24,936 bases of DNA from a virus. Both the position numbers and the translations under genes were made by a program. The stretch is taken from IMG/VR virus record IMGVR_UViG_3300018933_000012, positions 1 to 24,936 of that record. The stretch is one strand, 5' to 3'. Under the pieces are notes generated by a model that worked only from the letters and a program-made list of their open reading frames with translations, had not been told where the DNA came from and made no database searches. The stretch's first letter is position 1. Every line of letters starts with the position of its first letter. Positions 1 to 24,936 of this stretch are shown here, piece by piece.

Positions 1-95
1 AGGGAGGAGATCACCCCGCCGAGGCCGTGCAGGGCGGCGACGAGTCCGGCGTAGGAGGCGGAGTAGCCGCGGTCGAGGGTGAGGTAGAGCGCCAT
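1..95 (-). pseudogene. MFS-type transporter fragment, possibly 5'-truncated and cut by the window edge
   Basis: Reading leftwards from an ATG at 95, the translation starts MALYLTLDRGYSASYAG and continues LVAALHGLGGVIS to the window edge. This looks like the end of transmembrane helix 1 and the start of helix 2 of a major facilitator transporter. Such proteins normally have another 20-40 residues before this point. Here only a few plausible codons (RATF) precede the ATG, then CAA and an in-frame TAG at 111-113. No strong ribosome binding site is present. The simplest reading is a gene that has lost its 5' end, but a short N-terminus cannot be excluded because most of the gene lies outside the window. 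The assignment rests on about 31 residues and is tentative. Confidence 0.4.
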
Positions 96-185
96 GAAGG
101 TAGCTCTTTGCTAAACCGTACGCAACGGCCGGCCCTCGGTGCGTTCGTCGAATCGGGGGCATTCCCGAACGGGCCGAGGAACAGT

Positions 186-223
186 CCGCCCGCCGGCACC
201 GATGGAGGGGCGCCGGCGGGCGG
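186..223 (-). terminator. Hairpin terminator after the peptide cassette
   Basis: A perfect 12-bp inverted repeat, CCGCCCGCCGGC (186-197) and GCCGGCGGGCGG (212-223), encloses a 14-base loop. It begins 16 bases past the TAG stop of the last cassette gene. There is no real U tract after it, only a short TGTT, so it is a plausible GC-rich actinobacterial terminator rather than a textbook one. The rest of 96-238 holds nothing else recognisable. Confidence 0.6.
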
Positions 224-238
224 GTCGGGGACGCTGCT

Positions 239-679
239 CTACTGCTGGCGAAGGGTGTCGACGAGCTGCGGGAGTTGCTGGCGCGGGAAGTGCAGCAGTG
301 CGGCCTCGCTGAGTCCGTCGGGTTCGAGGGGCACGTTCATACGCCAGGAACCGGGGCGCCATGGGTGGCTGACGTGGTCGGCGAACGCGGGTGTCTTGGC
401 GAGCAGGGCCACGAATCGCATTGCGTCGGGGATCGGCATTTTGAGCAGGGCCCAGCCGCGGTGGTAGGCGATGAACGCCTCGCCGCCGTAGCCGAGCGGG
501 GTGTCGCGCTCGGCTCGCACGCCGGCGGTGGCCTCGCCTACGTCTTGGCAGCAGGCGGTCGTCGTGTACCCGAGGCGCCACAGTTCCCGGATGACGGGGA
601 CCATGTCCGCATCGATGGCGACGGGTTCCCCGGTACGGGTGGTGAGCGTCTCGTGCGGGTGGATCAGAGGATCGGTCAC
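239..679 (-). CDS. Hypothetical protein, last gene of the radical SAM cassette
   Basis: This encodes 146 residues from a GTG at 679, which overlaps the stop of the upstream kinase gene by four bases (GTGA). Translation is therefore coupled, and the GTG has a GGAGAG ribosome binding site. The N-terminal half contains a helix followed by LGYTTTACCQDVGE, with two adjacent cysteines. A similar pattern (a 'W-R-x-G-x-x-T-x-x-C-Q' stretch) is familiar from small actinobacterial and actinophage proteins of unknown function. The second half is mixed, with no signal peptide and no transmembrane segment. I do not recognise a family with an assigned activity. Being last in an operon with a peptide maturase and a kinase suggests an accessory or immunity role, which is inference only. 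Confidence 0.8.
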   Translation of the reverse strand: MTDPLIHPHETLTTRTGEPVAIDADMVPVIRELWRLGYTTTACCQDVGEATAGVRAERDTPLGYGGEAFIAYHRGWALLKMPIPDAMRFVALLAKTPAFADHVSHPWRPGSWRMNVPLEPDGLSEAALLHFPRQQLPQLVDTLRQQ

Positions 680-1506
680 GGGGTGCTCTCCTGGTCTTGC
701 GGCCGGCGGTAGCTCGCCCACTGGTCGGCTGCGGTCGCGAGGGCCCGTTTCCATTCGACTTCGGGGGCTTCCTCGGCGATGCCGGCCCAGAGGCGTTGCT
801 GCGCGGTGGCGAAGATGTCGAGTGCGCGCGTGGGGGCGGTGGACCATGTCGGGGTCTTGGCGGCCCACTGTTCGGCGTCTGCGGGGGTGTGGCCGGCGGA
901 GATGAGCCAGACGACCCAGCATGCGGCGTCGATCCATGCGGCGCCGCGGGTGGGCCATGCCCAGTCGACGACGCGGGCGGCGCCGTTCACGATCAGGACG
1001 TTGTCGGGTGTCCAGTCGGTGTGTAGCAGGGTCTCGCCGCGCAGCAGCTCGGCGTCGTCGGGGTGGTCGAGGTAGTCGGCGAGGCGCTGCTCGATGTGCT
1101 TCAGGTCGAGGTCGACGGGAGCGCGCACGCTGGACAGGTTGATGATCGCCTCAGCGACGAGCGGTAGGTCGTCTGAGTGGGGGCGGTAGTCGGCGGGGCG
1201 GCCGTCGAGGTGCTCGAAACCGAGCAGGTGCCACGTTCCGTCGTTGATCTCCCACAGCAGGCGTGGGGCGAGGCCGGCGACGTACGGGGCGATGGTGGCC
1301 TCGCGTTGCTGTGTCCACGCGCGGGGGTGGTTGCAGGTCAGTCCCTTGACGAACACGGGGCCGGTGCGGGTGTCGAGGGTGGCGGCGATTTCGGAGTTAC
1401 GGCCGGTGTCGGCGGTTCTTGCGGCGTAGATGGGCCCGGTACGGGCTGCGACTGCGTCGCGGGTGGCGTCGGGTAGGTCGTCCCATTGCTGTCTCATGGT
1501 CACCAC
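676..1506 (-). CDS. Aminoglycoside phosphotransferase-fold kinase
   Basis: The product has 276 residues and the architecture of the APH/choline-kinase superfamily. A nucleotide-binding strand region lies at about 35-55 with a candidate ATP lysine K54 (VFVKG). The catalytic loop is HTDWTPDN at 162-169, giving D164 as the catalytic base and N169 as a metal ligand. The second metal-binding aspartate is D181 in VVDWAWP. All key residues are present, so an active kinase is likely. The substrate is unknown: it could be a small molecule, the neighbouring peptide, or a toxic product that it inactivates. The chosen start is the GTG at 1506, because TACACT lies seven bases upstream, as expected for a leaderless mRNA. 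An ATG at 1497 is the alternative. The gene overlaps the next one by four bases. Confidence 0.85.
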   Translation of the reverse strand: MVTMRQQWDDLPDATRDAVAARTGPIYAARTADTGRNSEIAATLDTRTGPVFVKGLTCNHPRAWTQQREATIAPYVAGLAPRLLWEINDGTWHLLGFEHLDGRPADYRPHSDDLPLVAEAIINLSSVRAPVDLDLKHIEQRLADYLDHPDDAELLRGETLLHTDWTPDNVLIVNGAARVVDWAWPTRGAAWIDAACWVVWLISAGHTPADAEQWAAKTPTWSTAPTRALDIFATAQQRLWAGIAEEAPEVEWKRALATAADQWASYRRPQDQESTP

Positions 1507-1519
1507 GTGCGGGAGTGTA
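1504..1519 (-). promoter_or_regulatory. Predicted leaderless promoter (-10 TACACT) of the kinase gene
   Basis: On the minus strand TACACT (1519-1514) fits the actinobacterial -10 pattern TANNNT. It is followed by seven bases and then the GTG at 1506, so transcription would begin at or next to the start codon. No Shine-Dalgarno sequence precedes this GTG, which agrees with leaderless translation. No clear -35 box is visible. It lies directly downstream of the 1535-1565 hairpin. Confidence 0.5.
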
Positions 1520-1534
1520 GGGCTCGGGAATGGG

Positions 1535-1565
1535 CGAGGCCGCCCGCGCGCGGCGGGCGGCCTCG
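1535..1565 (-). terminator. Strong hairpin between the candidate precursor peptide and the kinase
   Basis: Perfect 13-bp arms, CGAGGCCGCCCGC (1535-1547) and GCGGGCGGCCTCG (1553-1565), enclose a five-base loop. The hairpin begins 14 bases after the TAG stop of the 47-codon gene. There is no U tract. In peptide-product operons a hairpin just after the precursor gene often limits read-through or protects the precursor mRNA. Either role fits here. Confidence 0.65.
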
Positions 1566-1579
1566 TGTGGTGGTGCGGC

Positions 1580-1723
1580 CTAGTAAGGGTTGTCTTCGCC
1601 GCAGCCGCGCATCACCTCGTTGCCGGCGAGGGCGTCGAGGTCCTCGACGAACTCGATCTCGTCCTCGACGTCCGGCCGGTTGGTGATCGTTACGGCGACG
1701 GGTGCAGTCGCTACAGGGGCCAT
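1580..1723 (-). CDS. Candidate RiPP precursor peptide, 47 residues
   Basis: The peptide starts at the ATG at 1723, seven bases after an AGAGGAAG ribosome binding site that overlaps the stop codon of the radical SAM gene. The first 15 residues are Ala/Val/Thr-rich. Residues 16-36 form a strongly acidic stretch (NRPDVEDEIEF, then VEDLDALAGNE), as expected of a leader bound by a maturase. The tail, from about residue 38, is MRGCGEDNPY, with a single cysteine (C41) and a C-terminal tyrosine. Small size, leader-like acidity, a Cys/Gly/Asn-rich tail and tight coupling to a SPASM radical SAM enzyme together suggest a ribosomally made, modified peptide. There is no transporter or dedicated protease in the visible cassette. 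I cannot assign it to a named RiPP class. Confidence 0.75.
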   Translation of the reverse strand: MAPVATAPVAVTITNRPDVEDEIEFVEDLDALAGNEVMRGCGEDNPY

Positions 1724-1737
1724 GGGTGTACTTCCTC

Positions 1738-2838
1738 TCATGCGTGCTGGCAGTACCGGTCCAGGGGCGAGCCGGCTTTGCGGTACAGGGTCACGAGCGG
1801 CATGCAGGTGGTGCACGTCTTCTGGAGGGCGCATCCACTACACCCGCTGTGACGCTGTAGCGCTCGGTCGGCGGCGTTCCCGAGCCGGGCGAGACCCGCG
1901 ACCCCCTCTTTCAGGAGTGGAATCGGATGGTCACGGGAGACTTTGCAGACGGTCGCCAGGCCGAAGGGGGTCACGTTGAGGGACGTGTGGCCGGCGTCGC
2001 ATCCGGTGAAGGGGGTTCGGTTGTGCAGGTACTCGGGTGCCTGCTGCGCGAGGGGGTCGTCGTCGCCGGCGAAGGTGGGCGACATGTGCCGGTACTCGCG
2101 CACGCGTGGGGCGAACTCCTCGGCGAGGGCGCGCATTGCCTCGGCCTCGTGGGCGTTCTTGCGCGTGATCACGACACTGAGGGAGAGCGGCAGTTCGGCC
2201 TCGCGTGCGGCATGCAACCCGTGCATGAAGGATCGGAAGGCGCCGCGGCGGTTGGTGAAGGCGTCGAAGGTGGCTTCCGTGGCCCCGTACACGCTCATGG
2301 TGACGCGGTAGGGCCGGCGTGTGCTGAGCAGGGCGCGCATACCTGGCCGGCCGAGCGTTGACCCGTTCGTGAGGATTTCCACCATCATGCCGAGGTCGTA
2401 GGCGAGTGCGTACGTCTCGGGGAAATGGCGGTCGATGGTGCACTCGCCGCCGCCCAGCTCGATCCACAGCACGCCGGCGTCTCGAAGGATGTGCAGCAGA
2501 CGCTCGCGGGGCTCCCACGCGAGTCCGTCGTGCTTCTTCTCGCCGTAGACGCAGTGGTCGCAGCTCCAGTTGCAGCCGGCGTTGACCTCGTACGAGGCGC
2601 GGCCGTGGCCGTAGGGCGAGGGGTCGCGGATCAGTACGGCGGTGCTCGGCTGCTTGTCGCCGAGGTCGAGCTGCCACCGCCGGCGGGCGGCGGTGCGCAG
2701 CCAGTCGGGCAGGGTCTCGTCGGCGACTGCTTGGCGTAACTCCAAGTAGTGGTGTCCCTTGATCTTGATTCCGCTGGAGTCCCCGGGGCGTAGCACGAGG
2801 TACTCGTCGAGAAATGGGCTTGCGATGAGCTCGTGCAT
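1738..2838 (-). CDS. Radical SAM/SPASM peptide maturase
   Basis: The 366-residue protein has the canonical CX3CX2C radical SAM motif at C89, C93 and C96 (CNWSCDHC), followed by a GGGE motif at 129-132 typical of SAM binding. The C-terminal part carries cysteines at 280, 298, 333, 336, 342, 345 and 363, the spacing of a SPASM domain with auxiliary iron-sulfur clusters. The first 80 residues are not part of the barrel. They contain a predicted strand-rich LVLRPGDSSGIKI segment followed by helices, which could be a fused peptide-recognition (PqqD-like) domain. SPASM enzymes commonly install thioether or carbon-carbon crosslinks in peptides. The 47-residue ORF starting 15 bases downstream is the obvious substrate. 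ATG 2838 has GGAGG upstream. The exact reaction cannot be read from sequence. Confidence 0.9.
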   Translation of the reverse strand: MHELIASPFLDEYLVLRPGDSSGIKIKGHHYLELRQAVADETLPDWLRTAARRRWQLDLGDKQPSTAVLIRDPSPYGHGRASYEVNAGCNWSCDHCVYGEKKHDGLAWEPRERLLHILRDAGVLWIELGGGECTIDRHFPETYALAYDLGMMVEILTNGSTLGRPGMRALLSTRRPYRVTMSVYGATEATFDAFTNRRGAFRSFMHGLHAAREAELPLSLSVVITRKNAHEAEAMRALAEEFAPRVREYRHMSPTFAGDDDPLAQQAPEYLHNRTPFTGCDAGHTSLNVTPFGLATVCKVSRDHPIPLLKEGVAGLARLGNAADRALQRHSGCSGCALQKTCTTCMPLVTLYRKAGSPLDRYCQHA

Positions 2839-2853
2839 GGTGCCTCCAGCAGC

Positions 2854-3276
2854 TCAGATGGACTCGCCGTGTGCGGGCGTGCCGTGGGGCGGAACGATAG
2901 GCAGCAGGCGGTGATCGGGTACGCGGAAGCGGAGGAACGGCCGGATTGCCCACTCAACCCAGGCTGATCCGTCGCTGAGGGAGAAGCCGCACGGTTCGCG
3001 GCGGTGCAGTGCGGCGACTGCGTGCAGGCAACCGCCGCTGTCGGTCCATTCGAGTGCGCGGTTTCGCTCTATCGGGGGAAGGGATGAGGCGAGGGTTCGC
3101 ACCTCGATCCGCACTCGGCGGATCGCCTCGGCTGGTGTGCTGACCTCGTAGCGGTTCGCCTCGTCGACTTTGCCGGCTGTAAGCGAGCGGTACCGCACTC
3201 GCTCGCACCAGAAAGCCACGTCGACCGTTGGCAAGGTTGCTCCGGGTGATCCCACTCGGGGGCGCAACGCGTGCAT
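2854..3276 (-). CDS. Hypothetical protein, first gene of the radical SAM operon
   Basis: This encodes 140 residues from the ATG at 3276, which has GGAGGGCAG upstream. An in-frame GTG at 3294 is a weaker alternative. Its stop lies 15 bases before the radical SAM start. The protein has a middle section rich in Arg/Glu (IRRVRIEVRTLASSLP). The C-terminal half contains WTDSGGCLHAVAAL and a hydrophobic-aromatic stretch WVEWAIRPFLRF, suggesting a small mixed alpha/beta domain. There is no signal peptide or clear membrane segment. I do not recognise the family. Its first position in the operon suggests a partner of the maturase or a regulator of the cassette. Confidence 0.75.
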   Translation of the reverse strand: MHALRPRVGSPGATLPTVDVAFWCERVRYRSLTAGKVDEANRYEVSTPAEAIRRVRIEVRTLASSLPPIERNRALEWTDSGGCLHAVAALHRREPCGFSLSDGSAWVEWAIRPFLRFRVPDHRLLPIVPPHGTPAHGESI

Positions 3277-3302
3277 GGCCTGCCCTCCAACCACGGGTCA
3301 AC

Positions 3303-3351
3303 GTTGCCCCCTGCCTGTTGAACGGGGCTGGCCGGTCAGGCAGGGGGCAAC
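3303..3351. repeat. Perfect 15-bp inverted repeat in the leader of the radical SAM operon
   Basis: GTTGCCCCCTGCCTG (3303-3317) and CAGGCAGGGGGCAAC (3337-3351) are exact reverse complements separated by 19 bases. The repeat ends 26 bases before the ATG at 3276, so in the predicted mRNA it would fold into a very stable hairpin just 5' of the ribosome binding site. There is no U tract. It could be a translational or transcriptional attenuator, an mRNA-stabilising stem, or a protein-binding dyad. Confidence 0.85.
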
Positions 3352-3360
3352 CCTCGGGGG

Positions 3361-3390
3361 CTCTCCCAACAGGCGTACATGCAGGGAGAG
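3361..3390. repeat. Second, smaller inverted repeat in the same leader
   Basis: CTCTCCC (3361-3367) pairs with GGGAGAG (3384-3390) across a 16-base loop, nine bases from the larger inverted repeat. Both lie in the predicted untranslated leader of about 165 bases. Confidence 0.5.
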
Positions 3391-3448
3391 TTACGCGTCG
3401 TCGCAAGCCCGGTCCTGCCTGGCCTAGCCCGGACGACGGCGCCCCCGG

Positions 3449-3478
3449 AACGTAGCGCGAGCGACGGTTGCGTATCAA
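3449..3478 (-). promoter_or_regulatory. Predicted promoter of the radical SAM operon
   Basis: On the minus strand TTGATA (3478-3473) and TACGTT (3454-3449) are separated by 18 bases. This resembles a vegetative -35/-10 pair. The -35 box lies inside a dyad that matches a motif next to the XRE regulator gene, so a regulator bound there would block RNA polymerase. The predicted leader is about 165 bases and structured. Confidence 0.5.
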
Positions 3479-3482
3479 CCGT
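3464..3482. promoter_or_regulatory. Candidate operator A (dyad ACGGTTG-5-CAACCGT)
   Basis: A perfect 7-bp dyad with a five-base centre (CGTAT) contains, on the minus strand, GTTGATACGCA. The identical 11-mer occurs at 4727-4737 beside the XRE gene, and a nine-base version occurs at 3518-3526. The dyad covers the predicted -35 box of the radical SAM operon. Confidence 0.5.
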
Positions 3483-3516
3483 TTGACGTCTAATGAGTGA
3501 GACGGCATATGCCAAC

Positions 3517-3533
3517 CGTTGATACGAGCAACG
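3517..3533. promoter_or_regulatory. Candidate operator B (CGTTG-7-CAACG)
   Basis: CGTTG and CAACG arms flank ATACGAG. The site includes GTTGATACG in the plus orientation, opposite to site A. Site A is 34 bases to its left, so A and B together form a larger divergent arrangement upstream of the peptide cassette. Confidence 0.4.
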
Positions 3534-3570
3534 AGTGCGGCCCCCCGCCGGATGGCGAGGGGCCGCTCGT
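3532..3570 (-). terminator. Hairpin after the DUF397 gene
   Basis: GCGGCCCC (3537-3544) pairs with GGGGCCGC (3559-3566). An outer ACGAG/CTCGT pairing across a two-base bulge extends the stem to about 12 bp. It starts 13 bases beyond the DUF397 stop codon and probably ends the two-gene XRE-DUF397 transcript. It lacks a U tract. Confidence 0.55.
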
Positions 3571-3583
3571 GCTGGCGGGGCGA

Positions 3584-3775
3584 TCAGATCAAGTTGTCGA
3601 ACTCGCCATCCTTGGCGCCCAGCAGGAAGGCGAGCAGCTTCGTGCGGCTCGTCCGCACGACCACGTCGGGATTGTCGCTCTCGCGCATGAGGATCTCGCC
3701 GCCGTGCTCGGCGAGCTCCAGGCAGTTGCCCTCAGAGTCCGTCGAGTATGAGGACTTTTGCCAGTTGATTTCCAC
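3584..3775 (-). CDS. DUF397 protein (WhiJ/Scr2-type partner)
   Basis: The 63-residue product has the DUF397 signature: WQKSSYS at 5-11, GNCLELA at 16-22, then a strand with RESDNPD and a C-terminal AFLLGAKDGEF. In Streptomyces these small proteins are encoded beside XRE/DUF5753 regulators and act with them in development or antibiotic control, in some cases as toxin-antitoxin-like pairs. The start chosen is GTG 3775, because GAAGG lies about ten bases upstream. GTG 3784, only four bases past the XRE stop, is possible and would add three residues. The gene is cotranscribed with the XRE gene. Confidence 0.9.
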   Translation of the reverse strand: MEINWQKSSYSTDSEGNCLELAEHGGEILMRESDNPDVVVRTSRTKLLAFLLGAKDGEFDNLI

Positions 3776-3788
3776 TATTCCCACGCCT

Positions 3789-4640
3789 TCATACTTGTTG
3801 TGCAATTTCGCGGATAAAGTCGCGTGTTCGTTCGGGATCGAGTGATTTCTCTTCGGTTCGATCAAGAACTGCTCGGTAGTTGGCGAGACGCGTTTCGGCG
3901 TCGAGAAACGCGGGACCGTGCGGCGTATCCGTCTGCACCGTGTCGAGCTGGGGCACTACCCCATACACATAGAGTGTCGAGCTTCCGGCGTTCGGGAAAC
4001 CTCCGACGTGAAAGGGAATGACCCGCACGGTCACGTTGTCTCGTTCGGACTGCTTCAGCAGGTAGTCGAGCTGAGCGCGAGCGATCTCGGGGCCACCAAA
4101 GGACATGCGCAGCGCAGCCTCGTGGATCAAGAAAGTGCAGGTCGGCGCGTTCGGGCGGTCGAGCACGTCGCGGCGCTTCAAGCGATGCGACAGTCGTCGC
4201 CGAAGGGCTATCGGGCTGAGCGGTGGAACGGCTTCCTCGAAAACGGCCCGAGCGTAGTCCTCGGTCTGAAGCAAGCCAGGCATATGCATGATCTGAACGG
4301 CGCGAAGCGCACGCGCATGGTGCTCCAGCTCGGCCAGATCGAGCGCGCCGGCGGAAAGATCGTTGCGGTAGTCCTCCCACCATCCCTTTCCGCGTTCCTC
4401 GGCCATGTCTGCGAGTGCCTCGACGTACTGCTCATCCGGGCATCCATACAGGCTCGCCCATGTGCGCACGCGTTCACCGCTCACGCCGAAACGGCCCGAC
4501 TCGGTGTTGCTGATGCTCGTCCGATCGGTGCTGAGCAGCGCCCCCGCATCGACGAGCGATAGGCCGGCGTGCTCCCTGAGCTTCCGCAGCTCCGAACCGA
4601 GCCGACGCTGCCGCGCGGTCGGGGCCTTCCTGGGTGGCAT
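3789..4640 (-). CDS. XRE-family regulator with DUF5753 domain
   Basis: This is a 283-residue regulator. A helix-turn-helix occupies about residues 14-70 (LRKLREHAGLSL, then LLSTDRTSISNTESGR), and a DUF5753 ligand or partner domain about 95-275 (MPGLLQTEDYARAVF; the FLIHEAALRMSFGG and VIPFHVGGFPNAGSS segments). This architecture is the Scr1/WhiJ-like class abundant in Streptomyces. The ATG at 4640 has a strong AGGAGGGG ribosome binding site. It is transcribed away from an RsbW-like ATPase gene and toward the DUF397 gene. The GTTGATACGCA motif 87 bases upstream is a candidate autoregulatory site, and the same motif lies in the promoter region of the radical SAM cassette. Confidence 0.92.
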   Translation of the reverse strand: MPPRKAPTARQRRLGSELRKLREHAGLSLVDAGALLSTDRTSISNTESGRFGVSGERVRTWASLYGCPDEQYVEALADMAEERGKGWWEDYRNDLSAGALDLAELEHHARALRAVQIMHMPGLLQTEDYARAVFEEAVPPLSPIALRRRLSHRLKRRDVLDRPNAPTCTFLIHEAALRMSFGGPEIARAQLDYLLKQSERDNVTVRVIPFHVGGFPNAGSSTLYVYGVVPQLDTVQTDTPHGPAFLDAETRLANYRAVLDRTEEKSLDPERTRDFIREIAQQV

Positions 4641-4675
4641 GGGCTCCCCTCCTGTCGGGTCTCAGTGTGGCCCGT

Positions 4676-4703
4676 GTCCTAACAAGGGTCCACCTCGTTC
4701 CAA
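4676..4703 (-). promoter_or_regulatory. Possible promoter of the XRE gene
   Basis: On the minus strand TTGGAA (4703-4698) and TAGGAC (4681-4676) are spaced by 16 bases, an acceptable vegetative promoter 36 bases or more upstream of the ATG at 4640. The match is moderate. The 4641-4888 gap otherwise holds operator C and the leader of the plus-strand gene. Confidence 0.35.
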
Positions 4704-4726
4704 AGGTGAGCCCGAGGGGTACCACT

Positions 4727-4741
4727 GTTGATACGCACACG
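4727..4741. promoter_or_regulatory. Candidate operator C (GTTGATACGCA)
   Basis: This 11-mer in the divergent XRE/ATPase intergenic region is identical to the minus-strand sequence of operator A at 3482-3464. It is placed where a regulator could control both divergent transcripts. The flanking bases do not form as good a dyad as site A. Confidence 0.45.
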
Positions 4742-4888
4742 CTACCGTCTTCACAGCACCGCGCAGCCTGCCGGTAAATCCGCAGTGCAGCCATGGCGCG
4801 GCGTGCCTCGGTGCGCCTGCGCCCCCTCATGTGGCCCGGCCACGGTGGCGAGCAGCGCGAGCTATGGACCGCGTTGGGAGACGACGAC

Positions 4889-5338
4889 ATGACGAACACA
4901 GCCTTAGTACCTCCCGCACAGCCAGGTGTAAGGGGCGTGAGCTACCGGCTCACCGCTCCGAGCCTGGCCACTACGCCGAAGATCGCCCGAGACTGGGTCG
5001 CCCTGGTGCTCCGGACCGCGAACCTGCCGCGGCTCGTCGAGCCGGCCCGGGTCTGTACCTCCGAGGTGGTCACCAACGCCCACTGGCACAGCCGAACCTC
5101 GTTGATCACCGTCGAGGTAACGCTCGCGCACCGGCAGACGACTGTGCTCGTGCGCGACAACAACCCGAACGAGCTGCCGCTGCTCGTTCCCGCAGACCGA
5201 TACGCACGCGACGAGCACGGGCGCGGCCTGCTGCTGGTCGACTCCCTCGCCGCCGACTGGAACGTGCGAATCCTGGGCGATCACGCGAAGGCGGTCTATT
5301 TCACGCTCATCGACCATGAAGGGAGCGCCGCCGCATGA
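4889..5338 (+). CDS. RsbW-like histidine-kinase-fold ATPase (anti-sigma type)
   Basis: The product is a 149-residue single-domain GHKL ATPase. The N box is at E59-N63 (SEVVTNAHWHS), the G1 box centres on D90 (VRDNNP), and the G2 box is GRGLLLV at 111-117. These stand-alone ATP-binding proteins are common in Streptomyces beside XRE-DUF397 pairs (whiJ- and abaA-like loci) and are related to anti-sigma factors. The ATG at 4889 was preferred over an upstream ATG at 4793 because it has GGGAG in place and starts just before the conserved domain. The next gene overlaps it by four bases (ATGA), so the two are coupled. Confidence 0.88.
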   Translation: MTNTALVPPAQPGVRGVSYRLTAPSLATTPKIARDWVALVLRTANLPRLVEPARVCTSEVVTNAHWHSRTSLITVEVTLAHRQTTVLVRDNNPNELPLLVPADRYARDEHGRGLLLVDSLAADWNVRILGDHAKAVYFTLIDHEGSAAA

Positions 5339-5664
5339 TGTTCAACGACCGCGTGTTCTGGGGAGCGTTGATCCTCGCTGTGAGCGCCTTACTGCTCGCG
5401 CTGCTGATCATGTGGGCCCTGTTGCCGAACCCGCACCGCGGTTTCACGCCGCCGCCGTTGGACCGGGACGGGTACACGTACACCTGCTTCTGCTGGCAGG
5501 ACACCGTGCGCGTCACGATCCTTGCCGAGCCACCGCCCAAGAGGAAGCACGCGCGCCACGCACGCGCCCCAAAGGTCCACCGCGTCCGCCCGAGCTCGTC
5601 TCCCAACGTGGGGGCGGACGGCGGCAGGGAGGGGAGAGCAGTTCCTATGCCCGCGGCTGTGTAA
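5335..5664 (+). CDS. Small single-pass membrane protein with basic tail
   Basis: The product has 109 residues. A hydrophobic helix at about 8-30 (ALILAVSALLLALLIMWALL) is followed by a Pro-rich linker, a CFC pair at 51-53, and a C-terminal tail rich in Lys, Arg and His from about residue 68. The topology suggests one membrane anchor with a basic tail. It starts within the stop codon of the ATPase gene (ATGA), so it is translated with it and may work with that ATPase at the membrane. No family is recognised. Confidence 0.75.
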   Translation: MMFNDRVFWGALILAVSALLLALLIMWALLPNPHRGFTPPPLDRDGYTYTCFCWQDTVRVTILAEPPPKRKHARHARAPKVHRVRPSSSPNVGADGGREGRAVPMPAAV

Positions 5665-5687
5665 GTCGTGCGCATGGTGACCCCCTA

Positions 5688-5728
5688 GAGAGGGCCCTCG
5701 ACGTTCCGCGGCCGTCGAGGGTCCTCTC
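5688..5728 (+). terminator. Hairpin ending the ATPase-membrane protein operon
   Basis: GAGAGGGCCCTCGACG (5688-5703) and CGTCGAGGGTCCTCTC (5713-5728) pair over 16 positions with one mismatch around a nine-base loop, 24 bases after the plus-strand stop. It faces the phage terminator at 5751-5789, and the two may act as a bidirectional barrier. Confidence 0.7.
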
Positions 5729-5750
5729 GCGTGTCCAGCAACGACAAAGG

Positions 5751-5789
5751 GCGCCCCCGCTACTGGCACGAGGCCGGTAGCGGGGGCGC
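5751..5789 (-). terminator. Terminator of the phage late operon
   Basis: Perfect 13-bp arms, GCGCCCCCGCTAC (5751-5763) and GTAGCGGGGGCGC (5777-5789), lie six bases past the stop of the last phage gene. They are followed on the minus strand by CCTTTGTC. This marks the visible end of the leftward phage transcript. Confidence 0.8.
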
Positions 5790-5795
5790 AGTGTC

Positions 5796-6137
5796 TCAGG
5801 GGGTGTCGTCGGGGGCGATCCGTCGTGTGCGCTCGTCGACTCGGTCGACGGCGTCACGCAAGGATGCGCCGGAATTGGGGTGCAGTTCGTGCTCGACGCG
5901 TTCGAGCTTGGCCTCGATGGTGCCGAGCCGGCTCATGACGCCGGGACGGGCCGGCACACCCGGGCGGCCCGGTGTTCCCTGCCAGTCATCGACGAAGTCC
6001 TCGACCTTGCCGGCGATGCGGCGCACGGATCGCGTCGCGCGCCACGCGAGGGTGAGCGCGCCCGTGATGGCGACGACCGCGCCGCACCAGAGCACCGCGG
6101 CGTCGAGGGATGCGACACCGGTCGTCGCTGCGCTCAC
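5796..6137 (-). CDS. Small phage membrane protein of the lysis cassette
   Basis: This encodes 113 residues from GTG 6137, which overlaps the holin stop by four bases and has AAAGGAAG upstream. One transmembrane helix lies at about 13-31 (AVLWCGAVVAITGALTLAW). It is followed by a cytoplasmic part with a short GRPGVPARPG segment and an amphipathic, probably coiled-coil helix at about 67-105. A membrane protein of this layout (DUF2746-like) often follows the holin in actinophages, where it may be a second holin-like or spanin-like lysis factor. That function is inferred from position. Confidence 0.8.
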   Translation of the reverse strand: MSAATTGVASLDAAVLWCGAVVAITGALTLAWRATRSVRRIAGKVEDFVDDWQGTPGRPGVPARPGVMSRLGTIEAKLERVEHELHPNSGASLRDAVDRVDERTRRIAPDDTP

Positions 6138-6397
6138 TCGGTGCGGTCTTCCTTTCGGGACAGGGCGAGCAGCCGGTCGTCGGCGGTCGGCTCGGCGCGC
6201 AGCCAGGCGGGCAGTAGGGCCTGTACGCCCGGAAGGCTCATCACGCGTGCCAGTCCGCCGGCGACGGCGAGCGCGCCGGCGACCCACGGGAGGGATGCGG
6301 GGATGCCGGACGCGTCGACGATGGCCGGCAGTAGTACGGCCAGGGCGACCGCGGTCTGCACAACTGTGCGGGCGGTGCGGCGGTTGGCGTCGGTCAT
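6134..6397 (-). CDS. Holin
   Basis: The product has 87 residues from ATG 6397, with GTGAGG upstream. Two hydrophobic helices lie at about 11-28 (VVQTAVALAVLLPAIV) and 37-53 (LPWVAGALAVAGGLARV), and the C-terminal tail is charged. The gene lies directly downstream of the endolysin and is coupled to another small membrane protein. Size, two-helix topology and position all fit an actinophage holin, which permeabilises the membrane at the end of infection and lets the endolysin reach the wall. Confidence 0.85.
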   Translation of the reverse strand: MTDANRRTARTVVQTAVALAVLLPAIVDASGIPASLPWVAGALAVAGGLARVMSLPGVQALLPAWLRAEPTADDRLLALSRKEDRTE

Positions 6398-6422
6398 GGG
6401 TGGTGCCTCACTTCCTATGGGA

Positions 6423-6456
6423 ACGGGCCACCCGCGCGTGTGTGCGGGTGGCCCGT
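6423..6456 (-). terminator. Perfect hairpin between endolysin and holin genes
   Basis: ACGGGCCACCCGC (6423-6435) and GCGGGTGGCCCGT (6444-6456) form a 13-bp stem with an eight-base loop, entirely between the endolysin stop and the holin start. There is no U tract, so it may be a partial terminator or an mRNA processing or stability element setting the endolysin/holin ratio. Confidence 0.55.
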
Positions 6457-6467
6457 GGGGTGGGTGG

Positions 6468-7334
6468 TCAGACCTTGGGGACCTTGAGCGCGTCCCAGCT
6501 CTTGCGGCCGGGCCAACCGTCGGCGTCGCGCCCGGTGTATCCGAGCTTGCGCTGCCACTTCGCGTACGAGCGGAGGTCGGCGGCAGTGAACTGCGGGCCC
6601 GGTCCCTGGCTGTAGGCGCCGCAGCGCTCGGCGACGAGGCGCCGGCCCATGGCCGTGATGATCGCCGAGCGCGGGTACCGCTTGAAGAACTCGACCCCCG
6701 GGAACGGCTCGAACTTCGGGGCCGGCACGGGCCGGCCCGGCTTGGTGGAGAGCCGGCGGTCGATGCGCTCACGCATGGTGGTCATGGAGAAACCGCGCGG
6801 GTCGGTCTTCTGGTTGGTCCACTCCTTGTGGCCGATCACGCTCGCGGCGCTCCACCCGTACGCACGGCAGATTGCCGCGGACACGCGCTCGATGGCGTCG
6901 AGCTGCTCGTCGGGCCACGGGTCGGCACCATTACCGAGGTTGATGGCTTCGAACCCGTAGAAGTGCACGTTGCCGTCGGCGCTGCGGTCGTTCGGGGCCG
7001 GCAGCGCACGCTCGTCGCGGACGGCGGCGAGCACGTCGGCGTCGCCGGCGCCGGCGTGGTTGGCGCGGCCGGCGCTGATCAGGTAGACGTCACCGTTCTT
7101 GGCAATCACGCCGTGACACAGCGGGCCCGGGAGTGCGGCGTACCCGTCGTAGCAGAGGCGCACCGAGTGGTCGGTGCCGCTGGAAACGGTGTGGTGGATC
7201 ATGACGCCATTGATGGGCCCGAACGTCCCGCGGTGGTTGCGGTTGTGGGTGCGCCACTGGCCGTACTCGATGACGCGTACGCCCTCGGTGCGCAGAATCG
7301 CGGCGAGCCGATCGGGGGTGAAGGGGGTTGCCAT
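6468..7334 (-). CDS. Endolysin: N-acetylmuramoyl-L-alanine amidase with C-terminal wall-binding domain
   Basis: The 288-residue protein begins at ATG 7334. An amidase_2 (PGRP-like) domain covers about residues 20-195. Likely zinc ligands are H47 in MIHHTVSS, H169 in GHKEW and D178 in KTDPRG. NHAG at 92-95 and FEAINLGNG at 128-136 are also family features. The C-terminal domain, about 205-288, ends with a peptidoglycan-binding type repeat (SYAKWQRKLGYTGRDADGWPG). It would cut the bond between muramic acid and the stem peptide. No signal peptide is present, so release depends on the holin encoded next. Confidence 0.93.
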   Translation of the reverse strand: MATPFTPDRLAAILRTEGVRVIEYGQWRTHNRNHRGTFGPINGVMIHHTVSSGTDHSVRLCYDGYAALPGPLCHGVIAKNGDVYLISAGRANHAGAGDADVLAAVRDERALPAPNDRSADGNVHFYGFEAINLGNGADPWPDEQLDAIERVSAAICRAYGWSAASVIGHKEWTNQKTDPRGFSMTTMRERIDRRLSTKPGRPVPAPKFEPFPGVEFFKRYPRSAIITAMGRRLVAERCGAYSQGPGPQFTAADLRSYAKWQRKLGYTGRDADGWPGRKSWDALKVPKV

Positions 7335-7355
7335 GGGTGGGTGTCTCCAGACATG

Positions 7356-7386
7356 AAGAAACGCCCGCGGCACAGTGCCGGGGCGT
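7356..7386 (-). terminator. Intrinsic terminator between tail fibre and endolysin
   Basis: On the minus strand ACGCCCCGGCAC and GTGCCGCGGGCGT pair with one bulged base around a short loop, directly followed by TTTCTTC. It lies between the fibre stop (7410) and the endolysin start (7334). It separates structural from lysis genes, so lysis expression needs read-through, antitermination or its own promoter. Confidence 0.75.
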
Positions 7387-7409
7387 GCGAAAGAGGGAGG
7401 GGTGCGGGG

Positions 7410-8999
7410 CTATGCCAAGCCGCACCAGAAGCGGTTGGCGCCGTTCTCCATGGCGCCGAGGTTGATCGAGGCCGGGGCGGAGGTGCCGCCGGTGGCGAAC
7501 ACGCCGAAGCGCTTGACGGCGGTGTATCCGAAGACGTTCGGGGGAGCGCCGGCGCTGGACTCCGCGGCGAGCAGCATGGGCCCGTTGCCGGTCGTGGTGT
7601 TGTACTGGAGTCGCCAGGCCACGTAGTAGATGCCGGCCGCGGCCGAGTACGCGCCCGTGAGCGGCGAGCTGATCGTCGCGCCGCCGGCGTTGTGCACCTC
7701 GGCCGGTTCGTACGTGGCGGTGGACATGTCGCCGGTCGCTGCAACGCGGGTGCCGGCGCTGTTGTAGATCGCTGCCCACGATCCCGCGGTGAGGCCGCCG
7801 GCGTATCCGGTCGCGAACCACACGACGCGGTCAATCGTTGCTGGCGCTCGGAGGATCAGGGCGGTTACTCGGATCGGGCCCGATCCGGGGTAGAGGGCCG
7901 TGGACTGTGCGAGCACGGGGTCGAACGCCCAGGCGAGCAGTCCGTGATCAGCCGGCGACCACTCGCCGGCGAACGCCGCGGCGTCTACGTACGACTTCCG
8001 GGCAAGGTGGTTCGCGGTCGTCGGGGCTGCGGTCGACGAGGGCACGGTGCTGAACGTCTTGGCGCCGCTGATCGTCTGCGTGCCGGCGAGGAGTACCGCG
8101 GTCCCGGCGGCTTCGGCTCCCACCTCCGCGGCTGTGTGGGTGTGTGTGGACGTGGCCGCTCCCACATCGCCGGCGTTGAGGACGACGTCGCCCTGCTTGC
8201 CGTTGACGGACGTCACCGCGCCGCCGCCTGACGTGGCGGGGAGCTGCGCCGTGGGCACCTTGCCGTCAGGGCCGAGGGTGGCGACGCCGCCGGCACTGCC
8301 GGCCGCAGTAGTCGGGATCGCGCCGACGTCGGCAGCAGCGAGGACAATGTCGGCGGACGACTGGCCATTGACGGACTGGACGACGCCGGCCGGACCGGTG
8401 GGGCCGGCTGGCCCCGTGGCGCCGGTGGGTCCGGCCGGCCCTTGCGGACCGGTGGGCCCGACCGGGCCTTGCTCGCCGCGCGGCCCGGTGGCGCCGGCTG
8501 GTCCCTGGGGGCCGGTGGGCCCGACCGGGCCCTGATCTCCCTTCGCTCCGGTGGGGCCGACGAGCGAGGCGAGCCACTGCTGCTCGGTACCGGTGAAGCC
8601 CTCGGCGACGGCAACCTCGTAGGCCGAGGCGCCCCGTACGGCGACATACTGCGGCTTGCTGGGGTCGCGCGGGGCGACGTCGGCGAGGTCGACCTCGGGC
8701 TGCTCGGCCGGCAGCAGCAGCGCGTACGAGCGGCCTGGCTGGATGCCGGCGAGTTGCTCGGTCACGGTGTATGACCAGTCGGCCGGGTCCATACCCGGCG
8801 CGTCGGTGGCCGGCAGCGTTACCTCGATGGCGCCCTGGGCGTCGAGCTGCGCGACGACCGGACCACCGAGGATCACGTCGGCTTGCGAGAACGTGATCTG
8901 ACTCGGGGCGCGGAAGACGATCGACCCCGACAAGGGGCGGCCGTCCGGTGAGAGGAAGCGGGCACGAACGGTGACGGTGGGGATGGACTCAGGCAGCAC
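7410..8999 (-). CDS. Tail fibre with collagen-like repeat
   Basis: The product has 529 residues from GTG 8999, which overlaps the upstream stop by 11 bases. An N-terminal beta-rich domain (about 1-125) is followed by the linker [15 protein letters not shown], which commonly precedes collagen repeats in phage fibres. About 19 Gly-X-Y triplets follow at 148-205, rich in GPT, GPA and GPQ. Next come repeats of the VNGxxGDVVLxAxDVGA type (about 209-275), a [13 protein letters not shown] segment, and a C-terminal domain from about 320 that probably binds the host surface. It should form a trimer. A start further upstream in the same frame would overlap the previous gene heavily. Confidence 0.9.
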
Positions 9000-9843
9000 T
9001 GCCGGCGGTTCCCTCCTCCTGCTGGTCGGTGGGAGCGTCCGCATCGAGCTCGAACGAGGCGAGGGCCGAGGCGGCGGTGCGCGTGGGCATGTTGGGCGCA
9101 TCACTGGGCGATCGGGTGTTGCGGGTGTAGGCGGAGAACATCCGGGTCTCAATGGCGCCGGTGCTGGCGCTGTTGCGGTGCTCGATCTGGAACAGGACGG
9201 AGTCGCCCCACTCGGTCCCGTGGAGTGGCTGTGTCACTGTCTGGTTGATCCACTGCGAGCCGCTCGGGACGGTCCATGTGTTGATCGTCTGGGGGGCGCC
9301 GCTCGGCGGTACGTAGTTGATGCGGACCTGTCCGCCGGCGCTTGAGATCGTCGAGAAGCTGATGACGGCGACTGCGTTCTGCACGGGCATCCGGCCGAGC
9401 CATGCGTACTGCCATGACGTCGTGCCTTGCATCGTCGAGTTGGGGGTCGGGTACATGGGGAACGGGAGCCACGGCCGGCCGAGGTAGCGGTCGGAGAAGG
9501 CGTCATCCATGACGAGGATGCGGTCGGGGGCGTTGCGGTCGCGGGACCACATGCGGATCATCTGTCGCTCGCTGCCGTTGACGTCGTCGCCGACGGTCAG
9601 GGCGGCGCTGCCGTCGTGGCGGCCGATGCCGACGCCCCAGTCGCCTTGCTTGGTGTCGCCGACGATGAATGTCGTCTGACCGTCGGGTGTCTTGGCCATG
9701 AGCTGTCCGCCCTCGCCGATGACGATGTCGCCGTGCAGGACCTCGGTAAGGGCGGGGCGGATCTGTGAGCGGCCAGCGAGCTCGCGCACCTTGCGTTCGA
9801 GCTCGCGGATTCGGTCGAGTAGGTCTTGCGGGATCGCAGCCAC
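8989..9843 (-). CDS. Minor tail/baseplate protein
   Basis: The 284-residue protein starts at GTG 9843 (TAGTG overlap with the previous stop, GGAGG seven bases upstream). The first 25 residues are an amphipathic helix ([19 protein letters not shown]), probably a trimeric coiled coil. Next come short beta repeats ([20 protein letters not shown], then TTFIVGDTK), typical of fibre or baseplate stems. The last 130 residues look like a beta-sandwich. It sits between the tail-tip protein and the collagen-like fibre, so it probably connects the fibre to the tail tip. No enzymatic motif is seen. Confidence 0.8.
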
Positions 9844-10946
9844 TAGGCAGCCTCCAAGTACAGGCGGGCGGTTTCGGGCCGGCCGCGGAGGGGCGGGGAG
9901 ATCGCGAGGCCGACGACGCGGTACCGCTCGTCGAGGCCCTCGGGCCACCACAGATCGCGAATGCGGAGTCGGATGGTCGCGCCGAGCAGGGCCGGCGAGA
10001 GGGCGACGCGGTCGAGTGCGACGGTCACCTCGGGGATGGTGCGCGGGTGGAGCGAGGCGGCGAGGTCTGCCCGCGCATGGGCGGCGAGGGTGGGCGGCTC
10101 GGTCACGGTGGAGTAGTCCGAGGTCCCGTCCAGCCGCGGCCAGCCGGCCGCGAGCTCGCCCGCGTCGACGAGCAGCTCGGACACGATCGGCACCGATTCC
10201 GCGGCTTGGTTGCGGTTGTCCGACGCTCCGCGCGCCTGCCAAACGTTGGCCTGCACGGTGGCGTCGATCGGCCACCCGTAGGCGAGCACGGGCCCGGGGT
10301 GGTCGAGCACGATCTCGGACGTGCCGGCCCGAATGGTCGGCGAGCCGAGCTGTAGTCGTTTGACGCGCCGGCCGCTGCCGGGGTCGCGGTGGCTGGCGAT
10401 GCGCCACTCGAAACCGTTCTCGACCGCGCCGAGTTGGTCGATCAACTCGCGAATGCGCGGCTGGTCGTAGCGGCTGTACGTGCGGTCGCGCAGCACTCCG
10501 GAGAGCTCGGCCCCGTACTCGATGCCGATGTCGCCCCCGGGCAGGCCGGCGGCGTAGTCGAGCAGCGCCCGGACGAGGTCGAATTGATCGGTTCCCTTGG
10601 CCTCTTGGGTGTGGAACAGCACGCGGTGATCGAGGTAGCTCGCCCACCCGCCGGCCTGTACCTGTAGGCCAAGAAACCCGCGGTCGTCGCTCGTGAGGTT
10701 CGCAGTCCAGAGCACCCCGCCCCACCACAGCTCGGGCCCCCGTTCGATCCACAAAGCCGTACGGCCCGGGACCACGGCGGCCCGTGCGCGGGCGGCGAGC
10801 TGCCGGTTCGGTATCGGGATCGTCGCCGAGGCTGCGCCTACCTTGCCGATGTAGTCGTCGAGGGACACGTCGGCGAGCGGCAGCGCGTCGAGGACCTGAT
10901 CGGACCGAAGATCGCACAGCAGCGCCCGGTACGGGGGAGAGGGCAA
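9843..10946 (-). CDS. Tail tip (hub/Tal-like) protein
   Basis: The product has 367 residues. The start is a TTG at 10946, chosen because AAGGGGGG overlaps the preceding stop codon and lies seven bases away. The sequence has the look of tail-tip proteins of actinophages (similar in style to the siphovirus Gp37-like family): a strand-rich N-terminus with [22 protein letters not shown], a WWGGVLW motif near residue 70, and a WRI segment preceding a second beta domain. It follows the distal tail protein and one further baseplate gene, so it likely closes the tail tube and contacts the host. Family assignment is moderate. Confidence 0.75.
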
Positions 10947-10959
10947 CGGGCCACCCCCC

Positions 10960-11943
10960 TTACGCGTCGAGCGGGTACTGCACCCCGGACAGAGCGGCCC
11001 AGGTGGTCACTCCTGAGCTGCTGATCAGGCGCAGTTGCCCCGACGTCTGTGCGTCGAGCTTGATGTCGACGCCGCCGGCAGCGATCGGTAGGGACGTGAG
11101 TGCGGCCGGCCGGTAGCCCGCCGGCAGCACCGAGGCGAGCAGGTTTCCGCTGTTGGGGATCGAGCCGGACGTCGCCCAAGACACGCCGCCCCGGAGCTGG
11201 AGGAACGGCACGCCGGCGATCGTGATGCGCCTGTACCGCACGATGCCCTGTGCGTTGCCGTTGTTGCTGAAGCCCGAGGCGAGCGTTACCGCGGTCCACC
11301 CGACCGACGGTTCGAGCGGTTGCCACGTCGTACCGTCCCACCGGTCAAGGCCGGTGCCGTTGTCGCGGTACTGGCCCGGGTAGGCGCCGGCGAAGCTGAG
11401 CCCCCACCCACGCGGGATGATCCCGCCGTACGCCGCGGTGTACCGCCGGCGGTCGGCGAGTGCCGAGTTCCATGTGATCCCGCCGGTTCCGGCCGAGGCG
11501 CCGGCCGGAACGGTGATATCCCACAGGCGCAGCGCGCCGGCCGGGATCGTCGGTGCGGTCGGTGTCGCGGTCGCTGGCCCTTGGACGATTTCAACGGTGA
11601 CCGTGGTCTGCTCGCTGGTGTCGTACAGCCCGTCGCGCACCCGCAGCACCACGGAGTCGATGCGGTTGAACTGCGCGTGCCCGTCGGCGAGGGTGAGCGT
11701 TTCGGGGCTCGTGACTGCCACGGGGTAGGCGCCTTGGGCCGTGGTCCCTTGCACGATGGCGCGGCCGGTGCCGATCTGTACCTGCATGGTGCCGACGCCG
11801 GTCGCGGCGAGAGGGTTTCCGCCGGCGATCACACCGTCGCGGCTCGTCATCGTGGACTCGGGCGCCATCGTCCCGAGGGGGACGAGGCGTGTGTCTTCGC
11901 GGGTCTGCCCTGTTGGCAGCAGCCATCCGGCGCGCACGGTCAC
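10960..11943 (-). CDS. Baseplate/minor tail protein
   Basis: The product has 327 residues from GTG 11943. A perfect AAGGAGGTGA ribosome binding site overlaps the stop codon of the distal tail gene, with seven bases to the start. The N-terminal half is a beta-rich domain of a kind seen in actinophage baseplate proteins, including [20 protein letters not shown] at about 89-108 and [11 protein letters not shown]. The C-terminal half, from about 190, looks like a carbohydrate-binding or jelly-roll type domain rich in Gly, Thr and Ser. No catalytic motif is visible. It is probably a receptor-binding or structural component of the tail tip. Confidence 0.75.
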
Positions 11944-11958
11944 AGGGCGGTCACCTCC

Positions 11959-12864
11959 TTACCAGTAGGCCGAGCGCCACCGGATCGAGCACGAGGCGCG
12001 TGGGTCGGCCGACCCCGGGGCGGCGCGGAACGTGAGCGCGGTCGTGCCGGGGGCGAGGGTGAACGTGTTCTCTGGGACCGAGCGGGCGGTCGCGGTGTAG
12101 AGCCGGCTTGCGGTGCGGTTGAGCGTCACCGTGCCGGCCGCGGTATCGACGAGCAGCGTGTCGTCGGCGGCGAGCTCGATGTCGTATTCGAGGGTGTCGC
12201 CGGTACGGAGATTGGTGATCGAGGGCAGTTCCACCGGTCCGCGGAAGGTGATCAGCGGGTGCGTGATGGCGTCGCCCTCGTTGAGGGTGGCGACGGTGCC
12301 GGTACTGCCGGGCTCGCCGAAGACGAGCGGGTACGCGAGGTGCTCGGGCCCGGGGTCGAGGTGCCAGTCGAGGCCGGCCTCGGCCATGGGCAGTTGCGTC
12401 TCGACCTGCTGCTCGACGAGTCCGTACCGGCGCGGGTCGGATGCCTCCCACTGGATGGCGGCGCCGGTGATCGTGCCGACCCGGTAACCGAGACCGACGG
12501 GAACCGCACGGCGCAGAACGCGGGCGCCGACGAGCAGCGGCCCGCGGTCGTCGAGCCACACCACGAGCGGCAGCTCGTCGTCGGCGACTGCGGTTGCGGC
12601 GTTCAGCGCGCGCAGCGTGGCCCCGATCGTTGCGGCCGGCGCGCGCACGATCACGTCGTCGACGGTGATCGTGCGCGGCTGCGCGAGCAAGCGTCCGGGG
12701 TAACTGCCGTGTGCATCGCTCCGGTTGACGCTGCCCGAGTCGAGGGCGGGAAGTTCCTCCCAGCCTGAAAGGGTGCGCCACCGGAACGGGGTACCGGGGC
12801 CGAGCAGCAGCTCGTCGCCGTACTGAATGTGTCCGGGGGCGGTGACGCGGTCGCCCGCGGCCAT
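11959..12864 (-). CDS. Distal tail protein (Dit-like)
   Basis: The 301-residue protein starts at ATG 12864, three bases after the tape measure stop, with GGGGGTAAG upstream inside that gene. Position directly after the tape measure is the usual place of the distal tail protein. The sequence fits: an N-terminal beta domain with RTITVDDVIVRAPA and an AIQWEASDPRRYG motif near residue 140, typical of this family (W-x-A-x-D-P), then a galectin-like C-terminal domain. It should form the ring joining the tail tube to the tip. Confidence 0.85.
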   Translation of the reverse strand: MAAGDRVTAPGHIQYGDELLLGPGTPFRWRTLSGWEELPALDSGSVNRSDAHGSYPGRLLAQPRTITVDDVIVRAPAATIGATLRALNAATAVADDELPLVVWLDDRGPLLVGARVLRRAVPVGLGYRVGTITGAAIQWEASDPRRYGLVEQQVETQLPMAEAGLDWHLDPGPEHLAYPLVFGEPGSTGTVATLNEGDAITHPLITFRGPVELPSITNLRTGDTLEYDIELAADDTLLVDTAAGTVTLNRTASRLYTATARSVPENTFTLAPGTTALTFRAAPGSADPRASCSIRWRSAYW

Positions 12865-12867
12865 GTC

Positions 12868-15288
12868 TTACCCCCTTTGCTTCATGTGCCAGGCGAGCGC
12901 GGCGGCGTTCTGCTCGGGAGTGCCGGTGTCCGCGGCGTGCCAGTGCTCGATACGGACAGTTGGGCCGGCCGGTGCGGTAAGGCCGAGCGCGCCCGGTGAT
13001 CCGTACGCCGAGGCACCGGCCAGTGCGGGGGCGGGCATGCGGGGGGAGGGGATGAGTGTGCGCATGGTGCGGTCGACCGCCCCCTGCCCGGAGCGAATGC
13101 CCTTGACCACGCCGGCGGGAATCCAGCGGCCTACATCGCGCGCCATGACGCGGGATGGTGAACTAATTCCGAGTGCCTTCGCGATCGGCCCCGGGATCAT
13201 GTTTTTGGCGAAAGAGATCAGTTTTCCCTTTAGCCACGATCCCATGTTCTTGACGCCGTTATACAAACCGCGGATCAGATCCGCGCCCTTGTCGTACAGC
13301 ATCGTGCCGAAGTTGCCGAAATATCCGACAACCTTTCCGGGCAGTCCGCGCACGAATGCGAGCATTTCGCCCGCTTTCCTTGCCGTTCCCTCCTTGATCG
13401 ACTGCCAATGCTTGATAATGAGCCCGATCAAAGTGAAATTCAGGAAGAAGGAAACGAGCTTGCCCGGGATGCTTCGGACGAACTGAACCGTTGCGTCCCA
13501 GACTCGTCTAGTTCCTGCCTTGATTGAATCCCAATGCTTGATGATCAGGCCAACCAAAGTGAAGTTGAGGAAGAAAGCGACGAGCTTTTCGCCAACCCAC
13601 TTGATCTTTTCCCAAACCCAATTCCATGCCGCGAGAGTGGCGTTCTTTATCGCGTCCCAATTGGACACGACGAGCGCGACGAGGCCGACAACAGCGGCGA
13701 TCACAAAAGCAACCGGGCCCATGGCGATCAGCCAGGCAGCGGCCATGCGCGCCGCCTGTATGGACGACTGCGCGCCCATGAGCACCCACGCGCCCACCAC
13801 CCGTAGCGCGGTGCCACCAGCGGCTACGCCTTGCGCTACCCAGCCGGCGACGATCACCGCGTTTGTGGCGACGAATCGCGCTGCCGCGGTGACGCCGGCC
13901 GCGGTCTGCGTGGCCCAGCTCGTCACCGTGGCGACCGACGTCGTGTACGCCTGCACCCCGAGGGCGATAAGGGCCGGCAGCATGACGGCGGTGATGATGC
14001 CGGCGACGATGCCGAACGCGACGCCGTGCTCGGAGACGAACGCGGCGCCGGTACCGAAGGCAGAGCCAACGGCGACCGCGCCATCGGCCGCAGCCGATAG
14101 GGCCGGTACAACGTGGTTCCCCACTACGCTCACGAAGCCGTGCTCAAGGGTGCGGGTGAACTCCGTGACGCGCGTCGATGCGTTATCCCGCATCGTGTCG
14201 CCGGCCTTCTTCGCTGCCCCGTCGACCTTGCCGAGCGATGCAACGGCGGTCGAGGGGTCGAGGGAGAAAAGCGCGCCGGCGAGGTCCTCGGCCTGCGTGC
14301 CCAGCAAGGCAACCGCGAGGCGCGAGCGTTCCGTCGGGTCCTTTACCGCCCGTAGGCGGTCCATCAATGTATCGAGTGCCGCATTGGCGGTCGGCCCACC
14401 CTTGGTGAAAGCCGCGGCCATTTCATCGGCGTTCAGTCCAATGGACTTGAGCGCGTCGGCCGCCTCACCCGACTTGATGCGGATGTTAAGTTCTTTGAAC
14501 GCGTCCGCGACGATATCGGCGTCTCGGGCACCAGCAGTGAGCCCCTGCTGAATGAGGCCCATTGCCTGCTGTCCCGACATTCCCATGTCGCGAAACTGCG
14601 TCGAATACTCGTTGAAAGTATCGAGCAGATCCTCGGACTTATTCAGGCCGTTCTGCGTGCCCTTTACGAGAATGTCGAATGCCTCTTCGGCGTTCTTGGC
14701 CATTCCCGTTTTGAGCATCTGGCCGACCGCGGCCGAGGTGGGCCCGACCTCCTCGCCCATGATCTGTGCGACCTGCGAGAGCCGGCCGCCGATCTTTTCG
14801 AGCTCTTTCTGCGTCGCATCCGCGGGTACGAGGCCCTGCTGCCACAAGGACTTGAGAGCCTCGTTCGCGTCGGCGACTGAGTCTGTGTACCCCTTGCTGT
14901 AGAGAGAGCCGGCCGCCTGGCCGAGCCGCTTTGCCTGTGCCGGGTCGGCGCCGAGCTGCGCGGCGAGCAGGCTGTTCGACTTCTGCTCGTCGAGCGCCTT
15001 ACTGACGCCGCCCAGCAGGGCCGCGCCGACGGTCGCGCCGACGGCGGCCCATCCGAACGCGCTCAGCTTGTCGCGCAGTCCACCGGCGGCCTGCTCGGCT
15101 CCGTCCTCGGCTCCGTCGGCGAGACCTTCGCCGAGCTGCTGTCCGGCGCGGTCGCCGGCGCGGGCGGCCTCGGCGGTGATGGACTCGGCCGCGGCGACGA
15201 CGCTCGCCTCGGCGCGCGCGAGGCCCCGCTCGGCCTGGCGGTCGTCGACGTCGATCGTCGCGAGCAGTTCGGCCACGGTGAGCGCCAC
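12868..15288 (-). CDS. Tape measure protein
   Basis: The product has 806 residues from GTG 15288, with GGGGGGTGA upstream. The N-terminal 100 residues are a long Ala/Glu-rich helix. A TP901-type tape measure domain follows (about 100-330; GQQAMGLIQQGLTAG, then FKELNIRIKSGEAADALK). Hydrophobic segments lie near 423-443 and 521-540. Two near-identical copies of FFLNFTLxGLIIKHWxSIK lie at about 567-591 and 609-632. The C-terminus has the usual ISSPSRVMARDVGRWIPAG motif. It sets tail length and helps DNA entry. The DNA at about 13150-13700 is noticeably less GC-rich than the flanks. Its length predicts a tail of roughly 120 nm, using the usual 1.5 Å per residue. Confidence 0.95.
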   Translation of the reverse strand: MALTVAELLATIDVDDRQAERGLARAEASVVAAAESITAEAARAGDRAGQQLGEGLADGAEDGAEQAAGGLRDKLSAFGWAAVGATVGAALLGGVSKALDEQKSNSLLAAQLGADPAQAKRLGQAAGSLYSKGYTDSVADANEALKSLWQQGLVPADATQKELEKIGGRLSQVAQIMGEEVGPTSAAVGQMLKTGMAKNAEEAFDILVKGTQNGLNKSEDLLDTFNEYSTQFRDMGMSGQQAMGLIQQGLTAGARDADIVADAFKELNIRIKSGEAADALKSIGLNADEMAAAFTKGGPTANAALDTLMDRLRAVKDPTERSRLAVALLGTQAEDLAGALFSLDPSTAVASLGKVDGAAKKAGDTMRDNASTRVTEFTRTLEHGFVSVVGNHVVPALSAAADGAVAVGSAFGTGAAFVSEHGVAFGIVAGIITAVMLPALIALGVQAYTTSVATVTSWATQTAAGVTAAARFVATNAVIVAGWVAQGVAAGGTALRVVGAWVLMGAQSSIQAARMAAAWLIAMGPVAFVIAAVVGLVALVVSNWDAIKNATLAAWNWVWEKIKWVGEKLVAFFLNFTLVGLIIKHWDSIKAGTRRVWDATVQFVRSIPGKLVSFFLNFTLIGLIIKHWQSIKEGTARKAGEMLAFVRGLPGKVVGYFGNFGTMLYDKGADLIRGLYNGVKNMGSWLKGKLISFAKNMIPGPIAKALGISSPSRVMARDVGRWIPAGVVKGIRSGQGAVDRTMRTLIPSPRMPAPALAGASAYGSPGALGLTAPAGPTVRIEHWHAADTGTPEQNAAALAWHMKQRG

Positions 15289-15294
15289 AGCAGA

Positions 15295-15600
15295 TCACCC
15301 CCCGTCGGTCGGGCCGGCCGGTAGGCCGGTGATTGCTGCGATCTCCGCCGGGTTGTCGACCTCGCGCGGCGTGCGGGCCCACGCGCGGGCGAACCGGGCC
15401 TCGGCCGGCAGGCCGGCGACGAGGACGAGGAAACGGCGGGTAGAGAGGGCGGCGAGCTGCGCGGCGTCGAGGCCGTACTCGCGGGCGAGGTCCGCCTCGA
15501 CCGCGGGCCAGTGCGTTAGGACCGCGCGCCAGAACGCGCCGGCGTCTTGCCCTTCTTCTTGCTCGCCCGACGGGCTGCTCGGTTCGGGGCCGGCGCCACT
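15295..15600 (-). CDS. Frameshift extension of the tail assembly chaperone (GT-like)
   Basis: This 101-residue segment is in the -1 frame of the preceding chaperone and has no good start of its own. It is reached if ribosomes slip at GGGAAAA (15606-15600), giving a 228-residue fusion of 127 plus 101 residues. It contains a conserved-looking FWRAVLTHWPAVEADLAREY, typical of the T part of actinophage chaperones. As in phage lambda, the long form would bind the tape measure while the short form binds tail tube subunits. It ends seven bases before the tape measure start. Confidence 0.88.
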   Translation of the reverse strand, partial: SGAGPEPSSPSGEQEEGQDAGAFWRAVLTHWPAVEADLAREYGLDAAQLAALSTRRFLVLVAGLPAEARFARAWARTPREVDNPAEIAAITGLPAGPTDGG

Positions 15601-15980
15601 TTTCCCTCCTTGGCCGCTTCCTGCTCGTCGTGCAGCTCGGCGGCGCGCTGCATGGTCATCGAGCCGGGCTTGCGCACGTTGGCGGCGGAGTAGATCAGCA
15701 CGACGCCGAGCTGCCGGTCGGTCATGCCGTGTTCGGCCCACGTGTCGAGGGCGCCCTCGCCGAAGAGGGTCGCGAGCATGGCGCGCACGTCGTCGGGGTC
15801 GGAGCTGTGCTGAACCTGCTCCATCTTGAGCGTGAACAGCAGCGGCAGGGAGTCGGGCAGGGTGTACTCGCGCCCGTACAGGGTGAACGTCACCCGGGGG
15901 CGGGCGGGCGCCTGCTCGGCGAAGAACGCATCGAAGTCTGCGGACTCGACCTCGACGAGCTGCTCGGGGACCTCGGTCAC
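15516..15980 (-). CDS. Tail assembly chaperone (G-like)
   Basis: The unshifted product has 154 residues from GTG 15980, which overlaps the major tail protein stop by four bases (GTGA). The N-terminal 110 residues form a compact domain with VTFTLYGREYTLPDSLPLLF, a pattern of actinophage chaperones. The C-terminus after the slippery site is basic and disordered (AARRASKKKGK), as expected of a default product. It keeps the tape measure soluble during tail assembly. Position between the major tail and tape measure genes is diagnostic. Confidence 0.92.
   Translation of the reverse strand: MTEVPEQLVEVESADFDAFFAEQAPARPRVTFTLYGREYTLPDSLPLLFTLKMEQVQHSSDPDDVRAMLATLFGEGALDTWAEHGMTDRQLGVVLIYSAANVRKPGSMTMQRAAELHDEQEAAKEGKVAPAPNRAARRASKKKGKTPARSGARS
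15600..15606 (-). other. -1 ribosomal frameshift site G GGA AAA
   Basis: In the zero frame the codons read GAG GGA AAA GTG. The heptamer fits X XXY YYZ with X=G, Y=A, Z=A, one base from the lambda G/GT site GGGAAAG. After a -1 slip the reading continues AGT GGC GCC into the open frame that ends at 15295. AAGGAGG overlaps the 5' side of the heptamer and may pause ribosomes. No strong downstream pseudoknot is obvious. Confidence 0.88.
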
Positions 15981-16495
15981 GCGTCACCCCCCGTCTTGCT
16001 CGCGAGCGTCGCCGGGGTCGTCCCGCCGGATACCGCGGCCGACGTCGGCTTGCCGCTCCTGGTGATCGTCGCCGACCAACTCGTCTTGTCGTTGGTCTCG
16101 CCGCCCTGCTCACCCGGGGTCACGGTGGCGTCCCAGATCACCCACTGTGTCTGGCTCTTGTGGCGCCACCGCACCTTGTTGTGCGAGTCGATGCCAAGTC
16201 GGTTCGCCCAGACTTCATCGACGTACGCCTGCCCGACGTCGCGCGTCTTGGTGGTGGGGTCGATGCGGTACTGCCCCTCGATTTCGAGGGTGGCGCCCCG
16301 CTGCATCACGTCCTGTTCGTAATAGCCCTCGCTGTCGAACGCGGTCGTCTCGGCGGTCTCCTCGTTCTCCCCCGGGTTGTGGGTGAACGAGGTAAGGCCA
16401 GCGATCGGGAGCCACGTTTCGGGGCTGGTCACGGTGGCGTCGAGGACCTCGAACAGCCAACCGCGGGCGTCAATGGGCCGACTGTTCGCGGCCAT
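15977..16495 (-). CDS. Major tail protein (tube subunit)
   Basis: The product has 172 residues from ATG 16495, with a strong AGGAGGTG site. It is beta-rich, with ITSFTHNP-like early strands (ITHN style segment GLTSFTHNPGENEETAE), GATLEIEGQYRIDPTTK in the middle, and a C-terminal strand TSWSATITRSGKPTSAAV. Length and place before the chaperone pair match siphophage tube proteins, which stack as hexamers around the tape measure. There is no extra immunoglobulin-like domain at the C-terminus. Confidence 0.88.
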   Translation of the reverse strand: MAANSRPIDARGWLFEVLDATVTSPETWLPIAGLTSFTHNPGENEETAETTAFDSEGYYEQDVMQRGATLEIEGQYRIDPTTKTRDVGQAYVDEVWANRLGIDSHNKVRWRHKSQTQWVIWDATVTPGEQGGETNDKTSWSATITRSGKPTSAAVSGGTTPATLASKTGGDA

Positions 16496-16506
16496 GGGAG
16501 CACCTC

Positions 16507-16926
16507 CTAGTCGGGTCGGTGGGTGGTGGGGTTGGCCACGTCGAGGCGGACGTTCACCGTGTGCTCGTGCCGGCCCGAGGCGTCGGTGCCGATCGGGGCC
16601 GGCGCCTGTGCGGCGGCGAGCACGAGCCATGAGCCGTCGGGGAGTTCGAGGCCGGCGAGTCCGTGAAGGGCGCCGTACAGGGCCTCGGCGCGGCGGCGCG
16701 AGGTGCGCGGGTCCGCGGTGCCGCGCACGCGCACCTGTAGTGATCGGGTGTCGTAGCCGTTGCGGGCGTCCTGCTCGCCGGCCCCGTAGAGCCACAGGCC
16801 GACTACCTCGGCCGGCTCGGGCGGCAACGTCTCGACGAACGTGTCGCCGCTCGTGCCGGTGGGGTCGTAGGTGAGCAGCCCGAGCTCGTCGAGGTAGCGG
16901 GCGACGCCGTCGAGCAGGTCAGCCAC
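16507..16926 (-). CDS. Tail terminator / minor capsid protein
   Basis: The 139-residue protein starts at ATG 16926 and overlaps the gp10-like gene by eight bases. The N-terminal helix LLDGVARYLDELGLL is followed by a strand section with VGLWLYGAGEQD, then YDTRSLQVRVRG, and a helix with AEALYGALHGLAG. This pattern is shared with tail terminator proteins encoded just before the major tail protein. It would cap the tail and join it to the head. Confidence 0.82.
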   Translation of the reverse strand: MADLLDGVARYLDELGLLTYDPTGTSGDTFVETLPPEPAEVVGLWLYGAGEQDARNGYDTRSLQVRVRGTADPRTSRRRAEALYGALHGLAGLELPDGSWLVLAAAQAPAPIGTDASGRHEHTVNVRLDVANPTTHRPD

Positions 16927-17275
16927 GCATCGCCCGTCGGACCTCGGCGGCGATCAACTCGCCGATGGCGCCGGCCTCGCGGTTGGCCGGGTCCTCAAGG
17001 AACTTCGCCTTACGGCCCGGGGAGTGCCGGGCGGTGAGGTCCTCGTGCACGCGCGCGGCGTACGGGGTGTCGTAGCTGACGCCGGCGACGAGGTCGCGCT
17101 CGTCGACGGTGGCGGTACCGGAGCGTTCGAGGGTGCCCTCGGCGATCGGGACCTCGGTTCGGGACTCGGCGAGCAGGTGCTCGGCGCCGAGTCGCAGTCC
17201 GCGCGCGGCGCCGGCGCGGGCGCGGCCGAGGACTGCGTCGCCGTTCCAGCGGATGCGGGTACGGGCACGGCTCAC
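16919..17275 (-). CDS. HK97 gp10-like head-tail protein
   Basis: The product has 118 residues from GTG 17275, which overlaps the previous stop by four bases (GTGA), with GGAGGTGAG seven bases upstream. An in-frame TTG two codons earlier is less likely. The protein contains RARAGAARGLRLGAEHLLAE, the helix typical of gp10-like proteins, followed by TEVPIAEGTLERSGTATVD and YAARVHEDLTARHSPGRKAKF, where 'Y-A-x-x-x-H-E' is a family hallmark. It is part of the neck assembly. Confidence 0.88.
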   Translation of the reverse strand: MSRARTRIRWNGDAVLGRARAGAARGLRLGAEHLLAESRTEVPIAEGTLERSGTATVDERDLVAGVSYDTPYAARVHEDLTARHSPGRKAKFLEDPANREAGAIGELIAAEVRRAMRG

Positions 17276-17595
17276 TCGCAACTCACCTCCGTACAGGCAG
17301 GCACCGGGAGGCCCGGGGCGGTGTGGTGGGCGACGGTGAGCGCGGTCGCGGTGCGGCCGTCGGGCAGCGTCACGCGCGAGCCGGGCGGACAGTCGAGCCC
17401 GGGGCCGGCGATGAACGTCGCCGCCGCGGTGACCTCGCGACCGTCCGGTGCGCGCACCAGGCGCGGCGAGGGGTCGACGAGGGCCGGCACGTCCTCGACC
17501 GCCGGCCGGTAGGTGGGCCCGTACGCGGAGTCGCCGGCGTACGGCTCGATGCGGATGCGGTGGCGCAGCAGGACCTCGGGGACGCGGGTCACCAT
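17272..17595 (-). CDS. Head closure (stopper) protein
   Basis: The product has 107 residues from ATG 17595, overlapping the connector stop by seven bases. The sequence has a strand-rich small fold with LLRHRIRIEPYAGDSAYGPTY, a hallmark of head closure proteins of the SPP1 gp16 / HK97 gp7 type. It plugs the connector after DNA packaging. The order connector, stopper, gp10-like, terminator is standard. Confidence 0.8.
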   Translation of the reverse strand: MVTRVPEVLLRHRIRIEPYAGDSAYGPTYRPAVEDVPALVDPSPRLVRAPDGREVTAAATFIAGPGLDCPPGSRVTLPDGRTATALTVAHHTAPGLPVPACTEVSCE

Positions 17596-17987
17596 GGGAA
17601 CACCTGCCCCGGGGTGAGGCCGGCCCGTCGCAGCGCGCGCTCGGCGCGGGGGGCCAGGTCGACGCCGGCCGTCGCTGTTGCGCGCCGGCCGCGCCCGGAC
17701 AGGCTTACGGGCCCGATCGATACCGAGTCCCACTGTCCGCCTGCGCCGGTGCCGTCGTCGCCGGCGGCGAGTTGGTACTCGACCTGTGCACACGTGGCAC
17801 TGCTCAGCGCGGCTCGCACGTCTGGGTCGAGCGGGTCGCCGTCCTCGTCGACCGCGTATACGGCGGTGAGCAGGGCCGAGTCGATGTCCTCGCCGGCCCG
17901 TGCGAGCAGCCGCTCGGCGTCCGCCGGTGTGGGCCGGCCGAGCCATGCGGCGAGCTGCTCGGGGGTGGCGTAGGGCTGTCGGGCCAC
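17589..17987 (-). CDS. Head-tail connector protein
   Basis: The product has 132 residues from GTG 17987, with GAGGGGG five bases upstream. An earlier GTG at 17993 lacks proper spacing. The helical N-terminus YATPEQLAAWLGR, then ADAERLLARAGEDIDSALLTAVY, matches the gp6/gp15-like connector family, and the C-terminal RRAGLTPGQVFPW is also typical. It sits below the portal ring. The four-base gap arrangement with the preceding small gene suggests coupling. Confidence 0.82.
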   Translation of the reverse strand: MARQPYATPEQLAAWLGRPTPADAERLLARAGEDIDSALLTAVYAVDEDGDPLDPDVRAALSSATCAQVEYQLAAGDDGTGAGGQWDSVSIGPVSLSGRGRRATATAGVDLAPRAERALRRAGLTPGQVFPW

Positions 17988-17989
17988 GA

Positions 17990-18133
17990 TCACCCCCTCG
18001 GCTTGCCGCGGGCAGCAGAACGGGCCGTCGGCTTCTTCGCCGGCGGCCCGTCTGTCTGCTCGTCTTCCGTTGTCTGCTGCTCGTCCTCGTCGTCCGAAGG
18101 ATCGTTTCCGCGGTGGTAGCGGCGAAGCATCAT
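17990..18133 (-). CDS. Small acidic-then-basic protein between capsid and connector
   Basis: This 47-codon ORF starts with ATGATG overlapping the capsid stop (TGATG) and ends just before the connector start. Residues 10-28 are acidic (NDPSDDEDEQQTTEDEQTD), and the tail is basic (KKPTARSAARGKPRG). It looks disordered. Similar short charged ORFs occupy this slot in actinophages. Its tight packing between two head genes supports it as real. Function is unknown. Confidence 0.65.
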   Translation of the reverse strand: MMLRRYHRGNDPSDDEDEQQTTEDEQTDGPPAKKPTARSAARGKPRG

Positions 18134-18987
18134 CACGCCGCACCCTTCGTCTTGAGCACGACGATTCCCTCGTCGTCGAGTCGGTGCGTCGCGTAGTGCA
18201 CGTTGGTCGTGACGACCGTGGTGCGCGCGAGGATGTCGCGGTCTGTCTCGACGATGGGCCGGCGCTTGTAGAGCAGGCCGAGGGCGCCACGCCGGATGAG
18301 CAGCGCGTTGTACGTGATGTCGGCCCCGGTCCCCGCGGTGGTGACGCGGTCGGAAACGTAGATGTTCACGCCGCCCACCTGACCGATCACGCCGCGCGGG
18401 ATCACGGCGCCGGCGCCGAGCTTGTCGGCGCTGATGAAGTTCGGATCACGCAGCAGGGCGGCACGCTGCACAGAGTGAATGACCAGACCGGCCATGTTCT
18501 CCGGGTCCCACTCGTCCCCGAAGCGCTCGATGCCGGAAACCATGACGTTCCACGACAGGGCGCTCGTCGAGGCGTCCACGGTGATCACGCCGGGGGCCTC
18601 GGCCGCGGCGGTCAGATCCTTGTCGATCTTCCGCGCGATCAGTACGCCGAGCTGCCGCTGCGTCTCGGCGTAGGGGTCGCCGAACGCGACAAGCCTCGAC
18701 TTGTCGGTGAGCTCGACCGCCTTGCCGGCCTCCTTGATCGTCGCCTCGCTGCCGGGGTTCGTGCCGAGCTGCTCGGGCGTCATCGGCGTGCCCTCGGTCA
18801 GGTCCTCAGCCTCACCAAGCGAGGTCCACTTCGGAAAGCTGACGCTGTCGCCGGGCTTACCTTCGAGGGTGTTGTCGTCGACTGCGAGCGTGCCCAGGAT
18901 GAGCGCGCCTTTGAACTTCGCCTGCACCATGTCGGCCCAGACGTCCGGCACGATCATCTGTGCCGCGGTGGTCTTTCCTGCGGGCAT
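18133..18987 (-). CDS. Major capsid protein (HK97 fold)
   Basis: The product has 284 residues from ATG 18987, with a strong AAGGAGGGCAG site. It starts with PDVWADMVQAKFKGALILGTLA, and a long helix region at about 105-125 (RQLGVLIARKIDKDLTAAAE) fits the spine helix of an HK97-type capsid protein. A beta-rich C-terminal domain holds GVNIYVSDRVTTAGTGADI and TNVHYATHRLDDEGIVVL. There is no N-terminal delta domain, because the scaffold is encoded separately just upstream. Hundreds of copies build the head shell. Confidence 0.93.
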   Translation of the reverse strand: MPAGKTTAAQMIVPDVWADMVQAKFKGALILGTLAVDDNTLEGKPGDSVSFPKWTSLGEAEDLTEGTPMTPEQLGTNPGSEATIKEAGKAVELTDKSRLVAFGDPYAETQRQLGVLIARKIDKDLTAAAEAPGVITVDASTSALSWNVMVSGIERFGDEWDPENMAGLVIHSVQRAALLRDPNFISADKLGAGAVIPRGVIGQVGGVNIYVSDRVTTAGTGADITYNALLIRRGALGLLYKRRPIVETDRDILARTTVVTTNVHYATHRLDDEGIVVLKTKGAA

Positions 18988-18999
18988 CGGCTGCCCTCC

Positions 19000-19662
19000 T
19001 TACTCGCTTGCGGCGGACAGCCGCGCGTACAGATCGGGGTCGGACTGGTGGAGCTCGACGCGCTGCGCGTAGGTCATGCGGGCGAACTGCTCGGGGGTGA
19101 CCGTCTGCGGGGTGCCCGGGGTGAAGTCGGCGCCCCCCTTGGGCGGGGCCGGCGCGGTGCCCTCGGCGCGCAGCAGCGGGTTTGCCTCGACCGCCGCGGC
19201 GATCACGGTGTCGAGCTGCTCGGCGAACTTGGGGTCGGTCGGGTCGAGGGCGGCGAGCTGCTTCTCGACCGTGCGGGAGTCGAGCAGCCGCGCGGGGTCG
19301 GCGCCGGCCTTGTGCGCGGCCTGGTGGGCGGCGAGCTCGACCCGGAGCTGCCGGGCCTCGGCGAGCGCGGCGTCGCGCTCGGTGGCGGCCTGCTCGGCGA
19401 GCTTGGCCGGGTCCTGCTCGCCGGCCGCGCCGCTCGGGTCCAGCACACTGCGCAGTGCGGCGAGCAGCTCGTCGCGCTCGGCCTGTGCGCGCTGCGCTGC
19501 CTGCTCGGCCTCGGTGGCGCGCTGCTCGGCCGCCGGGTCGACCGCGGGGGCCGGCGCCGCGGGAGCGGCCGGCGCGGGCGGTGCCGGGGGCGTCGGTGCC
19601 GGGGCCGCGGGCGGGTCGGTCGGGGCCGGGGCGGGGGCCGGCGTCGAGGTGGGTTCAGACAT
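19000..19662 (-). CDS. Scaffold protein
   Basis: The product has 220 residues from ATG 19662, with AAGGACGG upstream. The N-terminal 45 residues are Pro/Ala repeats. A long charged coiled-coil region follows (about 48-125; QRATEAEQAAQRAQAERDEL), and the C-terminus is basic-poor with YAQRVELHQSDPDLYARL. Coiled coils followed by a short C-terminal helix, encoded directly before the capsid gene, are typical of scaffolds. It guides shell assembly and then leaves. Confidence 0.88.
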   Translation of the reverse strand: MSEPTSTPAPAPAPTDPPAAPAPTPPAPPAPAAPAAPAPAVDPAAEQRATEAEQAAQRAQAERDELLAALRSVLDPSGAAGEQDPAKLAEQAATERDAALAEARQLRVELAAHQAAHKAGADPARLLDSRTVEKQLAALDPTDPKFAEQLDTVIAAAVEANPLLRAEGTAPAPPKGGADFTPGTPQTVTPEQFARMTYAQRVELHQSDPDLYARLSAASE

Positions 19663-19695
19663 GCGTGATCCGTCCTTGGGCGGTGTGCGGGCATG

Positions 19696-19726
19696 AAAAA
19701 AGGGCCCGCCATCTGGCAGGCCCTTA
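19696..19726 (-). terminator. Intrinsic terminator upstream of the scaffold gene
   Basis: On the minus strand AAGGGCC-T-GCC, a four-base loop, GGC-G-GGCCCTT and then an uninterrupted run of T form a textbook rho-independent terminator. It lies 34 bases before the scaffold start, so transcripts from the packaging genes should mostly stop here unless antitermination or a promoter within 19663-19695 exists. Confidence 0.85.
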
Positions 19727-19751
19727 CGGGGTGTTGGAGGTGGCCGAGCGT

Positions 19752-19919
19752 CTAGTCGGCGGACTCGTCGGGGAGCGGTCGCGCGCCGGCGTACCCGCGG
19801 ACCCATGCCGAGCGGCGTAGGTCACCAGCGGGGAACGGGCACGAGGTGACCGGGTCACCGTTGCGGCCGGCCTCGGCGCCGGCGTTGATGGCTCGGGCGA
19901 GCTCGCCACGACTGCCCAC
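19752..19919 (-). CDS. Rmf/CrpP-like small protein
   Basis: The product has 55 residues from GTG 19919, with GAGGGGG six bases upstream. An ATG at 19952 would extend it by 11 residues and overlap the minor capsid gene. The sequence reads INAGAEAGRNGD, then SCPFPAGDLRRSAWVRGYA. The arrangement G-x-x-A-G, C-P-F/Y, and S-x-W-x-x-G-Y matches ribosome modulation factor (GYQAGIAGR, CPY, WLGGW) and the CrpP-like family found in phages. Known relatives either dimerise ribosomes or have been proposed to modify small molecules. The function in this phage is unknown. Confidence 0.72.
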   Translation of the reverse strand: MGSRGELARAINAGAEAGRNGDPVTSCPFPAGDLRRSAWVRGYAGARPLPDESAD

Positions 19920-19929
19920 TGCTGCCCCC

Positions 19930-22182
19930 TCAGAGTCGGTTCTGCTGATCATCGCGCGACTTGCGCGCGGTGTCCGCGGCGGCGTTCCGCACGCCGGTGA
20001 TCTGCTCTGTGTACTCGGCAAGCGTAAGGCGCGGGTGATCCTGCCACCACCGAATCAGGTCCTCACTCGCGCGGGCGTACGCGACGTGCGCGGGCCCGGT
20101 GAACAAGGTCGCCGGGTCGACGCCGGCCGCGCGCGCCTTGCGGTTGAGGAGATAGCCGTTCGTAGCGTCCTCGGCGGCGAGGTACTGCGCCCACACGTGT
20201 TCGCGGTACATCTCGCGTATCTGCGCGCGGGTGTAGGCGGTGCGCTGCTGCTCGGCCTCGTACTCACGCTCGGCGATCCATCGCTCGGCGGCGGTCATTC
20301 CGGCGTACGGGTCCTCGTCGAGGGCGAGTGACCCCCACTCGTCGGGCGTCTCGGCCGGCGCGAGTGCCTCGTCGATGGCGGCCCGGTCGGCGAGTTGCCC
20401 CTCGATGGTGTGCGCGCCGGCGGCCTCGGGAAGCGGGGCCGGCGGGTACCGGCGGTCGAGCTCGTCGGCGATCCGCTCGACGTCCTCGGGCGTCGCGTAC
20501 CGGATCGCCCACCCGAGGACGTCGTCGCCGATGGTGGACAGGTCCGCGGCGAGCCGGCCGCCGGGGAAGACCTCGGCCAGCAGCCGGCGCCGGTTGGCCT
20601 CGGCGGCGATCTCGGCGCGCTCGGCCTCGTCGACGTTGCGGGCCCGTGCGGCGAGCTCGCGGTCGGATAGCCCGATCAGGTCGCGGCGCGCGGCCGGCAG
20701 GGCGGCGTCGACGTCGCGCCGGTCGAGCTCGGCCACGACGCGCAGCAACTCGTCGTCGCCCAGGTGCCCGATCGCGTGGGCGAGCTCGTCGTCGCTGAAC
20801 TGCGTAAGCGGCTCGGCGAGCCGGCCGTTCGGGCGCAGCCGGGCGAGCAACTCGGCCGTATCGCGCCGGTCAGCCTCGCTGCGGATGCGGTCGAGGTCGC
20901 GCTGATCGAGGACACCGGGCCGGATGGCGGCGCCGAGCTGCTCGTCGGTGAGCTCGGGCAGCGTGCGCTCGTCGCCGGCGCGCACGCGCGCGGCCTCGAA
21001 CACGTCCGAGCCGGGGCCGGCCGGTGTGCCGGGCCGGCCGGCGGTGCCACTGTCCGGGGGGAGGTTGCCGGCGCCGAGCTGCTCGCGCTCGCGCCGGCGG
21101 ATGAGCTCGGGATGGTCGGCGAGGTGTCCGCGCATCCGTCCCTGCCACGCGCGCACGCGGGCCTCGGCCGCGCGCTTGGCCTCGGGTGTGAGGGCGGCGG
21201 CTGAACGCTTCTTCCACTTCCTGATGTTGCGCTCGATGGCGCGCTGCTTCTGTGTCGCCTCGTACCCGTCGGGGTCCTCGGACGCGTCCTCGGGGACGCG
21301 GGTCACACCAGGGAGGTAGGCGGCGACGGAGTGCCGGCAGTTGGGATGCTGAAAGCCCCTGGCGCGCGCCTCGTTGAGCGAGCCGACCACGTGCACGCGC
21401 ACGGTGCGGTCGTCCTCGATGGCGTGCTCGACGGTGACCTCGCGCGGCCCGTCGGGGCCGTCGATCGACAGCACCTTGCCCTCGAACGGCTTGCAGAGCG
21501 GGCACTCGTGCGGGGCGTTGGAGACGATGACGAGGCCGAGGCCGGCCGCGCGCAGTCGGTCGGTGTGCCCCTCGACCGCGGCTCGCCCCAGGGCGGTGCG
21601 GGTGGCCATCTCGGCGTAGCTCGTCATCTGCCACGCGCGCCCGGAGCGGTCGACAAACGATCGAAAGCCGCGGTCGGCGAACCGCTCCATAGCGCGCTGC
21701 GTGGCCTGGCGGCGGGTGTCGATGCCGAGCAGCGGCGTTGCCGCTACCTCGGCGATCACCTGCCTGTACCCGTCCTCGACGCCGCGGAGAATGCCGCGGT
21801 GCGTCTCGGTGACGAGGTCGACCGTTTCCTGCGCGAGCCGGTCGACGGCGCGCGTCGCCGGCGTCGTCTCGGCGATCCGCCGGGCGTCGTCGTCGCCCAG
21901 GGCGCCAAGCTCGGCGAGGCCAGCCTGCGCCCCGACGTTGTACGCCTCGGCGATCACGTCCCACACCTCAAGGTCGAGGGCGGTCGAGAGCGAGTCGACG
22001 ACCTGCTGCGCCGCGCGCCGTAGCGGCTGGATATCGGCGAGCTTGGCCACGGCCCACCCCGGGGCGTCGTACCCGTCGGCGAGCTGCCGGGCGATGATTC
22101 CGAGCAACCGCTGCTCGGCGTCCTCGTACAGGCTGCGGACGCCGGCGGACAGGTCCTCGACGAGGCCGGGGTGAATCGGCAC
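19930..22182 (-). CDS. Phage minor capsid protein with repeat-bearing C-terminal extension
   Basis: The product has 750 residues from GTG 22182, with AAGGAGGGGG upstream. Residues 1-300 match the phage minor capsid protein 2 family: a helical N-terminus, then ECPLCKPFEGKVLS at 226-239 and FQHPNCRHS at 277-285, which supply a CxxC...HxxC metal-binding set. Family members are usually about 350-400 residues. Here about 350 more follow. Four degenerate repeats at about 410-441, 461-490, 504-532 and 549-579 share the pattern LxDxxLxxA...L.RI..E.DRR. A final charged, Tyr/Trp-rich domain lies at about 610-750. The extension may be injected with DNA or line the head. Confidence 0.88.
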   Translation of the reverse strand: MPIHPGLVEDLSAGVRSLYEDAEQRLLGIIARQLADGYDAPGWAVAKLADIQPLRRAAQQVVDSLSTALDLEVWDVIAEAYNVGAQAGLAELGALGDDDARRIAETTPATRAVDRLAQETVDLVTETHRGILRGVEDGYRQVIAEVAATPLLGIDTRRQATQRAMERFADRGFRSFVDRSGRAWQMTSYAEMATRTALGRAAVEGHTDRLRAAGLGLVIVSNAPHECPLCKPFEGKVLSIDGPDGPREVTVEHAIEDDRTVRVHVVGSLNEARARGFQHPNCRHSVAAYLPGVTRVPEDASEDPDGYEATQKQRAIERNIRKWKKRSAAALTPEAKRAAEARVRAWQGRMRGHLADHPELIRRREREQLGAGNLPPDSGTAGRPGTPAGPGSDVFEAARVRAGDERTLPELTDEQLGAAIRPGVLDQRDLDRIRSEADRRDTAELLARLRPNGRLAEPLTQFSDDELAHAIGHLGDDELLRVVAELDRRDVDAALPAARRDLIGLSDRELAARARNVDEAERAEIAAEANRRRLLAEVFPGGRLAADLSTIGDDVLGWAIRYATPEDVERIADELDRRYPPAPLPEAAGAHTIEGQLADRAAIDEALAPAETPDEWGSLALDEDPYAGMTAAERWIAEREYEAEQQRTAYTRAQIREMYREHVWAQYLAAEDATNGYLLNRKARAAGVDPATLFTGPAHVAYARASEDLIRWWQDHPRLTLAEYTEQITGVRNAAADTARKSRDDQQNRL

Positions 22183-22200
22183 GGCGCCCCCCTCCTTATG

Positions 22201-23682
22201 TCAGGCGAGGGCGCCGGCCTGCATGGGGTCGGGCACGGCGGCGCCAGTCTCGACGAGGATGCGGTCGACCTCGGCCCGCACGGCGTCGTCGTCCCAATCG
22301 GGGTGCAGGATGCGCACGCGCGTGTCGACGCTCGCGGCCTGTGCTTGGGTGAGCAGCGACAGGGTTTGAGCGACGCTGGTCGGGTCCTCGCTCACTCCGT
22401 CGCCGAACGCCACTCGGGGCCGCTCGACGACGAGCGAGGGAGTGAACAGGTGGCGGTCGAGCATGAGCGCCACGTGCAGGATGTCGGCGAGGGCCGGCGC
22501 CCAGTAACGCGACTTCTTCTCGCGTGTGGTCATGCTGCGCCGCATCCGGGCCTTGACCTCGGTCGCGGTCACGGCGCCCTGATCGTCCATGCCGAACGTG
22601 GCCGGTGAGTAGCCGGCGGACTGTACGGCCTGGCGCACGATCGCGTCGGACGTCGTCTGATGTTCGGCGACTCTGATCGCGAACTGCGACAGGGTGATGC
22701 CGGCGCCCTCGGTGGGCGGGATGGACAGGGCGGCCCAGATTTCCCGGTCGTCGTCGAATGAGGCGCCGCGGCCGGGGCCGTGGTCGCGTAGGTAGGCGTC
22801 CGGGACGATCAGCCGCGCGCGGGCGAGCCTGATGTCGCGCAGCCAACTCGACCATGTCTCGTCGAGTGCGTCCATGAGGTCATGCAGGGGTGCGTCGTAG
22901 TCGGAGCGTCCGAACGGTGAGCCGCGGTGGCGGCGGTTGGGCAACGCGTTGGGCACGTACGCCGCGGTGAGCGCGTCAACGCCGGTGGTGATGGTGTCGC
23001 CCTCGGCGTCGAGGGAGTCGACGAGGCCGGCCGTATCGGGGTGCTCGGTGAGCGGCACGCGGGTGCCGATGCGGTCGGACGTCCCCTGATACAGGGCGTG
23101 GACGATGCGCCCGCGCTCGTGCCGTTCGAGGTGGCGCCATACGGTGTCGTCGTCGCTGCCGGGCAGCTCGCGCCAGAACGTCACGGCGCGCAGCGTCCCG
23201 TACGAGAACTCGGGCAGCGCCTTGTCGGGATGCATGACAGTGATCAGCGGACGGGCGGCAAGCTCGGAATCCCAGGTAACCCGGAGGAAGGTTCCGCCGA
23301 GGGCGGCCCCGACCTCGGCAGCCTCAAGCAGGGTGTTTGCCAGTCCGCCGGCCTCGGCGATGTCTTCGAGCCGGCCCTGTGTGCCGGTGTCGGCCACGGT
23401 GAACGTGAAGGGCTCGGCGAACAGCAGCTCGGCCGAGGCGCTCGCGATGTCGCCGGCGAGGGGAATGTGCAGCCGGCCGTCGTCACCCTTGGTCCGATCC
23501 GCTGTGCGGTGCCGTGCCCACAGCCGGCGCCGGCCGTCGCTGCGCCGCTGCCGCTCGGTGCGGTAGACCTCGGCGAGCCGGCGCCGGTCGCCCGAGTACC
23601 ACGCGTCATTGACGGTGATCTCCCGGTACAGGCTGGACAGGTGAGGCGGCGGCCACGGGGCGCCGTTCTCAGGCAGGGACAC
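22201..23682 (-). CDS. Portal protein (SPP1 gp6-like)
   Basis: The product has 493 residues from ATG 23682, which overlaps the HNH gene by 14 bases. Typical features are an N-terminal YREITVNDAWYSGDRRRL, IPLAGDIASASAELLFAEPFT near residue 70, DALDETWSSWLRDIRLARAR near 270 and a late FGMDDQGAVTATEVKARM at about 370. This last segment, E-V-K-x-R-x, is a strong family mark. Twelve copies form the ring through which DNA is packaged and to which the connector attaches. Confidence 0.93.
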   Translation of the reverse strand: MSLPENGAPWPPPHLSSLYREITVNDAWYSGDRRRLAEVYRTERQRRSDGRRRLWARHRTADRTKGDDGRLHIPLAGDIASASAELLFAEPFTFTVADTGTQGRLEDIAEAGGLANTLLEAAEVGAALGGTFLRVTWDSELAARPLITVMHPDKALPEFSYGTLRAVTFWRELPGSDDDTVWRHLERHERGRIVHALYQGTSDRIGTRVPLTEHPDTAGLVDSLDAEGDTITTGVDALTAAYVPNALPNRRHRGSPFGRSDYDAPLHDLMDALDETWSSWLRDIRLARARLIVPDAYLRDHGPGRGASFDDDREIWAALSIPPTEGAGITLSQFAIRVAEHQTTSDAIVRQAVQSAGYSPATFGMDDQGAVTATEVKARMRRSMTTREKKSRYWAPALADILHVALMLDRHLFTPSLVVERPRVAFGDGVSEDPTSVAQTLSLLTQAQAASVDTRVRILHPDWDDDAVRAEVDRILVETGAAVPDPMQAGALA

Positions 23683-24106
23683 GCGTCACCCCCTGTCTGC
23701 GTCGAGCTCGCTCGCGCGCCGCGGCGCGGCACTTGCGGCACTTCCGGGTGCCGTTGCCGGCCCGGTAGGTGTTGGCTCGGTCGAATGCGTGACCTCGGAT
23801 GCAGGCGGTTTGCCGCGCCCGCGTGGCGGCGTGCGACTCGCCTCGCAGCACGTTGGTTCGCTGCGTCACGGCGTCGAGGTGGTCGGGGTTGACGCACCCG
23901 CGGTTGCGGCACAGATGGTCAATCACGAGGCCCTCGGCTATCGGCCCGACCATGGCCTCGTACGCGACGCGGTGCGCGTACTGGCGCTCGCCGGCGATCG
24001 AGATGCGGGCGTAGCCGTTCGGCATCAGGTAGCCGGTCCACTGCCAGCAGCCGGCGGGGGTGTCGACGACGCGCGCGAGGAAACGGTCGGTCCAGTCGGC
24101 AGACAT
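23669..24106 (-). CDS. HNH endonuclease
   Basis: The product has 145 residues from ATG 24106, with GGGGGGTGA upstream. An HNH motif runs from about 44 to 86: AHRVAYEAMVG, then GLVIDHLCRNRGCVNPDHL, with DH as the catalytic pair and an N/H downstream. A second zinc-ribbon-like CxxC/CRKC part lies at about 102-128. HNH proteins beside the terminase often help cut or resolve DNA at packaging. A selfish homing role is the alternative. Its end overlaps the portal start. Confidence 0.9.
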   Translation of the reverse strand: MSADWTDRFLARVVDTPAGCWQWTGYLMPNGYARISIAGERQYAHRVAYEAMVGPIAEGLVIDHLCRNRGCVNPDHLDAVTQRTNVLRGESHAATRARQTACIRGHAFDRANTYRAGNGTRKCRKCRAAARERARRRQGVTRVPA

Positions 24107-24176
24107 GCCTCACCCCCCTTCGGCACGCGTGCGGCCCTGAGCGCCATCACTGGGCGGCCGGGCGGTGGTTGGGGGA

Positions 24177-24936
24177 CTAGGCGGCGAGGGTCAGCAGGTG
24201 GCGCCACTCGTGCGCGGTGCTGTGCAGCACGTAGCGGGCGGCGTCGACCGAGTGATCGTTCGCCTTGATCGGCTGGTCTTCACCGCGGGCGGCGGCCTCT
24301 TCCGACCACGCGTACTCGGGCAGCTCGTCGAGCAGCCCCTCGCATGAGCGATGGATGAGCAGCAGGCCGGCGTCGAGCGCGTTCGACATGCTGCGGATGC
24401 CGTCGAGCACGCTGTTATCGGCCCGCGCGACCCGGGGGTGCCCATCGGCCCAGAGCTGCGCCGAAAAGCTCGTCGCGCTCGGGTCCACGAACGTCCACTC
24501 GGGTTCGACGCCGAGCTTGGCCAACCAGCCGCGGACGGCGGCGCTGTACTGCGCGTCGGTCATCTGCCGATGCCGCGCGCGGGAGTCGTACCGCCACTCG
24601 GCACAGGCGTACAGCCGGTCGTCGTCGCCGAGGCCGAGCAGCACCGCGGAGAAAGGCGCGGTCGTGCCGTAGTCGATGCCGAGCCAGTGCCGGCGCATGG
24701 CCGGCAGCTCGTCGACGACGTGCCGCTGCTCGTCGTACATGTCGTAGATCGCGCCCTCGGCGACCACCCATGCCCCGTCGATCATGCGCCGGCGCCAGAG
24801 ACCGGTGTACTCGGCGGACAGGGCGGTGACGTAGGCCGGCGAAAGCGAGGGGTTGTCGGCGAGGCGGAAGTGCCATTCGGCGAGGTCCAGCTCGCCGGCC
24901 CGGTCAAGGTAGCCCTTACGCAGCCAATGCCGGGGC
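24177..24936 (-). CDS. Terminase large subunit, C-terminal part (window-truncated)
   Basis: About 252 C-terminal residues are visible. The reading frame runs off the right edge, so the ATPase half is outside. The nuclease domain is clear: GIDYGTTAPFSAVLLG supplies the first Asp, TFVDPSATSFSAQ the second, and NDHSVDAARYVL the third, together the RNase H-like active site of PBSX-type large terminases. Other family landmarks are NPSLSPAYVTALS, YTGLWRRRMIDGAWVVAEG and DNSVLDGIRSMS. It pumps DNA into the prohead and cuts it. Confidence 0.95.
   Translation of the reverse strand, partial: PRHWLRKGYLDRAGELDLAEWHFRLADNPSLSPAYVTALSAEYTGLWRRRMIDGAWVVAEGAIYDMYDEQRHVVDELPAMRRHWLGIDYGTTAPFSAVLLGLGDDDRLYACAEWRYDSRARHRQMTDAQYSAAVRGWLAKLGVEPEWTFVDPSATSFSAQLWADGHPRVARADNSVLDGIRSMSNALDAGLLLIHRSCEGLLDELPEYAWSEEAAARGEDQPIKANDHSVDAARYVLHSTAHEWRHLLTLAA

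Follow-up and report, generated by a model that had tools for sequence, protein, structure and literature searches.

The window, that is, the whole stretch of 24,936 nucleotides analysed (IMG/VR record IMGVR_UViG_3300018933_000012), is most likely a temperate Streptomyces phage with a small gene cassette near its lysis genes. A tail-fibre gene and genes for an endolysin and a holin-like protein are followed by an HTH-DUF5753 regulator with a DUF397 protein and then by the cassette. This region contains the following features:

239..682, minus strand: small protein with the motif TTACCQDVGEA; in 11 of 81 loci, most of them from the window's clade, it succeeds or substitutes for the kinase
676..1503, minus strand: third gene of the unit, an APH-fold kinase of about 275 residues with VDW and the catalytic loop HTDWTPDNVL (from a structural model and motifs)
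1580..1723, minus strand: precursor-like peptide MAPVATAPVAVTITNRPDVEDEIEFVEDLDALAGNEVMRGCGEDNPY, 47 residues, with an acidic leader and the tail GCGEDNPY (ORF adjoining the enzyme gene, conserved tail)
1583..1603, minus strand: codons of the conserved tail CGEDNPY
1731..1739, minus strand: ribosome binding site GAGAGGAAG of the peptide gene, read directly in the DNA
1738..2838, minus strand: radical SAM/SPASM maturase of 366 residues with an N-terminal beta-beta-beta-alpha-alpha domain (residues about 1-70), a radical SAM core and a seven-cysteine SPASM-like C-terminus
2857..3276, minus strand: 140-codon ORF directly upstream of the enzyme gene, not conserved elsewhere and probably outside the unit
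3584..3775, minus strand: DUF397 protein, partner of the regulator (PF04149, E 3e-12)
3789..4640, minus strand: HTH-DUF5753 regulator, from one of the five HTH families that neighbour the cassette (NCBIfam/Pfam-type domain searches and neighbour profiles)

A radical SAM/SPASM enzyme and a short peptide

SPASM-domain enzymes follow the consensus CX9-15GX4C...CX2CX5CX3C...C in addition to the radical SAM motif CX3CX2C. In the window's enzyme, the latter is formed by Cys89-x3-Cys93-x2-Cys96, and seven cysteines are located towards the C-terminus (280, 298, 333, 336, 342, 345 and 363). These had been recognized as an intact CX3CX2C motif and seven SPASM-region cysteines in an earlier, sequence-only reading of this DNA, and all of them are invariant among 22 diverse homologues. 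Their spacing agrees with the consensus (C280-x12-G-x4-C298, C333-x2-C336-x5-C342 and C363) except for one step, C342-x2-C345, where the consensus has x3. Judged by these motifs, the enzyme is assigned to the SPASM-domain radical SAM proteins.

A structural model of the enzyme was well predicted for the N-terminal domain and the radical SAM core and poorly for most of the SPASM part (pLDDT below 50). A Foldseek search with this model returned SkfB as the top match (E 6.9e-15), followed by BlsE; viperins, EpeE, CteB, SuiB and PqqE were matched as well, and CteB, SuiB and EpeE, which are among the top matches, are other peptide maturases. The N-terminal domain was confidently predicted as three strands, two helices, a short helix and a strand, which is the same order of strands and helices as described for the leader-binding domain of SkfB (PMC6231123). 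A sequence profile of this domain found no known leader-binding (RRE) domain in the PDB. Assignment of the enzyme to a named radical SAM system was rejected: 40 NCBIfam models match, and none of the 25 matches listed reaches its cut-off. Likewise, similarity to prokaryotic viperins of antiviral defence is confined to the core (PADLOC E 3e-11, 41.6 bits, residues 83-245), and we rejected this family because the SPASM cysteines and the peptide partner do not fit.

The peptide gene begins with an ATG 14 bases past the enzyme stop codon, and GAGAGGAAG stands 7 bases 5' of this ATG; an alternative start, an ATGA overlapping the enzyme stop, would add six residues. The ORF at 1723..1580 agrees with its earlier description as a tiny downstream frame with its own ribosome binding site and an acidic leader-like part. 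The borders of the unit, drawn at 1580-3276 in the sequence-only reading, had to be revised. The enzyme and peptide genes remain within it, the ORF at 3276..2857 was dropped as it is not conserved in other loci, and the unit continues downstream to position 676; neither the downstream kinase nor the phage setting had been part of that reading.

Distribution of the cassette and conservation of the peptide tail

We collected 162 loci with the enzyme gene from Streptomyces, other actinomycetes, phages and plasmids, using genome contigs, sampled Streptomyces genomes, wider samples at the order, class and phylum level, viral contigs, phages and plasmids as sources. The enzyme is present in 72 of 393 sampled Streptomyces genomes and, in the wider samples, which overlap, in 67 of 392 (order), 17 of 395 (class) and 6 of 396 (phylum). 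Twenty viral contigs besides the window carry the cassette, and many copies are chromosomal. In the isolated Streptomyces phage Success (NC_073472.1, locus L051) it lies at one end of the genome, where genes 3-2-1 are annotated only as oxidoreductase, hypothetical protein and kinase. It was also found near a recombinase of the phage-plasmid phiDSM40276, on a plasmid with a phage portal gene and on other plasmids. In two annotated plasmids (L053, L261), a gene 5' of that of the enzyme codes for a DUF6415 'natural product biosynthesis' protein. A search of phage DNA with a piece of one locus (L073) gave only chance-like mycobacteriophage matches. The attB site of phage Samy is located inside a radical SAM gene described as weakly SplB-like (PMC12924846); this gene was set aside as a related case, no peptide partner being mentioned in that publication.

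A short, tail-bearing peptide gene lies directly 3' of the enzyme gene in 160 of the 162 loci. The first collection contributed 139 of 141 loci (137 distinct enzymes), with five of the 139 peptides identified by eye owing to a variable tail or a split enzyme match (L207); the loci collected later contributed 21 of 21, including two read by eye (L269 and L271), the first of which ends in CSCTASSDQVYNN, without the Pro. One exception, L010, lies at a contig end, where GGCGDDNPY is visible and no stop codon is reached, and the other, L218, has a truncated enzyme. As a control, we scanned 40 regions taken from the same genomes (520 kb) in six frames, and the tail pattern was absent. The pairing of enzyme and peptide is far from chance, and the locus holds what generally characterizes RiPPs, a short gene-encoded precursor with a conserved core beside a peptide-modifying enzyme. 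Two outcomes had been named as counting against the proposal of an unassigned RiPP-like cassette, namely homologous loci without a conserved tail and close homologues of the enzyme without an adjacent peptide ORF; both were looked for and neither occurred, which supports the proposal. We regard it as very probable that the peptide is the substrate of the enzyme.

Overall, the tail follows the pattern C-x(2-7)-D-[N/Q]-P-[Y/H/F/N]. In the main set of 131 distinct peptides, the Cys and the Pro are each present in 131 of 131, Asp at -2 in 128 and Asn/Gln at -1 in 130; the net charge is acidic in all peptides. Two tail types can be distinguished, GC[G/N][D/E/N]DNP[Y/F] with at most one extra residue and CxC...DD[N/Q]P[Y/H/F/N]. 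Because about half of the tails have the two cysteines of CxC, a ring built on a single Cys is not the general pattern. One or two cysteines were counted in 129 of the 131 peptides and three in the remaining two, and an assignment to SCIFF-type ranthipeptides, with their six-cysteine precursors, was rejected on this count. Some peptides (L004, L049) contain tandem copies of the leader segment (A)VEITPRP, resembling a duplicated recognition sequence.

The tail ends in His, Asn or Phe in about 28% of the loci. The radical chemistry itself is therefore unlikely to take place on the terminal Tyr, and these tails rule this residue out as a universal crosslink site. Of the features whose conservation the sequence-only reading had proposed to examine, the tail Cys was thus found everywhere and synteny with the enzyme almost everywhere, and the Tyr proved not to be universal. 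Among the chemistries it had listed, those at the Cys and the Asp-Asp-Asn/Gln-Pro stretch fit best, and those involving Tyr became unlikely. A modification at the Cys-bearing tail appears probable. Among close relatives, the tail codons differ mostly at synonymous positions, with 227 synonymous versus 32 non-synonymous codon differences in one clade and 105 versus 8 in a second clade; this excess is weaker in the window's own clade, in which tail pairs of unequal length blur the count.

Searches of six diverse peptides against NCBIfam and of the window's peptide against Pfam gave no curated family model. In the open-access literature, outside which most subscription journals lie, no relevant match was obtained for six tail sequences, for DNPY together with RiPP or for related gene sets. 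The cassette is widespread and is best interpreted as a new RiPP-like family, apparently undescribed in the family libraries and the open literature searched.

The third gene and the terminal tail residue

Gene calling and clustering at 81 loci revealed a kinase-like protein or a GNAT after the peptide, and one of the two is present 3' of the peptide gene in 136 of 141 loci. They alternate at the same position. The AlphaFold model of the kinase has a pLDDT of 87.5 and is placed by Foldseek among choline kinases and aminoglycoside phosphotransferases; the Pfam APH family (PF01636) scores just below its cut-off in two kinase homologues and does not match the window's copy. In the GNAT, an acetyltransferase domain can be recognised within the C-terminal third. 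For the small protein at 239-682, no Pfam, NCBIfam or PHROG match was found above threshold. A family of proteins of about 150 residues with a Cys-rich C-terminal tail (ADCSQCHSGCSESNY, ADCSQCHANCHNSPKYA) adjoins Phe-tail cassettes or lone kinase genes (L053, L058, L283, L285); these proteins could be a second substrate for peptide modification.

The kinase is linked to the last residue of the tail. Among the first 141 loci (tail unreadable in two, L207 read by eye), Tyr tails are accompanied by the kinase in 99 cases, by the GNAT in one (L167) and by neither in one, at a contig end, and non-Tyr tails by the GNAT in 36 cases, by neither in two, both Phe, and by the kinase in none. The 21 later loci comprise 12 Tyr tails with kinase, two Tyr tails with GNAT and seven non-Tyr tails with GNAT; Tyr with neither gene, non-Tyr with neither gene and non-Tyr with kinase each had a count of zero. 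The kinase was thus found with a Tyr tail only, in 111 of 111 loci (99 + 12). At loci without the kinase, the residue is His, Asn or Phe in 45 of 48, and the GNAT accompanies a Tyr tail in 3 of 46. A two-way rule, in which Tyr goes with the kinase and any other residue with the GNAT, is broken by the Tyr tails with GNAT at L167 and L266/L267; the one-way rule that the kinase needs a Tyr holds without exception.

On the enzyme tree, three independent tail switches (3-4 pairs) all track the third gene and are too few for a significant sign test. No tail-residue change was counted over 26.4 substitutions per site with the kinase, compared to five over 9.4 without it (binomial p 0.0013), a post hoc contrast obtained by parsimony on pruned trees, the hypothesis having arisen from some of the data used to test it. 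Two sister GNAT loci, L265 and L266, are nested near kinase/Tyr loci, and the tail ends in Phe in one and still in Tyr in the other; such a pattern would be expected if the tail were freed from constraint once the kinase had been replaced. Moreover, 56 of 91 Tyr tails contain no Ser or Thr after the first Cys, which leaves the Tyr as the sole hydroxyl. On balance, these patterns lead us to favor, somewhat, the tail Tyr as the target of the kinase.

Proposed mechanism, alternatives and known systems

We think it likely that the window carries a compact RiPP-like cassette on a temperate Streptomyces phage, in which the enzyme modifies the Cys-bearing tail and a kinase or GNAT step follows. The acidic, variable N-terminal part of the peptide would act as a leader gripped by the N-terminal domain of the enzyme, which would modify the C-terminal tail, most plausibly through a bond between the Cys sulfur and a carbon within the Asp-Asp-Asn/Gln stretch. 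Such thioether chemistry is proposed as in sacti- and ranthipeptides; that the modification is a thioether is a tentative suggestion by analogy. The kinase would then phosphorylate the tail Tyr, which in most such tails is the sole hydroxyl, and in other lineages the GNAT would acylate another group; this step may either complete the product or block it as self-protection. The HTH regulator next to the cassette probably controls its expression. Inspection by eye of the list of larger neighbour clusters from 81 loci revealed no recurring transporter or peptidase family. Because no dedicated exporter or protease recurs beside the unit, the product is probably active within the cell or lysogen that makes it, or else host enzymes trim and release it.

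Alternatively, the modified peptide might be antibiotic-like, and the kinase or GNAT purely a self-resistance enzyme that inactivates it. APH and AAC enzymes inactivate aminoglycosides, and an acetyltransferase inactivates microcin C. The exchange of kinase and GNAT at one position and the frequent location of the cassette on mobile elements would suit such a role. In at least two genomes, close kinase homologues occur without the enzyme or peptide nearby, like resistance genes; the kinase may therefore have a use of its own, and these lone copies give a slight lean towards self-protection. Of the lone kinase loci, L281 (G014:C48) and L282 (G017:C66), the former has retained a NUDIX-like gene and an HTH regulator, and a VapB/VapC-like pair stands where the enzyme would be, the gene names being assigned by eye. 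Self-resistance is, however, at odds with the lack of a recurring exporter and with the two Phe-tail loci that have neither kinase nor GNAT, and the strict link between kinase and Tyr would be equally expected for a tailoring enzyme. We consider pure self-resistance a serious possibility, though the less probable one.

The regulators raise the question of whether the peptide serves as a signal for the neighbouring HTH protein, for instance in adjusting lysogeny or differentiation. Members of five HTH regulator families adjoin 64 of 68 cassettes with full flanks versus 2 of 40 control regions, a contrast somewhat flattered because the test loci themselves were used to build the regulator profiles. 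They are often divergent from the cassette at a constant distance, and many have a helical-repeat-like C-terminal half (by eye), similar to peptide receptors. Against this, the regulator family shifts between lineages while the tail is almost constant, which would be unusual for a ligand-receptor pair: the DUF5753-HTH kind is found beside only 19 of 81 cassettes, the others having different HTH families. Furthermore, there is no export system, and we know of no peptide ligand for DUF5753 regulators. A signalling role thus appears unlikely.

We assign a still lower probability to an intracellular addiction or toxin-like module, in which the unphosphorylated product would be toxic and the kinase its antidote, so that the phage or plasmid is kept. 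The mobile location and the near-constant presence of a kinase or GNAT after the peptide agree with such a module, and XRE-DUF397 pairs have been put forward as toxin-antitoxin systems (PMC6262351); yet kinase homologues exist alone, two loci have neither kinase nor GNAT, and many cassettes are chromosomal. Finally, a small redox cofactor derived from the peptide is highly improbable: the short C-terminal tail and the weak overall similarity of the enzyme core to MftC and PqqE recall mycofactocin and PQQ biosynthesis, but the scores are far below the family cut-offs (64.5 bits versus 265 for MftC and 50.5 versus 381 for PqqE), the tail Tyr, which would have to be constant for the Glu...Tyr pair of a PQQ precursor, can be replaced by His, Phe or Asn, and neither Mft companions nor partner dehydrogenase or peptidase genes recur.

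Returning to the modified-tail cassette with a kinase or GNAT step, a broader and more speculative interpretation, which we regard as doubtful, is that of a new class of radical-SAM-modified peptides spread by temperate phages and plasmids in Streptomyces. Here a dedicated APH-fold kinase, or a GNAT in sister lineages, would act on the tail (the kinase by phosphorylating its Tyr) and thereby make or disarm a compound serving lysogen biology, be it competition, immunity towards other phages or signalling. If the cassette has been interpreted correctly, it would add peptides whose conserved core is Cys...DNPY as a class, link an APH-type kinase to a tyrosine of a peptide and provide an example of phages carrying modified-peptide genes as cargo. 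The cassette is common and small, and the proposal is testable in one experiment.

The cassette resembles the sactipeptide and ranthipeptide systems of SkfB, CteB and PapB in its radical SAM/SPASM-Twitch maturase with a predicted wHTH-like N-terminal domain, SkfB being the best structural match, and in a short precursor whose C-terminal portion contains Cys. It differs from them in its tail of one or two Cys followed by D-D-N/Q-P-Y/H/F/N, in having no exporter and in the kinase or GNAT after the peptide, and a thioether would be shared with them by analogy only. Mycofactocin and PQQ systems likewise combine a related radical SAM enzyme with a short peptide ending in Tyr, whereas none of their companion genes accompanies the cassette, whose Tyr is replaceable. 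The window's regulator pair is of the same kind as the XRE-DUF397 pairs of Streptomyces (Scr1/Scr2). The third gene shares its fold and catalytic motifs with APH, choline kinase and fructosamine kinase; unlike these enzymes, with which its identity is about 8-18%, the presence of the cassette kinase is tied to the Tyr of a peptide.

Follow-up and report, generated by a model that had tools for sequence, protein, structure and literature searches.

Comparison with related loci points to an XRE regulator with a DUF5753 domain that very probably works as the switch of a radical SAM peptide cassette in a Streptomyces phage, through matched operators, O1 and O2, the second of which would lie on a promoter driving the cassette as one operon. 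The DNA, 24,936 bases long and called the window here over its whole length, comes from a virus record; genes for portal, head, tape measure, tail fibre and endolysin are present. Control of the cassette by this XRE through matching sites had been proposed in a first-pass annotation, and the comparison speaks for it on three grounds: O2 is conserved in position and 16 of 17 such sites are next to close relatives of the XRE; the words in O1 and O2 differ together between XRE types; and the same cassette sits behind other XREs with the words of those XREs.

Gene Organization of the Locus

At the left end of the window, the genes run leftward in the order XRE-DUF5753, DUF397, orf140, radical SAM, a precursor of 47 amino acids, a phosphotransferase-like gene and a small ORF, and an ATPase gene diverges rightward from the XRE gene (Table 1). 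The regulator pair is recognizable from a protein with both a helix-turn-helix (PF13560) and DUF5753 (PF19054) and from the adjoining DUF397 protein (PF04149), and the HATPase protein (PF13581), which is a common but not universal neighbor of such pairs, is also present; all four families score above cut-off. We take the HATPase protein beside the XRE to be AbaA-like. A sequence search of solved structures gave no match to the XRE, and the phage DNA collection contains no near match to positions 1-6200 of the window. The radical SAM gene lies beside a conserved short precursor gene, by which the locus would qualify as a radical SAM RiPP cassette; the precursor peptide of the window has no NCBIfam match. 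Precursors in the window, L110-L125 and L172-L174 have conserved ends like GNEVMRGCG(N/E)DNPY or CSCQADDDQPY.

Table 1. Features of the regulator locus and the peptide cassette, in positions of the window.
Feature	Position	Strand	Basis or remark
Putative operator O1, 16 bp, GTACCACTGTTGATAC on the plus strand	4719..4734		between ATPase and XRE; aligned palindrome in relatives
Putative operator O2b, 16 bp, includes -35 box	3472..3487		block conserved in 29 distinct loci
Putative operator O2a, 16 bp, abuts O2b	3488..3503		block conserved in 29 distinct loci
Third, upstream half-site (partial copy)	3518..3526	+	partly kept in relatives
-35 box TTGATA, operon promoter	3473..3478	-	sequence; 18-bp spacing to -10 fixed in aligned loci
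-10 box TACGTT	3449..3454	-	TA conserved at fixed spacing
Structured leader RNA, hairpins ~3361-3390 and ~3303-3351	3292..3399	-	model R1 match and covariation
orf140, first operon gene	2854..3276	-	family without Pfam or NCBIfam match
Radical SAM enzyme	1738..2838	-	PF04055, E 2.4e-11
Precursor peptide, 47 aa, conserved end GNEVMRGCGEDNPY	1580..1723	-	conserved in cassette relatives
Phosphotransferase-like gene (by eye), conserved cassette member	676..1497	-	no Pfam match
Small ORF, ~147 aa, start unsettled	239..682	-	adjoins cassette in some relatives
DUF397 (BldB-like) partner	3584..3784	-	PF04149, E 3.4e-12; start inferred from relatives
XRE regulator with DUF5753	3789..4640	-	PF19054, E 8.7e-50
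HATPase_c_2 (AbaA-like) protein	4889..5338	+	PF13581, E 4.3e-9; start inferred from relatives

The Shared Word and Its Chance Level

The 11-mer GTTGATACGCA occurs exactly at 4727-4737 on the plus strand and at 3469-3479 on the minus strand, and a partial 9-base copy is found at 3518-3526 on the plus strand. A 7-bp dyad, ACGGTTG-CGTAT-CAACCGT, occupies 3464-3482 and spans TATCAA, which is the -35 box TTGATA of a leftward promoter. Every coordinate that the first-pass annotation gave for the 11-mer, its reversed copy in the dyad and the third, partial copy is correct, and the dyad is indeed perfect and covers the -35 box. Its description of the target as a radical SAM operon holds for the promoter and the -35 box and needs correction for the genes: the first gene is the conserved orf140, of 140 amino acids, and radical SAM is the second. 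As an operator, the 7-bp dyad itself was rejected as incidental; relatives do not keep it, and the dyads that are conserved are of 16 bp and in another register.

By itself, the bare 11-mer repeat is weak evidence and only modestly surprising by chance. The window has 1,521 distinct 11-mers that occur at least twice. An 11-mer common to both regions (4641-4792 vs 3277-3583) arose in 70 of 2,000 paired dinucleotide shuffles, a frequency that leaves room for a chance origin of the word, and in 10 of 1,000 shuffles when regions of 150 nt were taken from fixed anchors. The 9-mer GTTGATACG alone is unspecific, because it recurs 5 to 35 times per genome in six related genomes (0 to 7 times for a reversed control). 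The first-pass annotation had considered its proposal vulnerable if the motif were common throughout the genome; this is so for the short 9-mer in the six related genomes, but the long O2 block described below, unlike the single word, is specific in the sequences of 392 genomes.

Putative Operators in Related Loci

Fifty loci were obtained by a scan for XRE relatives. Behind DUF397, GTTGATACG is exact in seven of them (L003, L004, L006, L009, L011, L013 and L049) and has one mismatch in seven others (L008, L012, L014 and L017-L020). With up to eight mismatches allowed, the longer pattern, the O2 block, turns up in 16 of the 50 loci. These all belong to a group of 20 in which XRE identity is 74% or more; at this threshold, the block is absent from four of those 20 (L007, L015, L016 and L046) and from all 30 loci with a less similar XRE. 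Furthermore, a search by DNA only, with the pattern TMTCACYCRTTAGACGTCAAAC and up to three mismatches in 392 Streptomyces genomes, returned 20 matches, which fall on 17 sites in as many genomes, while the backward control gave two single matches. Sixteen of the 17 sites, including four that repeat loci of the XRE scan, are located directly 3′ of an XRE-DUF397 pair with XRE identity of 70-87%, the exception being L061.

Loci from both searches were combined into an O2 alignment of 29 distinct sequences, the window included, after removal of four duplicates. Mean column information is 1.61 bits over the 33 O2 columns, 0.20 over both flanks and 1.14 in the -10 region, and O2 is followed in the aligned loci by 18 bp and then by a -10 box TASCTT or TACCGT. 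We interpret O2 as two abutting 16-bp inverted repeats that end in the -35 box; in the window, these would occupy 3472-3503 and overlie the -35 box of the leftward promoter that follows DUF397. Read in this manner, it is a half-site within a 16-bp operator, rather than the 11-mer, that forms the conserved unit. As for O1, a palindrome GTNNCA-N4-TGNNAC is seen at about -94 to -106 of the XRE in most close relatives; it is perfect in L009 and L016, and poorly kept in several, such as L005, L008 and L013. Pure chance as the origin of the shared word was dismissed only after this comparison: against the conserved position of O2 in 29 distinct loci and the presence of this XRE type next to 16 of 17 sites, its probability is negligible.

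Operator Words Change with the XRE Type

Three types of recognition helix are associated with three words, each seen in both O1 and O2: DRTxISNxESGR, the type of the window, with GTMTCAC/GTATCAA, ERAQISHIESGR with GCRCAAC..TGGGAC, and DQAxISHIEAGR with TGCACCGGTGCA. The XREs with the other helices came from loci found through orf140. For pairs of loci that share a type, the best 14-base similarity of O1 to O2 comes to 11.05, 12.83 and 12.40, vs 10.51 to 10.95 across types, and the difference was reached by none of 5,000 permutations, in a set of 29 loci (20, 4 and 5 per type) in which those of the same type are related and not independent; left out were two loci whose O2 region exceeds 330 nt, and L154, for which the O1 segment was wrong. 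Within single loci of the window's XRE type, O1-O2 similarity is 10.95 vs cross-type values of 10.51 and 10.56, a small excess. The longest word shared by O1 and O2 was also compared with shuffles in eight extra loci, a chosen subset of 32 candidates: it was equaled in 0 of 300 shuffles for each of L092, L097, L103 and L166, in 10 for L096, 19 for L089, 23 for L102 and 125 for L169, the last being no better than chance. For L089, this word coincides with the -10 region.

These words bear on two readings that leave the XRE aside. If the shared word were a common -35 element for one sigma factor, its coincidence with TTGATA at O2 would be expected; however, 33 bases are conserved there, mostly upstream of the -35 box, at O1 the word does not stand at the distance of a -35 element from the -10 box read for the ATPase, and other XRE recognition helices come with other words at an unchanged promoter spacing, so that this origin is very improbable. 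Another host regulator might read O1 and O2, with the neighboring XRE merely traveling along, as could be supposed from L159, in which O2 and the leader are present and no XRE is found within 1.5 kb. Such a regulator is hard to reconcile with three XRE types that each have their own word at both places, and we regard it as improbable, if a little less so than the sigma-factor element.

The Same Cassette behind Other Regulators

In the phage contigs L172 and L174, the cassette (radical SAM identity of 80 and 78%) follows other XREs (identity of 50 and 47%), and the O1 word of each locus recurs in the region behind DUF397: the words common to the O1 and O2 regions are CATGTATGCCACG in L172 (1 of 1,000 shuffles) and GGGACGGCGCA in L174 (21 of 1,000). 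Both contigs have an extra same-strand ORF between DUF397 and radical SAM, immediately in front of the latter. In L173, the stretch examined includes the cassette and no DUF5753 XRE. Four of the five related viral contigs (L170, L171, L172 and L174) have phage late genes on the ATPase side of the module, namely tail fibre, endolysin or small ORFs behind endolysin, and the fifth, L173, has a small-ORF match only.

The radical SAM family occurs in 74 of the 392 Streptomyces genomes. A DUF5753 XRE was found near the cassette in none of 20 loci at 1.5 kb and in one of 17 at about 5 kb, the 17 stretches having been selected by hand from the radical SAM matches; by these counts, the idea that the cassette is always accompanied by an XRE-DUF397 regulator was rejected. 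Because the cassette is mostly without such an XRE nearby, XRE control is, judging from gene neighborhoods, no general property of the cassette.

O2 also has other cargo behind it: a radical SAM gene with a methyltransferase-like gene in L004, a NUDIX-like gene, assigned by eye, in L010 and L074, and a phosphotransferase-like gene in L003. At about 7576-7734 of L049, there are remnants of a short orf140 and of a radical SAM start, apparently a decayed cassette. There is about an even chance that these loci represent an exchangeable control cartridge of Streptomyces phages, made of XRE-DUF397, a matched operator at a fixed promoter and a leader RNA as a second layer. Its cargo would vary between genomes, from orf140 and radical SAM peptide genes to an orf140-radical SAM fusion with a methyltransferase or a NUDIX-like gene, and operator and regulator would have been swapped together while the peptide cassette stayed.

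Leader RNA and orf140

Two hairpins are located between the promoter and orf140. In an alignment of 21 leader sequences, 14 of 27 pairs are changed on both sides and the covariation score was reached by none of 500 shuffles, a test that leans towards the structure since the latter was set by hand on the same 21 sequences; from 27 leaders in an unaided alignment, RNAalifold recovered no more than a 4-pair helix. The model R1 matches the leader of the window, absent from its training set, with 48.2 bits (E 1.3e-6). In the 392 genomes, the leader model has 23 matches in 21 genomes, and for 20 of these matches a same-strand DUF5753 XRE lies upstream. Rfam gave no leader match in window positions 1-8000 or in six loci at E up to 1, and one weak match elsewhere per search. 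The loops are constant in relatives (TGCGCC and CTCGTCACGCC), and the second loop of the window deviates. In L159 and L168, a different small ORF, RQxLSLLIAxFGxNGALxIPKD-like, is found in the place of orf140 after the leader. Because it precedes the ribosome-binding site, the leader may act on translation or through early termination.

The end of orf140 is separated by 15 bases from the radical SAM start. Its family is found in 162 of the 392 genomes, and a DUF5753 XRE lies within 1.5 kb in 28 of the best 30 orf140 loci (same strand and upstream in 21, opposite strand in 7). A fold was predicted for orf140 with a mean pLDDT of 84.2; Foldseek gave no match to the model at E 0.001 or better, and a sequence search of solved structures returned chance-level matches only. 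The best VIA match, a ribosomal protein (Z 5.7, rmsd 4.3 over 85 residues), was not taken as meaningful. In G304, a radical SAM protein with a methyltransferase after it is fused to an orf140-like stretch, whose orf140 score is low (17.3). In L073 (2850-3941), such a stretch forms the N terminus of a radical SAM/SPASM protein, before a PCMT-like methyltransferase gene.

A Model of the Switch

In the proposed mechanism, XRE-DUF5753 would bind 16-bp operators composed of two inverted half-sites, approximately GTMTCAC and GTATCAA for the XRE type of the window. O1 overlaps the divergent promoters, as read, between ATPase and XRE, and would therefore serve autoregulation and control of the ATPase. 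At O2, a promoter behind DUF397 (TTGATA, 18 bp, TACGTT) would have its -35 box overlain by two abutting operators, and the leader RNA, orf140, radical SAM, precursor and phosphotransferase-like gene are predicted to be transcribed from this promoter as one operon.

The sign of control can be approached through WhiJ9, a regulator of the same type. According to the accessible part of the report, WhiJ9 binds DNA near its gene at direct repeats, activation of iosA requires WhiJ9 when BldB is lost, and BldB associates with BldB9 (PMC10294661). If this logic applies to the phage locus, DUF397 would be the brake and the XRE the activator: DUF397 probably restrains the XRE, a role already put forward for BldB proteins and WhiJ9, and the released XRE would activate the operon. 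We give activation slightly better than an even chance, and repression slightly less than one. Specifically, the XRE may be a plain repressor whose binding at O2 over the -35 box blocks RNA polymerase until DUF397 or an inducing signal relieves it. This accords with the position of TTGATA, near the usual consensus, inside O2b, with the overlap of O1 and the XRE's own promoter as read, and with a phage setting that resembles lysogenic repression; however, characterised relatives, as far as the consulted parts of the reports tell, activate their neighbors or antibiotic production (PMC10294661, PMC6262351), and such a plain repressor is a real but somewhat doubtful possibility.

A switch by matched operators would have consequences beyond this phage. 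XRE-DUF397 pairs are numerous in Streptomyces, and targets are known for only a minority of them; should O1 and O2 match as a rule, the sequence upstream of each pair would reveal its word, matching would then lead to its target promoter, and a testable key for the recognition helix would be obtained. It would also predict switching of a phage-borne peptide cassette and highlights a conserved leader RNA without an Rfam entry.

Comparison with Known Systems

The open-licence literature yielded no operator of a DUF5753 protein before a peptide cassette, and among titles and abstract openings retrieved for GTTGATAC with Streptomyces, none evidently concerns such a site. Scr1/Scr2 and fourteen XRE-DUF397 pairs of S. 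coelicolor are the same gene pair in the role of antibiotic-production regulators; a term search of these articles found no mention of a motif, a palindrome or TTGATA (PMC6262351, PMC10364602). DUF397-DUF5753 pairs in graspetide clusters are likewise beside peptide-modification genes, but these are ATP-grasp clusters, and no operator or phage context is reported in the sections consulted (PMC13097080, PMC8939145).

WhiJ9-BldB9-iosA of Streptomyces venezuelae, for which autorepression has been suggested, is alike in combining an XRE/WhiJ-type regulator and a DUF397/BldB partner with a small neighbor gene and repeated sites (PMC10294661, in part). The WhiJ9 site lies 113 bp upstream of a leaderless gene and has CGXXCTCAAC as a direct repeat in three copies (PMC10294661). 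The phage locus is different: three such direct repeats are absent from the window region, which has inverted 16-bp sites over a -35 box, a structured leader, a downstream gene and a peptide cassette. A scan for direct repeats at nine loci whose orf140 has no same-strand XRE was uninformative on identity with IosA. The two proteins, orf140 and IosA, are alike in size and charge, with 15.6 vs 15 kDa and pI 9.5 vs 10.3, respectively (PMC10294661 for IosA).
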